NCBI RefSeq assembly: GCF_024218775.1
Contig: NZ_CP100404.1
Location: 2,542,001 to 2,606,000 of the forward strand
Reading direction: 5' to 3'
Length of the DNA stretch: 64,000 nt
From: Haloarcula marina
GTDB lineage: Archaea > Halobacteriota > Halobacteria > Halobacteriales > Haloarculaceae
A program made the translations under genes and the position numbers. This document shows positions 1 through 64,000 of this stretch, piece after piece (the first letter of the stretch is position 1; every line of letters begins with the position of its first letter). Under the pieces are notes generated by a model. The model did not search any database and had not been told where the DNA came from. It was given only the letters and a program-made list of their open reading frames with translations.

Positions 1-243
1 CGCGTGGTTGACGTAGTAGTACGCCCCGCCGGAACGGGGCATGGCGGTCCCGAGTTCGCTGGCCGACAGCGCCGTGAACATGGCGATGACGCCCCCGAGG
101 ACGAACGCGACGGAGGCCATCGACCCCGCCTTGATGATGGCGTCGCCCGGCAGGACGAAGATGCCCGCGCCTATCATTGTCCCGACCCCGATGGTCAGGG
201 CGGCGAGCGGTCCGAGGTCCTTCGCGAGTTCTTCGTCACTCAT
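1..243 (-). CDS. APC-family amino acid permease, N-terminal part
   Basis: The first 81 residues of a membrane transporter are present; the gene runs off the left edge. The start contains the typical APC-superfamily opening helix with GVGTMIGAGIFVLPG, followed by a second hydrophobic helix, which is the unwound substrate-binding segment of TM1 in this family. It probably moves an amino acid or amine with a cation across the membrane. Its ATG overlaps the end of the upstream stress-protein gene by 8 bases, so the two are almost certainly translated from one message. Some haloarchaeal permeases carry a C-terminal stress domain, but that end is not visible. Substrate is unknown. Confidence 0.85.
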   Translation of the reverse strand, partial: MSDEELAKDLGPLAALTIGVGTMIGAGIFVLPGDAIIKAGSMASVAFVLGGVIAMFTALSASELGTAMPRSGGAYYYVNHA

Positions 244-715
244 CGGCGTCCTCGTCGTCGTCGGGAGTGTTCACGCCCGTCGCTGTCTCCGCGTCAGCGT
301 CCGCGTCCCCCTCGTCGTCCGGCAGGACGACCACCGGACGCTCGTTCTCGGTCACCATCCGCAGGGCGACGTCACCGGTGATGAGTCGGAGGAGTCGGTT
401 TCCGCCCCGAGGGGTGAGGACCACGGCCGTGGCGTCGATGTCCTCGGCCGCGTCGAATATCGTCTCGACCACGTCGGTCCCGTAATAGATGTCCGTCGCC
501 ACGTCGCCGAGGACGGCTTCCGCGGCCTCGAACATCTCCTCGGCCTCCAACTCGCGCTGTTCGACGCCCGCCTTATCGGGGGCGCCACCGGCCTTCTCGA
601 CGACGTGGACGAAGACGGCCTCGCCGAAGTCGTGTCGGGCGAGCGCCCGTGCCGACGTTCGAGCGTCGTCTTCGCTGGCGACCGGGACCAACACGCGGTC
701 CAGCAGGTCAGCCAT
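236..715 (-). CDS. Universal stress protein (UspA family)
   Basis: This 159-residue cytoplasmic protein has one Usp alpha/beta domain. It starts with the beta strand LLDRVLVPVASED and carries near its end the nucleotide-binding pattern G-x2-G-x9-G within PRGGNRLLRLITGDV, followed by PVVVLP. Such proteins bind ATP and often modulate partner transporters. The last 20 residues are an Asp/Glu/Ala-rich tail. It lies immediately upstream of, and overlaps, the amino acid permease, which is a common haloarchaeal pairing and suggests that it tunes that permease. The pair is divergent from trkA. Confidence 0.9.
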   Translation of the reverse strand: MADLLDRVLVPVASEDDARTSARALARHDFGEAVFVHVVEKAGGAPDKAGVEQRELEAEEMFEAAEAVLGDVATDIYYGTDVVETIFDAAEDIDATAVVLTPRGGNRLLRLITGDVALRMVTENERPVVVLPDDEGDADADAETATGVNTPDDDEDADE

Positions 716-903
716 GGCTCTGCCCCCCGGCTACGGGACCGTGCTGTCGGCGCGCCGTCTCCGTCACCGTGGCTGCCCAAATCATACCCTACACAGAGGC
801 GCGCGGCCCTTAACCCTCACGTCTTCCCCCAATCCACGAGATGGAAATACACTTCATGCCGCCGAGTAAAGTGGGTCGATATGTACGACGCGGAGGGTCG
901 CTG

Positions 904-2235
904 ATGTACGTCGTAATCGTCGGTGCTGGCGAAGTCGGTTCCGCTATCGCCGACAGCCTCGCCGACACCCACGACGTGGCCGTCATCGACATCGACGGTG
1001 ACCGCGTAGAGGAACTGGTGTACGACGTGGACGTGCTCGGTGTCGAGGGCGACGGCGCGGACCTCTCGACGCTCGAAGACGCCGAAATCGAGAGAGCGGA
1101 CATCCTCATCGCCAGCACGGACGACGACGAGACGAACATCGTCACCTGCGGGACGGCGATGACGGTAACGGACACGTTCACCATCTCGCGGGTCAAGAGC
1201 GCGAAGTTCCTCCGGACGTGGGAACGGTCCGAACGGGCCTTCGGCGTCGACCACATGGTCGCGACGAACCTGCTGACCGCAGAGACCATCACGCGGGTCG
1301 TCGGCCTGCCTGCCGCACAGGACGTGGAGACGTTCGCCGACGGGGCCGTCCAGATGGCCGAGTTCGAAATCGACGAGTCGAGTCCGGTCGCCAACCAGAC
1401 GGTCCGGGAGGCCGACCGCTACGAGTCGCTGACGTTCGCCGCCGTCCTGCGCGACGACGACGTTATCATCCCGCGCGGGGAGACGGTCCTCGAACCCGGC
1501 GACGACGTCATCGTCATCGGGAGTCCCGAGAGCGTCCACACCTTCGCCAACGAAATCGCTCCCGACGTGGACGGCGCGCGGAACGTCCTCGTCGTCGGCG
1601 GGAGCGACGTTGGCTACCACACCGCACGACTCCTCGAAGAACGCGGGTTGAAACCCCGACTGGTCGAGCAGGACCACGAGCGCGCCCGCGAACTCGCAGA
1701 GGAACTGCCCGGAACCACCGTGTTAGAGAGCGACGCCACCGACCGCGAATTCCTCGAACGGGAACACGTCGCCGACGTGGACATCGTCGTGGCGGCACTG
1801 GACAGCGACGAGAAGAACCTGCTCGCGAGTCTGCTGGCCAAGCGCCTCGGCGCGAACCGCGCCGTCGCAGTCGTCGATTCGGGCGCGTACGTCCCGCTGT
1901 TCGAGGCCGTCGGCGTCGACGTGGCCGTCAACCCCCGCGAGGCGACCGCGGAAGAGATTACGCGCTTCACCCGCGAGCATCAGGCCGAGAACGTCGCCAT
2001 CATCGAGTCCGACCGGGCAGAGGTCCTGGAAATCGAAGTCGACGACGAGAGCGTCCTCGTCGACCGCCCCATCCGCGAATCCGTTGGTGACCTCCCCGAC
2101 GGCGTCGTCATCGGTGCCATCACCCGGAACGGCAACCTCGTCATCCCACGGGGTGACACGGTGCTCGAACGCGGCGACCACGTGGTCGTGTTCGTCGACG
2201 CCGAGGTACTGGAAGCCGCGAGTACCGCACTCTGA
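904..2235 (+). CDS. trkA: Trk potassium uptake regulatory subunit TrkA
   Basis: This 443-residue peripheral membrane protein gates K+ uptake through TrkH in response to NAD(H) and nucleotides. It is a duplicated RCK protein: a Rossmann domain starts at residue 1 (VIVGAGEVGSAIA) and a second one at about residue 231 (VLVVGGSDVGYHTA), each followed by a TrkA-C domain (about 140-215 and 365-440). The ATG at 904 is preferred over an in-frame ATG at 841 because GGAGG lies 7 bases before it and because the Rossmann strand begins right there. The stop is 2 bases before trkH, so the two form an operon. Confidence 0.95.
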   Translation: MYVVIVGAGEVGSAIADSLADTHDVAVIDIDGDRVEELVYDVDVLGVEGDGADLSTLEDAEIERADILIASTDDDETNIVTCGTAMTVTDTFTISRVKSAKFLRTWERSERAFGVDHMVATNLLTAETITRVVGLPAAQDVETFADGAVQMAEFEIDESSPVANQTVREADRYESLTFAAVLRDDDVIIPRGETVLEPGDDVIVIGSPESVHTFANEIAPDVDGARNVLVVGGSDVGYHTARLLEERGLKPRLVEQDHERARELAEELPGTTVLESDATDREFLEREHVADVDIVVAALDSDEKNLLASLLAKRLGANRAVAVVDSGAYVPLFEAVGVDVAVNPREATAEEITRFTREHQAENVAIIESDRAEVLEIEVDDESVLVDRPIRESVGDLPDGVVIGAITRNGNLVIPRGDTVLERGDHVVVFVDAEVLEAASTAL

Positions 2236-2237
2236 GT

Positions 2238-3806
2238 ATGCTCGGAGCGTCGGTGCGCGCGGACGTCCGCGTCGACTGGCGAGCGGCGGTGTCGCTGGTC
2301 GGCAGCGTCGTGAAGTACCTCTCTGTCGCCATGCTGGCACCGATGCTCGTCGCGCTGTACTACGGCGAGGACGTGGGCGTCTTCGGCGTCTCAATCGTCC
2401 TGACCGTCTTCTTCGGCATCGCGCTCGAACGTCTCGACGACGACCCGGACCTCGGCGCGCGCGAGGCGTTCCTGATGGTGTCGCTGACGTGGCTGGTCGT
2501 CGCCGTCGTCGGCGCGGTTCCGTACGTGCTGGCGGGCATGGGAACCGCCTCGACGCTCGCCGACCCCGTCAACGCGCTGTTCGAGTCCATGTCGGGATTC
2601 ACGACGACTGGCGCGACCGTGATGGGCCAAATCGGGTTCGAGCGACACTCGCACGCACTGCTGCTGTGGCGACAGTTGACCCAGTGGCTCGGTGGCATGG
2701 GCATCGTCGTCCTCGCCGTCGCCATCCTCCCCGAACTCTCCGTCGGCGGCGCGCAGTTGATGGACGCCGAAGCGCCGGGACCGGGCATCGAGAAACTGAC
2801 GCCGCGCATCGCCGAGACGGCCCGCATCCTCTGGCAGGCGTACCTCGGCCTCACCGTCCTCCAATTCCTCCTCTTATATGGGCTTCACCTCGCCGGGTTC
2901 GCGCCGAACATGGGCCTGTACAACGCCGTCGCCCACCCGCTGACGACGATGCCGACCGGTGGCTTCTCGCCCGCCGCGCGCTCCATCGAGGCGTTCTCGG
3001 CGGCGGTGCAGTGGGTCATCATCCCGTTCATGGTCGTCGCCGGGACCAACTTCGCACTCGTGTGGAAGGCCACGCAGGGGCGGCCGCGGGTTTTCGCCGA
3101 AGACGGCGAATTCCGCTTCTACGCGGGCGTGATGGGCGTCCTGACGGCCGTCGTCGCCGGGCTCCTGTTCGCGGGTCTCGGTCCGGGCCTCTCGGCGATT
3201 CCGACCGAAGTGCGTCCGATTCCCGGAAGTACGGAGCGAGCAATCCGGCACGCCGCCTTCCAGGTCACGTCCATCGTGACGACGACCGGATACGCGTCGA
3301 TGGACTTCAACACGTGGAGCGAACCCGCGAAGTACCTCCTGCTGTTCGGGATGTTCGTCGGCGGGTCGGCGGGGTCGACTGGCGGCGCGATAAAGGTCGT
3401 CCGCTGGCTGGTCGTTCTCAAGTCGCTGAAGCGGGAACTGTTCACCACGATTCACCCCGAGGCCGTCTCGCCGGTCAGACTCGGCGGGCGCCCCGTCGAC
3501 GAACGTGCGATTCGTGGCATCTACGCTTTCACGCTGCTGTATCTGGTCATCTTCTTCGTCAGCGTCGCGGTCGTGTTCGTCGACGCCGTCCGCATCGACT
3601 ACCAACTCAGCGTCCTCGAAGTGATGTCCGCCGTCGCCGCGACACTGGGCAACGTCGGCCCGGGATTCGGGGCGGTCGGCCCGATGAACGGCTACACCGA
3701 CTTCGCGTGGACGAGCAAGGTGTACATGGTCCTGCTGATGTGGGCCGGGCGACTCGAGATACTGCCGGTGTTCGTCCTGCTGACCCGTTCCTACTGGCAA
3801 TCTTGA
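2238..3806 (+). CDS. trkH: Trk potassium transporter membrane subunit TrkH (copy 1)
   Basis: This 522-residue integral membrane protein is the K+-conducting subunit. The four pore-loop signatures are visible in order: FTTTGATV (about residue 119), TMPTGGFSP, VTTTGYAS and LGNVGPGFG, and the cytoplasmic GSAGSTGGAIKVVRW loop after the third repeat is intact. It directly follows trkA, with which it forms the complex. In high-salt archaea, potassium is the main compatible solute, so this is a core osmoadaptation system. A closely similar second copy lies 400 bases downstream on the other strand. Confidence 0.95.
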   Translation: MLGASVRADVRVDWRAAVSLVGSVVKYLSVAMLAPMLVALYYGEDVGVFGVSIVLTVFFGIALERLDDDPDLGAREAFLMVSLTWLVVAVVGAVPYVLAGMGTASTLADPVNALFESMSGFTTTGATVMGQIGFERHSHALLLWRQLTQWLGGMGIVVLAVAILPELSVGGAQLMDAEAPGPGIEKLTPRIAETARILWQAYLGLTVLQFLLLYGLHLAGFAPNMGLYNAVAHPLTTMPTGGFSPAARSIEAFSAAVQWVIIPFMVVAGTNFALVWKATQGRPRVFAEDGEFRFYAGVMGVLTAVVAGLLFAGLGPGLSAIPTEVRPIPGSTERAIRHAAFQVTSIVTTTGYASMDFNTWSEPAKYLLLFGMFVGGSAGSTGGAIKVVRWLVVLKSLKRELFTTIHPEAVSPVRLGGRPVDERAIRGIYAFTLLYLVIFFVSVAVVFVDAVRIDYQLSVLEVMSAVAATLGNVGPGFGAVGPMNGYTDFAWTSKVYMVLLMWAGRLEILPVFVLLTRSYWQS

Positions 3807-3849
3807 CACTACGAAAACATTTATTGGAGATGTAACTCAGTGTAGTGGT

Positions 3850-4200
3850 GTGGACGATACCTCCGACCTCTTCGAGCTACTCGCTTCTACGCGTCGTCGG
3901 CAGGCCCTCGTGTTATTGTGTGACTCGCCGGAGATAGCGGTTCCCGAGGGATTCCAGACGCGGACCGAGGCTATCGAGGAACCGGTCACGGCAGACTCAG
4001 GTCCGGTTCTCCCGAGCGACCGGTCGGACCCCGTCATCGAACTGTATCACAGCCACCTCCCGAAACTCGACGCCGCCGACCTGGTGGACTGGGACCGGCA
4101 GCGCGGCGTCGTCAGCCGCGGTCCGGCGTTCGGCGAGGTGCGACCCGTGGTAGAGCTGTTGGCCGAAAACGCCCACGAACTGCCGGACGGCTTTCTCTGA
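3850..4200 (+). CDS. Small winged-helix-like protein (DUF7344-type)
   Basis: This 116-residue cytoplasmic protein starts with GTG. Its opening, LFELLASTRRRQALVLL, matches the start of haloarchaeal DUF7344-like winged-helix domains, and the C-terminal half (YHSHLPKLDAADLVDWDRQRGVV) has the recognition-helix/wing pattern of small ArsR-like regulators. An insert of about 30 residues separates the two parts. It sits between two trkH genes, convergent with the second. A local regulatory role in potassium uptake is an inference from position only. Confidence 0.7.
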   Translation: MDDTSDLFELLASTRRRQALVLLCDSPEIAVPEGFQTRTEAIEEPVTADSGPVLPSDRSDPVIELYHSHLPKLDAADLVDWDRQRGVVSRGPAFGEVRPVVELLAENAHELPDGFL

Positions 4201-4205
4201 GCGGG

Positions 4206-5741
4206 TCAGCGGCTCCAGAACGAGCGCGTGAACACGACGAGGACCGTGATGATTTCGAGGCGTCCCGCCCACATCAGTAGAATCATCAGGGCCTTCGTGG
4301 TGTCTGGGAGCATCAGATACGACCCGAACGGGCCGAGACGGCCGAACGCCGGGCCGATGTTGCCGATGGCCGCGAGACTCGCCCCGACGGCTTCCAGCGG
4401 CGTGAGCGTGATGCCGACGCGACTCGCGTCGAGCGAGATGAACACCGTCGCGAGGGCGAACAGGACCAGATAGAGGAGCGTGAAGCCGACGACGCCCCGA
4501 ATCGCCTCCTCGTCGACGACGATGTCGCCGAGGCGGACCGGTTGCACGGCGTCCGGGTGACTGGCGTGGAACAGTTCCCGCTGGAGCGCCTTCAGGACAA
4601 TGAGCCAGCGCACCACCTTGATGCCGCCGCCGGTTGACCCTGCCGACCCGCCGACGAACATCACCAGTATAAGCAACAACTGGCTGTGCGGCGTCCACTG
4701 GGCGAAGTCGCTCGTGGCGTACCCCGTCGAGTTCATCAACGACGCGACCTGAAACGCGGCCTGCCGGAGTGCGTTCTCCACGACGCCCTCCGTCGTGCCG
4801 CCGATGGCGAGCGACGGCGCGGCCCCCGAGAAGAGGAGGCCGAAGAGCACCGCGGTGAAGACGGCCGTCGCACCTGCGTAGGCCCGGAACTCGGTGTCCT
4901 CCAGCGGCGCGCGCACGTCGCCGTCGAAGAGGTACCAGAACAGCGCGAAGTTGGTCCCGGCGACGACCATGAACGGGATGATGACCCACTGCACCGCCGC
5001 CGAGAAGGCGGCGATGCTCTCGCCTTTCGTCGAGAACCCGCCGGTCGGGAGCGTCGAGAACGCGTGCGCGACGGCGTTGTAGAGGTCCATGTTCGGTGCG
5101 TACCCCGTGAGATGCAACCCGTAGAGGATGCCCGCGAGCAAGACGGTGAAGGCGAAGTACGCCTGCCAGAGGATGCGCGCCGTCTCCGCGATTCGCGGCG
5201 TCAGTTTCTCCAGACTCGGGCCGGGCGCTTCCTCGCTGATGAGTTGCGCCCCGTTGACCGCCAGTTCCGGCAGGATAGCGACCATGAGGACGATGATACC
5301 CATGCCACCGAGCCACTGGGTCAACTGCCGCCACATCATGACGGCGTGGGAGTGGCGGTCGGTGCTTATCTCGCCCATCACAGTCGCGCCAGTCGTCGAG
5401 AAACCGCTCATCGACTCGAACAGCGCGTTGACGGGGTCGGCGAGCGTCGAGGCGGTTCCCATGCCAGCCAGCACGTACGGCACCGCGCCGACGACGGCGA
5501 CGGCGAACCACGTGAGCGCGACGAACAGCAGCGCCTCTCGCTCGCGGAGGTCGGTTCCGGGGTCCAGTCGCTCGACGGCCACGCCGAGGAGGACGGTTCC
5601 GACGATGGAGACGCCGAAGACGCCCGCGTCCTCGCCGTAGTACAGCGCGACGACCAGCGGGACGAGCATCGCCACCGAGAGGTACTTCACGACGCTGCCG
5701 GTGAGGGCGACGCTCTTCCGCCACTGGACGATGGTGTTCAT
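4206..5741 (-). CDS. trkH: Trk potassium transporter membrane subunit TrkH (copy 2)
   Basis: This 511-residue membrane protein has the same four pore-loop signatures as copy 1: FSTTGATV, TLPTGGFSTKG, MNSTGYATS and IGNIGPAFG, plus the GSAGSTGGGIKVVRW loop. It is clearly a paralogue of copy 1, especially over the first 200 residues. It has no trkA of its own and is oriented head-on to trkA-trkH. Its stop is 5 bases from the end of the winged-helix gene. A TATA-like TTTTAATA on this strand near 5873 suggests a 5' leader of roughly 100 bases, long for a haloarchaeon. It may use the neighbouring TrkA or a stand-alone TrkA elsewhere. Confidence 0.93.
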   Translation of the reverse strand: MNTIVQWRKSVALTGSVVKYLSVAMLVPLVVALYYGEDAGVFGVSIVGTVLLGVAVERLDPGTDLREREALLFVALTWFAVAVVGAVPYVLAGMGTASTLADPVNALFESMSGFSTTGATVMGEISTDRHSHAVMMWRQLTQWLGGMGIIVLMVAILPELAVNGAQLISEEAPGPSLEKLTPRIAETARILWQAYFAFTVLLAGILYGLHLTGYAPNMDLYNAVAHAFSTLPTGGFSTKGESIAAFSAAVQWVIIPFMVVAGTNFALFWYLFDGDVRAPLEDTEFRAYAGATAVFTAVLFGLLFSGAAPSLAIGGTTEGVVENALRQAAFQVASLMNSTGYATSDFAQWTPHSQLLLILVMFVGGSAGSTGGGIKVVRWLIVLKALQRELFHASHPDAVQPVRLGDIVVDEEAIRGVVGFTLLYLVLFALATVFISLDASRVGITLTPLEAVGASLAAIGNIGPAFGRLGPFGSYLMLPDTTKALMILLMWAGRLEIITVLVVFTRSFWSR

Positions 5742-5900
5742 CGGGCCGTCGCCGCCTGTGCTGTCGAACTCGTCGGTCCGGTGCGACCCGCTCGTGCCGA
5801 CGGCGGCCGTCCAACCGGGCCGCCAGCCTGCTCTCCGGTCATCCTACGTAGCGTGGTGACGCGGGCACGGTATTAAAACCGGGAGAGTCCACCCGCGACT

Positions 5901-6569
5901 TCAGTCCTCTCGCCTTCCGTTCTCTCCCATCAGGGACGAGACGACGAGTCGCTTGATTCCACGTCGAAGGAGGCCACTGGCGGCAGGTTGGGAGATATCC
6001 AGGTCGGCGGCGACCTCGCTGAGAGTCGCGTTCCGTGGCTCTTCGAAGTATCCGGTTTCGACCGCGACGAGGAGTGCTTCTCGTTGGCTATCGGTCAACC
6101 CAGCGTCCGTATCGGCAGGACTGGCGTATTCGTTCACGCGCAGTAATTCGATATCGATCTCGTTCTGCTGTGCGTAGTCCCAGAAGTCGGCAAGACCCGC
6201 TCGGTCGGGCATCCACACCGACAGGACCCACGCGTCCCCTTCGTTCTCCATGTCGAGTATGAGACCGTTCGCCGTCGAGATGACCGGCGAGAGAATCTTC
6301 GCTTTGTCCGTATACTCGAAGCTGTAGATGGCTTCGCCGTCTCTGGTTTCGAGCACCCGTTCGAAGTCGTCGATAGTGGTGTCGTTCCGTAATCCCTCCT
6401 CGAATCGGAGGAAGTCAGATGACTCTATGCGATAGAAGAACTTTCCAGATGTCGGGTCGGTACCTGCCTCCGACACCGACCTGACTTTCGAACTGCTGTC
6501 GTGAGAGACGGTCTCTGTGAGGACGATGTCGGGGTGGTTGACCCGGACGACGGCTTTAATATCGGTCAT
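5901..6569 (-). CDS. Bat-type helix-turn-helix transcriptional regulator
   Basis: This 222-residue protein ends in an HTH-10 domain (about residues 155-215; LTDSQREALLVAVETGYFEEP followed by LSEVAADLDISQPAASGLLRR), the DNA-binding module of the bacterio-opsin activator family. The N-terminal 150 residues resemble the usual effector-sensing region of that family but I see no GAF or PAS signature. It ends in a lysine/arginine-rich tail. It is alone, downstream of the second trkH on the same strand and in front of a long gap. Target genes are unknown. Confidence 0.85.
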   Translation of the reverse strand: MTDIKAVVRVNHPDIVLTETVSHDSSSKVRSVSEAGTDPTSGKFFYRIESSDFLRFEEGLRNDTTIDDFERVLETRDGEAIYSFEYTDKAKILSPVISTANGLILDMENEGDAWVLSVWMPDRAGLADFWDYAQQNEIDIELLRVNEYASPADTDAGLTDSQREALLVAVETGYFEEPRNATLSEVAADLDISQPAASGLLRRGIKRLVVSSLMGENGRRED

Positions 6570-7480
6570 TGTTCGTCATCATGATAGCTGTTAGCAGTAT
6601 CGAGCGTGAAACGAATGGTGTTCGAGATGCTCGGCGAAGACCGTATAGCCCTTCCGGGTACTGGGCCCACGCAGTGGCCGCGTGGTGAGGCATCGTACTC
6701 GGACGCCCACGGTTTCTGCATACGGCGAGGCTACCCAAGTACTTACGTCTCATATCCGAGGGTCAGACCGGATGAGAAGCGTAGAAATTACCACAGAAAT
6801 CACTGCGTTACCGTATTCGCCGGTGGCTACTTCGGTTTTTCAATGCCGTGACTGAACAGCGTCGCCCAGATTCCCTCCAACTGACTGGTCAGGGACGACG
6901 GGTTGGCCCCTGCGGGGAGATAGAATTTTGAGCGCGTGGCACTAGCCTGACCGTCGGAGCGGTTTCGTTGTGGCATACACGTGAACGGACGACCCGTTAC
7001 CGCATCGGTTTCTAGCTTAACCGTATAACCAGTTTATATACCTCCCGGAAGCACTCGGTCGGTGAAAACAACTGAGAGGCGAGTACAAAGGGCGGCTACT
7101 CCCCACGGGGTAGGGCCCGAGAGACGCTCGTGTGTTCCACCTCGCGACAGACGAGATAACACTCACTGACCCTTCACCTATTCTGTCGTCAGGTGGCCCA
7201 TTCTCACTTGCCCCCAGAGCACCGCCCGACTGGTGCCGACACCCACATTCTCCAGTACACTTTTTAGCAGATTCTGAGCGGTGCGACGGGACCAGTCGCG
7301 TGAAATCACGCTTCCGACGCCGACTCGCACCGTTCTTGGCGCACCGCGAAACCACCGGAATCCGGTCGTTCGCGAGTCCGACCGCGACTGTTGGCCCCGT
7401 CTCTTCGGCGGTATTGACAGACAGCGGGAGATATTGAGAGAAGGGAAAGGCTGATACGCCCGGCCGGGGGAGTCCCGAAC
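6570..7480. other. Long intergenic region, no convincing protein gene
   Basis: This 0.9 kb stretch has lower and more even base use than its flanks. The longer open frames in it lack haloarchaeal acidic composition and any domain. The clearest signal is a TATA-like TTTATATA at 7033-7040 with a GTG at 7062, 26 bases from its centre, which would open a 35-codon frame (7062-7169). That could be a microprotein, a non-coding RNA start or chance. The last 100 bases presumably hold the phoU promoter. It may be a decayed mobile element or a regulatory RNA locus. Confidence 0.4.
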
Positions 7481-8161
7481 ATGCCACGCGAATCGTATCA
7501 GGAGCTACTCGAATCGCTCCGCGAGGACGTGCTCTACATGTCTGAAGTCGTCCTCGACCGTCTGCGTCTCGGATTGAGCGCCCTCGAACAGAAGGACGAG
7601 GAAGCCGCCATGCAAGTCATCGAAGGCGACGACGAAATCAACCAGTTGTATCTCGATTTGGAACAGGACTGCATCGACTTGCTGGCGCTCCAGCAACCGG
7701 TGGCCTCCGACCTCCGCTTCATCGCCGCGTCGTTCAAAATCATCACCGACCTCGAACGCATCGGCGACCTCGCCACCAACCTCGGCGAGTACTCGCTGGA
7801 GGCCGAACGCGACGTGTTCCCGGAGGTCGACATTCAGGAGGTCGGGGAAGTCGTCGTCGGGATGGTCGAGAACGCGATGGAGGCCTACGACAGCGAGGAC
7901 ACCGACCTCTGTTACACCATCGCCGACACCGACGACGAGGTCGATAGCCGATGTGAGTCCGCGTCCGAAGCGGTCGTTCGAGACCTCATCGAGCGCCAGA
8001 TAGACACCGAATCCAGCGAAGGCGAAATCGAGCAGTTGATGTCCGACGTCTCCAGACTGCTGTTGACCATCCGGGACATCGAACGGGTCGGCGACCACGC
8101 CGTCAACATCGCCGCCCGCACCCTCTACATGGTCGAGAACGACGACGACCTCATCTACTGA
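7481..8161 (+). CDS. phoU: Phosphate uptake regulator PhoU
   Basis: This 226-residue cytoplasmic protein consists of two PhoU three-helix repeats. Each has the family metal-binding style acidic motif: the first reads ERIGDLATNLGEYSLEAE and the second ERVGDHAVNIAARTLYM. PhoU proteins signal phosphate sufficiency to the Pst transporter and control histidine kinases or transcription. No pst gene is next to it, so this is a stand-alone copy. Its last 7 bases overlap the end of the convergent MscS gene. Confidence 0.93.
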   Translation: MPRESYQELLESLREDVLYMSEVVLDRLRLGLSALEQKDEEAAMQVIEGDDEINQLYLDLEQDCIDLLALQQPVASDLRFIAASFKIITDLERIGDLATNLGEYSLEAERDVFPEVDIQEVGEVVVGMVENAMEAYDSEDTDLCYTIADTDDEVDSRCESASEAVVRDLIERQIDTESSEGEIEQLMSDVSRLLLTIRDIERVGDHAVNIAARTLYMVENDDDLIY

Positions 8162-9366
8162 CCGCGCCGTTCGAACTGCTCGGCCGTCGGTCGCTCTCTC
8201 GTCGCGTCCCCGTTTTCCGCGACCCGGAATCCACCGGACTCCTCCCGTCCGAGGAGTTCTCGCTGCGGGTAGGGAATCTTGATGCCCGCGTCGTCGAGGG
8301 CCGCTTTCGCCTCGCGGACGACGGCCGCTTTCGTCATCGCCCGCTTGGCCGCGCTCGGGTGGTCTATCCAGAACCGACACGCCAAGACCACCGCCGAGTC
8401 GCCCAGTGAGGTCGGGACGACCTGTGGCGTCGGGTTCGCCAGCACTTGCGGCACGTCCGCGAGTGCGTCGTCGATGGCCGCTTCGGCCCGTTCCACGTCC
8501 GCCTCGTAGTCGATACCCACCTCGACAGAAAGCCGGAGGTGGTCGAGACTCGTCCGGTTGGTGACCGTCGCGTTCGCCACGTTGTCGTTCGGGATGACGA
8601 TTTCCTCGCCCGACGCGTTTCGCATTCGGGTGTTGATGATGGTGATGTCCGTGATGATGCCCTCGTCGTCGTTGATGACGACCCAGTCGCCGATTTCGAA
8701 CGGCCGGGCGAACATCAGCACGAACCCGGCGATGAGCGACCCGATGGTCGACCGGGCGGCCGTCCCAACAACGATGCCGACGAAGCCCGCGCCGACCGCC
8801 AGACTGCCGAGTCCCACGCCCCACACCGAGAGCGTGACGATGCCAGCGCCGACCAGCACCACTACCTGAAGCACCCGGAAGACGATGCCCTGCTGGTGCT
8901 GGTTCAGCACGTCCGACTCGTCGGCGTACTGCTCGATAGAACTCTCCAGTAGGTCGATACCCGCGAGCGTCCCGCCGAAGAGGGCGACGGTGGTCAGCGC
9001 CTTCCCCAGCGTCGGAATCCACGTCGCCATCGTCGCCACCGCGATGAGGGCGAGGTCGACGAACCCCCACACCACCAATCCCGCCAAGCCAGCGGCGAGC
9101 AACACCGCTAACTGGAGCGTTCGGACGACCGCAGTCACGGGGAGTTGCCAGTCGATGTCCGGCGGGTCGAACGGGACCCTCTCGTGGCCGAAGACGAGAT
9201 ACGTCGTCGAGCGATGGACCGTCGACACCACCCGCGGCGTGAGGACGATGGCGGTCACCAGCGCCGCGACCGTCAGGATTACCGTCGCTGCGACACGCGC
9301 CTCCGTCGTTACCAACCCCTCCAGAAACGCCCGGAGGTCGGCGATGTAGTCTAGCACGACCGTCAC
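8155..9366 (-). CDS. Mechanosensitive ion channel of the MscS family (copy 1)
   Basis: This 403-residue membrane protein has an N-terminal set of about four transmembrane helices followed by the MscS pore helix and beta domain. The pore-lining region GSLAVGAGFVGIVVGTAARS and the following TIGSLIAGFVLMFARPFEIGDWVVIN and EEIVIPNDNV are diagnostic. It should open on hypo-osmotic shock to release solutes. The C-terminal tail of about 40 residues is polar and probably disordered. A second MscS with the same architecture is found at 59.9-61.1 kb. Confidence 0.92.
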   Translation of the reverse strand: MTVVLDYIADLRAFLEGLVTTEARVAATVILTVAALVTAIVLTPRVVSTVHRSTTYLVFGHERVPFDPPDIDWQLPVTAVVRTLQLAVLLAAGLAGLVVWGFVDLALIAVATMATWIPTLGKALTTVALFGGTLAGIDLLESSIEQYADESDVLNQHQQGIVFRVLQVVVLVGAGIVTLSVWGVGLGSLAVGAGFVGIVVGTAARSTIGSLIAGFVLMFARPFEIGDWVVINDDEGIITDITIINTRMRNASGEEIVIPNDNVANATVTNRTSLDHLRLSVEVGIDYEADVERAEAAIDDALADVPQVLANPTPQVVPTSLGDSAVVLACRFWIDHPSAAKRAMTKAAVVREAKAALDDAGIKIPYPQRELLGREESGGFRVAENGDATRERPTAEQFERRGQ

Positions 9367-9453
9367 CAGTGACCTTGGTGTGAAAAAAGCGACTGTCGCG
9401 CTATCAGTCCTGAGAGCGGCCGCGCGTCGCCTGTCACAGCCATTTCCGATTCC

Positions 9454-10164
9454 TCACCGAGACGGTGGCTGACTCTCGTCGCCGACCAGTCCCGCGTCGA
9501 CGATACGGAACTGGGCCGTGTCACCGGCGGGTTTCGCGCGGTGTTTCTCCAACGTCGCCCGGCGGTTGCCGCCGCGGAACCGGTCGAGTCGGAGAATCGC
9601 CCCCGACCAGTGGTTGAGCGTGTGGCCGCCCAGCGCCGTCGACCGGTCACTGTCCGGGTCGGTGAACACCTGATTCGTAAAGAGCACCGCGAGGTCGTGT
9701 TTCCGGGCCAGCGAGAGCAAGTGGGTGACCTGCCGGGCCACGTCACGCAGGGCCTCGCCGCCGTCGTCGGCGTCGCGTTGCAGGCGGTAGAACCCGGTAG
9801 CGCTATCCAGCACGACGAGTTCGACCTCCTCGGCGAACTCCGCGGCGTCCTGGACGGCCTCGGTCTGCTCGTCGTAGTCGTACACTTCCGAGACGATGAG
9901 GCGGCCCGCGATGTCGTCGACGGTCTGGCCGGTCCCGTCGGTGCGACCACGAGCGATTTGCTCCATCCGGTCGGCCGAGAGGCCTTCGGTGTCGATGTAG
10001 AGCGCCGCGTCACCCCCCGCGGCGACCTCGACGGCCGCCGCCAGCGCGACGTTCGTCTTCCCGGCGGCCGGTGGCCCGTACACCTGTGTCACGGCCCCCC
10101 GTTCTAACCCACCGCCCAGCAACGAATCCAGCGCGTCGCATCCGGTCGAGACGTAGTCGCTCAC
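9454..10164 (-). CDS. radB: DNA repair and recombination protein RadB
   Basis: RadB is the archaeal RadA paralogue that assists homologous recombination. The 236-residue protein has the RecA core: VSTGCDALDSLLGGGLERG, Walker A GPPAAGKT and Walker B ELVVLDSA, and lacks the N-terminal DNA-binding domain of RadA as expected. I choose the GTG at 10164 because a TTTTTACC box lies about 25 bases before it on this strand (leaderless promoter) and the conserved sequence begins there. An in-frame ATG at 10203 would place the TATA box inside the gene. It is divergent from a RuvC-like gene. Confidence 0.93.
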   Translation of the reverse strand: MSDYVSTGCDALDSLLGGGLERGAVTQVYGPPAAGKTNVALAAAVEVAAGGDAALYIDTEGLSADRMEQIARGRTDGTGQTVDDIAGRLIVSEVYDYDEQTEAVQDAAEFAEEVELVVLDSATGFYRLQRDADDGGEALRDVARQVTHLLSLARKHDLAVLFTNQVFTDPDSDRSTALGGHTLNHWSGAILRLDRFRGGNRRATLEKHRAKPAGDTAQFRIVDAGLVGDESQPPSR

Positions 10165-10203
10165 GAGAGCGGATTCGTCGCGTTTCGGTAAAAACGCTCG
10201 CAC

Positions 10204-10335
10204 CTACGCCGCGCGGTCGAGGTGGCCAGAGAGTGCCGCGTCGACGGTGTCGTCCAATCGGCTTTCGGCATTCTCGCGCTCGCAGTCCACACGGCGGGGG
10301 CGGTAGTCCTGCTCGCCGGCGTCGTCGCCATCCAT
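10204..10335 (-). CDS. Possible small acidic protein upstream of radB
   Basis: A 43-codon frame runs from ATG 10335 to a stop just upstream of the radB promoter. The product is acidic and has haloarchaeal composition (DYRPRRVDCERENAESRLDD, then TVDAALSGHLDRAA), unlike chance frames in this GC-rich DNA. The open frame continues upstream without a good start, so the true start is uncertain. I recognise no family. It could be a genuine microprotein cotranscribed with radB. Confidence 0.4.
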   Translation of the reverse strand: MDGDDAGEQDYRPRRVDCERENAESRLDDTVDAALSGHLDRAA

Positions 10336-10414
10336 CGGCAGGTCGTCACCGACCGCGACACCGCGGGTGTCGAAAGCCAGCAGGCGTAAGTATTCACCCG
10401 ACGAATCCGGGTCT

Positions 10415-11191
10415 GTGATAGTCGTCGCCACCGAGGACTTCGAAGTGTACCACGGCGTGGTCACTGACCTCCGGGACCGCGGCGTCGCGTTCACGACCAT
10501 CGAACCCGGCGACGACTGGCCCGAGGGGACGGCAGTGGTGGTCACCGCCGTCGGCGAGGACGTGGACGCACCCGAAGGCGTCACCGCCGTGGACGCCGAC
10601 CCCGACCGGCCGCGACGGGCCGTCGAGGAGGCTATCGCCGCCATCCGTGGCCAGACCGGCCGCACTATCGTCGGCATCGACCCCGGCGAGCGACCCGGCA
10701 TCGCCGTCTTGCACGGTGAGATGGTCGTCGCCGCGTTTCAGGTCCCGGCCGCGGAGGCCGCCGACGTCGTCCACCGCGAGGTGGAAGACGCTGTCGACCC
10801 CGTCGTTCGCATCGGCGACGGCGCTCGCCTCGTCGGCTCCCGAATCGTCGACGACATCGAGGGCGTGCCGGTCGAGTTGGTCGACGAGACGGGGACGACG
10901 CCGTACCTCGGGAGCGGTGCGCGCGGGATGGGTGACGTACTGGCCGCGGTCAACATCGCGCATCTGGCGGGCGAGGAGATTTCGAGTCGCGACATCGAAC
11001 CGACGACGGGTGAACTCCAACGCATCAAAGACCGGTCGCGCGAGGCCAGCGAGACGAACCGCGCGATAGACGAGGCGCTGGCCCGCCGCGTCGCGGAGGG
11101 CGACCTCACCGTCGAAGAGGCGCTGGCCGAACACCGGGGCGACGCCGAAACCGGAGACGAACCGGACGGCCCCGACCCCACCGAGCGCTAA
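10415..11191 (+). CDS. RuvC/RNase H-fold-like conserved haloarchaeal protein
   Basis: The protein has 258 residues. The central part has the layout of a RuvC-type nuclease: first strand IVGIDPGERPGIAVL with an Asp at the expected catalytic position, later strands GARLVGSRI and VELVDE with a candidate Glu, and a helix GMGDVLAAVNIAHLAG with a candidate Asp. A Rossmann-like N-terminal 75 residues precede it and an acidic disordered tail follows. GTG at 10415 is chosen because a TATA-like AAGTATTC lies 25 bases upstream. It is divergent from radB. A role in DNA repair is inferred from fold and neighbour; no activity is known to me. Confidence 0.75.
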   Translation: MIVVATEDFEVYHGVVTDLRDRGVAFTTIEPGDDWPEGTAVVVTAVGEDVDAPEGVTAVDADPDRPRRAVEEAIAAIRGQTGRTIVGIDPGERPGIAVLHGEMVVAAFQVPAAEAADVVHREVEDAVDPVVRIGDGARLVGSRIVDDIEGVPVELVDETGTTPYLGSGARGMGDVLAAVNIAHLAGEEISSRDIEPTTGELQRIKDRSREASETNRAIDEALARRVAEGDLTVEEALAEHRGDAETGDEPDGPDPTER

Positions 11192-11192
11192 C

Positions 11193-12524
11193 TCACTCCT
11201 GAACCATCCGTTCGGCCCGCCGGAGTATCTCGCGGACCGGCAGGCCCGTCTCGTCTGCGACGGCCGCGGCGTCGTCGTACTCCGCGCTCACGTCGTACAC
11301 GTCGCCGTCGGTGTCGCTGGCGAGTTTCACCGTCACTTCGTACCGGTCGCCGTCGATGGCGAGCGCCACCGTTTCGAACTCGCGCTCGGCGACCCAGCGG
11401 TGGGTGACGCCGTGTTCGCGGACGCCGAGCGTGCCCGTCTCTTCGGCGAGTCGGCGGGCCACCCGTTCGGCGTCTTCCGACTTGCAGATGACCTTCACGA
11501 TGTGGCCGGGCCGGGCCTTCTTCATCGTCGTCGGGACGACGGACACGTCCCGCGCGCCGACGGCCGTCAGCGACCGCTGGAGGTCCCCGAGCAGTTCCGG
11601 CGAGGCGTCGTCGAGGTTCGTCTCCAAGACGACGATGTCCTCGCGCCGGAGTTGCCCCTCGCCCTCGCCGACCATCGCTCGCAGGACGTTCGGCCGGTCG
11701 GCGAAGGTCCATCCGCCAGCGCCGTACCCCGAATCCTCGACCCGGAGCGGCGGGAGGTGGTCGACGCCCTCGGCGTAGTGGGCGAGGACGGCCGCCCCCG
11801 TCGGCGTCAGCAGTTCGGCGTCGACTGGCCCACCCCGCAGGGACCAGTCGGCCCGTTCGGCGACTTCGACCACCGCGGGCGTCGGCACGGGGTAGGTCCC
11901 GTGACTCATCTCGACGGTCCCGCCGCCCGTGGCGAGAGGCGTCGTCACGACGCGGTCGACGCCGAGGTCGTCGAGGAGAAGCGCCGCACCGACGATGTCG
12001 GCGATGGCGTCGTCGGCCCCCACCTCGTGGAAGTGCGTGTCCTCGAGGTCAGTCCCGTGGACCGCCGCCTCCGCCTCGCCGAGAAGTTCGAAGATAGCGA
12101 GGGCGTCGACCTCGACCGCATCGGGGAGGTCCATATCCTCGACGAGTTCGACGACCTCGGCGTAAGTCCGCTGAGGACCGTGGCCTTCGGCGTGTGTGTG
12201 GCCGTCGTGGTCGTGGCTGTGGTCGTGGTCGTGTGTGTGGCCGTCGTGGTCGTGGTCGTGGCTCTCGTCGCCGTGACTGTGCTCGTGGTCGGTCTCGTGA
12301 TGCGCGTGGTCGTCATCGTGCGCCCCGTCGTCCGCGTCTCGAAGAAGGACCTCGACGCGGGTCGCGCTGACCCCGTTGCGGTCGACCGTCGAGACGGCGT
12401 ACGCCACGTCGAGAGCCTCCTCGACGGGGTCGAGAACGGACCGGTCGGCGCCAGCGGCGAGGAGCGCTCCGAGTAGCATGTCCCCGGCGGCACCCATCCG
12501 ACCGTCGAAGGCGAGTGTTCGCAT
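11193..12524 (-). CDS. larC: Nickel-pincer cofactor biosynthesis protein LarC
   Basis: LarC inserts nickel into the pyridinium-dithiodicarboxylate nucleotide cofactor, using CTP. The 443-residue protein matches the family from end to end: AFDGRMGAAGDMLLGALL at the start, HFHEVGADDAIADIVGAALL, TPTGAAVLAHYAEG, and ETNLDDASPELLG plus GVREHGVTHRW in the C-terminal half. A histidine/aspartate-rich segment (about residues 68-114) is typical of nickel-handling proteins and is encoded by repetitive DNA. Unlike many bacterial larC genes, it is one uninterrupted frame. No larA, larB or larE is adjacent. Confidence 0.92.
   Translation of the reverse strand: MRTLAFDGRMGAAGDMLLGALLAAGADRSVLDPVEEALDVAYAVSTVDRNGVSATRVEVLLRDADDGAHDDDHAHHETDHEHSHGDESHDHDHDGHTHDHDHSHDHDGHTHAEGHGPQRTYAEVVELVEDMDLPDAVEVDALAIFELLGEAEAAVHGTDLEDTHFHEVGADDAIADIVGAALLLDDLGVDRVVTTPLATGGGTVEMSHGTYPVPTPAVVEVAERADWSLRGGPVDAELLTPTGAAVLAHYAEGVDHLPPLRVEDSGYGAGGWTFADRPNVLRAMVGEGEGQLRREDIVVLETNLDDASPELLGDLQRSLTAVGARDVSVVPTTMKKARPGHIVKVICKSEDAERVARRLAEETGTLGVREHGVTHRWVAEREFETVALAIDGDRYEVTVKLASDTDGDVYDVSAEYDDAAAVADETGLPVREILRRAERMVQE
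12180..12320. repeat. Repetitive His-Asp coding segment in larC
   Basis: The plus strand repeats GTGTGGCCGTCGTGGTCGTG twice about 47 bases apart, embedded in many GTCGTGG units. It encodes the HDHDHDGHTH-type metal-binding stretch of LarC on the minus strand. It is a coding low-complexity repeat that could vary in length between strains, and is not a CRISPR array. Confidence 0.85.
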
Positions 12525-12569
12525 GGTCGGACGGTCGCACCCGCCGGATAAAAGCCTACTACAACGACC

Positions 12570-12986
12570 TCACGCCCGGCGAACGATGTGCACGTCGTAG
12601 TCGTTGCCGTCTGCGGAGTCGGCGATGGGGACGACCACGTCTTCCGTGTCGGCGCTCCCGAGGAAGACGACGGTCGCCCCCACGTCCTTCGCGACCTGTC
12701 GAATCGTCTCCGAGAGTTCGTTCGCGGAGTAGGCGCTCACGTCGTTGTAGTGCAGTTCCGCGTCGTCGGTGGCCTCCTCTATCTTCCGACGGAGGTCGCT
12801 GGCGGCCGTTTCCGCGGCGAAGTCCTCGTGCGGGTCGACCCGGCGGCGCCGCTGTGCGTAGTCCGACCCGGTCGGGATGAGACTGACGGCGACGACATCA
12901 GTGTCCAGTGCCTCGGCGTAGGTGACCGCGCGGTTGAGGGCGGTCTCTGCGAGCGGCGAACCGTCGAACGGAACGAGAAACACCAT
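12570..12986 (-). CDS. Universal stress protein (UspA family)
   Basis: This 138-residue single-domain Usp begins MVFLVPFDGSPLAETALNRA. The C-terminal part (DVGATVVFLGSADTEDVVVP) lacks the full G-x2-G-x9-G nucleotide signature, so it may belong to the non-ATP-binding group. A TATA-like GATAAGG about 26 bases upstream on this strand indicates a leaderless message. It is monocistronic and divergent from the Cdc48 gene. Function beyond stress adaptation cannot be read from the sequence. Confidence 0.88.
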   Translation of the reverse strand: MVFLVPFDGSPLAETALNRAVTYAEALDTDVVAVSLIPTGSDYAQRRRRVDPHEDFAAETAASDLRRKIEEATDDAELHYNDVSAYSANELSETIRQVAKDVGATVVFLGSADTEDVVVPIADSADGNDYDVHIVRRA

Positions 12987-13218
12987 ACTGGCGCTATCGT
13001 GTGCATCCTTATCAAACTCGGCGGTGGCGGCAGAGGAGGACGGGGACTACGAACGCCCCACAGCGACGCCACTGTGGCGTGAGGAGAGGCGCGCCGTACA
13101 GCGCTGGCTGTAGTGTGGTAGCAGTTCACATAAAAACCCGTCGCTGCCGCCTTCCGACCGCCGGTAGCATAAAGCATATCTCTCGGGCTACCCCAGTTCT
13201 CTGTAGCGCGACTCTACT

Positions 13219-15444
13219 ATGAACGAAGTGCAACTGGAAGTGGCGAAGGCGTACCCGAACGACTCGGGGCGCGGCATCGCCCGTCTGGACCCCGACACGT
13301 TGCTCCATCTCAAGCTCTCGCCCGGCGACATCATCGAGATAGAGGGGAGCGATACGACGGCGGCGAAAGTCTGGCGTGCCGACCGACAAGACTGGAACAC
13401 CGACACCGTCCGCATCGACGGCTTCACGCGTCAGAATGCCGACGTGGGCATCGGCGAACGCGTGACGATTCGGAAAGCCGAAGCGGAGAAGGCCGACAAA
13501 CTGGTGCTCGCCCCGCCCGAGGAGGCGTCGGTGCAGTTCGGCTCCGACGCCGCGGGCATGGTCAAGCGGCAGATTCTGAAGCGGCCCGTCGTCGAGCGCG
13601 ACATCGTCCCCGTGATGTCCTCGACGAACCACCCCTTCATGCGCTCGCCCGGGCAGGCGATTCCGCTCATCGCCGTCGAAACCGAGCCAGAGGGCGTCTG
13701 CCTCATCACCGAAGACACCGAAGTCGAACTGCGAGAGGAGCCGATTTCGGGCTTCGAGAAGACCGGCGGCGGCATCACGTACGAGGACATCGGCGGCCTG
13801 CAAAACGAGATTCAGCGGGTCCGCGAGATGGTCGAACTGCCGATGAAGCACCCCCAGATATTCAAGAAACTCGGCATCGAGCCGCCGCAGGGGGTCCTGC
13901 TGCACGGTCCGCCGGGGACGGGAAAGACCCTGCTCGCGAAGGCCGTCGCCAACGAGACCTCCGCCAGTTTCTTCTCTATCGCCGGGCCGGAGATTATCTC
14001 GAAGTACTACGGCGAGTCCGAGCAGCAGTTACGGGAGATATTCGAGGACGCCAGCGAGGAGTCCCCCGCCATCATCTTCATCGACGAACTCGACTCCATC
14101 GCGCCCAAGCGCGAAGACGTGACCGGCGAAGTCGAGCGCCGCGTCGTCGCCCAGTTGCTCACGATGATGGACGGCCTCGAATCTCGCGGACAGGTCATCG
14201 TCATCGCCGCCACCAACCGCGTCGATTCGGTCGACCCCGCGCTCCGTCGCCCGGGTCGGTTCGACCGCGAAATCGAAATCGGCGTCCCCGACGAGGTGGG
14301 CCGCGAGGAGATTCTCCAGATTCACACCCGCGGGATGCCCCTCTCGGACGACGTCAACCTCGCGAAGATGGCGACCGAGACGCACGGGTTCGTCGGCGCG
14401 GACATCGAGAGCCTGACCAAAGAGGCCGCGATGAAGGCTCTGCGGCGCTACCTCCCCGAAATCGACTTGGACGAGGAGGACATCCCGCCGAGCCTCATCG
14501 ACCGCATGATAATCAAGCGCGAGGACTTCAAGGGAGCGCTCAACGAGGTCAGCCCCAGCGCGATGCGGGAGGTCCTCGTCGAGTTGCCCAAGATGTCCTG
14601 GGACAGCGTCGGCGGCCTCAACGACGCCAAACAGCAGGTCCAAGAGGCCGTCGAGTGGCCGATGAATAGTCCCGAGAAGTTCGACCGGATGGGCGTCACG
14701 CCGCCCTCGGGCGTCCTGCTGTACGGCCCGCCCGGCACCGGGAAGACGCTGATGGCGAAGGCCGTCGCCAACGAGACGGACGCCAACTTCATCAGCGTCC
14801 GCGGCCCGCAACTGCTTAGCAAGTGGGTCGGCGAGTCGGAGAAGGCCATCCGCCAGACCTTCCGGAAAGCCCGACAGGTGGCCCCGACGGTCATCTTCTT
14901 CGACGAACTCGACTCGCTCGCGCCGGGACGGGGCGGCGACATGGGGTCGAACGTGTCCGAACGCGTCGTCAACCAACTCCTGACCGAACTCGATGGACTG
15001 GAGGAGATGGAGGACGTGATGGTCATCGGCGCGACCAACCGCCCGGACATGATAGACCCCGCGCTCATCCGTTCGGGCCGGTTCGACCGCCTCGTCATGA
15101 TCGGCGAACCGGACGTCGAGGGCCGCGAGCAGATTCTGAAGATTCACACCGACGACACGCCGCTTGCGCCGGACGTGAGCCTGCGTGAACTGGCCGAACG
15201 GTCCAGCGGATTCGTCGGCTCCGACCTCGAATCTATCGCCCGCGAGGCCGCAATCGAGGCGCTCCGCGAGGCCGACGACGCCGAGGAAGTCGAGATGCGA
15301 CACTTCCGAAAGGCGATGGACAACGTCCGCCCGACGATTACGGACGATATCCGCGAGTACTACGAGCAGATGCAAGAAGAGTTCAAGGGCGGGTCCAGCC
15401 CGCAGCGACAGGCCGGAAGCAGCGGTCGCATCGGCTTCCAGTAA
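13219..15444 (+). CDS. Cdc48/VAT-type AAA ATPase
   Basis: This 741-residue double-ring ATPase unfolds proteins for degradation, including delivery to the proteasome. Order: Cdc48 N-terminal double-psi barrel and second N subdomain (1-190), D1 AAA domain with Walker A GPPGTGKT at about 230 and Walker [14 protein letters not shown]2 AAA domain with Walker A at about 503 and [12 protein letters not shown]. Both arginine-finger helices (RRPGRFDRE and IRSGRFDR) are present. The C-terminus is short and ends GRIGFQ rather than HbYX. The gene is monocistronic with an A/T-rich CATAAAGCATATC promoter region about 50 bases upstream. Confidence 0.96.
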
Positions 15445-15472
15445 GGACCGAAACTCGGGGACTGCGGGCGGC

Positions 15473-15661
15473 TTATTCGGCGACGTTCGTCTCGATGGCC
15501 TCCGCTTCCTCTTCGCGAACCGGAATCCCGCGTGACCGCGCCGCAGCAGCGATTTTTCCCGTCGAAACGCCGCCGTGCCGCGCGGCCTGTTCCAACGTGA
15601 GTGTCCGACTACGATAGAGCGTCAGTGCTGTGGTGAGGGACCTGTATGACATGGCTCCCAT
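15473..15661 (-). CDS. Small helix-turn-helix-like protein (DUF7317-type)
   Basis: The 62-residue protein reads MSYRSLTTALTLYRSRTLTL after three leading residues, then EQAARHGGVSTGKIAAAARSRG, a two-helix pattern like a small DNA-binding domain. A similar family in haloarchaea is known as DUF7317, from memory. TTTAATATC on this strand about 26 bases before 15661 supports a leaderless start there; an ATG at 15652 is the alternative. It is convergent with the Cdc48 gene, and no function is known. Confidence 0.75.
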   Translation of the reverse strand: MGAMSYRSLTTALTLYRSRTLTLEQAARHGGVSTGKIAAAARSRGIPVREEEAEAIETNVAE

Positions 15662-15889
15662 CAGCCACTCGTTCGCACTAGATATTAAAGATTCGCAGGC
15701 CCTATGACAACGATGCACTCAGTAGATGCCCTATAACAAGACGTTTGAGCACATTTCCATAGTATTTGTGGTCGAATGTATTCGTTCCAGAGTTCCCGAA
15801 AATACAGTGTGTTACCACGGCGCTACCGCTGGTGTCGTCGCGGGCCGGACGCGAGCGAAAAATCGGTTCGAAGTCGGTGAGCGGGCGCG

Positions 15890-17032
15890 CTACAGTTCGC
15901 CGAGTTTTCGGAGCAACTGACCGCGGTACTCCTCGTCGGCCTGCACGCCTTTCAGTTCGAGAACGTTCCGCTCGAGTTTGTCGAGGGCGACGTTGAACGC
16001 CATCTCCGCGCCGTAGCCCTCGCCGGACCCGGCGGCCTGCCCCTTGTTGGTCCGGAGGCGAATCTGACACTGGATGAGCGGCGTCCCGCGGAGTTTCTCC
16101 TTGTGTTCGTGGAACCGAACGTGGGCGTGTTGGACCTGCATCGCCTGGTACTTGTCCACCACTTGGCTGATGTCCGCGCGGATGTCGTCGCGGGAGATGG
16201 TGTCGAGTAGGTTGATGTTGGTTATCTGCACGTCCATGTGGTCCTCCTCGGTGTAGGTCAGCGCCCGGAGTACGTCCGTCTTCGTGACGATGCCGATGAC
16301 GTGGCTGTCGTCGTCCCCGTCGGTGACGACCAGCCCCGCGAAGTCGTTTTCGAGCATCCGCTCGACGGCGTCGCGCACCGAATCTCCGAGTTTCGCGGTT
16401 TCGACGGGACTGTTCATCACGTCGTACACCGGCATGTCGAGGACGCGCTCTATCTCACCGGCCCTGTCGCCGCGGGTGGCTTTGTTCATGTCCCGGACGA
16501 CCACGTCGACGACGTCGTGACGGGTGACCATCCCCGTCAGGCCCTCGGTGTCGTCGAGCACCGGAAGTCGGGAGATACCGTGCTTACGGAGGAGGTTGAC
16601 GACCTGCCCGACGTTCGTGTCCTCCCGAATCGTGATGACGTCCTCCGTGTAAATCTGGTCGATAGTCAGAGCGTCCAGATTTTCGAGGACGGCTTCGAGG
16701 ATGGCGTCCTCGGTGACGATGCCCCAGAGGGCGTCACCCTGGAACACCGGGGCGATTTTGACGCCGCCCTCGACCAGCACGCGGGCGACGTCCCGCACGT
16801 TGTCGGTCCGCTCGACCTTCGGGGCCGAGCGCGTCATCGCCCCCGCCTTCGCGTCGTCCTCGACGTGGGACTGGACCAACTGCTTCTGCGTGATGACGCC
16901 AGCGTACTCACCGTCCTCGGTGACGATGATGCCCTTCGGGTTCTCGCGCTCGAAGATAGAGCGCACCTTCCCGAGGCGCTTGTTGGCGTCGACCTCGACA
17001 AACTCTTTGGTGGCGATGTCAGCAATGTCCAT
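15890..17032 (-). CDS. Four-CBS-domain protein with ribosome hibernation (HPF)-like C-terminal domain
   Basis: The protein has 380 residues. Residues 1-120 and 125-270 form two tandem CBS pairs (for example GIIVTEDGEYAGVITQKQLV and SRLPVLDDTEGLTGMVTRHD), modules that bind adenine nucleotides. Residues 278-380 resemble the S30EA/HPF fold: VQITNINLLD start, a middle HVRFHEHK strand and the helix AFNVALDKLERNVLELKG. Bacterial HPF blocks the decoding site of idle ribosomes. The architecture suggests an energy-sensing ribosome or RNA-binding factor; that role is inferred. The gene is monocistronic and leads away from the lycopene-cyclase-domain gene. Confidence 0.85.
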   Translation of the reverse strand: MDIADIATKEFVEVDANKRLGKVRSIFERENPKGIIVTEDGEYAGVITQKQLVQSHVEDDAKAGAMTRSAPKVERTDNVRDVARVLVEGGVKIAPVFQGDALWGIVTEDAILEAVLENLDALTIDQIYTEDVITIREDTNVGQVVNLLRKHGISRLPVLDDTEGLTGMVTRHDVVDVVVRDMNKATRGDRAGEIERVLDMPVYDVMNSPVETAKLGDSVRDAVERMLENDFAGLVVTDGDDDSHVIGIVTKTDVLRALTYTEEDHMDVQITNINLLDTISRDDIRADISQVVDKYQAMQVQHAHVRFHEHKEKLRGTPLIQCQIRLRTNKGQAAGSGEGYGAEMAFNVALDKLERNVLELKGVQADEEYRGQLLRKLGEL

Positions 17033-17139
17033 CGTGCTTCACGTCCGCAGATACTACGTGAAGGGTTATCAAGGTTGGTTTAGTTCCCGTGTTCCGGGAG
17101 TGGGGACAACGTTTAGAACACCCGGGCCGTCTGTCGGAT

Positions 17140-17460
17140 ATGTTCCCGGACATTACCGTGTTCGGTCCCTACACGTACCTCGTGACCGAGGTCGTTTGGG
17201 GAGCCATCGCGCTGGTGCTCCTCGTGCGGGCCGACGCCCTCCGCCTCGCGGGGCGGACCATCGTCGTCCTCTATCCCATCGCGTACGTCTGGGACTGGTA
17301 CACCCTCGAAGTCGGCGTGTTCGACATCGTCCTTCGGACGGGCGTCGACCTGCTGGGTATCCCTATCGAAGAACACATCTTCATGGTCGTCGTCCCCGCA
17401 CTCGTCCTCGGCATCCACGAGAACCTCCGACTGCGTGACCAGCCGCAGGGGGATTTTTGA
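17140..17460 (+). CDS. Single lycopene-cyclase-domain membrane protein
   Basis: The protein has 106 residues with three transmembrane helices. The motif GIPIEEHIFMVVVPALVLG matches the PxEE catalytic-type signature of heterodimeric/CrtYcd lycopene cyclases, which normally contain two such domains. Here only one domain is present. I choose ATG 17140 because a GTTTAGAAC box lies about 26 bases upstream; an in-frame ATG at 17089 would add 17 poorly hydrophobic residues. It may be a half-sized cyclase acting as a homodimer, or a carotenoid-modifying relative. No other carotenoid gene is adjacent. Confidence 0.75.
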   Translation: MFPDITVFGPYTYLVTEVVWGAIALVLLVRADALRLAGRTIVVLYPIAYVWDWYTLEVGVFDIVLRTGVDLLGIPIEEHIFMVVVPALVLGIHENLRLRDQPQGDF

Positions 17461-17636
17461 TGGACTTTCTAACATATAGAGTGGTAAAGGATCGGTGGGT
17501 TTGGTCAAACACTGGAAAATAGATTCCCCGAATCACGCCGCCTGCTTGCGGTTATTAGGAATATATATCGTTCCGAGATGTGCATACACTACCCACAGAA
17601 CGCATATGTAGCTCCGCCAGTATGATTTCGATAGCT

Positions 17637-18128
17637 ATGACCGAAGACGCTCCGACCCCCCATATCGAACTGTACGTTCGCTCGCTGCTCCCCGACGGCG
17701 CTCACGACCGGCAGGAGGCCGTCCTCGACCGACTCGAACGCCTCGACCGCGAGGACGAAATCGCCGGCTACAACGTCATCGTCTGGGGCAAGCAAATCGC
17801 CCCCGAATCGGCCGCCGCCAACACCGAGGAAGGGAAGTACATCCTCAACCGCGTCGCCGAGTTCCGCCAGTGGGCGCTCTCGAACAACGTTTCGCTGGAG
17901 TCGTTCTACCAGACGACGGACGTGGATTCGGAGGCCACCGACGACGCCTACCGCGCCATGGTCCTGCCGGTGATGGGACTGGCGGAGTACCACGAGAGCG
18001 AACTCGCCCACGTCGCGCCATGTACCGACGGCGACGTGGTCCACAGCATCGTCGACCGACTCGACCGCATCGAAGCGGGCGAACCCCCGGCTATCGAGCA
18101 GACGGCCGCCGACGTCAGCATCGTCTAA
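17637..18128 (+). CDS. Haloarchaeal HTH_63-like protein
   Basis: The protein has 163 residues. The opening HIELYVRSLLPDGAHDRQEA and the following YNVIVWGKQIAP match a haloarchaeal-only family annotated as helix-turn-helix (HTH_63) in my memory. The middle has a helical segment ending in a region with YHESELAHVAPC. A strong GGAATATATATCG box lies at 17561-17573, roughly 65-75 bases before the ATG, so a short leader is likely. It faces a winged-helix gene on the opposite strand. Regulatory function is presumed, with no target visible. Confidence 0.75.
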   Translation: MTEDAPTPHIELYVRSLLPDGAHDRQEAVLDRLERLDREDEIAGYNVIVWGKQIAPESAAANTEEGKYILNRVAEFRQWALSNNVSLESFYQTTDVDSEATDDAYRAMVLPVMGLAEYHESELAHVAPCTDGDVVHSIVDRLDRIEAGEPPAIEQTAADVSIV

Positions 18129-18139
18129 ACCGACCGCAC

Positions 18140-18496
18140 TCAGGCCGACGCTCGAAGCGTCTCGGCGTACCCACCGACTTCTTCAGCCCCCGAGAGTTCG
18201 TCGAGCACGTCGTCCGCGTCGACCGCTAACCCGTAGGCTGGTCGTCCCTTCCCTGTCGCGGACTCCGTCTGGTCTTTCGCGAGTAGTCCTTCATCGGCGA
18301 GCGTTCGCAAGGCGTTGATGACCGACTGCCGTTCGACGCCGCCGAACGGGTCCCGGTCCACGTCGTCGAGGTGGGCTTTCGCCACCTCCGTCACGTCATA
18401 GGAGTGTGCGGGCGTCTGCTCGGCCTGCGACAGCTCCACCACGCTCAGCAACACGAACTGTTCGAACGACTGCAACGACCGAAGCGTCTCGTCCAT
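18140..18496 (-). CDS. Winged-helix transcriptional regulator, small
   Basis: This 118-residue cytoplasmic protein is PadR/Orc-wing-like. Helices LQSFEQFVLLSVVELSQAEQ, a segment VTEVAKAHLDD, the recognition part ERQSVINALRTLADEGLLA and a wing GKGRPAYGLAVDADD are all visible. It ends in a short helix. It is convergent with the HTH_63-like gene (11 bases apart). No ligand-binding domain is present, so it may sense through a partner or directly as a dimer. Confidence 0.75.
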   Translation of the reverse strand: MDETLRSLQSFEQFVLLSVVELSQAEQTPAHSYDVTEVAKAHLDDVDRDPFGGVERQSVINALRTLADEGLLAKDQTESATGKGRPAYGLAVDADDVLDELSGAEEVGGYAETLRASA

Positions 18497-18622
18497 ACGC
18501 CTCGCTACGTCGGCGACTGTAAGAAACTACTGGAACGTTCTACAGAGTTGGCTCTGTCCCGCTCACCGGGTGCGTCGGGACCCACATCGTACAGGCCCCT
18601 TTTCGCCACGAATGGCGCGTGT

Positions 18623-19471
18623 TCACGCCGTGGCGTCGTTCCGAGACGCCCCGAATTCGGAAAAGTTGGGATGTGAGACGTTCAAGTCAAACTCGTACAC
18701 CGCATCTCGATACGCCGTCCATTCTGGATGCCTGACCATCACGACGACGGGAACGTCGACACCGAGTAGTTTCGCGATTACCACTCGGTGCCGTCCCTCT
18801 GCCAGTAGTGGATCCCCGTCCCTACCGATGTCGATTCTAACTTCGCGGCGCATGGATTTCGGAAACGGTTCGTTCCGATACTGCCTTTGACAGCACAGTC
18901 CGTTCTCGGCCACCTCGTGGTACAGCAGGTCGTATTTTCGATGTTCGCGCAGTAGTTCTGACTGTGTTTCGTACCAGCAGTCTCTCCCGCGTGCGATTCC
19001 GTCAGCGAGTTCGGACACGTACCTCGTATCCTCCCAGTTCGTGCCGTGTACGAAATGGTCGCGAAAAGAACGGTAAAGCTCCGTTTTCTCGAGTGTTACA
19101 TCGTGAATTAGATCGAAGCACCAGCGCATATCTTCCGACAGCGAAGGATTGTAGCCGATAGCCTCTTTTATATCCCAATCGCCGCCGACGACGGAACCGA
19201 AGTTCGAAAACCCGTCTCTGACGGGGATGTCGCGTCTCGTCATTTTGTCGATGTCCCCCGCAGGGATGCGCACTATCTTGTACGGATCGACGGGCGAACT
19301 GTAGTGTTCGACATCTGTGGTGGACACGAGCATGTGATAGCGTTTCTGGAGAGCGTAGTACCGAGGTACCGCCGTCAGAAACCGACTAACGAGATAGGTC
19401 GCCGTCGAGGAGAGCGCGTCCGAGATTGTCTGTTCTTTATAGATTCGATAGAACGACCCCATCTTTCCCAT
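18623..19471 (-). CDS. ParB-like-domain protein of probable foreign origin
   Basis: The protein has 282 residues. The C-terminal third contains IDIGRDGDPLLAEGRHRVVI followed by AKLLGVDVPVVVMVRHPEW, the GxHR pattern of the ParB/sulfiredoxin fold as found in proteins of haloarchaeal cell-surface polysaccharide clusters and some haloviruses. The rest is not recognised. Base composition is clearly more A/T-rich than neighbours and the protein is not acidic, both signs of transfer. ATG 19471 is chosen for a CAATTTTCACC box 26 bases before it. It lies just downstream of the tRNA-Val integration scar. Confidence 0.65.
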   Translation of the reverse strand: MGKMGSFYRIYKEQTISDALSSTATYLVSRFLTAVPRYYALQKRYHMLVSTTDVEHYSSPVDPYKIVRIPAGDIDKMTRRDIPVRDGFSNFGSVVGGDWDIKEAIGYNPSLSEDMRWCFDLIHDVTLEKTELYRSFRDHFVHGTNWEDTRYVSELADGIARGRDCWYETQSELLREHRKYDLLYHEVAENGLCCQRQYRNEPFPKSMRREVRIDIGRDGDPLLAEGRHRVVIAKLLGVDVPVVVMVRHPEWTAYRDAVYEFDLNVSHPNFSEFGASRNDATA

Positions 19472-19689
19472 CAGACGGAGTATAGGGGTTGGTCGGTGAA
19501 AATTGTTAGCCAAACATAACATATCCATCGAACCACCTGCGAGTGCCACACGTCTCCCGAACACCGGCCGCGATATCCGTGCACGCTGAACGACTGCGCG
19601 CTGGTTCGTTGCAGTCCCCGCCCAAAGTGCAACACCACTGGACGTCCTCGATACGCGGAGCTAGAAAATGAGCGTCGAGAGAATGCAGA

Positions 19690-19712
19690 TGGGTTCGGGC
19701 GGATTGTGAACC
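19690..19712 (-). repeat. Partial copy of tRNA-Val 3' end (att-like, copy 1)
   Basis: A 23-base sequence is identical to copy 2 at 19823-19845 and matches the last 22 bases of tRNA-Val (19935-19956) except for one extra base in the T-loop. The core is TGGGTTCGGGCGGATT. The shared extra base shows that the two copies are related by duplication. Confidence 0.75.
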
Positions 19713-19822
19713 GAAGGAAGACGTGCTCACTTCGTTGCGCGCGTCTTCCAGGGTTCAAATCTCCGTCGACCATTCAGACGACGAACGCGACTCGCTGCGC
19801 TCGTCGGTAGCGTCGTCAGAAA

Positions 19823-19845
19823 TGGGTTCGGGCGGATTGTGAACC
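19823..19845 (-). repeat. Partial copy of tRNA-Val 3' end (att-like, copy 2)
   Basis: This copy is identical to copy 1 at 19690-19712, in the same orientation as the intact tRNA. Spacing is 133 bases to copy 1 and 112 bases to the tRNA. It carries the same single-base insertion and has no pairing T-stem, so it is not functional. Confidence 0.75.
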
Positions 19846-19934
19846 ACGCCGAGACTCGCCCCGCTCGTCTCGTCTACTTCAAACCGCCCCCACGAACGAT
19901 TTCGTCGCTCATGGGTTTGTTCGCGACAAAAGAG

Positions 19935-20009
19935 TGGGTTCGGGCGGATTTGAACCGCCGGCCTCCTCCATGTCAAGGAGGTGTCATAACCGACCTAGAC
20001 CACGAACCC
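19935..20009 (-). tRNA. tRNA-Val (GAC anticodon)
   Basis: The 75-base gene folds fully: acceptor GGGTTCG with CGAACCC, anticodon stem CCTCC/GGAGG with loop TTGACAT (anticodon GAC at 19974-19972), and T arm GGCGG-TTCAAAT-CCGCC. The discriminator base is A; CCA is not encoded. No intron is present. It reads away from the trp operon, and its 3' side is the integration scar. Confidence 0.96.
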
Positions 20010-20138
20010 TCGCTGCCTCGTGCATCTCTCTGTTGCCGGGGGATATAATTGAAGGTTTCGAATTCGATACCCGCACGGCGTCTGTTGATTGTGCGCACAC
20101 CGGCCGGAGCGACAGCATCCTCCGACAGCCTTAAGCCA

Positions 20139-20161
20139 TTGTACGGATTTGTACATTACAA
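20139..20161 (+). promoter_or_regulatory. TRP-box-like operator before trpD
   Basis: Two hexamers, TGTACG at 20140-20145 and TGTACA at 20150-20155, are spaced exactly 10 bases (one helical turn) apart. The second is also part of a perfect inverted repeat TTGTA-CAT-TACAA at 20149-20161. TGTACA is the TRP box bound by the TrpY repressor of Methanothermobacter. The site lies about 10-20 bases downstream of CCTTAAGCC (20129-20137), a plausible TATA element, so it would cover the transcription start. Regulation by tryptophan is inferred. Confidence 0.55.
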
Positions 20162-20187
20162 CACGGAACAATCCATTGGAGAACATT

Positions 20188-21183
20188 ATGCAGGAGTACA
20201 TCGAACGCGTCACAGACGGCGAGGATTTGACACAGGAAGAGGCACGCGAGGTGGCGACGCTGGTCTTCGAGGAGGCCACCGAGGCCCAAATCGGCGCGCT
20301 GTTGGCCGCACTCCGGGCGAAAGGCGAGACGGAGAGCGAAATCGCCGGATTCGCACAGGGGATGCGCGACGCCGCCCGGACCATCGAACCCGACCGCGAG
20401 GGACTGGTCGACACCTGCGGGACCGGCGGCGACGACTACGACACCATCAACGTCTCGACGACGAGCGCTATCGTCGCCGCGGGCGCAGGCGTCCCCATCG
20501 CGAAACACGGTAACTACTCGGTGTCCTCCTCCTCGGGAAGCGCCGACGTGCTGGAGGTTGCGGGCGTCGACGTGGACGCCGAACCGCCCGCCGTCGAGGA
20601 GACCATCGAACGCGAGGGCATCGGCTTCATGCTCGCGCCGGTGTTCCACCCGGCGATGAAGGCCGTCATCGGTCCGCGCAAGGAACTCGGGATGCGGACC
20701 GTCTTCAACATCCTCGGGCCGCTGACGAACCCCGCCGGGGCACGCGCACAGGTGCTGGGCGTCTACGACCCCGACCTCGTGCCCGTGATGGCCGAAGCGC
20801 TGGCCCGTCTGGACGTGGACCGAGCGCTCGTGGTCCACGGCGACGGACTCGACGAAATCGCCATCCACGGTGAGACCACCGTCGCCGAGGTGACTGGCGA
20901 CTCCATCTCCGAGTACGCCATCACCCCCGAGGATATCGGACTGGAAACGCACGACATCGAGGCCGTCGCTGGCGGGTCGCCCGAGGAGAACGCCGCGGAC
21001 CTCCGCGGCATCGTCTCCGGCGAGGTCACCGGCGCGAAACGCGACATCATCCTCGCGAACGCGGGCGCGGCCATCTACGTCGCTGGCGTCGCCGAGACGC
21101 ACGCCGAGGGCGTCGAACTCGCCCGCGAGGCCATCGAATCCGGCGCGGCCGCCCAGAAGTTGGAGGACCTGATAGAGGCATGA
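20188..21183 (+). CDS. trpD: Anthranilate phosphoribosyltransferase
   Basis: TrpD joins phosphoribosyl pyrophosphate to anthranilate, the second step of tryptophan synthesis. The 331-residue protein has the glycine-rich PRPP motif DTCGTGGDDYDTINVSTTSA, the anthranilate site KHGNYSVSSSSGSADVLE and RTVFNILGPLTNP. ATG 20188 is preceded by TTGGAG and begins the conserved helical domain; a longer frame from 20089 would run through the operator. It is first of four genes joined by ATGA-type overlaps. Confidence 0.96.
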   Translation: MQEYIERVTDGEDLTQEEAREVATLVFEEATEAQIGALLAALRAKGETESEIAGFAQGMRDAARTIEPDREGLVDTCGTGGDDYDTINVSTTSAIVAAGAGVPIAKHGNYSVSSSSGSADVLEVAGVDVDAEPPAVEETIEREGIGFMLAPVFHPAMKAVIGPRKELGMRTVFNILGPLTNPAGARAQVLGVYDPDLVPVMAEALARLDVDRALVVHGDGLDEIAIHGETTVAEVTGDSISEYAITPEDIGLETHDIEAVAGGSPEENAADLRGIVSGEVTGAKRDIILANAGAAIYVAGVAETHAEGVELAREAIESGAAAQKLEDLIEA

Positions 21184-21827
21184 CGCGCGTGAAGATTTGT
21201 GGCGTAACCACCCCCGAAGACCGCGACGCAGTGGTGTCCGCGGGGGCCGACGCCGTGGGCGTCATCCACGGCGTCCCCGTCGACACGCCGCGCGAAGTCG
21301 ACGCCGACGCCGCCGCGGACATCGTGGACGGCGTCCCACCGCTCGTATCGAGCGTGCTGGTGACGATGCCGACCACAGTCCAGCAGGCGGTCGTCCGCGT
21401 CGACGACGTGGACCCGGACGTGGTGCAGGTCCACGACGGCCTGTCGCCGGCGGAACTGGGCGCGCTCTCCCGCCGCGTGACCCAGCAGGTGGTCGCCGTC
21501 GTCGACGCCGAGGCGGACGACATCGAGGCGTACGCCGACCACGCCGACGCCCTGCTGGTCGACTCGCTCGACGCCGAGGGCGCGGGCGGCACCGGCGAGA
21601 CCCACGATTGGGAGCGAACCCGTGAACTGGTCGACTCGGTCGACGCGCCCGTGATTCTCGCGGGCGGCCTCACGCCCGAGAACGTCGCCGAGGCCGTCGA
21701 GACGGTCCGACCGTTCGCCGTCGACACTGCCAGCGGCGTCGAGCGGTCGGGCGGCGTGAAGGACCACGATGCGGTTCGGCAGTTCGTCGCCAACGCGACG
21801 GCCACCGACGTGGAGGTGTCGGCGTGA
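21180..21827 (+). CDS. trpF: Phosphoribosylanthranilate isomerase
   Basis: TrpF performs the Amadori isomerisation of phosphoribosylanthranilate. This 215-residue TIM barrel has the catalytic Cys strand VKICGVTTPEDRDAV at the start, VQVHDGLSP in the middle with the expected ligand loop, VILAGGLTPENVAEAV and the phosphate-binding AVDTASGVERSGGVKD at the end. The ATG overlaps the trpD stop by 4 bases, as expected for coupled translation. Confidence 0.95.
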   Translation: MTRVKICGVTTPEDRDAVVSAGADAVGVIHGVPVDTPREVDADAAADIVDGVPPLVSSVLVTMPTTVQQAVVRVDDVDPDVVQVHDGLSPAELGALSRRVTQQVVAVVDAEADDIEAYADHADALLVDSLDAEGAGGTGETHDWERTRELVDSVDAPVILAGGLTPENVAEAVETVRPFAVDTASGVERSGGVKDHDAVRQFVANATATDVEVSA

Positions 21828-23455
21828 GCCTCGACGTCTCCCGCGAGCAGTTCGTCGAGTACGCCGAGGCCGACCGACCGGTCGTCGTCCGCGCCGCCGC
21901 GGAACTGGACGTGGACGTGGAACCGCTGGCGGCCTACGCCGCCCTCGCCGGGCGGACCAGCGACGTGGCCGCCAGCGACTACACGTTCCTCTTAGAGAGC
22001 GCCGAGAAGGTCGCTTCCAGCGACCCGGACGGCGCGTTCGCCCCCGAGACGGACGACCGGCACGCCCGCTTCTCGTTCGTCGGGTACGACCCGCGAGCGG
22101 TCGTGACGGTCAGAGGCGAGGAGACCGACGTGGAGGTGTTCGACGACCGCTATGCCGACCTCGTGACGACGAACGGCGGCGACGTGGTCGACGACCTACG
22201 GGCGGCGATGCCGGACGTGGAACTGCGCGGGTTCCCCGATATGGACCGCCAGCACCTCGACGGCGGCCTCGTCGGCTTCCTGTCCTACGACGCCGTCTAC
22301 GACCTCTGGTTGGACGAGGTCGGACTGGACCGCCCGGACTCGCGATTCCCGGACGCCCAGTTCGTCCTGACGACGGCGACCCTGCGGTTCGACCACGCAG
22401 AAGAGAGCGTCGAACTCGTCTTCACGCCCGTACTGCGTGTCGGTGAGGATGCCGGACAGCGCTACGATGACCTCCTCGCGGAAGTCGACCGCATCGAAGC
22501 GGCACTCGGCGACGCCGACACACTCTCGACGGGTGGGTTCACCCGCGAAGCCGAGGTTGCCGGGCCGCAGGACGAGTACGAGGAAGCCGTCGAACGCGCC
22601 AAGGAGTACGTCCTCTCGGGAGACATCTATCAGGGCGTCATCTCCCGGACGCGGGAACTGTACGGCGACGTGGACCCCCTCGGCCTGTACGAGGCCCTGC
22701 GAGCGGTCAACCCCTCGCCGTACATGTACCTCCTTGGGCACGACGACCTGACCATCGTCGGCGCGAGTCCCGAGACGCTGGTCTCCGTCGCCGGTGACCG
22801 CGTCGTCTCGAACCCCATCGCGGGCACCTGTTCGCGGGGCAACTCCCCCGTGGAGGACCGCCGCCTCGCGGGCGAGATGCTCGCCGACGGGAAGGAACGG
22901 GCCGAGCACACGATGCTCGTCGACCTCGCGCGAAACGACGTGCGCCGGGTCGCCGACCCCGGGTCCGTCCGCGTCGAGGAGTTCATGAACGTCCTGAAGT
23001 ACAGCCACGTCCAGCACATCGAGTCGACGGTGACCGGGACCCTCGCCGACGACTGTGACGCCTTCGACGCCGCGCGGGCGACGTTCCCCGCCGGGACGCT
23101 CTCGGGCGCGCCGAAGATTCGGGCGATGGAGATAATCGACGAACTCGAACGCTCGCCGCGGGGACCCTACGGCGGCGGCGTCGGCTACTTCGACTGGGGC
23201 GGCGACACCGACTTCGCCATCGTCATCCGCTCTGCGACCGTCGAAAACGGCGTCTCGCTCCCCCAGGGCGACGACCCGGCGTACGACCGAATCACGGTGC
23301 AGGCGGGTGCGGGCATCGTCGCGGATTCGGACCCCGAGAGCGAGTACGTCGAGACCGAACAGAAGATGGACGGCGTGTTGGCGGCCGTCGAACGAATCGA
23401 GACGGCCGCCCCTGAGACGGCGGGTACCGGGGCGGAAGCGGAGGTGGAGCGATGA
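21824..23455 (+). CDS. trpE: Anthranilate synthase component I
   Basis: TrpE converts chorismate plus ammonia from TrpG to anthranilate. This 543-residue protein starts with GTG overlapping the trpF stop. The N-terminal half includes the tryptophan feedback-site region (LLESAEK), and the C-terminal chorismate-binding domain has NPIAGTCSRG, DLARNDVRRVADPGSV and FPAGTLSGAPKIRAMEII. The intact LLES element suggests normal feedback inhibition. An acidic spacer and a short Thr/Ala tail are haloarchaeal. Confidence 0.96.
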   Translation: MSLDVSREQFVEYAEADRPVVVRAAAELDVDVEPLAAYAALAGRTSDVAASDYTFLLESAEKVASSDPDGAFAPETDDRHARFSFVGYDPRAVVTVRGEETDVEVFDDRYADLVTTNGGDVVDDLRAAMPDVELRGFPDMDRQHLDGGLVGFLSYDAVYDLWLDEVGLDRPDSRFPDAQFVLTTATLRFDHAEESVELVFTPVLRVGEDAGQRYDDLLAEVDRIEAALGDADTLSTGGFTREAEVAGPQDEYEEAVERAKEYVLSGDIYQGVISRTRELYGDVDPLGLYEALRAVNPSPYMYLLGHDDLTIVGASPETLVSVAGDRVVSNPIAGTCSRGNSPVEDRRLAGEMLADGKERAEHTMLVDLARNDVRRVADPGSVRVEEFMNVLKYSHVQHIESTVTGTLADDCDAFDAARATFPAGTLSGAPKIRAMEIIDELERSPRGPYGGGVGYFDWGGDTDFAIVIRSATVENGVSLPQGDDPAYDRITVQAGAGIVADSDPESEYVETEQKMDGVLAAVERIETAAPETAGTGAEAEVER

Positions 23456-24084
23456 GCGCCGAACAGACAGCACCGGACCGCGAGACGACGCGAGCGAGCG
23501 ACCGCAAGCGCGTGCTCTTCGTCGACAACTTCGATTCGTTCACCTACAACCTCGTCGAGTACGTCTCCGAACACGCCGACACCGAAGTCGTCCGGAACAC
23601 CGCGACGCTCGACGACGTGCGGGCGTTCGACCCCGACGCCATCGTCCTCTCGCCCGGCCCCGGCCATCCGAAGAACGACCGCGACGTGGGCGTGACGATG
23701 GACGTACTTCGAGAGGTCAGCCCCGAGGTACCGACGCTCGGCGTCTGTCTGGGCCTCGAAGCGGCCGTCTACGCCTACGGGGGCACCATCGGTCGCGCAC
23801 CCGAACCCATCCACGGGAAGGCGTTCCCCATCGACCACGACGGCGAGGGCGTCTTCGCGGGCCTCGAACAGGGCTTTCAGGGCGGCCGCTACCACTCGCT
23901 GGTCGCGACCGAGGTGCCTGACGAGTTCGAGGTATCGGCGACGACGACCACCGACGAGGGGACGGAGTTAGTGATGGGCGTGCGCCACCGCGAGTACCCC
24001 ATCGAAGCGGTGCAGTTCCACCCCGAGTCGGTCCTGACTTCGGTGGGCCACGACGTGATTCGGAACTTCCTCGACGGCGTTTAG
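23452..24084 (+). CDS. trpG: Anthranilate synthase component II (glutamine amidotransferase)
   Basis: TrpG supplies ammonia to TrpE. This 210-residue class I amidotransferase has the oxyanion strand PGPGHP, the nucleophile motif LGVCLGLEA with the catalytic Cys, and VQFHPESVL with the catalytic His and Glu. A 20-residue N-terminal extension precedes the first strand RVLFVDNFDSFTYNL. It overlaps the trpE stop by 4 bases and closes the operon. Its end overlaps the convergent small membrane protein gene by 4 bases. trpC, trpB and trpA are not in this cluster. Confidence 0.95.
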   Translation: MSAEQTAPDRETTRASDRKRVLFVDNFDSFTYNLVEYVSEHADTEVVRNTATLDDVRAFDPDAIVLSPGPGHPKNDRDVGVTMDVLREVSPEVPTLGVCLGLEAAVYAYGGTIGRAPEPIHGKAFPIDHDGEGVFAGLEQGFQGGRYHSLVATEVPDEFEVSATTTTDEGTELVMGVRHREYPIEAVQFHPESVLTSVGHDVIRNFLDGV

Positions 24085-24272
24085 AACGCGACGTTGAACC
24101 CCAGGATTCCGAGCACCCACAGTACCGTTACGGCGATGATGGCGAGGAGGACGAGTCGCCACGCGAACTTCATCACGACTCGGCCGACGAGCAACACGAG
24201 AGCGACCAGAATCAACCCGAGTAGTAGCGCGGGCGGGTTTCCGAGGGCGCCGAGTTGTAACAACGAGAACAT
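24081..24272 (-). CDS. Small two-helix membrane protein
   Basis: This 63-residue hydrophobic protein has two transmembrane helices (PALLLGLILVALVLLVG and LVLLAIIAVTVLWVLGILG). ATG 24272 is selected because AATATATG lies about 28 bases upstream on this strand, while the longer frame from 24335 would include the TATA box. Such proteins are common downstream of haloarchaeal operons. No family function is known to me. Confidence 0.75.
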   Translation of the reverse strand: MFSLLQLGALGNPPALLLGLILVALVLLVGRVVMKFAWRLVLLAIIAVTVLWVLGILGFNVAF

Positions 24273-24770
24273 ACATTTGATTTCGGCGGACAGGCACATA
24301 TATTTCGTGGCCAGAGCGGCGCGTCTCACCCGCACCGCAAGACGGCGGTCGAATGGCCCGAAAACCGCCAGACGGCAGTACGTCTGACAGGCGAGTTTTG
24401 CGGCAAATATTTCGGTGGCGCGGCCGACATCTCCATCCGAAACCCCCGGTTATTTCTACTGGATTTCGCGCCGTCGTCTGTCGGTTCAGGGGGCCGGTGT
24501 TTCACTTTCACTACGGTTTACTCACCATTAAGAATCGACCGGCGTTGCTAGTGTTCGTACACGAGCGGTACGTGACGTGTCACCGGAACCGAACCATCAA
24601 CTACCGTAGTTGCCACTCTCCGGCACCTGCGGCCATCCACAGCGATTGAATGGAAGACCATATACGCCAGCCATGAATACGTATTCGCCGCCACAAATGA
24701 CCGGATTACGGCCAGCCGATAGATGGGGTATCGACCGACAGACGGACGCTGTCGGCGGGAGGACCGAGGA
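24273..24770. other. Intergenic region before ribonucleotide reductase with unusual motifs
   Basis: Nearly 500 bases have no credible gene. Motifs include an origin-recognition-box-like sequence (24442-24466, separate entry), a direct repeat TTTCAC-TTTCAC at 24500-24511 followed by TACGGTTTAC, and A/T-rich patches (GGCAAATATTTCGG near 24401). ACCATATACG near 24658 may be the TATA region of the reductase gene. A 61-codon minus-strand frame here (24326-24511) is not protein-like. Confidence 0.5.
24442..24466 (-). promoter_or_regulatory. Origin-recognition-box (ORB)-like element
   Basis: The minus strand reads TCCAGTAGAAATAACCGGGG followed by another G: a near-dyad TCCA/TAGA, an A-rich spacer, then a G-string. 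This order resembles the archaeal Orc1/Cdc6 binding box (dyad TTCCA/TGGAA plus G-string). Only one strong copy is visible and no orc gene is in the window, so this is a weak call. Confidence 0.3.
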
Positions 24771-27700
24771 ATGAGCGACGCGGACTTTTCCGCCGACGAA
24801 CTCACACTCCCGATAAAGCGCACCGACGGGGAGACCCTCGAAGACCGACTGACGGGCAACGCCTACAACAACATCCTGCCCGCTCGCTATCTCCGGAAGG
24901 ACTCCAACGGCGACCTCGTCGAAGCGCCGGAGGACCTCTTCGAACGAGTCGCGAAGAACATCGCCCTCGCCGAGGCCGTCTTCGAGGCCAACCAGCACGA
25001 CATCGACGTGACGGTCACGCCGGACCAACTCAAGCCCGACCACCCGCGACGTGACGAACTCGCCGCCGAAGTGTTCGGGAAGGGGACCACGGCCGAGGAC
25101 GACGCCGAAACGACCCTCTCGGTGTACAACGTCAACAAGTTCGCCTACGACACCGTCGTCCCCGAACTCCCCGCGGACGTACGGGACCACGTCGAGGAGA
25201 TGGCCGACGCGTTCCAGTCGCAGATGGAACAGCTCTCCTTCATGCCGAACTCGCCGACGCTGATGAACGCCGGCGACGAACTCCAACAGCTCTCGGCCTG
25301 TTTCGTCGACTCGCCCGGCGACGATATCGACGACATCCACCAGACCGCCAAGGAAGCCGCACAGGTGTTCCAGTCCGGCGGCGGAATGGGCTACGCGTTC
25401 TGGAAGCTTCGCCCGTACGGCGACCCCGTCGGCTCTACGGGCGGCATCGCCTCCGGCCCTATCACGTTCATGCGGACCTACGACCAGATGTGCGAGACCA
25501 TCGCGCAGGGTGGCGCACGCCGCGGTGCCCAGATGGGCGTCATGCGCGTCTCCCACCCCGACGTCATCCAGTTCATCCACGCGAAGAACAAGGACGTCTC
25601 GCTGGCGGAGACGCTCCGCCTGAACGACCCCGACGACTTCACCCACAACTCCTTCGCCGAAGCGCTGGAAGAGGCCCGCGAACTCATCGACGAGGACGGG
25701 AAGGTGCCCAAGCACCTCCGGAACGCCGTCGAGGGCCACCTGTCGAACTTCAACATCTCTGTCGGTATCACCGACGGCTTCATGGATGCCCTCCAGAACG
25801 GCGAGGAGTTCACGTTCACCAACCCGCGCACCGAGGAACCCCACGTCGCCACCCCTGAGACGGAGGAACTGTACGAGATGTTCGACCTCGGCGAGTACGT
25901 CGAGGCCGGTGAAATCCTCTCCATCCCCGCCGACAAACTCTGGGAGCGCATCGTCGAAGGCGCCCACGAGAACGGCGAACCGGGCGTCATCTATCTCGAA
26001 CGCGTCAACAAGCAGCACTCCTTCGACGTGGAGAAACACCCCGACCACCAGATTCTCGCGACCAATCCGTGCGGCGAACAGCCGTTGGAGGAGTACGAGG
26101 CCTGTAACCTCGGTCACATCAACCTCTCGACGCTCGCCGCGACGGACGCTCCGGACTACCGGGTCTGGGCCGAGGAACACGCCGACGAGTACCCCACGCA
26201 GGCGGCCGCTATCGACGCGTTCCTCGACGAGGCACTCGACTGGGACGAGTTCGACCACCGCATCGAACTCGGGACGAACTTCCTCGAGAACGTCGTCACG
26301 ATGTCCGACTTCCCCGTCGAGAAAATCGAGGAGAAGGTCCGCGAGATGCGCAAAATCGGGCTGGGCATCATGGGACTGGCACAACTCTACATCCAGTTGG
26401 GCGTCGAGTACGGCTCCGACGAGGCCAACGAAATCGCCCGACAGGTCATGCGCCACATAAACCACGGCTCGAAGGCCGCCAGCCGCCAACTCGCAGAGGA
26501 GCGCGGCACCTTCGATGAGTGGGACAACTCCAAGTACGCCAACCCGACCGAGTACCGGGAGTGGTTCGAGAAGCAGACCGGCGAGGACGCCGACGACTGG
26601 GCCGACGGCTACCCCATCCGCAACCACAACACGACGACCATCGCGCCGACCGGCACCACCTCGATGATCGGGAACACCACCGGCGGGTGTGAACCCATCT
26701 ACAACGTCGCCTACTACAAGAACGTCTCCGACGACGTGCAGGGCGACGAGATGCTCGTCGAGTTCGACGACTACTTCCTCCGCGCCTTAGAGGAGAACGG
26801 CATCGACGTCGACGCCGTCAAAGAAGAGGCCCAAGAGCAGATGGCGAACAACGAGTTCGACGGCGTCACCGGTCTCTCGACGGTGCCGGACGCCATCGGC
26901 GAACTGTTCGTCACGACCGGCGACCTCTCCGCGCAGGACCACGCGGGCGTGCAGGTCGCCTGTCAAGAGGGCGTCGACTCCGCCATCTCGAAGACGGTGA
27001 ACGCCCCGAACGACTCCACCGTCGAGGACGCCGCCGAAGTGTTCGAGTACATCTACGACCACGGCGGCAAGGGCGTCACCTACTACCGCGACGGCACGCG
27101 CTCGAAGCAGGTGCTGACCACGCGCGCCCAGAACGCCGAGTTCGCGGACATGGACGCCGAGGAGATGGTCGCCCAGATAGAGGAGATGTTCGGCGGCATC
27201 GAAGGCTTCCTCGAAGACGACGCCGTGCAGGCGGCGCTCGACGAGTCCGTCGAGGAGATGCTGTCGGTCGCCGACGGCGAGCAGAGCGAGTTCGCCCGCA
27301 AGGCCAACCGTCCGGACGTGCTCCACGGCGTCACCCAGCGCATCGACACCGGCTACGGGAAACTGTACGTCAACATCAACGAGGACCCCGAGGCAGAGCG
27401 ACCGTTCGAACTGTTCGCCAACATCGGCAACTCCGGTGGCTTCACCGCCTCGTTCACCGAGGCGCTGGCGAAGACCATCTCGACGGCGCTCCGGTCGGGC
27501 GTCGACCCCGAGGAGATAGCCGACGAACTACAGGGCATCCGCTCGCCGAAAGTCGCGTGGGACAAGGGCGAACAGATTCAGTCCATCCCCGACGCCATCG
27601 GCACGGCCCTGCGCCGCTATCTCGACGGCGAAGTCGACAAGGCCTACCCGCAACAGGTCACGCTCGAAGAGACGGCCGAGGACGAAGAGGACGAGGCGGA

Positions 27701-27920
27701 ACGCGGCGCGTCCGCGTCCACCCAGACCGACGGCGGTCCGCAGGCCGCCGAGAGTCCGAACGCCGACGCTGGTCCGGACGCCGGGTCCGCGACGGCCGGT
27801 GACCAGCAGGAACTCATCGACGCCGGCGAGAGCCCCGAGTGTCCCGACTGCGGGTCGCTCTCGCTGTACTACTCGGAGGGCTGCAAGACCTGCGAGTCCT
27901 GTGGCTGGTCCGAGTGCTGA
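24771..27920 (+). CDS. nrdJ: Class II (adenosylcobalamin-dependent) ribonucleotide reductase
   Basis: This enzyme makes deoxyribonucleotides using B12. The 1049-residue protein contains LSACFVDSPGDD with the first active-site Cys, CGEQPLEEYEACNLGHINLS with the radical Cys and Asn/Glu residues, and APTGTTSMIGNTTGG. The C-terminal 60 residues contain an Ala/Glu/Asp linker and a zinc ribbon (CPDCG and CESCGWSEC) that likely shuttles reducing equivalents. ATG 24771 follows GGGAGG. No nrdR or iron-dependent subunit is adjacent; the extended middle insert before the finger (about 800-990) is family-typical of archaeal forms. Confidence 0.95.
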   Translation: MSDADFSADELTLPIKRTDGETLEDRLTGNAYNNILPARYLRKDSNGDLVEAPEDLFERVAKNIALAEAVFEANQHDIDVTVTPDQLKPDHPRRDELAAEVFGKGTTAEDDAETTLSVYNVNKFAYDTVVPELPADVRDHVEEMADAFQSQMEQLSFMPNSPTLMNAGDELQQLSACFVDSPGDDIDDIHQTAKEAAQVFQSGGGMGYAFWKLRPYGDPVGSTGGIASGPITFMRTYDQMCETIAQGGARRGAQMGVMRVSHPDVIQFIHAKNKDVSLAETLRLNDPDDFTHNSFAEALEEARELIDEDGKVPKHLRNAVEGHLSNFNISVGITDGFMDALQNGEEFTFTNPRTEEPHVATPETEELYEMFDLGEYVEAGEILSIPADKLWERIVEGAHENGEPGVIYLERVNKQHSFDVEKHPDHQILATNPCGEQPLEEYEACNLGHINLSTLAATDAPDYRVWAEEHADEYPTQAAAIDAFLDEALDWDEFDHRIELGTNFLENVVTMSDFPVEKIEEKVREMRKIGLGIMGLAQLYIQLGVEYGSDEANEIARQVMRHINHGSKAASRQLAEERGTFDEWDNSKYANPTEYREWFEKQTGEDADDWADGYPIRNHNTTTIAPTGTTSMIGNTTGGCEPIYNVAYYKNVSDDVQGDEMLVEFDDYFLRALEENGIDVDAVKEEAQEQMANNEFDGVTGLSTVPDAIGELFVTTGDLSAQDHAGVQVACQEGVDSAISKTVNAPNDSTVEDAAEVFEYIYDHGGKGVTYYRDGTRSKQVLTTRAQNAEFADMDAEEMVAQIEEMFGGIEGFLEDDAVQAALDESVEEMLSVADGEQSEFARKANRPDVLHGVTQRIDTGYGKLYVNINEDPEAERPFELFANIGNSGGFTASFTEALAKTISTALRSGVDPEEIADELQGIRSPKVAWDKGEQIQSIPDAIGTALRRYLDGEVDKAYPQQVTLEETAEDEEDEAERGASASTQTDGGPQAAESPNADAGPDAGSATAGDQQELIDAGESPECPDCGSLSLYYSEGCKTCESCGWSEC

Positions 27921-28004
27921 ATCGCTGACGAACCGACTCCCCGCGGCCAGACGGAGCGTGTGACACCGGAGCCCGTTTCGCCCGACTGCGCGCGGTTCGA
28001 TTTT

Positions 28005-28289
28005 TCACTCGACGACTTCGTAGACGCCCGAGACGCTCGTCTCGCGGACGGTCACGGACAGTTCCTCACCTTCCTCGGCGGCCGTCTCGGCGACGAGCGT
28101 CACCGGTTCGATTGGCTCGCGTCGGAGGAAGGCGACGACGCGTTCGAACCACGAGGGGCGGCCGCCCTTCCGGCAGACGAGGATGTAGCGCGACTCGGCG
28201 AGCGAGCGGAGGTCGGGGTCTAACTCGTACTCGTCGGCGTCCGCGGGCGCGACGACGTGGATGACCTCGCCAACTATCGTCTCGGTCAT
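28005..28289 (-). CDS. Conserved haloarchaeal hypothetical protein
   Basis: This 94-residue acidic protein opens with TETIVGEVIHVVAPADADEY and has a central basic/aromatic patch RKGGRPSWFERVVAFLRREP that looks like a binding surface or an amphipathic helix. I recognise no domain. It is followed, convergent, by the reductase gene and is divergent from the next gene. Function unknown. Confidence 0.7.
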   Translation of the reverse strand: MTETIVGEVIHVVAPADADEYELDPDLRSLAESRYILVCRKGGRPSWFERVVAFLRREPIEPVTLVAETAAEEGEELSVTVRETSVSGVYEVVE

Positions 28290-28372
28290 ACCGGCGTCTG
28301 GTGGGCGAGAAGGATGTGTGTTGTCTCTGACGGCGACAGCACCGCTATGCTGTCACGGGTCGAAGGTGGAGT

Positions 28373-28942
28373 ATGCCGCCCGGAACTATCGTCCTCTACG
28401 TCGCCACGAGTTTGGACGGGTACGTCGCGACGCCAGACGGGGGCGTAGCGTGGTTAGACGAGTTCGACACGAGCGAGCGCGCGGGCGGCGGTGACGAGGA
28501 GACCGGTGACGACGACGAACGGGGCGGCTACGACGCGTTCTTCGCCGACGTGGACTGTCTCGTCGTGGGGTCGCGGACCTACGAGCAGGTACTGGGCTTC
28601 GGCGACTGGCCCTACGCCGACCGGCCGACGTACGTCGCGACCAGTCGGGACCTGCCGCGGGCGACCGACCACGTCGAACTGGTCGACGGCGACGTGGCCG
28701 AACTCGCCGGTTGCCTCCGACGCGAGTACGACACTGTGTGGCTCGTCGGCGGCGCGGCACTCGCACAGTCGTTCCTCCGCGAGGGGGTCGTCGACCAGAT
28801 ACGGCTGAACGTCGTCCCGCTACTGCTGGGCGACGGTATCCCGCTGTTCGGCGACGGACCGCGTCGGTCGCTGGACCTCGTCGAGACGACGCGCTATCCC
28901 AGTGGTATCGTCGAACTGTGCTACGACGTGGGAACCGAGTAA
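28373..28942 (+). CDS. RibD C-terminal/dihydrofolate-reductase-fold protein
   Basis: This 189-residue cytoplasmic oxidoreductase-like protein starts IVLYVATSLDGYVATPDGGV, the Rossmann-like first strand of the RibD-C/DHFR family. It contains LVVGSRTYEQVLGFGDWPY and the NADPH-binding VWLVGGAALAQSFLREGVVDQ, plus PLLLGDGIPLFG. A Gly/Asp/Glu insert at residues 38-52 is haloarchaeal. The substrate is unknown: family members reduce pterins or nitro compounds, and some are folate-pathway remnants. The gene stands alone. Confidence 0.88.
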   Translation: MPPGTIVLYVATSLDGYVATPDGGVAWLDEFDTSERAGGGDEETGDDDERGGYDAFFADVDCLVVGSRTYEQVLGFGDWPYADRPTYVATSRDLPRATDHVELVDGDVAELAGCLRREYDTVWLVGGAALAQSFLREGVVDQIRLNVVPLLLGDGIPLFGDGPRRSLDLVETTRYPSGIVELCYDVGTE

Positions 28943-28949
28943 CGCGAAC

Positions 28950-30470
28950 TCAGGCGAACTCCTGTCTGACCCACCCCGACGGCCCGCTGGGATAGGCCTT
29001 CGACTCCGTCTCGGGTTGGACCCGACCCTCGTCGTCGACCATCCGGACGACGACGGTGTGGCCGCCGCTCGGAGCGGCGTACGCGTATTCCCACTGCCGC
29101 CACGCGTCCGCGGCGACGCCCTCGCCGTCGACGCTCGGGAGCGGTTCGGAGAGGGACGCCTCGGTCCACGTCACACCGCCGTCGGTAGACACCTCGACGC
29201 TGGAGACGCCGTCGAGGCCGCCGTAGGCGTGCCCGCCGAGGCGTCGACGGCCGTCGTCGGTGTCCTCGCGGTAGTGGAGTTTGGCGACCGGGTTCACGGG
29301 TCCGGTACCCTGCCAGCCGCGTTTCTCCCAATAGCCCTCCGCCTCCCGGTCGAGAATCTCGATTTCGGTGAGCCACTTGACGTTGACCTCGCCCCAGTGG
29401 CCGGGCACCAGCGCGCGGACGGGGTAGCCGTGGCCCCGCGGGAGGACCGTCCCGTTCATGCCGTAGACGAGCATCCCGCCCCGAAGCGCGTCGATGGGGA
29501 ACTCCTCGAAGTAGCCGTCGGCCGCCCGGAGCATCACGCACTCACACCCGCTCTGTATCCCGGCCTCGTCGAGCAACTGGTCGACGGGAACGCCGGTCCA
29601 CAGCGCCGTGTCCATCTTCTTGCCGTTGAGTTTCTCGCCGACGCACCGAAGCGTCGAGAACTGGTTCTCGGCGGGCATCTCCCGGAGTTCGTCGTAGTCG
29701 AGCGTGAGTTCCCGTTCGACCGCGCCGGTCACCGAGAGCGTCCACGAATCGGCGTCGACCTCCGGGTCGATGGAGTTGATGTCCACCTCGAAGAAGCGCT
29801 CGCTGACCAGCGGGTCCAGTCCGTCCAGGTCCAGCGACCGTTCGGCGGCCACGTCGAGTTTCGCCTCGATATCTTCGCGGTCGGCGCCCGGGGCCGTGAG
29901 TCTCGGCGCGTCTCTGGCGGTCGCGGTGGGCGTCCGACGCGTTCCGACGCTGTAGCCGAGCGCCGTCGCACCGAGGGCGACGCCGATGGTCGAGAGGGCT
30001 CGACGGCGTTTCGAGGAGATTGGCGGGGTCGTCTTCCCGAGGGCGTCGAGTCCCTGCGCGAGGACGACGACGGCGGCCGCGGGGAGCGCCGCGCCCGCCG
30101 CGAGGACGAGTTCGCCCGTCAGCGCGACGCCGACGACCCACGTGAGGAGCGCCGTGCCGACGCCGGGAAGCAGGCGGTTGTTGGCCTCCTGCCCGACGAG
30201 GATGGCCGCCCGCGCCGCGAGTGCGATGAACAGGCCGACGATGGCGACGGCGGTCAGCAGATTCAACTGCTGGCCCACGCTCCCCAGCGTCGTGATGGCG
30301 AAGGAGACGACCACGCCGGGCATCTGCCGCGCCAGCGTCCGCTCGACCGGCGATGCGAGAAAGGCCGGGGTGTATCCCGTGACGGCGTACGACCCCGCGA
30401 GGCCCGCCAATCCCGCGGCGACGGCGACGAGCAACTGCCCACCTCGTGAATCCAGCAAGTCCTGTCCCAT
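28950..30470 (-). CDS. Sulfite-oxidase-family molybdopterin oxidoreductase with membrane anchor
   Basis: This 506-residue protein starts with about five transmembrane helices (to residue 165), then a linker and the oxidoreductase molybdopterin domain. The Mo-ligating Cys is in FSTLRCVGEKLNGKKMDTAL; RGHGYPVRALVPGHWGEVNV is typical of the Moco binding site. A C-terminal Ig-like dimerisation domain has SSVEVSTDGGVTWTEASL. The start at 30470 (ATG GGA CAG) is chosen because upstream residues are not protein-like. Orientation of the active domain outside the cell is likely but no Tat signal is evident. Substrate unknown. Confidence 0.87.
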   Translation of the reverse strand: MGQDLLDSRGGQLLVAVAAGLAGLAGSYAVTGYTPAFLASPVERTLARQMPGVVVSFAITTLGSVGQQLNLLTAVAIVGLFIALAARAAILVGQEANNRLLPGVGTALLTWVVGVALTGELVLAAGAALPAAAVVVLAQGLDALGKTTPPISSKRRRALSTIGVALGATALGYSVGTRRTPTATARDAPRLTAPGADREDIEAKLDVAAERSLDLDGLDPLVSERFFEVDINSIDPEVDADSWTLSVTGAVERELTLDYDELREMPAENQFSTLRCVGEKLNGKKMDTALWTGVPVDQLLDEAGIQSGCECVMLRAADGYFEEFPIDALRGGMLVYGMNGTVLPRGHGYPVRALVPGHWGEVNVKWLTEIEILDREAEGYWEKRGWQGTGPVNPVAKLHYREDTDDGRRRLGGHAYGGLDGVSSVEVSTDGGVTWTEASLSEPLPSVDGEGVAADAWRQWEYAYAAPSGGHTVVVRMVDDEGRVQPETESKAYPSGPSGWVRQEFA

Positions 30471-30564
30471 ACGAGAGTGAGGCGCTACCCGGCAAAAGGC
30501 GTTGTTCCAACGGAGTACCAAATTCCCCCCAAAGAGCGAAAGCGGCCGCCGCCGAACACCGGGT

Positions 30565-30687
30565 ATGAGCGACGATACCGGCGGGCGGCCGTGTCCGATG
30601 TGTGACCGCCCGATGTACCACCGCCACTGTAAGTACGTCTGCCCCGAACACGGCGTCGTATACGACTGCGCTGACACGTTCTACTGA
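30565..30687 (+). CDS. Zinc-finger microprotein, 40 residues
   Basis: The 40-residue protein has four zinc-ligand-type cysteines (CPMCDRPMYHRHCKYVCPEH) plus extra Cys and His residues, as in the haloarchaeal CPxCG-type microproteins. It starts at ATG 30565 (MSDDTGGRPCPMC); the upstream frame lacks a good start. Such proteins are hypothesised regulators or scaffolds. It is small but clearly coding. Confidence 0.8.
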   Translation: MSDDTGGRPCPMCDRPMYHRHCKYVCPEHGVVYDCADTFY

Positions 30688-30732
30688 GCGGTGTCGCGGA
30701 TTTATTGTGGTTGAACCGCATCTCTTGGAACA

Positions 30733-33627
30733 ATGAGTAGGGATGGCGAGATTCGCGTCCTCCACGTCGACGACGACACGGAGTTCGCGGAGATCGCCGC
30801 ACTGCACCTGGAACGTGTCGACGACGACATCTCCCTGGTGACTGAACCGAACGCCTACGACGGCCTGGACCGTCTCCGTTCCGAGTCCATCGACTGCGTC
30901 GTGAGCGACCACGACATGCCCGAGATGAACGGACTGGAGTTTCTGAAAGCCGTTCGTGCGGAGTTCCAAGAACTCCCGTTCGTCCTCTTTACCGGGAAGG
31001 GAAACGAGGAGATAGCCAGCGACGCCATCTCGGCGGGCGTGACCGAGTATCTCCAGAAGGGCGTCGGGACCGACCAGTACACCGTCCTCGCGAATCGAAT
31101 CAGGCGAGCGGTGGGCGAGAAGCGGGCGAAAGCCGCCTTAGAGGAATCCGAGCGACAGCTCTCGACGCTCATCTCGAACCTCCCCGGCATGGTCTACCGC
31201 GCCCGCAACGAATCCGGATGGCCCATGGAGTTCGTCAGCGAGGGAGCCGCGGACCTCGTCGGCTACGACGCCGCCGCCATCGAATCTGGCGAGGTGTCGT
31301 GGGGAAGCCTCGTCGACGACGACGACGCCGACCGCCTCTGGGAACAGGTCCAGACGTGTATCGCGGCCGACGAACCGTTCGAGGTCACCTACGCCGTCGA
31401 GACCGCCGACGGCGAGACGCGATGGGTCTGGGAACGCGGACGGGTCGTCGATACGGACGACGGCATCGAACTGCTGGAGGGGTTCATCACCGACATCACC
31501 GCGCGCCGGGAACGCGAGCACGAAGTCGACCGGGAACGCCGGTTCACCGAGACCCTCATCGACGCCATCGACGACGCGTTCTACGTCATCGACCCCGACG
31601 GCGAACTGATTCGCTGGAACGACACCGTCGCGGCGGTGACCGGGTACGGCCACGAGGAAATCACGTCGATGAACACCCTCGATTTCGTCCCCGAGGAGTG
31701 TCACGACCGTATCACCGACGCCATCGCCGATACGTTGGACACCGGTCACACGAAGTTCGAAGTTCCCATCGAGACGAAGGCGGGCGAGCACATCCCCTAC
31801 GAGTTCCGCGGGTCGCTCATCGAAGACGCCGACGGGGGCGTGCTGGGTATCGCCGGTATCGCGCGGGATGTCACGGAACGGAAGGCCCGTGAACGGAAAC
31901 TGAGAGAGTACGAGACGCTCGTCGAGAACGTCGGCGACCCGATGTACGTGCTCGACGAGACGGGGCGTATCGAGATGGCGAACCGAGAGATGGCGGCGTA
32001 TCTCGGCACGGAACGCGGGGAACTCCTCGGGACGCCAGCACGGAAGTACATCGCCGACCCGGACCACGAACGGGGTACGGAACTCGTCGACCGCCTCTTC
32101 TCGAACCCCGACGAGTCGTGGGTCACCTACGAAATGACGGTGACGACGGCCGACGGGGAAACCCGCCGGGCCGAGAACAAACTGGCCGTGCTGACCGACG
32201 ACGACGGGCGACTCACCGGGTCGGTCGGCGTCGTCCGCGACATCACCGACCGGACGGCCCGGGAGCGCAAACTCGAACAGTACGAGACGCTCGTCGAGAA
32301 CGTCGGCGACGCGATGTACGTCCTCGACGCCGATGGGACGATACGGATGGTCAACGACGCCATGGCGGCCCATCTGGGGTACGACCGCGAGGAAATCGTC
32401 GGCTCGGACCCGACGCGGTTCATGTCACCCGAGGACGTGCGGACGGCGAGCGACCGCATCCAACAGTTGGTCGACGACCCGGACCGGACGTGGGACACCT
32501 TCGAGATGGAGACCATCGACGTCGACGGGAACCGAGTCGTCAACGAGGACAAGGTCGCGCCCCTGTTCGACGGGGACGGCGAGTTCGTCGGGTCGGTGGG
32601 CGTCATCCGCGACATCACCGACCGGCGGGAGCGCGAACGTGACTTAGAGCGGTACGAGACGATAGTCGAAGCCGTCGGCGACCCCGTCTACGCGCTGGAC
32701 GACGACGGCGTGTTCACCTTCGTCAACGAGGCCATGGAACCGATGACCGGGTACGGCCGGGACGAACTCGTCGGTCAGCGCATCGACATCATCATGACCG
32801 ACGAGGACGTCGAGCGCGGGGACGACCTCATCCAGGAACTGCTGGACGACCCCGAAACCGACACCGGCACGTTGGAGATGCACCTCGTCACGCGCTGGGG
32901 CGAGACGATTCCCTGCGAGAACAACCTCGCGCTCCTCCCGTCGGCCGACGGCGAGTTCACCGGGACGGCGGGCGTCATCCGCGACATCGCCGAGCGAAAG
33001 GAGCGCGAACAGCGCCTCTCGGAGTTCGCCTCGGTCGTCAGCCACGACCTCAGAAATCCGCTCAACGTCGTGCAGGGCCGCCTCTCGCTGGCCCAGCAGA
33101 CCGGCGACACCGGCCACCTCGGCGACGCATCGGCCGCCGCCGAGCGGATGGAGCAACTCATCGACGACCTGCTGACGCTGGCGCGACAGGGCCAGAGCGT
33201 CGGGACGACGGAGACAGTCGACATCGCCACCGTCGCGGAGCGAGCGTGGGCCAGCGTCCAGACGGAAGAAGCGGCCCTCGTCTCGGGGGCGACAGACACC
33301 ATCGAGGCCGACCCAGACCGTCTTCGGGAACTGTTCGAGAACCTGTTTCGGAACGCGACCGACCACGGGGCCGAAGACGTGGTCGTCACGGTCGGATTGT
33401 TGGACGAGTTCGCGGGCTTCTACGTCGCCGACGACGGCCCCGGCATCCCCGAAGCAGACCGTGACCGCGTGTTCGAGCGCGGGTACACGACCAGCGAGAA
33501 CGGGACCGGATTCGGACTCGCCATCGTCGAAGACATCGCGGAGGCGCACGGGTGGACGCCCGCGGTGACGGTGAGCGACGACGGCGGCGCGCGCTTCGAG
33601 TTCAGGACGACTCCGGCCGACCGCTGA
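30733..33627 (+). CDS. Hybrid REC-multi-PAS sensor histidine kinase
   Basis: This 964-residue soluble signalling protein begins with a receiver domain (phospho-acceptor Asp about 59 in VVSDHDMPEMNG), then about five PAS domains (roughly 135-755, with repeated GxVxDITxR linkers such as RDITDRTARERKLEQYETLV), then HisKA (VVSHDLRNPLNVVQGRLSLA, His at about 770) and HATPase (N box NLFRNATDHGAEDV, DDGPGIP). It has no transmembrane helix. The middle PAS domains are close repeats of each other. No response regulator is adjacent, so it may receive phosphate from another kinase and relay onward. It overlaps the next gene by 26 bases on the opposite strand. Confidence 0.93.
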   Translation: MSRDGEIRVLHVDDDTEFAEIAALHLERVDDDISLVTEPNAYDGLDRLRSESIDCVVSDHDMPEMNGLEFLKAVRAEFQELPFVLFTGKGNEEIASDAISAGVTEYLQKGVGTDQYTVLANRIRRAVGEKRAKAALEESERQLSTLISNLPGMVYRARNESGWPMEFVSEGAADLVGYDAAAIESGEVSWGSLVDDDDADRLWEQVQTCIAADEPFEVTYAVETADGETRWVWERGRVVDTDDGIELLEGFITDITARREREHEVDRERRFTETLIDAIDDAFYVIDPDGELIRWNDTVAAVTGYGHEEITSMNTLDFVPEECHDRITDAIADTLDTGHTKFEVPIETKAGEHIPYEFRGSLIEDADGGVLGIAGIARDVTERKARERKLREYETLVENVGDPMYVLDETGRIEMANREMAAYLGTERGELLGTPARKYIADPDHERGTELVDRLFSNPDESWVTYEMTVTTADGETRRAENKLAVLTDDDGRLTGSVGVVRDITDRTARERKLEQYETLVENVGDAMYVLDADGTIRMVNDAMAAHLGYDREEIVGSDPTRFMSPEDVRTASDRIQQLVDDPDRTWDTFEMETIDVDGNRVVNEDKVAPLFDGDGEFVGSVGVIRDITDRRERERDLERYETIVEAVGDPVYALDDDGVFTFVNEAMEPMTGYGRDELVGQRIDIIMTDEDVERGDDLIQELLDDPETDTGTLEMHLVTRWGETIPCENNLALLPSADGEFTGTAGVIRDIAERKEREQRLSEFASVVSHDLRNPLNVVQGRLSLAQQTGDTGHLGDASAAAERMEQLIDDLLTLARQGQSVGTTETVDIATVAERAWASVQTEEAALVSGATDTIEADPDRLRELFENLFRNATDHGAEDVVVTVGLLDEFAGFYVADDGPGIPEADRDRVFERGYTTSENGTGFGLAIVEDIAEAHGWTPAVTVSDDGGARFEFRTTPADR

Positions 33628-34264
33628 AGTGTCGGTACGTCGGCCCAGCCAACACCAGCACCGCCATCGCGCCGAACAGCGCCAGCAGGTGCGGGAGCGC
33701 GTCTATCGAGAGGCCCGTCAGCGTCAGCGACCGCATCGACGCCCCGGCGAGCACTTCGACGACGACCCACGGAATCTCGCCAACGAAGGTCCCCACGACG
33801 AACGCCCGCGTCGACACGTCCGCGAAGCCAGCCCCGTAGGACACCGGGTCCGCCGGGACCGGCGAGAGCCGTGCCGCGAGGACGCCGCGCGTCTCGCCCG
33901 TGACTTCGATGATGCGCTGTCCCGAGTCGCTGAGCCGACCGAACACGCCGCCCTGCTCGCCCGCCCGCAGGGCGAACCGATACGGGATGAGGCAGGTGAC
34001 GAGCGCCCCCATCAGCGCCACCGGGATGCCGTACTCGACGCCGAGGACGAATCCGACGAACGCCGAGAGCGGCATCGTCGGCCACGCGAACAGCGGCCGA
34101 ATCAGGTACAGAAAAACGATGAGGGCCGCCATGTACACGGGATGGTCGGCGAGGTGCATCGCCTCGTGGATGAGTCGCGCCGGTGAGAGAAACAGAGCCG
34201 CGACGGCGAGAACGACGGCGAGCGCGCTCGTACCCACCAGTTGGTGCTTTACGAGGCGGTCCAT
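33602..34264 (-). CDS. VTT/TVP38-TMEM64 family membrane protein
   Basis: This 220-residue integral membrane protein has about five helices. The VTT signature is visible: RPLFAWPTMPLSAFVGFVLG and the following GALVTCLIPYRFALRAGE, and LAARLSPVPADPVSYGAGFADV. Related DedA/TMEM64 proteins are lipid scramblases or small-solute transporters. The C-terminus overlaps the kinase gene by 26 bases, convergent. Function in haloarchaea is unknown. Confidence 0.87.
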   Translation of the reverse strand: MDRLVKHQLVGTSALAVVLAVAALFLSPARLIHEAMHLADHPVYMAALIVFLYLIRPLFAWPTMPLSAFVGFVLGVEYGIPVALMGALVTCLIPYRFALRAGEQGGVFGRLSDSGQRIIEVTGETRGVLAARLSPVPADPVSYGAGFADVSTRAFVVGTFVGEIPWVVVEVLAGASMRSLTLTGLSIDALPHLLALFGAMAVLVLAGPTYRHFSGRPESS

Positions 34265-34338
34265 CTGTCCGTGAGAGCGACCCGGACGGGCAAACCTCTT
34301 GTGGTAAGGATTAATCCGGTGGCCGACGACCCACCGGC

Positions 34339-34713
34339 GTGGACGACGCCGACTCGGACCGCGACCCCGTCGAACTCGGGGTCGAACTGCTCGCGCACCT
34401 CGAACACGACTCGCTGTCGGTCGCCGAGGCGATGGACCGAATCGAGACGGTGACCACGAACCCCGGCCTCCAGCGCGAGATTCTCGACACCGCGGCCATG
34501 CGTGGCATCATCGACCGCGAAGACGGACTCGTTCGACCGCGCTCTCGCGGGACCTACGTGAGTTTCGAGGCGGACGTGGTCGTCAAGGACGGCGACTTCT
34601 CGTGTGAGCGCTGCGGCGCGGGCATCTCGACCGGCCACTTCGTCCAGTTCGACGGCGGCGAGTTGGGGCCGTTCGGGTCGACGTGCATCAGGAAAGTGCT
34701 CGGCCGAGAGTAG
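34339..34713 (+). CDS. DUF5830 family zinc-ribbon-like protein
   Basis: The 124-residue protein starts with GTG at 34339; a GGATTAATCC box centred about 26 bases upstream supports a leaderless start. The C-terminal half has CERCGAGISTGHFVQFDGGE followed by LGPFGSTCIRK, a CxxC zinc-ribbon-like element of the haloarchaeal DUF5830 family (from memory). The N-terminal half is helical, possibly HTH-like (LQREILDTAAMRGIIDREDG). Function unknown. Confidence 0.8.
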   Translation: MDDADSDRDPVELGVELLAHLEHDSLSVAEAMDRIETVTTNPGLQREILDTAAMRGIIDREDGLVRPRSRGTYVSFEADVVVKDGDFSCERCGAGISTGHFVQFDGGELGPFGSTCIRKVLGRE

Positions 34714-34742
34714 CGCGTCTGAAAAAGTGCGCCGACGGGAGT

Positions 34743-35753
34743 TCAGCGACCCTGCCGAAGCTCTTTGATGAGCGTCTGTATCGTCTGTTCCTGCCGGTCC
34801 AGCCGCTCGTTCTGCCGCTCGATTACGGCTGTGAGGTCCGCGACCTGCTGTTCGAGCGCCGCGATGTCGGGGTCTGCGTCGGTGTCGGTGTCGGTGTCGG
34901 TGCTCGTTTCGACCTCGTCGATGGCCGCCTGCTGGGTCGCCGACTGGGCGCTCCCCGTCGTCGGGGCCGCCGCGTTCGCTTGGCCGCCGCCGTTGTCGGT
35001 CGCCGACTGCGTCGGTGTCTCCTCGCGTTGTTCGCTCTCTGTGTCCCCACTGACCAGCGGGTCGATGCCCGCGTCCAGCCCCAATCCGTCGTCCGATTCG
35101 TCGGACTCCTCGGATTCCGGCGACAGTTTCGCGTTCAGGTCCGCGAGCGAGGACACGTCGTGGAACGCGAACAGCGCGTCCTGTAGCACCTGTTTCAGCC
35201 GCGGGGCGTCCTCCGCCGGGGCCTTGATTCGCTCCGGGCGGTCGTTGACCGAGAGGACGATGGCCGTCGCGACGCTCCCCTCCTCGAAGTCGAGTCCCGT
35301 CACGTCCTCGAACGCGTACGCCTCGAAGTCGGCGTCCCACGTGACGCCGCCGAGGTGACGGAGGAGTTGGCTGTCGGTGACGACCAGCGTGAGTTCGCTG
35401 AATCGGAACACGCCTGCCACAGACTCCTCGCTCTCGATGACGTTCGAGACGGTCAGTTTCCCCTCCAGTAGCCGTTCGAGGACGGCCTCGCCGCGGCCGC
35501 CGGGGACGGTTAAATCGCGCTTCTCGTCGGTGTAGTACAGGGTGAACTTTATCTTGCGACGGCCCTCGGAGATGGTCAGTCGCTCGAAGTCGTGGGGGTA
35601 GGCAGTGACTTTCTCGTCGCTGAGCAACCCCTCGCCCCGGTAGACGAGGGTCCGGGTCGGCGTAAAGCAGACGGCGTCTTCGTCGCCGAGATTGACGCCG
35701 GCCCGAATCTCCTCGTCCCCAAGTTCGTCTTGGACGAGGTCTGGAATATCCAT
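34743..35753 (-). CDS. DUF7115-type protein with C-terminal coiled coil
   Basis: The 336-residue protein has a beta-rich N-terminal region (PH/bactofilin-like; LLSDEKVTAYPHDFERLTIS) resembling DUF7115 from memory, then a long disordered linker rich in Ser/Thr/Asp/Glu/Ala, and a C-terminal coiled coil (LEQQVADLTAVIERQNERLD) of about 45 residues. The plan suggests a scaffold or membrane-lipid-binding assembly protein. A TTAAATCC-type promoter lies upstream on this strand. It is near tRNA-Met but not operon-linked. Function unknown. Confidence 0.75.
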   Translation of the reverse strand: MDIPDLVQDELGDEEIRAGVNLGDEDAVCFTPTRTLVYRGEGLLSDEKVTAYPHDFERLTISEGRRKIKFTLYYTDEKRDLTVPGGRGEAVLERLLEGKLTVSNVIESEESVAGVFRFSELTLVVTDSQLLRHLGGVTWDADFEAYAFEDVTGLDFEEGSVATAIVLSVNDRPERIKAPAEDAPRLKQVLQDALFAFHDVSSLADLNAKLSPESEESDESDDGLGLDAGIDPLVSGDTESEQREETPTQSATDNGGGQANAAAPTTGSAQSATQQAAIDEVETSTDTDTDTDADPDIAALEQQVADLTAVIERQNERLDRQEQTIQTLIKELRQGR

Positions 35754-35886
35754 GTTGGGTGCATACTAACGTGATGACTTAAATCCGTGGGCCCCCCGAC
35801 AACTCGTTGCCATGAGAGGAATCCACAGCCCCGAGGGAGATGAGAACCTTCAAGACGGCAAGCGGCCAACGACCGTATGCACCCGC

Positions 35887-36030
35887 GCCCGGGTGGCTTA
35901 GCTGGACATAGCGCCGCACTCATAGGGTCTTTTGACTCATGCGGTACCAACCGGCATGACCCGAGGGATGCTCGTCACATCCCGGACCTGGGTTATGCGG
36001 AGATCGAGGGTTCGGAGCCCTCCCCGGGCA
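35887..36030 (+). tRNA. tRNA-Met (CAT anticodon, elongator) with intron
   Basis: The acceptor GCCCGGG pairs with CCCGGGC (36023-36029). The T arm is GAGGG-TTCGGAG-CCCTC. A 70-base intron lies at the canonical position 37/38 (35925-35994); exon 1 is 35887-35924 and exon 2 is 35995-36030. The splice site is a textbook bulge-helix-bulge: stem CCGCA/TGCGG, 4-bp helix CTCA/TGGG, bulges TAG and TTA, then GGTC/GACC. The CAT anticodon and intron fit the elongator Met tRNA of haloarchaea. Confidence 0.95.
35925..35994 (+). other. Bulge-helix-bulge intron of tRNA-Met
   Basis: This is the 70-base intron removed by the archaeal tRNA endonuclease; cuts follow TA^G (after 35924) and TT^A (after 35994). 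It contains a second ACTCATGCGG sequence (35935-35944) that mimics the anticodon loop plus the 3' anticodon stem, so a misfolded alternative arm could form. Confidence 0.88.
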
Positions 36031-36199
36031 TACTTTATCCGTCGCTCACGTCGGCGAGCGACTGCTCGACCGCGCTGGTGGCTCCCGACGGTCACGAATC
36101 GGTGAGCGATAGCCACCGGTGGGTCGCCCTCGAGACGTGCTCAGTCGCCGCTCGTTCCGTCCCCGACATGGCCGAGAAGTGGTGGAATCCGGGTGCCGC

Positions 36200-36580
36200 T
36201 CACAGGGCCGTCGCGACGCTGACGTGCATCCCGACGAACCGCCACCCGTCCTCGCGGTGTTCGAGCGTCCCGCTCCACCGCGTCTCGAACTCGTAGCGCG
36301 TCTCGCCCGCTGTCCACGAGAGCGCCACGTCGTCGCTGAACCACGCGACGGACTTGCGCTCGGTGACGCGGAGCGCGTCGCTCTCGACGGTCCAGTCACT
36401 GGTCGAGGCCGTCTGGTCCCGCAGGCCCTCCTGAATCGCGTCGGCTCCGACGAGTCGCTCGGAGACCCCGAACTTCACGATTGGGTCGTCCGCCGCCCGG
36501 TCGTCGGCGAAGAAGGTATCCAGCGGCGCGCCCTGCCGAAGCGAGTCGTAGTAGTCTTGGACCGTCGCTCTCGCGTCCAT
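36200..36580 (-). CDS. SnoaL-like/NTF2-fold protein
   Basis: This 126-residue protein begins ATVQDYYDSLRQGAPLDTFF and continues with a DDPIVKFGVSERLVG strand, typical of SnoaL_3-type cone folds that bind small hydrophobic ligands. The end WSGTLEHREDGWRFVGMHVS is the usual last beta strands. No active-site residues can be assigned. It lies downstream of tRNA-Met on the opposite strand. Function unknown. Confidence 0.8.
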   Translation of the reverse strand: MDARATVQDYYDSLRQGAPLDTFFADDRAADDPIVKFGVSERLVGADAIQEGLRDQTASTSDWTVESDALRVTERKSVAWFSDDVALSWTAGETRYEFETRWSGTLEHREDGWRFVGMHVSVATAL

Positions 36581-36728
36581 AGCCCCGGTAGCCACCGGAG
36601 GGACTTACCCCTGTGGGGGCGGGTTTTCACCGGCCGGTCGAATTCCGACGGTTGCGCGCCGCACGCTACCGGGAACACGACGAGAGTACCGTCGAAAACG
36701 TACCGAATCCGGGAGCGAGGCCGAACGG

Positions 36729-37301
36729 TTACTCGCCGAGGCTCTCGAAGGCGCTCCGGAAGTCGTCGAACTCGGTGACGGCGTCGTCGGCCTGCTGACG
36801 GAGTCGCTCGACGCGGTGGCTAATCTCCTCGTACTCTTCGCGGGTCGCCAGTTCGGCGTGGCTCTTCTCGGCTTCGAGGGTTGCCTTCTTCGCGGCGACG
36901 GCGTAGTACTGCTGGATGTGGTCGTCGTACGTCGTGCGCGTGAGCATCTCCTCGACCATTCCCAGTAGGTCCGCCCGGCCGACTGGTTTCGTGAGGTAGT
37001 CGTCGAACGGCATCTCCACGATGTCGAAGTCCGGGTCGACTGCGGTCACCATCACGACGCGGCAGTCCAGATTCCGCTCGTCGAGACTGGCGAGAACGTC
37101 GTCGCCCGAGACGCCGGGCATCTGCCGGTCCAGAAACACCACGTCGACGGATTCGTCGACCATCTCGAGTGCCGTCTCCCCGTCGTAGGCACTCTCCACG
37201 TCGTGTTCCGCCCCGAGCCACGTAGTGTACAGTTCGGCTACGTCGCGTTCGTCGTCGACGACGAGCACCGTCGCCGTATCAGTTTCTTGACTCAGTTGCA
37301 C
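36729..37301 (-). CDS. Response regulator with HalX domain
   Basis: The 190-residue protein has an N-terminal receiver domain (acidic pocket VVDDERD, phospho-acceptor Asp 58 in VVFLDRQMPGVSG, Lys in YLTKPVG) and a C-terminal HalX domain (LTRTTYDDHIQQYYAVAAKK, then a helical hairpin with a heptad pattern to the end). HalX is a haloarchaeal regulator output module. It has no DNA-binding motif that I can see. It is divergent from the PPOX-like gene; a TAATATAAATCC box sits between them at 37362-37373. No kinase is adjacent. Confidence 0.9.
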   Translation of the reverse strand: MQLSQETDTATVLVVDDERDVAELYTTWLGAEHDVESAYDGETALEMVDESVDVVFLDRQMPGVSGDDVLASLDERNLDCRVVMVTAVDPDFDIVEMPFDDYLTKPVGRADLLGMVEEMLTRTTYDDHIQQYYAVAAKKATLEAEKSHAELATREEYEEISHRVERLRQQADDAVTEFDDFRSAFESLGE

Positions 37302-37459
37302 GTATCCTCCCTCGTTCCCGGTCCCTGCGGGCCGCTTCGACTGTCACCTTACCAGATGCGTAATATAAATCCACCCACCGTATTATCACAATTGAATATC
37401 GAATTAGGTCAGACCGCTCACCCAAGCACAGTTTACCCCGGGACACGTATGTCGGGGCA

Positions 37460-37897
37460 ATGGTGAACGTCACGGGCGCATGGTCCGAAGACGACGTTGC
37501 CCGCTTCTTCGAGACGACGGCCGTCCCGCTTCGCCTGGGCTGTCGCCGACCGGGCGGGGACCCGTGGATGCTGTCGCTGTGGTACCGCTACGTCGACGGC
37601 ACGCTCCAGTGTGCGACGGCCGCCGACGCCGACGTGGTCAGCTATCTGGACCACGACGACGCCGTCAGTTTCGAAGTGTCCACGAACGAACCGCCGTACC
37701 GAGGCGTCAGGGGGAACGGCAGGGCAACCGTCGTACCCGACGAGGAGAAGACTGTCCTCCGCGCCCTCGTCGAGCGCTATCTCGACGGGGTCGACACGCC
37801 GCTGGCGAAGCGACTGCTTGCACCGGACCGCCGAGAAGTACAGATAACGATAACTCCAGACCGACTACACTCGTGGGACTACAGCGACCGGATGTAG
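37460..37897 (+). CDS. PPOX-class flavin-binding split-barrel protein
   Basis: This 145-residue protein resembles pyridoxamine 5'-phosphate oxidase-like F420/FMN-binding proteins: PLRLGCRRPGGDPWMLSLWY then YVDGTLQCATAADADVVSYL, followed by YRGVRGNGRATVVPDEE and VQITITPDRLHSWDY. These strands match the split-barrel core. Real substrate unknown; many haloarchaeal members are uncharacterised. It lies head-to-head with the HalX regulator. Confidence 0.82.
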   Translation: MVNVTGAWSEDDVARFFETTAVPLRLGCRRPGGDPWMLSLWYRYVDGTLQCATAADADVVSYLDHDDAVSFEVSTNEPPYRGVRGNGRATVVPDEEKTVLRALVERYLDGVDTPLAKRLLAPDRREVQITITPDRLHSWDYSDRM

Positions 37898-37954
37898 CGA
37901 CGCGGCACGCGAGAGACGCCGGGGCTATGTGTCTCGCCGACTTATCGCCGACCG

Positions 37955-38368
37955 ATGGCTCCCGACCCGTCGGCCGTTCGCTCGCTGGCAATCAGTGCCG
38001 AAGACCTCCTCGCAGCGCTGGAGGCCGACGCCCGCGACGGGCCGACCACGGTCCTACGGGTCACGCCGCCGTACAGCGGCCGGATGCGGGCGCGGCTACA
38101 CGTCGTTCAACCCGGCGAGGACGACGAGACGCTCCATCTGCCGCCCGCGGAACTCGTGACCGACGCGGTCCCGTCGTATCCGACGCCCGACGAAACGGCC
38201 GACGAACTGCGCGAGCGTGAGGACGAGACGTACACCGTCGACCGCCACCGAACCTACCACGAGCGGCGCGTCGAGACGTGGCGCGAGGCGGTGCTGGACC
38301 ACATCGTCGACGCGGTGACGCTGCCCTCGACGGACCACGAGGTGACCGTCTCGCTGCTCGGCCCCTGA
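37955..38368 (+). CDS. Conserved haloarchaeal hypothetical protein
   Basis: The 137-residue acidic protein has no domain I recognise. It contains TTVLRVTPPYSGRMRARLHV and a conserved-looking C-terminal helix VETWREAVLDHIVDAVTLPS. Its codon use and composition fit its neighbours, so it is likely coding. It follows the PPOX-like gene by 57 bases on the same strand and may be co-transcribed. Function unknown. Confidence 0.7.
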   Translation: MAPDPSAVRSLAISAEDLLAALEADARDGPTTVLRVTPPYSGRMRARLHVVQPGEDDETLHLPPAELVTDAVPSYPTPDETADELREREDETYTVDRHRTYHERRVETWREAVLDHIVDAVTLPSTDHEVTVSLLGP

Positions 38369-38569
38369 CGCGCCGGTGACAGCCCCGATATCGTCGATTG
38401 AGCGCGGTCACTCTCACGCACCCAGAGCGGTTTCTAAAAGGTTTACGCGCCGCTGCATCGTTCGTGAAACGTCCAGCAGATGGACCCTTATTTCGTAAAA
38501 CGGCACGAAATCGACCGAACTCTCTCGCGGTTATAAGATACCGTCTGACGTACGTATGCTCAGGTCCCA

Positions 38570-38812
38570 ATGTCGAGTTCGTCAGCACACGAACTGTTCG
38601 CCCGCCTCGACGAATCGGTCCCCCACCTCCGTCGGTCAGTCATGGCACCCGTCCGCGGTGTCGCGTTCTGGACGGCCATCGTCCTCCCGTTCCTCTACGT
38701 GCCCCTGCTGGCTTCTGGCCTCCAGTCGCCGTCCGTCCGGACGGCCTTCGCGGCGATGGTCGCCTGCAACGCCGTCGCGCTGCTGGTCGGCCACCCTCAC
38801 GCCCGCGAGTGA
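38570..38812 (+). CDS. Small membrane protein, two helices
   Basis: The 80-residue protein has two transmembrane segments (GVAFWTAIVLPFLYVPLLAS and FAAMVACNAVALLVG) after a basic N-terminal part. GGTTATAAG about 35-40 bases before the ATG is a plausible TATA box. It ends with HPHARE. No family function is known. Confidence 0.7.
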   Translation: MSSSSAHELFARLDESVPHLRRSVMAPVRGVAFWTAIVLPFLYVPLLASGLQSPSVRTAFAAMVACNAVALLVGHPHARE

Positions 38813-38925
38813 ACTGCCGTTAGAAGGCGTTTACCGACGGTTCCGTGGCCGAATAGTGGACACGCACGGCGAATCTGGCGCGAACGGGGACACATATTTA
38901 TTATCCCGCTGGTCTATGCAAACGT

Positions 38926-39585
38926 ATGGCCGCTTACGGTCGGCCGACCCTACGAGATTTGTTCGACGAATCACCGACCCCGCACATCGCGCATCCGCCG
39001 CGGAGTCACCATCGAGACTTCTACATCGCTACAGACGGTTCTTTCAGACCCCACAGCGGCGGTCCCGTCGGCGATGAGGGTCCGCCGGAGCGGGGCGGGT
39101 TGGGCGTCGTCGTCGAGACGTTCGACGGTGAGCGCGTCGTCAGGCTTTCCGTACCCGACACCGCGCCTGACAACAACGTCGCGGAGTATCGCGCGCTCCA
39201 CCTCGGACTGGACGTACTCGCCAGTCGCGCGCCAGCGGACGCCCGCGTCGGACTCCTCATCGACCACGACCAACTCGCCGAGAACGTCAACGCCGAAGTG
39301 CTGGCGACACACGGGTCGGCCTACGACCCCCCGCACGGCGTCTCCGTCCCACGCGGGACGGGCCTCCACTGGCGGGGCATCCAAGCCCGCGTCAACGGCT
39401 TCGGCGAGGTCCGGGCCGCCCGCATCTCCAGCGACCGGAACCCGGCCCACTCCCTCGCCAACGCGCCCCACCAGTACGCCCACGTCAACGGCGAACCCGA
39501 CCGCTGCGTGCTCCCGAAGACGACGACCACCGAGGAGCGCGTCCCGCCGCCGTCGCGGGCCGAACGCGGCGGCGCGTCGGACTGA
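38926..39585 (+). CDS. rnhA: Ribonuclease HI
   Basis: The 219-residue enzyme degrades RNA in RNA-DNA hybrids. The catalytic DEDD set is visible: Asp37 (IATDGS), Glu87 (NNVAEYRAL), Asp113 (LLIDHDQL) and Asp170 (SSDRNPAHSLAN). A 30-residue N-terminal extension and a polar tail precede and follow the core; haloarchaeal type 1 enzymes often carry such ends. TTTATTATC 30-35 bases upstream supports the start. Confidence 0.93.
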   Translation: MAAYGRPTLRDLFDESPTPHIAHPPRSHHRDFYIATDGSFRPHSGGPVGDEGPPERGGLGVVVETFDGERVVRLSVPDTAPDNNVAEYRALHLGLDVLASRAPADARVGLLIDHDQLAENVNAEVLATHGSAYDPPHGVSVPRGTGLHWRGIQARVNGFGEVRAARISSDRNPAHSLANAPHQYAHVNGEPDRCVLPKTTTTEERVPPPSRAERGGASD

Positions 39586-39717
39586 CGGCCCCCGGCGACT
39601 GTCGCGCCCCCTGCTGGATAAGTTATGTCGAACCGACGGGAACGTTCCCCAGATGGCACACGACTCAAATTTTAAGTGGGGTCGGATAGATAGTCTTCGT
39701 TTGGAGGTGCAACACAG

Positions 39718-39966
39718 ATGAGTACCAGTAGCAGCAGGACTCACGGGACCGACGCACAGCATCGCGACTGGTCCGCCCCGCGGCCGGTGTCACGAGACGA
39801 CCTCGTCCTCGCGCTCATCCCCGCGGCGCTCCTGCTGACGGTCGTTGCGGCCGGACTGGTCGGTGTGCCGACGACGATGGCGCTGACCGCCGGGTCCGCG
39901 CTCGCCCTGACGGCCGTCCTTGACGCGCTCTTCCTGCACCCGCCGACCGACGGCCGTCGGCGGTGA
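39718..39966 (+). CDS. Small membrane protein
   Basis: The 82-residue protein has two transmembrane helices (LVLALIPAALLLTVVAAGLV and ALTAGSALALTAVLDALFL) after a Ser/Thr-rich N-terminus. A strong ribosome binding site GGAGGTG lies 9 bases before the ATG, with a TTTTAAG box further up. Its end is 41 bases from the malic enzyme gene, convergent. Function unknown. Confidence 0.72.
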   Translation: MSTSSSRTHGTDAQHRDWSAPRPVSRDDLVLALIPAALLLTVVAAGLVGVPTTMALTAGSALALTAVLDALFLHPPTDGRRR

Positions 39967-40007
39967 GCGAGACGCGGTCGATAGCCGTCGTCGCGCCCGT
40001 GGCCGTC

Positions 40008-42260
40008 CTACTCCTGCTGGGCGTCCACGACAGCGACGCCTGCGAGGTTGACGATGTCTTTCACTTCGTCGCCGCGTTGGATGACGTGGACGGGTTTGTC
40101 CATGCCGACGAGCATCGGGCCGATGGCCTCCGCGCCGCCGAGTCGCTGGAGCAGTTTGTAGCCGATGTTCCCGGCTTCGAGGTTCGGGAACACGAGGATG
40201 TTCGCCGGGTCGTCCAGTTCCGAGAACTCGTAGGTAGTGTTCAGTATCTCCTCGACGACGGCGGTGTCGGCCTGCATCTCCCCGTCGACGGGGAAGTCCA
40301 CGCGGTCGTCCGCCTGCAGTTTGGCGACGGCCTCGCGCGGTTTGCGAGTCCCGACCGTATCGACGCTCCCGAAGTTCGAGTACGACAGCATCGCCGCCCG
40401 CGGTTCGACGTTGAACCGCCGGGCGAGGTCGGCGGTGTGGCGGGTCACTTCGGCCAACACGTCGGCGTTGGGGTCCTGATTGACCGTCGCGTCCGCGCAG
40501 AAGATGACGCGGTTCTTGAACGTCAGCATGTAGACGCCAGCGGCGTACTCGGCGTCTTCGGCGGTGCCGATGACCTGTAGCGGCGGGCGCAGCGCCGACG
40601 GGTAGTGGTGGGTCAGGCCGGTCAGCATCGCGTCGGCGTCGCCCATCTCCACCATCACGCTCCCGAGGTAGTTGCCGTCCCGAACCAGTTCCTCCGCTTC
40701 GCGCCGGGTGATGCCCTTGCGCTGGCGGAGTTCGTACAGACGGTCGGCGTACGCCTCCACGTCGGCCGTCTCCGGGTCGACGACGATGGGGTCGAACTCC
40801 AGTCCGAACCGACGGCGAGTCGCCTCTATCTCGTCGGCGTCGCCGAGCAACACGGGTTCGGCGATGCCCTGTTCGACGAGTTGGTACGCGGCGCGAATCA
40901 TCTTCTCGTCGTCGCCCTCCGCGAGGACGACGCGCTTGGGGTCGCTTTTCGCCTTGTTGAGGACGACGCGCATCATCTCGCGGGACTTCCCGAGGCGCGC
41001 TTCGAGGCGTTCGGTGTAGGCGTCCAAGTCGAGGTCCTTCCGGGCCGCGCCGCTGTCCATCGCGGCCTTCGCGACGGCGGGCGTCACCTCGAACAGCACC
41101 CGCGGGTCCAGCGGTTTCGGGATGATGTACTCGGGGCCGAACTGGAGCGGTTGGTCGCCGTAGGCTTTGACGACGGCGTCGGGCACGTCCTGCCGGGTGA
41201 GTTCCGCCAGTGCTTCGGCCGCGGCGACTTTCATCGCCTCGTTGATTTCGGTCGCGCGTGCGTCCAGTGCGCCCCGGAAAATGAACGGGAACCCGAGGAC
41301 GTTGTTGACCTGATTCGGGTAATCGGAGCGCCCGGTCGCCATGATGACCGTGTCGTCGCGGGCCTGCTTGGCCGTCTCGTAGTCGATTTCCGGGTCCGGG
41401 TTCGCCATCGCGAAGATGGCGGGGTCGCTGGCCATCGACTGGACCATCGCCTCGTCGACGATACCGCCGACCGAGAGGCCGACGAACACGTCGGCGCCGT
41501 CCATGGCGTCGGCGAGGTCGCCCTCCGGCACGTCGCGGGCGAACTCCTGTTTGAACTTGTTCAAGTCCTCGTGTTGGGCGCGCGTCTCGGTGATGATGCC
41601 CGAAGAGTCACACATCGTGATGTTCTCTATTGACGCGCCGAGCGAGACGTAGAATCGGGCCGTGGCGACGGCGCTCGCGCCCGCTCCGGAGAACACGATG
41701 TCGAGGTCCGCGAGGTCTTTACCCGCGATGTCGGCGGCGTTGACGAGTGCCGCCCCGGAGATGATGGCGGTCCCGTGCTGGTCGTCGTGGAAGACCGGGA
41801 TATCCATCTCTTCGCGGAGACGGCGCTCGATTTCGAAGCACTCGGGCGCGGCGATGTCCTCTAAGTTGATGCCTCCGAAGGTCGGTTCCATCGCCCGGAT
41901 GCTGTTGATCATCGTGTCCACGTCGTCGGCGTCGAGTTCGATGTCGAACACGTCGATGTCGGCGAAGCGCTTGAACAGGACGCCCTTGCCCTCCATGACT
42001 GGCTTTCCGGCTTCCGGGCCGATGTCGCCCAGTCCGAGCACCGCCGACCCGTCGGAGACGACGCCGACGAGATTCCCCTTCGCGGTGTACGTGAACACGT
42101 CTTCGGGGTTCTCGGCGATTGCTTCACACGGGGCGGCGACGCCCGGCGAGTACGCCAGCGAGAGGTCTCGCTGTGTGTTCGTCGGTTTCGTCGTAGCTAT
42201 CTCTATCTTGCCCGGGGGGTCCCGGCTGTGATAGTCGAGCGCGTCCTCGTCTAATCCCAT
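40008..42260 (-). CDS. maeB: NADP-dependent malic enzyme with phosphate acetyltransferase-like domain (MaeB type)
   Basis: The 750-residue bifunctional-type protein decarboxylates malate to pyruvate. The N-terminal malic enzyme domain has [34 protein letters not shown] and the NAD-binding [20 protein letters not shown]. The C-terminal 320 residues are phosphotransacetylase-like ([40 protein letters not shown], and the end region [19 protein letters not shown]), usually thought to be regulatory (acetyl-CoA sensing). It is monocistronic. Confidence 0.95.
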
Positions 42261-42407
42261 ACAGTAGGGAGATTCCCCACCATAAAAAAGGCGAGTTTCG
42301 CGTCAAATGACGACGTGATTATCGACGTTAGTACACAATTTTTCGACCGATGGCGGACCACCAACGGGGAAAAGAGAGCCTAAATACGAGCGCCCCAACA
42401 CTGGAGT

Positions 42408-42917
42408 ATGACCGACCGTTTCCGTCGACTGCTCGGGGTGACGACGGGGCTGACCTTCGGCCTCATCCTGCTGGGCGTGTACACGGGCGCTATCGGTGCG
42501 GGACTGACCTGCGGCGCACGGTGGCCGCTGTGTGACGGATGGATGGGCCTGTTCCCCGCGAACTGGGCGAGTTTCGTCGAGTGGTTCCACCGCTTCGTGG
42601 CGATGATTACCGGCTTTGCCATCCTCGGGTCGACCATCGCCGCGTGGCGCGGTGACTACTCGACGCGCATCAAGTACGCCACCGGCGTCGCCACCGTCGT
42701 CCTGCCGGTCCAGATTCTGCTGGGCGCGAACACCATCATCAACTTCGGCGCGACGGCCCAAGTCCTCCACCACGCCGCGGCGCTGACGATTCTGACCGCG
42801 ATGGTCGCGGCGACGGCGTGGGCATTCGACGGGGCGACGACGGCCGCCGAGACGGCGACGGAGACGGCCACCGCCGACACGGCGGCCGACGCCGACGCGA
42901 GTCCCGGGTCCGACTGA
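42408..42917 (+). CDS. CtaA/COX15-type heme A synthase-like membrane protein, short form
   Basis: This 169-residue membrane protein has about four helices, the half-sized archaeal version of heme A synthase, with a Cys pair in LTCGARWPLCDGW and His residues in VEWFHRFVAMITG and VLHHAAALTIL that could ligate heme. The C-terminal 30 residues are Thr/Ala/Asp-rich. TAAATACG about 33 bases upstream indicates a leaderless-type start. It is divergent from maeB. Role in heme A or O maturation for terminal oxidase is inferred. Confidence 0.83.
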   Translation: MTDRFRRLLGVTTGLTFGLILLGVYTGAIGAGLTCGARWPLCDGWMGLFPANWASFVEWFHRFVAMITGFAILGSTIAAWRGDYSTRIKYATGVATVVLPVQILLGANTIINFGATAQVLHHAAALTILTAMVAATAWAFDGATTAAETATETATADTAADADASPGSD

Positions 42918-43006
42918 ACGCCGACCGTCCTTCTCACGCGAGAGACTACAACGCAAGTAGTAGCCCCTTCGTAACACTAATCCCGGCGTGCGTTGATTTA
43001 TCGCGT

Positions 43007-43789
43007 ATGTCAGACGAAGGACTCTCACGACGCCAGTACCTCACGACTGTCGGTGGGGCCACCGTCGCGCTCTCCGTCGCCGGATGTTCCGGCAACGGCG
43101 GCGGTAACAGTCAGACCATCGTTGCAGGGACCGCACCCGGCTTCCCGCCGTTCGAGATGAAAGAGGGCGGCGACCTGGTCGGCTTCGACATCGACCTCCT
43201 CGAAGCGGTCGTCGAACAGACGGACTACTCCTTCGAGGGCTGGGAGGAGTTCGAGTTCGACTCGCTCATCCCCGCGCTGACCAACGACAACATCGACGTC
43301 ATCGCCGCCGGGATGACCATCAACGACGAACGCGACGAGACCATCGACTTCACCGACCCGTACTACTCCTCGGACCAGGCCATCGTCGTCCGCGGGGACG
43401 GTAGCTTCTCGCCGGGTAGCCTCTCGGACCTCTCCGACCGCCCCATCGGCGCGCAGAAGGGGACGACCGGGGAAGGCGTCGTGCAGGACGAACTCATCGG
43501 TGACGAAATCACCGAGAATCAGTACAACGCCTACGACAGTTACGTGCTGGCGATTCAGGACTTGGAGAACGGCAACGTCGACGCCGTCATGATAGACGTG
43601 CCGGTCGCCAACACCTTCGCCGCCAACCGTCCCGTCGAAGTCGCCTTTACCTACGAGACGGGCGAGCGCTTCGGCTTCGGCGTCCGAACGGACGACGACG
43701 CCCGACAGACCGCACTCAACGAGGGACTGTCGGCGGTGCAGGAGAACGGCACGTACGACGAGTTAGCGCAGAAGTGGTTCGGCGAGTAA
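43007..43789 (+). CDS. Polar amino acid ABC transporter substrate-binding lipoprotein
   Basis: The 260-residue protein has a Tat signal plus lipobox (SRRQYLTTVGGATVALSVAG followed by C) and a type 2 periplasmic-binding fold (family 3: PFEMKEGGDLVGFDIDLLEA, then a second lobe with IGAQKGTTGEG). It is anchored outside the membrane by lipid. It heads an operon with two permeases and one ATPase. The amino acid is not determinable from the sequence. Confidence 0.92.
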   Translation: MSDEGLSRRQYLTTVGGATVALSVAGCSGNGGGNSQTIVAGTAPGFPPFEMKEGGDLVGFDIDLLEAVVEQTDYSFEGWEEFEFDSLIPALTNDNIDVIAAGMTINDERDETIDFTDPYYSSDQAIVVRGDGSFSPGSLSDLSDRPIGAQKGTTGEGVVQDELIGDEITENQYNAYDSYVLAIQDLENGNVDAVMIDVPVANTFAANRPVEVAFTYETGERFGFGVRTDDDARQTALNEGLSAVQENGTYDELAQKWFGE

Positions 43790-43793
43790 GCCC

Positions 43794-44468
43794 ATGCTGC
43801 AGGCGACCGACTGGGCGTTCGTCCTCGACAACCTCGATTACCTGCTGACCGGCGCGGCCGTCACGGTCGGCCTCACGGTCGCCAGCCTCCTGCTGGGCTT
43901 TCTCGTCGGCTTCCCGGCGGGCGCTATCGAGGTGTACGGCGACGGCCTCCTGCGACGAGTGGTGAGTACCGCCGGGGTGATTCTCCGCGGGACGCCCATC
44001 GTCGTCATCATGCTCGTGCTCTTTTTCGTGGTCTCCATCTCGAAGTCGGCGTTCGTGACGGCGACGGTGGGACTCGGCCTGCGGAGTGCCGCCTACCAGT
44101 CACAGATTTTCCGCGGCGCGCTCCAGAGCGTCGACGACGGGCAGATGGAGGCCGCCCGCGCCGTCGGGATGAGTCGGCTCGAAGGCATCCGCTACGTCGT
44201 CGTCCCGCAGGCGCTCCGCCGGTCGATGCCGGGCTTTCAGAACGAGTTCACCATCGTCCTGAAAGACACGAGCATCGCCTTCGCTATCGGTCTCGCGGAA
44301 TTACTGACCCGGGGTTACGACCTGTTCACCCAGAGCGGCCGGTCGACGGCCGTCTTGGAGGTGTTCCTCGCCATCAGCGCCATCTACTTCGTGCTGACCT
44401 TCGCGACGAACCGCGGGTTGGACCGACTCGCCGAGTACTACGCGATTCCGTCGGGTGAGAATTCATGA
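43794..44468 (+). CDS. Amino acid ABC transporter permease (1)
   Basis: The 224-residue membrane protein of the His/Glu/Gln permease family has the conserved coupling loop region VPQALRRSMPGFQNEFTIVL (EAA motif) and about five helices. The start is 4 bases after the binding-protein stop. It probably pairs with the second permease as a heterodimer. Confidence 0.92.
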   Translation: MLQATDWAFVLDNLDYLLTGAAVTVGLTVASLLLGFLVGFPAGAIEVYGDGLLRRVVSTAGVILRGTPIVVIMLVLFFVVSISKSAFVTATVGLGLRSAAYQSQIFRGALQSVDDGQMEAARAVGMSRLEGIRYVVVPQALRRSMPGFQNEFTIVLKDTSIAFAIGLAELLTRGYDLFTQSGRSTAVLEVFLAISAIYFVLTFATNRGLDRLAEYYAIPSGENS

Positions 44469-45205
44469 CACTGCTACGAGTGGAGGACGTACACAAGTCC
44501 TACGACGCGGAGGAGGTACTGAAAGGCGTCAGTTTCGAGATGGGCAAGGGGGACGTAGACGTGCTGATGGGTCCCAGCGGCAGCGGGAAGTCCACGATGT
44601 TACGCTGTATCAACCGTCTGACCGAGATAGACAGCGGCGAAATCTGGTTGGACGACACCTCGGTCTACGCCCCCGAGACGGACGTGAACAAACTCCGGCA
44701 GGATATCGGAATGGTGTTTCAGGGATTCAACCTCTTCGCCCATCTCACGGCGTTGGAGAACATCACGCTGGGGCTGAAGCGCGTCCGCGGAATGAGCGGG
44801 GCCGAAGCCGAAGAGCGCGCGGCGGAGCACCTCTCGCGAGTGGGACTGGCCGCGCAAGCCGATTCCTACCCCGCGGAACTCTCGGGCGGCCAGCAACAGC
44901 GCGTCGGCATCGCCCGCGCGCTGGCGATGGAGCCGAAACTGATGCTGTTCGACGAACCGACAAGCGCCCTCGACCCGGAACTCGTCGGCGAAGTCGTCGA
45001 CGTGATGCGTGACCTCGCCGAAGGCGGGATGACGATGCTCGTCGTCACCCACGAGATGGGCTTCGCCCAGTCGGCCGCCGAGACGATTCACTTCCTCGAC
45101 GACGGCCGCGTCGTCGAGTCCGGGTCGCCCGAGAAACTGTTCGAGAACCCCGAGCACGACCGGACGACCGAGTTCCTCACCGGCCTCCAGACGAACCACC
45201 AATGA
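44465..45205 (+). CDS. Amino acid ABC transporter ATP-binding protein
   Basis: The 246-residue ATPase has Walker A GPSGSGKSTML, Q-loop FQGFNLF, signature LSGGQQQRVGIARAL, Walker B LMLFDEPTSALDP and switch His VTHEMGF. It is the GlnQ/HisP type. It overlaps the upstream permease by 4 bases and the downstream permease by 4 bases (ATGA junctions). Confidence 0.95.
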   Translation: MTLLRVEDVHKSYDAEEVLKGVSFEMGKGDVDVLMGPSGSGKSTMLRCINRLTEIDSGEIWLDDTSVYAPETDVNKLRQDIGMVFQGFNLFAHLTALENITLGLKRVRGMSGAEAEERAAEHLSRVGLAAQADSYPAELSGGQQQRVGIARALAMEPKLMLFDEPTSALDPELVGEVVDVMRDLAEGGMTMLVVTHEMGFAQSAAETIHFLDDGRVVESGSPEKLFENPEHDRTTEFLTGLQTNHQ

Positions 45206-46203
45206 GCGCCGAGGAACCGTCCGTCACCGACGAACCGACCGTCGCCGACGAAGTCCGCACCACCGTCACCGTCGACACCGACCAACCGTGGGCGCTCCTC
45301 GGCCTGGCGGTGTTCTGGGGCTGGTTGCTCGTCCGGTGGACGAACGACTTCCTGCTCCCCGACGCGATAGCGTTTCCCAGCGACCAGTCGTTCTTCCCGG
45401 CCGCACCGTTCGCCGCCGCCGCCGAGTCCGTCGGGTCCGTCGCCGCCTCGCTCGGCGTCGTCGGCGCGCCGCTCGACTTCGTGGCCGGGCTTTTGAACTT
45501 CGTCGCCGGGGCGATTCCCTCGCTCCCGGCGTTGGCCCGCGGCGCGTGGCTCACCATCGTCCTCACCGTGGCGGGTATCGCGCTGGGGTTCGTCCTCGCC
45601 GTCCCGCTGTCGGTCGCTCGCGTCTACGGCGGCCGCGGCCTGCGGTGGCTCTCGCTGTCGTACACCGAACTCATCCGCGGGACGCCGCTGTTGGCCCAAC
45701 TGTTCGTGCTGTACTTCGGCCTGCCGCTGACCCAGATAATCCGGGAGCTACCGGGCGTGGGCGTCGGGTTCGTCCCCGGGACGGCTGTCTGGGTCGCCAT
45801 CATCGGCTTCACGCTCAACAGCGCCGCGTATCAGGCCGAGTACATCCGGTCGGCGCTGGAGTCCGTCGACGCCGGGCAGTTGACCGCCGGGCGGGCCATC
45901 GGCCTCTCGCAACTGGAGAGCATCCGCTACATCGTCCTGCCGCAGGGGCTTCGCTACGCCATCCCCGGGTGGTCGAACGAGTTCGTCTACCTCATCAAGT
46001 ACTCCTCGCTCGCGGCCTTCATCACGGTGCGAGAACTGTTCTTCCAGGCCGAATCCATCGCCAACGACACGTTCCGCTACACGGAACTGTTCGTCCTCGC
46101 CGCGCTCTTTTACCTCGCGCTGGTCGTCTCGGCGTCGCTGCTGATGAATCAGGTCGAAGCGCGCACCGCGATTCCCGGCCTCGGCGGCAAGCGACAGGCC
46201 TGA
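45202..46203 (+). CDS. Amino acid ABC transporter permease (2), long N-terminus
   Basis: The 333-residue permease has an N-terminal hydrophilic segment of about 30 residues, an extra N-terminal helix and long loop, then the His/Gln-type permease core with the coupling motif LPQGLRYAIPGWSNEFVYLI. It closes the four-gene operon. Extended N-termini of this kind are common in amino acid permeases that pair with a shorter partner. Confidence 0.9.
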   Translation: MSAEEPSVTDEPTVADEVRTTVTVDTDQPWALLGLAVFWGWLLVRWTNDFLLPDAIAFPSDQSFFPAAPFAAAAESVGSVAASLGVVGAPLDFVAGLLNFVAGAIPSLPALARGAWLTIVLTVAGIALGFVLAVPLSVARVYGGRGLRWLSLSYTELIRGTPLLAQLFVLYFGLPLTQIIRELPGVGVGFVPGTAVWVAIIGFTLNSAAYQAEYIRSALESVDAGQLTAGRAIGLSQLESIRYIVLPQGLRYAIPGWSNEFVYLIKYSSLAAFITVRELFFQAESIANDTFRYTELFVLAALFYLALVVSASLLMNQVEARTAIPGLGGKRQA

Positions 46204-46227
46204 GACGGCCCGTCGCCCGCCACCGGC

Positions 46228-47727
46228 CTACATGAAGTCCGACAGGCCAGACTGCTGGTCGTCCTCCTCGGCGGCGTCGCTGTCGGGCACCTCGTCTTCG
46301 TCTTCGCCTTCGTCGTCCGCGTCGTCGTCCGACGTACCGCCGAGCGTGGCCTGTGAATCGTCGCCGTCCTCAGAGCCGTCCCCCGTATCGCTCTCACTCG
46401 CTTCGGCACCGCCAGCGGACGCTCCTTCGAACGCGCCGCCCGAGTGTTCCACGGCGGCCTCCTCCTGGAGTCGTTCGGCGTCCTCGACGATTGACTGGAC
46501 CTTGTTCGTGTTCTCGCCGGACCCGGTGATGAAAGAGAGGTGGCCCGCGTCGAGTTCGTAGGTGGCCGCCATCGCCACGGTCAACTCGCGGTTCGTACAG
46601 TGGTGAGTCATCGTCGCGAGGAACGGCATGATTTCGCGCCGCGCCGTTCGCATCGAGACGCCGTCGACGGCCGCAATCTGCTGGGCGATGTAGTCGCGGG
46701 TGTTGCGCGCGCCCTTCGAGCGACCGAGTTTCGACCAGTAACTGGGCGGGCCGTAGCGGGTCCACCCGCCCTTCTTTCCGTCGCGGGCCGCGGCGACCCC
46801 GGCAGTCATGTTGTCGCCCGCGTACCGCCAAAAGGAGTAGTTCTGCGTGGCTCGGACCCGGCCGAGCCACTTATCGGCGTTCGAGAGGAACTCGTAGGCC
46901 CGCACGAGTTCCGCGCCCTCGTAGTCTTTGGGCATGTTGTCCTCTATCCAGTTGATCAGGTCGTCCGGCGTCTCGTCCACGTCGTAACTGGCCTTCAGTG
47001 ACTCCTCGGCCGACCCTTCCTTCAGGACGATGTCGAGGTACTCGAAGATGCCTTCTGAGGTGTCGCGTTCGCCCGAGACGTAGTCGTCGGCCTCGATTCG
47101 GTCGCGGCCCTCGGCGGTCGCTTGCAGGTCCTTGATGGCCCCGCGCAGGTCGCCGGTGTTCTGCTCGGCGATGTCCTCGATGACCGCGTCGGTGTACTCG
47201 ATACCCTCCTTGCGGCAGATGTCCCGTAAGACCGGGACGATAGAGCGCTTCTGGACGCCAGAGAACTCGATATCCTGACAGTTGTTGCGGAGGCCGTTGG
47301 ACATCTCGTAGTACTCGTTGGCGATGAGTATCATCGGCTGGCTGGCCTCTTTGACGAGCGAGGTGACGGCCCGCGCACCGCCGCGGTCAGCGTTGCCGTG
47401 GATGTTGTCGGCCTCGTCCATGACGACGAGACGGCGGCCCGACCCGCCAGCGGTGAGCGTTCCCGACTTGGCCGCTTCGCCAGCGACCCGTTCGATGACG
47501 TCCTTCGTTCGGGAGTCGCTGGCGTTGAGTTCGATGGTCGGCCAGCCCATGTCGTTCGCCAGCGCGTGCGCCGCCGACGTTTTCCCGACGCCCGGCGTGC
47601 CGTGGAGGACGACCGCCTCGCGGTGACTCTCCCACGTGTCGGCCCACTCCTTGAGGGCGTCGCGGGCCTTGTTGTTGCCCCGCACCTCCGAGAGCGTGCT
47701 CGGGCGGTACTTCTCCGTCCAGTCCAT
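46228..47727 (-). CDS. rfcL: Replication factor C large subunit
   Basis: RfcL is the clamp loader subunit that works with RfcS to load PCNA. The 499-residue protein has Walker A HGTPGVGKTSAAHA, Walker B VVMDEADN, and a C-terminal PIP-box-like QQSGLSDFM that binds PCNA. An Asp/Glu-rich linker of about 65 residues precedes this end. ATG 47727 (MDWTEKYRP) is the family start; an upstream extension to 47874 is not protein-like. It converges with the ABC operon. Confidence 0.95.
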   Translation of the reverse strand: MDWTEKYRPSTLSEVRGNNKARDALKEWADTWESHREAVVLHGTPGVGKTSAAHALANDMGWPTIELNASDSRTKDVIERVAGEAAKSGTLTAGGSGRRLVVMDEADNIHGNADRGGARAVTSLVKEASQPMILIANEYYEMSNGLRNNCQDIEFSGVQKRSIVPVLRDICRKEGIEYTDAVIEDIAEQNTGDLRGAIKDLQATAEGRDRIEADDYVSGERDTSEGIFEYLDIVLKEGSAEESLKASYDVDETPDDLINWIEDNMPKDYEGAELVRAYEFLSNADKWLGRVRATQNYSFWRYAGDNMTAGVAAARDGKKGGWTRYGPPSYWSKLGRSKGARNTRDYIAQQIAAVDGVSMRTARREIMPFLATMTHHCTNRELTVAMAATYELDAGHLSFITGSGENTNKVQSIVEDAERLQEEAAVEHSGGAFEGASAGGAEASESDTGDGSEDGDDSQATLGGTSDDDADDEGEDEDEVPDSDAAEEDDQQSGLSDFM

Positions 47728-47904
47728 TGCTGAGAGGCAGGCGCGTGACGCGTTTAGTGGTTGCGGAGCGCTACGGGCCTCGGCGGTCCGCGCGTCGCCA
47801 CGTTCGCGCGGCATGAACCCACAGTTTCGCACCGCACACTTGTTGTTATAACGTTGCGAGTGGCCCGAAAGCATATACCGAGCGCCGTCGCCGTGTGACT
47901 CGCC

Positions 47905-48471
47905 ATGAACGAAGACAGCCGCAGCTACGTTTCCGGTGCGGTCGTCGGCGTCGCCGCGTTCGTCATCGCGTACGTACTCGTGTACGCGATGACCATCTCG
48001 GTCGTGCGAGAATCGATGCTGACGGGCCTCGCGGAGGCCTTTGGCGACGAGAACGCCGCGTGGAAAATCGTCGGCTGGGTGTTCTTCAACGCCCAGTTCG
48101 TCACGACGACTATCACCGTCGACCTGCCGCTCGTCGGCGGCACCGAGGCGGTGAATCTCATCAACGAGAGCGACGCGTTGTCGCCGGTCCTGTACCTGAT
48201 TCCCCCGGCGCTATTGACTGTCGCAGGCATCGCCGTCGCGCGTCTCGACGGCACCGTGGAGACCGCACGAGCGCTCCGCGTCGGGCCGTCGGTCGCCCTG
48301 GGCTACCTTCCGCTCGCCGTCGTCGGCGCGTTCCTGTTCACCGTCAGCGTCGGCGAGGGGAGCGGTGGCGCTCCCGACATCCTGACCGCCGTCGTCCTCG
48401 CCGGGGTCGTCTATCCCGTCGTGTTCGGGACGCTCGGGGCCACCGTCGCCACGGCAGTCTCCGGCGACTGA
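47905..48471 (+). CDS. DUF7978-type haloarchaeal membrane protein
   Basis: This 188-residue protein has about five hydrophobic helices, one very near the start (VVGVAAFVIAYVLVYAM), with a lone polar middle region. I recall similar haloarchaeal proteins as DUF7978, low certainty. GCATATACC about 34 bases upstream is a TATA candidate. It is divergent from rfcL, with no known function. Confidence 0.68.
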   Translation: MNEDSRSYVSGAVVGVAAFVIAYVLVYAMTISVVRESMLTGLAEAFGDENAAWKIVGWVFFNAQFVTTTITVDLPLVGGTEAVNLINESDALSPVLYLIPPALLTVAGIAVARLDGTVETARALRVGPSVALGYLPLAVVGAFLFTVSVGEGSGGAPDILTAVVLAGVVYPVVFGTLGATVATAVSGD

Positions 48472-48516
48472 CGCCCGACCGAGCGTTTATCAGACAGGAC
48501 CGGACCAACCCCGGTC

Positions 48517-49131
48517 GTGGTATCGCCACGTCTGACCGACCTCCCGGGGGACGAAAGCGGTGTGAACAGAGCGGTTACACCACTCGTCGCCGTCGTCCTA
48601 CTGGTCGGCCTCACGGTCGTTCTCGCCGCCTCGGTAACCGCCGCGAGCGTCGGCTACGCCGCCGAGTTGCGCGAGCGCGCACCGACCGTCTCGCAGTCCG
48701 CCGCCGAGTACGAACGGTACGCCGCGGGCGGCGGCCGCTACGCCGACCACGTGATTCGCCTCACGCACCTCGCCGGAGACACGCTGACCGTCGCCGACCT
48801 CGAACTCGTCGTGGACGCGAGCGACGCCTGCGGGAAGGTCGGTCGCCTCGTGAACGTCCCCATCGCGGGCGACGACCCCGTTCCGACCGAGCGGTACGTC
48901 CGCGGCGACGACGTGTTCGACAACTCGTACAACGCCGTCGAAGGACCGATAGGCACGGGCGACGTGGACGACGACGGCGAGTGGAGCGCCGGCGAGACGG
49001 CCCAGTTCCGCCTCGCGAGCGGTGACTGCCCGCTCCGCGACGGCGACCGCCTGACCGTTCGCGTCGTCCACGCGCCGACGAACGCGGTACTCGTGGCGGA
49101 GACGATTCGAGTCCGTTCCGGGTCACGCTGA
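48517..49131 (+). CDS. Type IV pilin-like protein
   Basis: The 204-residue protein carries an archaeal prepilin N-terminus: GVNRAVTPLVAVVLLVGLTV fits the class III signal (RAVSPxxGVxL-type) and the hydrophobic polymerisation helix. The rest is a beta-rich ectodomain with two Cys (DACGKVG and SGDCPLR) that could form a disulfide. Start GTG 48517 is chosen because a TTTATC box sits about 30 bases upstream; a shorter GTG at 48562 is possible. No pilus assembly genes are adjacent. Confidence 0.8.
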   Translation: MVSPRLTDLPGDESGVNRAVTPLVAVVLLVGLTVVLAASVTAASVGYAAELRERAPTVSQSAAEYERYAAGGGRYADHVIRLTHLAGDTLTVADLELVVDASDACGKVGRLVNVPIAGDDPVPTERYVRGDDVFDNSYNAVEGPIGTGDVDDDGEWSAGETAQFRLASGDCPLRDGDRLTVRVVHAPTNAVLVAETIRVRSGSR

Positions 49132-49182
49132 AGCCCACCGTTTCGGTACGTTTTTATTCCGGTGTCGCCACCTTGTCAATCA

Positions 49183-49890
49183 ATGACAGGCGGCGCGCGC
49201 GGAGAACTCGCCGAGAAGATAGCAGGCGAAGTCGCGCTGAGCGACGCCCCAGGTGCGACCCTGCGGAAGTGGCGCACCGACTTCGGCGTCGCCCAGACGG
49301 AACTGGCCGAGCGACTCGACGTGTCCCCCTCGGTGGTCTCGGACTACGAGAGCGGCCGCCGAGACAATCCGGGTATCGGCGTCGTCCGTCGACTCGTCGT
49401 GGCCCTCCTGGACATCGACGAGGAGCGCGGCGGCGACCACATCCGCCAACACGCCCGCGTCCTCTCCTCCGGGTTCGACAGCGACGTGGTCCACGACCTG
49501 CGCGAGTACAGCGCCAACGTCCCCGTCGACCGGGTGTACGACGCCATCGACGCCGAGGAACTCCACCGGGGCGGCACCGACACCGTCGCGGGTCACACCG
49601 TCATCAACTCCATCGCCGCCATCACCCGCCTCTCCTCCGACGAGTTCTACCAACTGTACGGCCAGTCGACCAACCGCGCGTTGGTGTTCACGAACGTCAC
49701 CCGCGGCGAGTCGCCGCTGGTCGCTCTCCGAGTCGTCTCGCCGACTCCGAACGCCGTCATCCTCCACGGCCTCGACGGGGACGCCGTGTGGGACCGCGCC
49801 GCGGACCTCGCCCGAATCGACGACTTCTCGCTCGCGGTGACGAACGCCGATTTAGCGGACGTGCTCGACGGATTGCGCGGCCTGCCGTAA
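49183..49890 (+). CDS. XRE-family transcriptional regulator
   Basis: The 235-residue protein has a Cro/C1-type HTH (LRKWRTDFGVAQTELAERLD then VSPSVVSDYESGRRDNPG, about residues 28-65). The C-terminal domain of about 150 residues has a FTNVTRGESPLVALRVVSPT segment like the archaeal COG1395 group (from memory). ATG 49183 sits 28 bases after a TTTTTATTCC box. It follows the pilin gene but has its own promoter. Target unknown. Confidence 0.85.
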   Translation: MTGGARGELAEKIAGEVALSDAPGATLRKWRTDFGVAQTELAERLDVSPSVVSDYESGRRDNPGIGVVRRLVVALLDIDEERGGDHIRQHARVLSSGFDSDVVHDLREYSANVPVDRVYDAIDAEELHRGGTDTVAGHTVINSIAAITRLSSDEFYQLYGQSTNRALVFTNVTRGESPLVALRVVSPTPNAVILHGLDGDAVWDRAADLARIDDFSLAVTNADLADVLDGLRGLP

Positions 49891-49907
49891 GAAGTAGGGG
49901 ACGGCGT

Positions 49908-51122
49908 TCAGAGCGTGACCAGCAGGTCCGTCGCGTACATCACCGCGAGCCCCGCGAAGAACGCGAGGAGGTTCGCTGGCGTGACGAGCGACCCGCGACG
50001 GCGAACCATCCGCCCGATTTCCCAGTTCACCTGCAGGATGGCTCCGACGCCGATGGCGAGAAAGAGCGCGCCGAGCGTCGGTGAGTAGGCGGCGCTCCCT
50101 ATCCACCCGCCGAAGATGACTGGTGCGCCGGCGAGCGTACCGAGTGCGACGAAGTGCCAGAGCGACGGCCGCTCGCCCTCGGCGACGGGCGCGACCACCG
50201 CCGGACCCTCGGTGACGTTGTGAATCATGAAGCCGACGACGAGGAACGCACCAAGCGAGACGTGCCCGAGCGCCACCGAACTCCCGATTGCCAAGCCTTC
50301 GGCGAGGTTGTGCAGGCCGATAGAGAGGGCGACGAGATAGGCGAGTCCCAGCGGCCGCACATCTCCGGCACTGTTCCACTCCGAGACGGCCTGTACCAGC
50401 AACAGCGCACCGAGGATTCCGAGAACCACTAGCAGATTGCCCTCGAAGGCGCCGGGAACTTCCGCCGCCAACTCGAACGCCTCGAACCCGGCGTCGAACG
50501 CCAAGAATCCGAGGACGCCGACGGCGAACAGCAAGATGGCGTGCAGGGAGCGGTCGCTCATGTCCCGCATGACCGGGAACCACAGCATTCCCAGCGCGAC
50601 GGGGATGACGCCGACGAACAGGCCGACGACTGCGAGCAGACCCAGCAGTTCACCGGTCAGTCCAGGGGACACCTGCGGCGCGACGATGGTGTGCCCGAAC
50701 GTCGCGCCGTCACTGAGGACGAGGGCAGTGTGGATGTCCCACGTCGGCGTCCAGTGGTACGGGACGACGATTCGGCCGCTCTCCATCGGGGCGAGCGTGT
50801 TCGTCGCTTCGCCACCCGCGAACATCGTGAAGTCCCAGTACGCGTCGTTGACGAGTACCTGGCTGACCGTCACCGGGTCCGGGCCGTTGTTCGTCACGTG
50901 GAGGACGACTGTCTCGTCGTTCGGGAGCGACGTGTGGGTCACCGTGACGTCGGGGAGCGCACCGCCCGTCGCCAGTCCGGCGAAGGGGTTGAGCAGGACG
51001 AATCCGGCGACGACCACCCCGAGCAACACCAGCGGCGTGACGGCACCGACCCACCGCGGGAGGCCGAACGGCATCCCCGTCCGAGAGACGGCCTCGCCGC
51101 CGTCCGTCCGTCGGTCGCTCAT
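49908..51122 (-). CDS. ZIP-family metal transporter with extracytoplasmic beta domain
   Basis: The 404-residue membrane protein has one N-terminal helix, a beta-sandwich-like segment of about 85 residues outside the membrane (about 55-140), and then a ZIP channel of about eight helices. The two ZIP metal-site motifs are visible: GLHNLAEGLAIGSSVALG and GFMIHNVTEGPAVVA. ATG overlaps the preceding oxidase stop (ATGA), so it is the second gene of an oxidase-transporter operon. The metal is not determinable (zinc, iron, manganese or copper); the neighbour suggests copper or iron handling. Confidence 0.88.
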   Translation of the reverse strand: MSDRRTDGGEAVSRTGMPFGLPRWVGAVTPLVLLGVVVAGFVLLNPFAGLATGGALPDVTVTHTSLPNDETVVLHVTNNGPDPVTVSQVLVNDAYWDFTMFAGGEATNTLAPMESGRIVVPYHWTPTWDIHTALVLSDGATFGHTIVAPQVSPGLTGELLGLLAVVGLFVGVIPVALGMLWFPVMRDMSDRSLHAILLFAVGVLGFLAFDAGFEAFELAAEVPGAFEGNLLVVLGILGALLLVQAVSEWNSAGDVRPLGLAYLVALSIGLHNLAEGLAIGSSVALGHVSLGAFLVVGFMIHNVTEGPAVVAPVAEGERPSLWHFVALGTLAGAPVIFGGWIGSAAYSPTLGALFLAIGVGAILQVNWEIGRMVRRRGSLVTPANLLAFFAGLAVMYATDLLVTL

Positions 51123-52369
51123 GCTTGCACCTCGAAGAAACTCATCCAGCCCAGTTCGGCGAACTCCGACTGGTGCGCGTGGAACATGTACAACCCCGGG
51201 TCGTGGTCGGAGTAGTCCAGTTCGACGATGCCGCGCTGTGCCTGACACTGCATGATGGTGTCGATCGTCTTGTGCGTGGGCATGAGCGTCGTTCCGTGGT
51301 CGTAGTAGTCGAAGAACTGCGAATGGGAGTGGAACGAGTTGACGAGGTCGAACTCGATGGCGTTGATGAGGTACACCCGCTGTCGCTGGTCGCGCTGAAT
51401 CTGTATCGGCTTGACCGTCTCGCCCGCCGACCACTCACCGTTCTCGGCGTCGGTCGACCCGACACCGTAGGCGAAGGCGCGCGTGTTCGCGGCGTACACC
51501 TCGTTGTCGCCGTCGAAGTTGGTGTCGAAGCCGTTCATCACCATCACCATCTCGTCGACTTCGTCGGCGCGGTACTCGTGGTTGCGCAACTCGGCTTCCT
51601 CGACCAGTTCCGCGCGCAGGTCGTCCGTCATCGGCCCGTGGTAGTTGACGTACTCGCGGGGGTTCTGCCGGACGCGTTCGGGGTCGGGGTCGATAATCAT
51701 CGCCCCGTAGAGACCGCGATGGATGTGCTCTTTCAGCGGCATCGAGTGGCAGTGATAGAAGTGACAGCCCGCGGGTTGGGCCTTCCACTCGTAGACGAAT
51801 CGTTCACCCTGTTCGATGACTCCCGGGCCGTTCTGCGGAATCCCGTCCATCCGCGGGTTGACGTTCTTCAAGTGCGGGTGGATGGTGTGCGGGTGTTCCT
51901 GCCCGTTCGAGAACCGAATCCGGATGAGTTCGCCTTCGACGGCGCGGAGCGTCGGGCCGGGCACTTGCCCGTTGTATGTCCACGCAGGGAACGTTACCCC
52001 GGGCGCGATTTCGATTTCCCGAAGGGTCGCGTTCAACTCGAACTCGCGGACTCGCTGGCCGCCTTCCATCTTCACCGTCCCGGTCCTGAACTCGCGGAGG
52101 TACTCGTGGGGGTCGAAATCCGCCGACTGGAACTCCCCGACGACGCCAGCGCGACCGTGTGGGGAGGTGTCGCCATGGTCACCGGACGCGCTGGCCCCCC
52201 CGGAGAGACCCACCGCACTCGCTCCCGCGACCCCGAGGCCACCGAGCACGGCCCGTCGACTGACTGCCGCATCGTTTTCGACCGCGGCGACGAGTCGGTC
52301 GGTGAGCGATTCGGTGAGTTCTGCGGCGTCTTCACGTTCGCCGGTCGCCCGCGACCCTTCGTCAGACAT
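51119..52369 (-). CDS. Secreted multicopper oxidase, two-domain laccase-like
   Basis: The 416-residue protein has a Tat signal (SRRAVLGGLGVAGASA) and two cupredoxin domains. Copper ligands: HPHTIHPHL, HCHSMPLKEHIHRGLYG, FHSHSQFF and FHAHQSEF. The type 1 Cys is in the first domain, as in NirK-like and type C two-domain oxidases; the last motif has HAH rather than HCH, so domain 2 has no type 1 site. The trinuclear cluster histidines appear complete. It overlaps the ZIP gene. The substrate (Cu(I), Fe(II) or phenolic) is unknown. ATG 52369 or 52408 are both possible starts. Confidence 0.9.
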   Translation of the reverse strand: MSDEGSRATGEREDAAELTESLTDRLVAAVENDAAVSRRAVLGGLGVAGASAVGLSGGASASGDHGDTSPHGRAGVVGEFQSADFDPHEYLREFRTGTVKMEGGQRVREFELNATLREIEIAPGVTFPAWTYNGQVPGPTLRAVEGELIRIRFSNGQEHPHTIHPHLKNVNPRMDGIPQNGPGVIEQGERFVYEWKAQPAGCHFYHCHSMPLKEHIHRGLYGAMIIDPDPERVRQNPREYVNYHGPMTDDLRAELVEEAELRNHEYRADEVDEMVMVMNGFDTNFDGDNEVYAANTRAFAYGVGSTDAENGEWSAGETVKPIQIQRDQRQRVYLINAIEFDLVNSFHSHSQFFDYYDHGTTLMPTHKTIDTIMQCQAQRGIVELDYSDHDPGLYMFHAHQSEFAELGWMSFFEVQA

Positions 52370-52446
52370 CACTCCGCACCGTCCTCGGAACCGGTCCACC
52401 GAGCGCACTCGACAGAGTGGCGTTTTTAGACAATTGCATATCTATA

Positions 52447-52462
52447 TTTAGATGCATCTAAA
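52447..52462. promoter_or_regulatory. Perfect 16-bp palindrome (metal-repressor operator candidate)
   Basis: TTTAGATGCATCTAAA is a perfect dyad that sits against a TATA-like AAATATAG on the minus strand, so a bound repressor would block the promoter. The gene start is 78 bases (or 39 from the alternative start) downstream. It resembles DtxR/IdeR/MntR-type operators in length and A/T arms. Control of the oxidase-ZIP operon by a metal-responsive regulator is inferred. Confidence 0.6.
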
Positions 52463-52630
52463 GTAAAAATGTACCGGTAGGGAGACTGGTCGTGTTCGAC
52501 CGCTAGACCGACAATAATACCGGTTCTACGCAAGCGTCACCAGTATCTCGTCAGTCAGCGGTAGGATAGAACGGTTCGAAAATGAAACCTCGCCGTTCCG
52601 GTACGAGGTTCTTTCCTTCGGTCAGAAATT

Positions 52631-52713
52631 CGCTACTTCTCACGGGGTCGCTACTGCTTCCCGTTCACCATTCGAGACCCTCGCTTCGGTCGGCGTCTCG
52701 CTACTGCTCACGG
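52631..52713. repeat. Imperfect repeat CGCTACTTCTCACGG-like, three copies
   Basis: Copies at 52631-52645 (CGCTACTTCTCACGG), 52649-52663 (CGCTACTGCTTCCCG) and 52699-52713 (CGCTACTGCTCACGG). They lie just past the stop of HMG-CoA synthase. Spacing is 18 and 50 bases. They could be a remnant repeat element or part of a terminator-like structure. Confidence 0.5.
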
Positions 52714-52765
52714 TTTCCCGTCGGTTATCGCGTCGCTTCGAGGGCCGCGCTTCACGCGCCCCTCG

Positions 52766-54103
52766 CTACTCCACGTACCGATACTTCCGCTCGCCCATCC
52801 GCCCCCATCCGTCGAACACGAACTCCGCTTCCGGCGCGGTGAACTCCTCCACGTCCGCCTCCGTATCGTGGTTGTGCACGTCGTGAATCTGCTCGTACTC
52901 CTCGAACGAGAGGTCGTACCGGTTGCGGTTCTGTTCGTCGATGTTCAACTGGGCGATTTCCTCCTCCCAGCCCGGGACTACCGTCTCCGCGTGGACTTCC
53001 GCCTGCGCGCCCGACCCGTACGAGGCGACGAGCAGTTGTTTCTCGTCCAAGTCACGGCCGTGCTCGCGGGCGTGTTTCAGCCCGGCGACGCGGGCGATGT
53101 GGACCGACCCAGTGTACCAGTTACCGACGTGCCGGGAGAGTTCCAGCGTCGGGTCGATGGTGTCCGCGTACCAGTCCTTGTACCGCTCCGTCTCGGTCAG
53201 CGCGTCGGTGTACTCGCGGATGGCATCGCGGAAGGCGTCGTCGCTCTCGAAGTCCTCGCGCATCGGTTGATGGCCGATTTCGGCGGCGACAGCTTCCTCC
53301 ACGTCGGTACCGCGGATGATGTGTCGGTAGCCGAGTGCGGCGGCCTTCCGGACCATGCCCGGGAACGGCGTGTGGAACGGGATGAGTTCGTAGTCCTCCG
53401 GGTGAATCTCACCGGCCACCGCTGCGAAGTCGTCCAGCGCCTCGCGCATCCGAGCGAGGTAGACGTTCACCGAGCGCTTGCCGTCGACGGAAGGGAACTG
53501 CTGGTTGGGCTTGAGGAAATCCGTCTCGTCGGCGCTGCCGAAGCCCTGTTCGGGCGAGAGCTCGACCAGACTCGGGTCCTCGTCGACGAGCATCGCGACG
53601 GCACCGGCCCCCTGGGTCGCCTCGCCCGGGTCGTCGCGGGCGTACAGCGCCGTGTCGGTGGCGATGACGATGGCAGCCCGACCGCGGTTGCGACCGGCGC
53701 GAATCCAGTTGTAGGCGTCGTCGAGGCTCTGCGTGCCAGCGATACAGGCGAACTTCCGTTCGCCCTTGTTGGCGTGGTGGAAGTCGCCGTCGTACACCTG
53801 TTCGAGACAGCCAGCGACGTACGTCGAAACGGGCTTGGAGTTGTCGAAGGAGGACTCGGTGGCCACGTCGATGCGGCCGATGTCGTCCGGTTCGAGTCCC
53901 TTCCGCTCCATCAGTCGGTGCGCGGCGTTGGCCGCCATCGTCACGATGTCCTCGTAGACGTCCGGGAACGACGAGGCGTGCAGGCCCAGTCCCTTCGTGT
54001 ACTTCCCAGGGTCGTCGCCTTGGGCGGGCGCGAACGTCTCCGCGAGGTCGAGTTTGAGCTTTCCTGTCCGTATCTCGATGGCGTCGATACCGACTTCGGT
54101 CAT
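52766..54103 (-). CDS. mvaS: Hydroxymethylglutaryl-CoA synthase
   Basis: This 445-residue enzyme condenses acetyl-CoA and acetoacetyl-CoA for mevalonate and isoprenoid lipid synthesis. The catalytic Cys120 lies in KFACIAGTQSLDDAY, the general base Glu83 in VATESSFDNSKP, and the pair HTPFPGMVRKAAALGYRH and GNWYTGSVHIARVA are family signatures. ATG 54103 is preceded by TATACGT about 27 bases upstream. A long frame reaching 54334 is an extension without homology. Confidence 0.95.
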   Translation of the reverse strand: MTEVGIDAIEIRTGKLKLDLAETFAPAQGDDPGKYTKGLGLHASSFPDVYEDIVTMAANAAHRLMERKGLEPDDIGRIDVATESSFDNSKPVSTYVAGCLEQVYDGDFHHANKGERKFACIAGTQSLDDAYNWIRAGRNRGRAAIVIATDTALYARDDPGEATQGAGAVAMLVDEDPSLVELSPEQGFGSADETDFLKPNQQFPSVDGKRSVNVYLARMREALDDFAAVAGEIHPEDYELIPFHTPFPGMVRKAAALGYRHIIRGTDVEEAVAAEIGHQPMREDFESDDAFRDAIREYTDALTETERYKDWYADTIDPTLELSRHVGNWYTGSVHIARVAGLKHAREHGRDLDEKQLLVASYGSGAQAEVHAETVVPGWEEEIAQLNIDEQNRNRYDLSFEEYEQIHDVHNHDTEADVEEFTAPEAEFVFDGWGRMGERKYRYVE

Positions 54104-54212
54104 GGAGAAACGGTCACTACCGACGTATAAGGGCTTGTCGACTAGACGTTCGACGACCGTCGAAACACGCGTCGGCGAACATTCATCTGTCCCGGTCGCA
54201 GACACCACAGCA

Positions 54213-55374
54213 GTGTCGCTGTTGAAGCCGCTGACGCCGCCCGACGTTCTCTTTATCTGGAGCGTCGCGTGTTTCGTGGGCGGGACGCTTCTCGGTCGTC
54301 GCCGCGCTGACACGCCCGGCCACCTCGTCCTCACCCTCGGTTGGGTCGGGTTCGCCGCGTTCTGGACCGTTTCGGCCGAGACGTATCGCCCACAGTCGAG
54401 CCTTCCTCGGGGCGGTGAGCGGGCTGACAGCGCTTCTCAGCGCGTACGCCGCGACCCTCGCACTCCGCCGGAAGGCCCCCTATCGACGACTCACTACGGC
54501 GTTTGCCATCATGGGCCTCCTGTTCGTTCCGTACCAATTCCTCCTCCCCGTCTTTCACGGCGCCCTCCGACTCGTCACCGCACACACCGTGTGGGGCCTC
54601 TCGATGTTGGGCTTCGCCCCGACGGTCGAGGTCGGTGTGACCGGACAGCCGACCGCGCTCCGGTTCCCCGCGGCCCGGTACCTCCGCTACAACATCATCT
54701 CCGCGTGTACCGGTATCAGCGCGACCACGCTGTTCGCGGGGCTGATAGGGGCCGCCGACGCACCGCTGAAACGCCGGGTCGGCGTGGCTCTCGCCACCTT
54801 CGGGTTCGTCTACTGTATGAACATTCTCCGGACGGTCATCGTCGGCGGTGCAATCGGCGGACCGTGGTTCGCCGCCACCGCACCGCTCACCACGGTGCTG
54901 TTCGGCGTCGAACGACCCGTACTCGTCTCGTTTTACTTCGCCGAGTACCTGCTCGTGCAACTGCTCGTCGTCCTCGTGTTGCTGGGCGTGTACGCCGCCG
55001 TCGTCCGCCAACTCCCGAGCGTCCAACGACTCGCCGACGACGACCCCACCACGAACGTCGCGTCGTACCTCCCGTCGACGTTTCCGTCGGTCAGGGCCAC
55101 CGTTCCTGCGTCGAAGTCTTCGGCATCGACCGTCACGGTCTGGACAGTTGTCGTGGCGTCCGTCACCGTCACCGTCACGTCCGAACCAGGCCCGACGACG
55201 CCGTCACCGTCCCCGTCAGAGAGCACCGGCGACGCGATGGCGGGCGGCGTTCCGTCGGCCGTCACCGCGCCGGTCGTGGCCGTCCCGAGGGTCCCCGAGG
55301 CGTCTCTCGCTTGTACGGTCACCTGCGGTGGACCGTCACTGAGAACCGGACCCGCGGGGAACGTCGCGTCGTAG
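54213..55374 (+). pseudogene. Archaeosortase-family protein, apparently frameshifted
   Basis: The N-terminal part (GTG 54213: SLLKPLTPPDVLFIWSVACF, two membrane helices) is in one frame and stops being membrane-like near 54385; the main part (from about 54390, RAFLGAVSGLTALLSAYAAT) is in another frame. The main part has the sortase signature: SACTGISATT with the nucleophile Cys, then Arg residues in KRRVGVALATFGFVYCMNIL and R-T-V, and several membrane helices. The product would cut and lipid-anchor surface proteins. The frame runs to 55374, but the tail past about 55050 looks like antisense to the next gene. Either a real disruption or a sequencing error. Confidence 0.65.
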
Positions 55375-55753
55375 GTCCCATCACCGTCGCCGTCGCGCCG
55401 GTCAGCCCGTGTCCTCGTTCGTAGTCGTCGCTCGGCCCGAACGCGCCGTCGCCGTTCACGTCGGTCACGTTCGCGCTCGCAATCGGATAGCGTTCGGTCG
55501 TCCCGCCGCTCCGGGCGACGACCGCCAGCGGGTCGAGCGGTATCGCGTCGCCGCCCTCGTGTGTCACCGACAGGTCGACCGGCGTCACCGAGACCGAAAG
55601 GTCCGCGAGTGGTGTCTGTACTGCCCCCGACAGTTCGTCCCCGATGGAACCGTCCGTGAGGAGGGCACCGCCGCCGACGGCGACCGTCGCGACGACGACA
55701 CCCACGAAAAAGACAGTCCCCACCGTGTCCGCCTGCGCCCGTCGTCCACCCAT
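54933..55753 (-). pseudogene. Pilin-like secreted protein, apparently frameshifted
   Basis: Starts MGGRRAQADTVGTVFFVGVV, a prepilin-type helix, with a TATA-like AGTATCATAC about 29 bases upstream. The first frame (55753-55319) loses its pattern near 55400; the following sequence continues in another frame as DGDGDGTYDATFPAGPVLSD then TVQARDASGTLGTAT, and contains tandem-like DGxGDG segments and Ig-like strands (DVTVTVTDATTTVQTVTVDA). The last 100 bases overlap the sortase gene. It is adjacent to the large surface protein on the same strand. Confidence 0.6.
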
Positions 55754-55824
55754 CTGTTAGGACCTGGGTGAAGCACGGGTATGATACTTTCGCGCGGTTA
55801 CGCGTCGTGATACCGCCGCGTTCG

Positions 55825-58746
55825 TCAGGTCGACTGCTCGGCGGTGTCGCTCTGGCCCGGGCCGTCGGTGACCGTCACCACGACGTAGTACGGCGGTTCG
55901 CCGCCGTTGGGGCTGTTCGAGTTGTCGGTGTCGCTGACGGTTTCGGTCGCCGTCCCGCCGCTGTATCCGTTGTTCGTCACCACGTCGAGGCGGTTGCTCT
56001 GTGCCGACGAGTCGTACAGTTCGACAGTGTAACTCGCGAGATTGTTGTCTGGGTCGGTCCCGGTGAACTCGACGGTGACGTCGCCGGACCGCCCGCTGCC
56101 ACCGATGCTCGTCGTCACTTGGTCGATAGAGACGGTCGGCGCTCGGTTCGCCGCCGTCACCTCGAACGTCGCGCCGGCGGTGTCCTCGTCGGCCCGACTC
56201 AGGCCGACGGTGTACGGCGAGTTCGCGCCCGACCCGGTGCTGACGCCGGTCAGTTCGAGCGTGATGGTGTCCCCGTCCGCCGCGCCGTCGGAGGTGTAGC
56301 GGACGACCACGTCGCTCCCCTGTTCGAGGAACTGCGCGGAGCCACCGCCGCCAACGACCGACACGCTCGCGCTGCCGTACTGCACGTCGTCGGCCCCCTG
56401 CGCGTCAGAGAGGTCGATGTAGACCGACTCGCCGTTCGGGAGCGTCGTCCCGGTCGCTGGCGAGAGGGTTATCTGCTGGGTCTGTCCGCCGCTGTTGGGG
56501 TCGAGGTTGTCGATTGTGACGCTGTCCAGTCCGGACGCTCCGTCCCCGCGAGTGACCGAGAAGTCGTCGGTGACGGTGTTGCCGGTGTCGGCGCGGGTGA
56601 ACGGTACCGTGTAGGGGTTCGACTGGCCGGACTGGTCGCCAGCGATGACGTCGGTGAGACGGATGTTCACCCGCGTCCCCGCGGCGACGTCGCTCGACGG
56701 CGTGTACTCGATGCGCGTCTGCTCGTTGTCGGCCTGAGAGACCCAACTGGCGGACCCGCCGCCAGCCGAGGCGATGGACGCAGAGCCGTAGTCGACCTGT
56801 AGCGGGCTCGTCTTCTGCGGTTCGTCGAGGTTGACGGTGACCGTCGTCCCCGCGGGGAGCGTCGACCCCGGCGTGAACGAGATGGTCTGTTCTTGCTGGG
56901 CGTTCGGGACGAGACCGGTCGCACGAGTGCTGCTGAACGACCCGCCCGCACCGGTCGGCGTCACCGTCTGTGTCGTCTCGTAGACGCTGCCGCCGACGGT
57001 GTAGGTCACCGAGACGCGGACCGACTCGCCGCGCATGTCCACGTTCGTCGCGGTCCCGGCCCCTTCGTCGTATCGATAGAACTCGTAGAGGTAGACGGTG
57101 AACGTCGCCCCGTCGGAGACGCGGGCGTTGTCGCCGTTGATTCGCCCCTCGATGTCCAGGTCCGTCTCGCGCGGGAGCGACACGCCGTCTGTGCTCGAAA
57201 ACCCGGACGAAAACTGGCTGAAGTCCGCGTAACCGTCTCGGAGGTCGCCCTGGACGTAGTACTCGTTCTCGGTCGGACCGCTCCCCCCGGAGGCGTCGGC
57301 GAGGGCGTCGATGGTCGTGTCCGTCGGTCGAAGGCCTATCTCGGTGACTTCGATGTCCTGTCCGTAGCGGTTCTGGAACGTGAGTTCGACGCCGCCCGGG
57401 ACCGAGTTCGAGTCACCGTCGCCGTCGGCGTCGTCGTCGTCTCTCGCCCGCGCCGTCGAGAGCGTCACGGACCCGCTCGGACCGGTCGCGGGCGACGGCG
57501 TCACCGTCACCGTGCGAGTGACGTTTCGGGGCGTCGTCGAATCGAAGTCGACGCGGTCGGGCGACACCGCGGGGTCGCCCGTAATCGTCTCCTTCGTGGT
57601 GAAGTTGAGTTGGTGTGGCGTCGTGGCGGTCGTCGAGTCCGCGCTATAGACGAACGTCACGCGCCCGTCCTCGTCAGTGTCACGGGTCCCTCCGGCCGCC
57701 GCGAACGTCCCTGGACTGGAACTGTTGTCGCTGGCCTCGACGGTCACGTCGCTGACGGGGTTGTTGTACGCGTCCCGCACTTCGAGCGTGATTTCCGTCT
57801 GTTCGTCGCGGGCAAGCGACCCGGACACCGACTCCACCACCGTGACGTACGCATCCGGTTCCGTCGTCACGCGGGAGCCAACACCGACTTTCGCCATCTG
57901 GAGTCGGTAGTCAGCGCCGGACTCGAACGTGACCGTGATGTTGTTGAACGGACCGTTCTCGCCCGTCTTGTCGACGGCGGCGACGTACGCGTCGGCTTGG
58001 CTCCCCGTCGGGTCGTACTCGCCGTCCTCCGAGAGGATGCCCTCGACTTCCGTCTCGGTCAGTCGCGTCAGGAACGAGACGGAGACCGGGTCCGTACCGT
58101 CGTCAGTGACCGTGACGGTCCGCTCGGACTGGCTCACCGGGTCCACGTCGACGGTGGTCGTACCGCTCGACGAGCGACTGAGCGACCCGTTGAGCGCGAC
58201 CAGTGATATCTCCCGGCCGTCGACGAAGGTCTGTCCAGACAGCGCGACCGTCCCCGCCCGGAATCTGTTGTACGCGACCGAGTGCTCGTAGTAGGTCGTC
58301 GGCGCTCCGTCGTAGACGTTGTAGTTCGGTTCGTACACCAGCGTGCCCGTGTTGTACCGACGGGGATTTCCAGTCCAGTAGTCGCCGGTTTCCCCGTCGG
58401 CGACGGCGTTGCTGACCGTCAACTGCTTGCCCGTGTCGACGGTCCCGTTGGTCCGAAGCGATCCTGACGGCGGACCGGGATTGACTGCGACGGCCCGACT
58501 CGGATAGGTCGTTCCGAGGGCCACCGACACCGCCGTCTGTGACCCGCCGCCGACCTGCGAGACGACGGCGTTCCGGAGTTCCTGTAGTTGCGACTGCACC
58601 CCCTGATTGTGATTGAACTCCACCCGTCGATTCTGGTCGGGGACCACGAACGCCTGATACGTCGAGAACGCGACGATGAGGACGGCGAACAACAGCACAG
58701 CACCGATCTGGACAGACTGTGCTCGTTGGTCCCCGACCAAATCCAT
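55825..58746 (-). CDS. Large surface/pilin-like protein with Ig-like modules (973 aa)
   Basis: The N-terminal 35 residues resemble archaeal pilin-like or DUF7289 proteins (DQRAQSVQIGAVLLFAVLIV), placing it on the cell surface. The rest is Ser/Thr/Asp-rich: a Big_1-like Ig fold (EITLEVRDAYNNPVSDVTVE, about 330-400), a beta region with many Asp, and two similar modules at about 620-760 and 770-890 sharing TISFTPGSTLPAGTTVTV / QITLSPATGTTLPNGESVYI and VDYGSASI / VQYGSASV. The end QSDTAEQST has no PGF-CTERM or hydrophobic anchor. TTTTTAAC about 26 bases upstream indicates a leaderless start. Confidence 0.82.
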   Translation of the reverse strand: MDLVGDQRAQSVQIGAVLLFAVLIVAFSTYQAFVVPDQNRRVEFNHNQGVQSQLQELRNAVVSQVGGGSQTAVSVALGTTYPSRAVAVNPGPPSGSLRTNGTVDTGKQLTVSNAVADGETGDYWTGNPRRYNTGTLVYEPNYNVYDGAPTTYYEHSVAYNRFRAGTVALSGQTFVDGREISLVALNGSLSRSSSGTTTVDVDPVSQSERTVTVTDDGTDPVSVSFLTRLTETEVEGILSEDGEYDPTGSQADAYVAAVDKTGENGPFNNITVTFESGADYRLQMAKVGVGSRVTTEPDAYVTVVESVSGSLARDEQTEITLEVRDAYNNPVSDVTVEASDNSSSPGTFAAAGGTRDTDEDGRVTFVYSADSTTATTPHQLNFTTKETITGDPAVSPDRVDFDSTTPRNVTRTVTVTPSPATGPSGSVTLSTARARDDDDADGDGDSNSVPGGVELTFQNRYGQDIEVTEIGLRPTDTTIDALADASGGSGPTENEYYVQGDLRDGYADFSQFSSGFSSTDGVSLPRETDLDIEGRINGDNARVSDGATFTVYLYEFYRYDEGAGTATNVDMRGESVRVSVTYTVGGSVYETTQTVTPTGAGGSFSSTRATGLVPNAQQEQTISFTPGSTLPAGTTVTVNLDEPQKTSPLQVDYGSASIASAGGGSASWVSQADNEQTRIEYTPSSDVAAGTRVNIRLTDVIAGDQSGQSNPYTVPFTRADTGNTVTDDFSVTRGDGASGLDSVTIDNLDPNSGGQTQQITLSPATGTTLPNGESVYIDLSDAQGADDVQYGSASVSVVGGGGSAQFLEQGSDVVVRYTSDGAADGDTITLELTGVSTGSGANSPYTVGLSRADEDTAGATFEVTAANRAPTVSIDQVTTSIGGSGRSGDVTVEFTGTDPDNNLASYTVELYDSSAQSNRLDVVTNNGYSGGTATETVSDTDNSNSPNGGEPPYYVVVTVTDGPGQSDTAEQST

Positions 58747-58789
58747 GCAGGGTAGTTACGTAGTAGCCGTTAAAAACCTGTCCGACGGC

Positions 58790-59371
58790 TCACTCGTCGT
58801 CTTCTTCGACGACTTCGGGGTCCCGCATCGCGGTCTGGAGGCTGTCGAGGCCGTTGACCCACTCCGAGACGAGGCCGTACTCCAGATTTTCGACGACATC
58901 CATCGGGAGTTCCTCGTCGTCGATGATTTTGGTCCCGGCCTGCACGCAGTAGCCGAGGGCCGCGTCGAGGTCTTCCTCCGCCTCGGCGTCGGCGGCCGCA
59001 CCGACGTAGTCGGCGACCGTCGCGTCGTCGGCGACGCCCTCCGCGACGTACTCCTCGGCGGCGTAGAAGACACAGACCAGCGAGGTCTGGACGCCGTCAA
59101 TCAGCATCAGCGTCTCCTCGTCGTCGATGTCGATGTCGTCGAGGACGATTTCGCGGACGCCCGCGAGTTCTTCGAGGGTCGTCTCTCGGTCGAGCGTGTC
59201 GTCTTCGTAGTCCGTGAGTATCTTCGCGACGGCGATAGCGGCATCGTCCTGCAGGTTCAACAGAAGGCGCGCGGAGTCTTCGTCCTCAGGGTCGACGCCC
59301 TCTTCTTCGATGCGGTCAAGCCAGTTCTGCCAGCGTTCGTCGGTGTAATACTCCCCCGGCGGAGTGCTCAT
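58790..59371 (-). CDS. DUF2150 family protein
   Basis: The 193-residue, very acidic, mostly helical protein is a haloarchaeal DUF2150 member (YYTDERWQNWLDRIEEEGVD start). A GGAGGTG ribosome binding site sits 3 bases before the ATG, and a CTATTATC box lies about 27 bases upstream. Function unknown. It lies upstream of the surface protein on the same strand, and may share its message, although each has a promoter-like box. Confidence 0.85.
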   Translation of the reverse strand: MSTPPGEYYTDERWQNWLDRIEEEGVDPEDEDSARLLLNLQDDAAIAVAKILTDYEDDTLDRETTLEELAGVREIVLDDIDIDDEETLMLIDGVQTSLVCVFYAAEEYVAEGVADDATVADYVGAAADAEAEEDLDAALGYCVQAGTKIIDDEELPMDVVENLEYGLVSEWVNGLDSLQTAMRDPEVVEEDDE

Positions 59372-59529
59372 ACACCTCCGTTCGTGCGGCCGGGGATAAT
59401 AGCTTCGAACAGGCGATGCGATACCCGGCGTCCCCCGAACGTCGGTGCCAGCACCGCTATCGCACGCTCGGACCCGGCCGTTCGTTCCCGTCTCGGGGAT
59501 TTATGTCCCTGCACTGGCTATGTCACACC

Positions 59530-59838
59530 ATGTCACAGCGGCGTTCGACCGTCACCGTCGGCGACACGCTCGACCCGGCCGTCGTGGGTCGGCGAGCGAC
59601 GCGCGTCGGCTTGGCGCTGGTCGCGGCGGCACTCCCGCTGGTCGTCGGAACGCTCGCGGGTATCGCCGCCGACGCGCCGACGGTCGAAGCCGCGTTCACG
59701 GCGGCACTGGGCGTCATGGACGCGCCCGTCTTCGGCCAGCATGGCACCCAGTTGTTGTTCCACGTCGGAACGCTCGGCTTGCTGGCTGGCTGTTGGGTCC
59801 TCGGCGTCGGCCTCCTGCTGGACGGCCTGTTCGACTGA
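59530..59838 (+). CDS. Small membrane protein
   Basis: This 102-residue protein has two hydrophobic helices (VGLALVAAALPLVVGTLAGI and LFHVGTLGLLAGCWVLGVGL) after a basic N-terminus (TLDPAVVGRRATR). ATG 59530 is supported by a TTTATG box about 30 bases upstream; a frame from 59416 has no protein character. It is divergent from DUF2150 and convergent with MscS. Function unknown. Confidence 0.7.
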   Translation: MSQRRSTVTVGDTLDPAVVGRRATRVGLALVAAALPLVVGTLAGIAADAPTVEAAFTAALGVMDAPVFGQHGTQLLFHVGTLGLLAGCWVLGVGLLLDGLFD

Positions 59839-59858
59839 GACCGGTGAAATCGCGTCTG

Positions 59859-61076
59859 TTACTCGTCGCCGTCGGCCGTCATCGACCGGACCGCCTCGTC
59901 GGAGACTGTCCCGTCCCGGGTTTTGAGGGTCCGCTGCGGGAACGGGATGGAGACGCCCTCCTCGTCGAAGGCGGACTTGACTTCGCGGACGACGGCCGAG
60001 ACGGCGCGCCACTTCCGCGGCGGCGTCGGGTGGTCTATCCAGAACCGGAGTTCGAGGACGATTGCGGAGTCGCCGAACGATTTCGGAATCACTTGCGGCG
60101 GCGGCGTGTCCACGATATCGTCGACGCCGCTCATGGCCGTCCGCGCGAGGTCCATCGCGGTGTCGATGTCGGTGTCGTAGTCGACGCCCACGTCCAGCGT
60201 CAACCGGAGCAAGCCCTTCCGACTCCGGTTCGTGATGGAGCGGTCGCTCACTCGGTCGTTCGGGATGATGACGAACTCGCCGTCGAAGTTCTCCAGTCGG
60301 GTGTTGAAGATGGTGATGTCGGTGACGATGCCCTGTTCGTCGCCGATGACCACCCAGTCGCCGATGGTAAAGGGCCGGGAGAACATCAGGACGAACCCGG
60401 CGATGAGCGACCCCAGCGTCTGTCGCGCGGCGAACCCGACGACGATGCCGAGAAAGCCCGCGCCGACGAGGAGGCCGCCGACGTTGATGCCCCACACCGA
60501 GAGGATGGTCGCGCCGAGGGCGACGAAGATAGTCACCTGTCCGAGGCGGAGCAGAATCTCCTCCTGGTGCTCGGTGAAGTCGTCGAGCGCCAGCGTCAGG
60601 CGGTCGATGGCCCGCTGTAACTGGTCGGAGAGGACGAACGCGATAGTCACGAGAAACGCCGTCTGCACCGCGTTGATCAGCGTCGGACTGCGGTCTTGTA
60701 CGTACGGGTCTAACAGCGCCGCGAAGTCGGTAACGCCCCAGACGACGAGGAACGACCCGACGACGAGGAACAACACGACCAACTGGATGGTCCGGAGCAG
60801 GACGCCCTGAAACGAGGTGGGCGTGTACCGGGCCAGTGCCGCCAACCAGTCGCCCGCCCGTCCCGACTCGACGCTCCGCGCCGCGACCCGCCGCAGTCTG
60901 GAGAGGAGCGCGGGGACGACGAAGACGGCCCCGACCAACACGCCCAGGAGAATCGCCGTCGCGACGACTTGCCCCTGTGAGGCCGCCAACTCTTCGAGGA
61001 ACCGCTGGAGTCCTCGAACGAAGTCGAGGAACACTTCACCGGACCCGCCACCGCTGGGTGTCGCTGTCCCCTGCAC
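59859..61076 (-). CDS. Mechanosensitive ion channel of the MscS family (copy 2)
   Basis: The 405-residue membrane protein has four N-terminal helices, the pore helix GGLLVGAGFLGIVVGFAARQ and QTLGSLIAGFVLMFSRPFTI followed by GDWVVIGDEQGIVTDITIFN and FVIIPNDRVSDRSITN. It is very similar to copy 1, a paralogue. The C-terminal tail (about 25 residues) is polar and differs. It acts as an osmotic release valve. It is next to pdxS but not obviously coupled. Confidence 0.92.
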   Translation of the reverse strand: MQGTATPSGGGSGEVFLDFVRGLQRFLEELAASQGQVVATAILLGVLVGAVFVVPALLSRLRRVAARSVESGRAGDWLAALARYTPTSFQGVLLRTIQLVVLFLVVGSFLVVWGVTDFAALLDPYVQDRSPTLINAVQTAFLVTIAFVLSDQLQRAIDRLTLALDDFTEHQEEILLRLGQVTIFVALGATILSVWGINVGGLLVGAGFLGIVVGFAARQTLGSLIAGFVLMFSRPFTIGDWVVIGDEQGIVTDITIFNTRLENFDGEFVIIPNDRVSDRSITNRSRKGLLRLTLDVGVDYDTDIDTAMDLARTAMSGVDDIVDTPPPQVIPKSFGDSAIVLELRFWIDHPTPPRKWRAVSAVVREVKSAFDEEGVSIPFPQRTLKTRDGTVSDEAVRSMTADGDE

Positions 61077-61149
61077 GCTACGTACTCCTCGCCGTATCGA
61101 CTTGTGTCTTCGTTCTCAGGTCGCCGTCGGTCAGAGAAGTCGTCGCCGT

Positions 61150-62058
61150 TCAGACGCCGCGGCCCTGCAGTTTCTCCTCTTCGGGGAGGTCGGCGTTCGC
61201 GTCGCCTTTCATCCCCTTGCCGACGTTCTTGCTGATTTCGGTCAGTTTCTCGGCGTCGTCCCAGTTGTTCACGGCTTCGACGATGGCGGTCCCCATGGCC
61301 TCGGGGTCCTCCGCGCCGAAGATACCCGACCCGACGAAGATGCCGTCACACCCGTGGTGCATCATCAGGGCGGCGTCGGCGGGCGTGGCGATGCCGCCAG
61401 CGGCGAAGTTGACAACCGGGAGGCGACCCATATCGGCCGTCTCGTGGACGAGGTCCGCGGGGGCTTCGTGTTCGCGCGCCCACTTCTCGCGTTCCTCGTA
61501 GTTCATGCCCGCCAGTTTCCGAATCGCACCCTTGATGTTGCGCTGGTGGTGGACGGCCTGATTCACGTCGCCGGTCCCCGCCTCGCCTTTCGTCCGAATC
61601 ATCGCCGCGCCCTCGTCGATGCGGCGGAGCGCCTCTTGGAGGTTGCGTGCGCCGCAGACGAACGGGGCGGTGAACTCGCGCTTGTCGATGTGGTAGCGGT
61701 CGTCGGCGGGTGTCAGCACCTCGCTCTCGTCCAGCATGTCCGCCCCCGCGGCTTCGAGGATTTCGGCCTCTTTGACGTGGCCGATGCGGGCCTTGCCCAT
61801 CACCGGAATGGACACCTCGTCGATGACCGACTGCAGGGAGGCGGGGTCCGCCATCCGCGCGACGCCGCCCCGCTTTCGGATGTCGGCGGGGACCGCTTCG
61901 AGGTTCATGACGGCCACCGCGCCCACGTCCTCAGCGATGCGGGCCTGTTCGGCCGTGACGACGTCCATGATGACGCCGCCCTTCTGCATCTTCGCGAACC
62001 CGCGTTTCACGAGGTCAGTGCCGCGGCGGAGGTCCTCTAAATCAGTAGCTTCGGACAT
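61150..62058 (-). CDS. pdxS: Pyridoxal 5'-phosphate synthase subunit PdxS
   Basis: The 302-residue TIM-barrel enzyme makes vitamin B6 from ribose 5-phosphate, glyceraldehyde 3-phosphate and ammonia. Visible family motifs: [37 protein letters not shown] with the first catalytic Lys, [20 protein letters not shown] and the C-terminal [20 protein letters not shown]. The end KLQGRGV is normal. No pdxT glutaminase is adjacent, so it lies elsewhere. Confidence 0.95.
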
Positions 62059-62202
62059 TACTCGCCGCTTGGGACTGGATTTACTTAACCCGTGTCCTTG
62101 GCCGGAACGCGAGGCGGGGCCGTCGTCGGCCCGTTTGACGCCCCGAACGACGCCGCGTCAACTGCCAGTGGACTTTTATCGTCTACCGATGATTGTGCGG
62201 CA

Positions 62203-63690
62203 ATGGGATGGGAGTGGCCGCCGCGGGAGTGGGACGAACAGATACGCGTCCTCCACGTCGACGACAACAGTGATTTTCTAGACGTGGCGACGGCGATGCT
62301 GGCCCGACAGGCCGACGAGTTGAACGTGGTCCCCGTCGACGACCCGGCGAGCGTCACCGACCGCCTCTCGGAGGCGCGGGTCGACTGCATCGTCTCGGAC
62401 TACGATATGACGCCGCTGGACGGCCTCGAACTCCTTCGGACGGTTCGCGACGAGTACCCCGACCTCCCGTTCATTCTCTTTACCGGGAAAGGGAGCGAGG
62501 AAGTCGCCAGCGAGGCCATCTCCGCGGGCGTCACCGATTACGTCCAGAAGAGCGGCGACAACGAGACGTTCGAGATGCTGTACAACCGCATCGAGAACGC
62601 CGTCGACCACGCCCGCACCGAACAGCGACTCGCCTACCAGAGCAGTCTCCTCGACACGATATTCGAGCGGATTCCCCACCACATGTACGTCAAAGACGCC
62701 GAGGGGCGGCACCTCCGCGTCAGCGAGGCCCACGTCGACGACCCCGCTGCCGTCATCGGCAAGACCGACACCGAGATGTACCCCGAAATCCACGCCGAGG
62801 ACACCTACAGGGACGATATGCAGGTTATCGAGGAAGGGGACCCGATAATCCACAAGGAAGAGCAGACCATCGCGGAGGTCAGCAAGACGTACAGTTTCGA
62901 CAACCTCTACGACAACTACGAGAAGGATGTCGTCACCGACAAACAGCGGTACAACGAGTGGGTGCTCACCTCGAAGGTCCCGTGGCGCGACGAGGACGGA
63001 GACATCGTCGGCCTCATCGGCATCACCCTCGACATCAGCGACCAGAAACACTACGAACAGTCCCTCGAACGCCACACCGAGCGACTCGAACAGTTCCTCG
63101 CCGAGGTGGCCCACGACGTCCGCTCGCCGCTACAGGTCGCCAGTGCCAACGCCGCGTTGCTCCGCGACGACGTGGACGGCGACGACGCACGCGATAGACT
63201 GGACGCTATCGAGCGGAATCACGACCGCATCGCCGCGCTGGCCGACGAACTCGCGAACTTCGCCCGCCACGGCGACGTGGAACCCACGCCCGAACCGGTC
63301 GACCTGAACGAGATGGTCGCGGACGCGTGGGCCAGTCACGCCACCGACGAGGCGACCCTCACGGTCGGGGACCTCCCGACGGTGGAGGCCGACCGGACCG
63401 AACTGCGACGGTTGGTCGACAACCTCGTCGACAACGCCATCGACCACGCGGGGACGGAGGCGGCGGTGACGGTCGGCCCCATCGACGGCGGCGGGTTCTA
63501 CGTCGCCGACGACGGCCCCGGCGTCCCGGCGGACGAACGCGCGACCGTGTTCGAGACTGGCTACACCACCGCCGCCGACGGAACCGGACTCGGCCTCGCA
63601 ATCGTCGACACCGTCGCCGACCGCCACGACTGGACGGTATCGGTCACCGACAGCGAGGACGGCGGCGCGCGCTTCGAGATACACGTCTGA
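62203..63690 (+). CDS. REC-PAS sensor histidine kinase
   Basis: The 495-residue soluble protein has a receiver domain (Asp66 in IVSDYDMTPLDG), one PAS domain (SLLDTIFERIPHHMYVKDAE and the GLIGITLDISDQK end, about 145-285) and a kinase domain (VAHDVRSPLQVASANAALL with the phospho-His; NLVDNAIDHAG; DDGPGVPADE). ATG 62203 follows a TTTTATC box 27 bases upstream. It shares the REC-PAS-HK plan with the 964-residue protein at 30.7 kb. No partner regulator is adjacent. Confidence 0.93.
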   Translation: MGWEWPPREWDEQIRVLHVDDNSDFLDVATAMLARQADELNVVPVDDPASVTDRLSEARVDCIVSDYDMTPLDGLELLRTVRDEYPDLPFILFTGKGSEEVASEAISAGVTDYVQKSGDNETFEMLYNRIENAVDHARTEQRLAYQSSLLDTIFERIPHHMYVKDAEGRHLRVSEAHVDDPAAVIGKTDTEMYPEIHAEDTYRDDMQVIEEGDPIIHKEEQTIAEVSKTYSFDNLYDNYEKDVVTDKQRYNEWVLTSKVPWRDEDGDIVGLIGITLDISDQKHYEQSLERHTERLEQFLAEVAHDVRSPLQVASANAALLRDDVDGDDARDRLDAIERNHDRIAALADELANFARHGDVEPTPEPVDLNEMVADAWASHATDEATLTVGDLPTVEADRTELRRLVDNLVDNAIDHAGTEAAVTVGPIDGGGFYVADDGPGVPADERATVFETGYTTAADGTGLGLAIVDTVADRHDWTVSVTDSEDGGARFEIHV

Positions 63691-63741
63691 AGGAGTCGCC
63701 CGACCGCTACCGTTTTGGCCGCCCCACTCTACCGCTCGGAC

Positions 63742-64000
63742 ATGGCTACAGAGGAGGGCGTCGGCGCGCGCATCGAGGCGCTCGTCGCACGGGTGTTCGA
63801 CGACCGGTTGCCCGCGCCGGAGGGACTGCCGCGGTACGTCGCACCGCTCCCGCGATGGCTGGAGAACGTCGGCCTCCGACTGGCGTGGCCCATCGCCATC
63901 GTCAACCTCCTCGGGACGCTCTTCGGCTTCTGGTACTACGCGGGCCGACCGCTGAACCTCGCGCCGCCGCTCGTCGAGGGGCAACTCGGGGCGGCCCCGG
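63742..64000 (+). CDS. DUF1405-type membrane protein, N-terminal part
   Basis: The first 86 residues run off the right end. The start is MATEEGVGARIEALVARVFD and a membrane segment WPIAIVNLLGTLFGFWYYAG follows. This matches my recollection of DUF1405 (haloarchaeal membrane protein of unknown function). The ATG is 51 bases after the kinase stop, so it may be co-transcribed. Confidence 0.7.
   Translation, partial: MATEEGVGARIEALVARVFDDRLPAPEGLPRYVAPLPRWLENVGLRLAWPIAIVNLLGTLFGFWYYAGRPLNLAPPLVEGQLGAAP

Follow-up and report, generated by a model that had tools for sequence, protein, structure and literature searches.

Why would a cell place a secreted oxidase and a metal transporter in the same transcription unit, and which metal do the two proteins handle? 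The question is raised by 2 adjoining genes of Haloarcula marina, one for a multicopper oxidase (MCO) and one for a ZIP-family transporter, within the 64,000-nucleotide stretch analyzed here (the window; contig NZ_CP100404.1, positions 2,542,001 to 2,606,000). A counterpart is known from ammonia-oxidizing archaea (AOA), for which the adjacency of MCO1 and a ZIP permease (NVIE_000600/NVIE_000590), a Fet3-like mode of working, and an assignment to copper have all been published (PMC7785015, PMC5767755, PMC7819960). In Nitrososphaera viennensis, copper limitation leads to a modest rise of MCO1 and its ZIP (PMC7785015). A second puzzle comes from Pseudomonas putida GB-1, where manganese oxidation raises cellular manganese by a route without known mechanism (PMC3798386).

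We argue that the MCO–ZIP pair is, on balance, probably a manganese-starvation import module, in which the ZIP would bring in Mn(II) and the oxidase, probably held by the outer domain, would condition the metal at its mouth. This reading offers a testable answer to why cells couple metal oxidation with manganese supply, the question left open in P. putida GB-1 (PMC3798386). It also bears on a pair so far noted in ammonia oxidizers as copper uptake, which proves to be tightly kept far beyond them.

The oxidase and its ZIP partner

The coordinates of the 2 genes and their features are collected in Table 1. Reading frames confirm the positions and the ATGA junction given in a preliminary description of this DNA; the single metal-handling operon proposed there is supported. 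No RNA families were found in positions 48000–54500 of the window.

Table 1. Features of the MCO–ZIP locus (positions in the window).
Feature	Position	Strand	Basis or remark
Operator palindrome TTTAGATGCATCTAAA in the MCO promoter, beside an A/T-rich TATA-like stretch	52447..52462		Perfect palindrome
Multicopper oxidase gene (MCO), 416 aa	51119..52369	minus	Reading frame, Cu-oxidase domains
MCO twin-arginine signal region SRRAVLGGLGVAGASAVGLSGGASA	52184..52264	minus	Sequence; R38 R39 invariant in 15 copies
HTIHPH: type 1 His161, trinuclear His164/His166	51872..51889	minus	Invariant 135/135
HCHSMPLKEHIHRGL: Cys207, His206/208, His215, axial Leu220	51710..51754	minus	135/135 except 217, 220
HSH: trinuclear His347/His349, domain 2	51323..51331	minus	Alignment, 135 copies
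HAH: trinuclear His397/His399, domain 2, without type 1 Cys	51173..51181	minus	135 copies
ATGA overlap, MCO stop/ZIP start	51119..51122	minus	TGA 51121-51119, ATG 51122-51120
ZIP-family transporter gene, 404 aa, with extra N-terminal helix and outer domain	49908..51122	minus	
Extra N-terminal membrane helix TM0, residues 23-44	50991..51056	minus	AlphaFold model
Outer beta-sandwich domain, residues 56-152, FlaF/FlaG-like fold	50667..50957	minus	Q88, W124, G139 invariant
HNLAE metal-site motif, residues 271-275	50298..50312	minus	H271/N272/E275 invariant 135/135
HNVTE metal-site motif, residues 301-305	50208..50222	minus	H301/N302/E305 invariant 135/135

The oxidase carries Cu-oxidase_3 and Cu-oxidase_2 domains, both above the Pfam cut-offs (PF07732 at residues 119–229, PF07731 at 306–414). 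Domain 1 holds all of the type 1 ligands (H161, C207, H215, and L220); in domain 2, the HSH and HAH motifs are present and the type 1 Cys is missing. Across 135 paired copies, the trinuclear histidines (164, 166, 206, 208, 347, 349, 397, and 399) are invariant, the axial position 220 is Leu in 108 and Met in 27, and position 217 is His in 126 and Gln in 9. Free Mn(II) is hard to oxidize for a simple type 1 site. The closest solved relatives, 7rab and 3gdc, are type C enzymes of the same build, with 2 domains and the type 1 site in the first; 7rab aligns over nearly the entire mature length (E 2e-111). They differ in that both entries hold the oxidase alone, with neither a ZIP partner nor Mn-type control in their descriptions. 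The signal region scores 12.6 bits against the NCBIfam TAT model, below its cut-off of 16.7; no lipobox was seen in it, and on sequence reading the oxidase has no membrane anchor of its own. Its sequence thus marks it as a predicted Tat-exported, type C two-domain multicopper oxidase, and the alignment bears out the original claim of a secreted enzyme with a complete trinuclear set and the type 1 site in its first domain.

By sequence, the transporter is a weak match to its family: it scores 17.8 bits against Pfam Zip (cut-off 35.1), falls below the ZupT cut-offs as well, and is only remotely similar to BbZIP (E 0.003). Its AlphaFold model (mean pLDDT 81) matches the BbZIP structure 7z6m (E 4.7e-7, TM 0.74 on the target) and presents, in order, the extra N-terminal helix, an eight-strand beta-sandwich spanning residues 59–146, and 8 membrane helices. 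The eight-helix fold and the H-N-x-x-E motifs on 2 helices, here helices 4 and 5, are shared with BbZIP/ZupT-type carriers; the N-terminal helix and outer beta-sandwich set the window protein apart from them. Judged by modeled fold and metal-site residues, the transporter is of ZIP (SLC39) type. The model upholds the beta-sandwich beyond the membrane that the preliminary description had read, and the loss of metal-site residues that would have counted against that description does not occur, as these residues are kept in every paired copy.

Modeled alone, the outer domain reaches a pLDDT of 95. Its fold is like that of FlaF and FlaG, stator proteins of the archaellum (Z 11–12), a likeness that implies no function. 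Copper-chaperone-like folds (PCuAC, PmoB) were considered for it and matched less well (Z 7–8 versus 11–12). A conserved metal site in this domain is not supported either, as H63, H75, and H123 are common among the haloarchaeal copies and not kept in bacteria.

Distribution of the pair

A search of 391 haloarchaeal genomes with both proteins recovered 65 full-length copies of the ZIP, spread over 57 genomes, and 66 oxidases from 58. Each of these 65 ZIP genes comes immediately after an MCO gene of the same orientation; the matched stretches lie −1 to 122 bases apart, and chance pairing is excluded. The one unpaired oxidase (G277, L193:6876-8957) has its gene cut by a TnpB-type (transposon) insertion, with no ZIP found adjoining; every intact haloarchaeal copy found is therefore paired. 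The long frame at this locus had been considered as an MCO–ZIP fusion, which was rejected in favor of the interrupted oxidase gene, and no fusions occur among the 80 bacterial loci introduced below. A further 77 haloarchaeal ZIP hits match the membrane part only in nearly all cases, being mostly short ZIPs without the outer domain, and none lies beside an oxidase except one fragment of a split paired copy. From these sequences, the outer domain appears restricted to oxidase-paired ZIPs. Genomes with a short ZIP seldom have the pair (3 shared; hypergeometric P 0.014, relatedness ignored).

For a wider view, the 7rab oxidase served as query against bacterial and archaeal species; bacteria ranked first, and the 80 loci retrieved are all bacterial. 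A ZIP adjoins the oxidase in all 80, with the match extending into the outer domain in 79. The range of the pair thus takes in haloarchaea, proteobacteria, actinobacteria, cyanobacteria, Deinococcota, Chloroflexota, and Bacilli, often on plasmids: records of plasmid-borne pairs come from Rhodococcus, Arthrobacter, Rubrobacter, Deinococcus, Bacilli, cyanobacteria, and rhizobia, and from Haloterrigena turkmenica and other haloarchaea. Distances among oxidases and among ZIPs co-vary (r 0.966 in haloarchaea, 0.766 in bacteria, far above permutation), which argues that both are inherited and transferred together. The gene pair sought in the preliminary description is therefore conserved. Its statement that similar pairs occur in ammonia-oxidizing archaea stands, the counterpart being published (PMC7785015, PMC5767755); the pair is not confined to archaea, being widespread in bacteria, and so reaches much further than that description supposed.

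One genome of the window's genus (G368; contigs C32, C36, and C37) holds 4 copies of the pair on 3 contigs, which suggests repeated gain. Short C-terminal remnants of the paired ZIP, 57–72% identical, persist at G227:C11:21787, G388:C14:45864, and G036:C5:77931, where the genome or the site has no intact copy.

Operators and regulators

The DNA ahead of the pair speaks to its metal. In the entire 3.74-Mb genome, TTAGAYNNRTCTAA occurs 3 times: before the MCO–ZIP pair, before a DtxR/MntR-like gene followed by a GDT1-family transporter, and before a ZnuA-type ABC importer (substrate-binding protein and ATPase). The pattern TTAGANNNNTCTAA is exact in 29 of 57 haloarchaeal MCO upstream regions and has 1 mismatch in 14 more, that is, 43/57 against about 0.6% in shuffles (0.04% exact, 0.5% with 1 mismatch); in most other copies, the palindrome lies about 700 bases upstream, ahead of a same-strand DtxR gene that precedes the MCO.

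Genome-wide, 59 haloarchaeal genomes contain 55 operator sites compared with 7 for the reversed pattern. We read 29 of these sites, and 28 precede metal transporter, DtxR, or MCO genes: 11 stand before an ABC importer, 10 before GDT1 (9 of these with DtxR), 5 before a many-helix transporter, 1 before an oxidase, and 1 between a DtxR gene and a short ZIP; the last has none of these. Short ZIPs without an oxidase have the operator, with at most 1 mismatch, in 14 of 20 cases, which means that the ZIPs of this regulon do not all depend on oxidation. The regulon also holds exporters (GDT1), and membership by itself is therefore no proof of import. The 2 many-helix transporters that were checked belong to the NF037962 family ("arsenic efflux protein"; L238:251-1483 and L239:251-1483, both on the minus strand, with similar ones in L235, L240, and L246). 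That such genes stand behind a Mn-type operator in several haloarchaea may point to a function of the family in manganese handling.

A DtxR-family gene adjoins 28 of 58 haloarchaeal pairs; the window's genome has about 5 PF01325 genes above cut-off, so that chance adjacency would amount to only a few tenths of a percent. These regulators score below the MntR equivalog cut-offs (about 213 versus 350 bits; NCBIfam), and may therefore sense Fe or Zn; on sequence reading they show the pattern MEDY...LEHHIS, not the Met/Cys of DtxR. Leyn and Rodionov (2015) reportedly compared DtxR regulons across Archaea, so the haloarchaeal operator may already be published. The set of genes behind it fits the control reported in Halobacterium NRC-1, where SirR is a Mn(II)-dependent repressor of an ABC manganese importer (PMC3600143). 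The regulon resembles known SirR/MntR manganese regulons in its DtxR-type regulator, ABC metal importer, and operator palindromes. It differs in the MCO–ZIP pair, a member not found in the literature searched; that search, with subscription papers mostly outside it, returned nothing linking the pair to MntR or manganese.

Bacterial pairs show regulation of the same kind. A DtxR/MntR-type gene adjoins 20 of the 80. The 5 proteobacterial neighbors tested all exceed the MntR equivalog cut-off (193–213 versus 153 bits; NCBIfam); those of Trueperaceae and Chloroflexia are DtxR/MntR-like and below cut-offs. In the records of Sinorhizobium meliloti and Sulfitobacter pontiacus, a gene annotated as mntR diverges from the pair, and in those of Rubrobacter, Rhodococcus, Arthrobacter, and Deinococcus, a gene near it is labeled "metal-dependent transcriptional regulator". 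Boxes of the form TAGCNNNNGCTA, which we take to be typical of MntR, stand ahead of 21/80 bacterial pairs (0.5% in shuffles). Two unrelated operator types, in 2 domains of life, would thus lead to the same regulator class, and probable Mn-type control of the pair extends to several of the phyla named above. Where the preliminary description had listed Cu, Fe, and Mn as candidates and singled out none, regulators and operators favor manganese; the promoter DNA indicates that the pair serves manganese supply, not copper.

Mechanism and competing metals

In the mechanism we propose, the manganese regulon would include the MCO and ZIP genes as a single transcription unit. When manganese is low, a DtxR/MntR-like (SirR-type) repressor would leave the palindrome and both proteins would be made. 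The oxidase would leave the cell folded, via Tat and without its own membrane anchor, and the beta-sandwich domain would hold it at the outer face of the ZIP; retention is the simplest role for the domain, because it occurs only with the oxidase and the oxidase is anchorless. The ZIP would import a divalent metal, most likely Mn(II). Since short ZIPs of the regulon work without an oxidase, the enzyme would add to import rather than enable it. More speculatively, it may oxidize a metal at the importer's mouth, with Fe(II) as the preferred candidate because the ZIP would otherwise admit Fe(II) and Fe(II) is easily oxidized; its removal by oxidation would make import selective for manganese. The main alternative within the manganese reading is a Fet3/Ftr1-like hand-over of oxidized Mn(III), and Cu(I) oxidation is another option.

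A tentative generalization, which we hold to be rather doubtful, is that the enzyme acts as a selectivity filter wherever the pair occurs: the docked oxidase would oxidize Fe(II) (or Cu(I)) at the mouth, leaving Mn(II) as the only metal to enter through a broad ZIP channel, and this scheme for manganese acquisition would be conserved across bacteria and archaea, AOA MCO1-ZIP included. If true, it would reassign the copper-labeled MCO1-ZIP of ammonia oxidizers. Compared by description, that system is alike in its two-domain MCO with a Leu axial ligand beside a ZIP permease (PMC7785015, PMC5767755); it differs in its assignment to copper and in being reported as an MCO lineage confined to Thaumarchaeota. 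The manganese reading would call into question both the copper and the hydroxylamine role that have been suggested for MCO1 of ammonia-oxidizing archaea.

Copper is nevertheless the foremost rival metal. The oxidase would turn Cu(I) into Cu(II) for uptake or detoxification, with the ZIP importing Cu(II) or merely traveling along, as proposed for AOA MCO1-ZIP (PMC7785015, PMC7819960). Several neighbors suit this reading. A small plastocyanin-type blue-copper lipoprotein is encoded directly after the ZIP in 42/58 haloarchaeal loci (e.g., L153:9047-9469) and could exchange electrons with the oxidase; CopA-like ATPases occur in 16 haloarchaeal neighborhoods; and some bacterial pairs adjoin MerR, ArsR, CDF, or P-type ATPase genes, which, like the blue-copper protein, could point to copper or electron transfer. 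We regard a copper role as unlikely, given that the operator is common to Mn/Zn-type ABC importers, GDT1, and the DtxR/MntR-like gene, not to copper genes, and that the neighbors in several bacterial phyla are DtxR/MntR-type genes. The blue-copper protein was itself considered as a conserved third core gene; it is common, yet absent at the window copy, and so falls outside the core.

Iron import after the manner of Fet3/Ftr1, with the ZIP replacing Ftr1 and Fe(II) being oxidized and handed on as Fe(III), is quite improbable. In yeast, the metal of Fet3-Ftr1 is iron, and the oxidase has 3 domains and its own membrane anchor. The window pair likewise joins a multicopper oxidase to a metal permease and is alike only in its possible working mode, the permease being a ZIP rather than a member of the FTR1 family. 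Beyond this shared logic, iron is favored by DtxR-family regulators able to sense Fe and by the surroundings of some haloarchaeal copies, which include DUF7405 (weak DyP peroxidase match) and DUF7350 (weak Fe2+ transport match) proteins, found 2–5 kb downstream of the pair at L203, L155, L154, L156, L161, and L206. Against it stand the metal site of the ZIP, which is the divalent type of BbZIP-like carriers; the proteobacterial regulators, which exceed the MntR cut-off and not an iron-regulator one; and the placing of the iron-type neighbors, 1–5 kb distant and at a minority of pairs.

The weakest contender, a Mn(II) oxidase that stores or detoxifies manganese outside the cell for the ZIP to recover, thereby linking oxidation to uptake, matches the Mn-type regulation of the pair and has a precedent in P. 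putida GB-1, where intracellular manganese rises after oxidation by other MCOs (PMC3798386), but is very improbable for an enzyme whose simple type 1 site is poorly suited to free Mn(II) and which, if detoxifying, should be Mn-induced, not Mn-repressed.

Besides this oxidase, the genome encodes 2 more multicopper/NirK-like proteins (G000:C1:2338643 and 3118956), with only 26–35% identity to it over the matched part.
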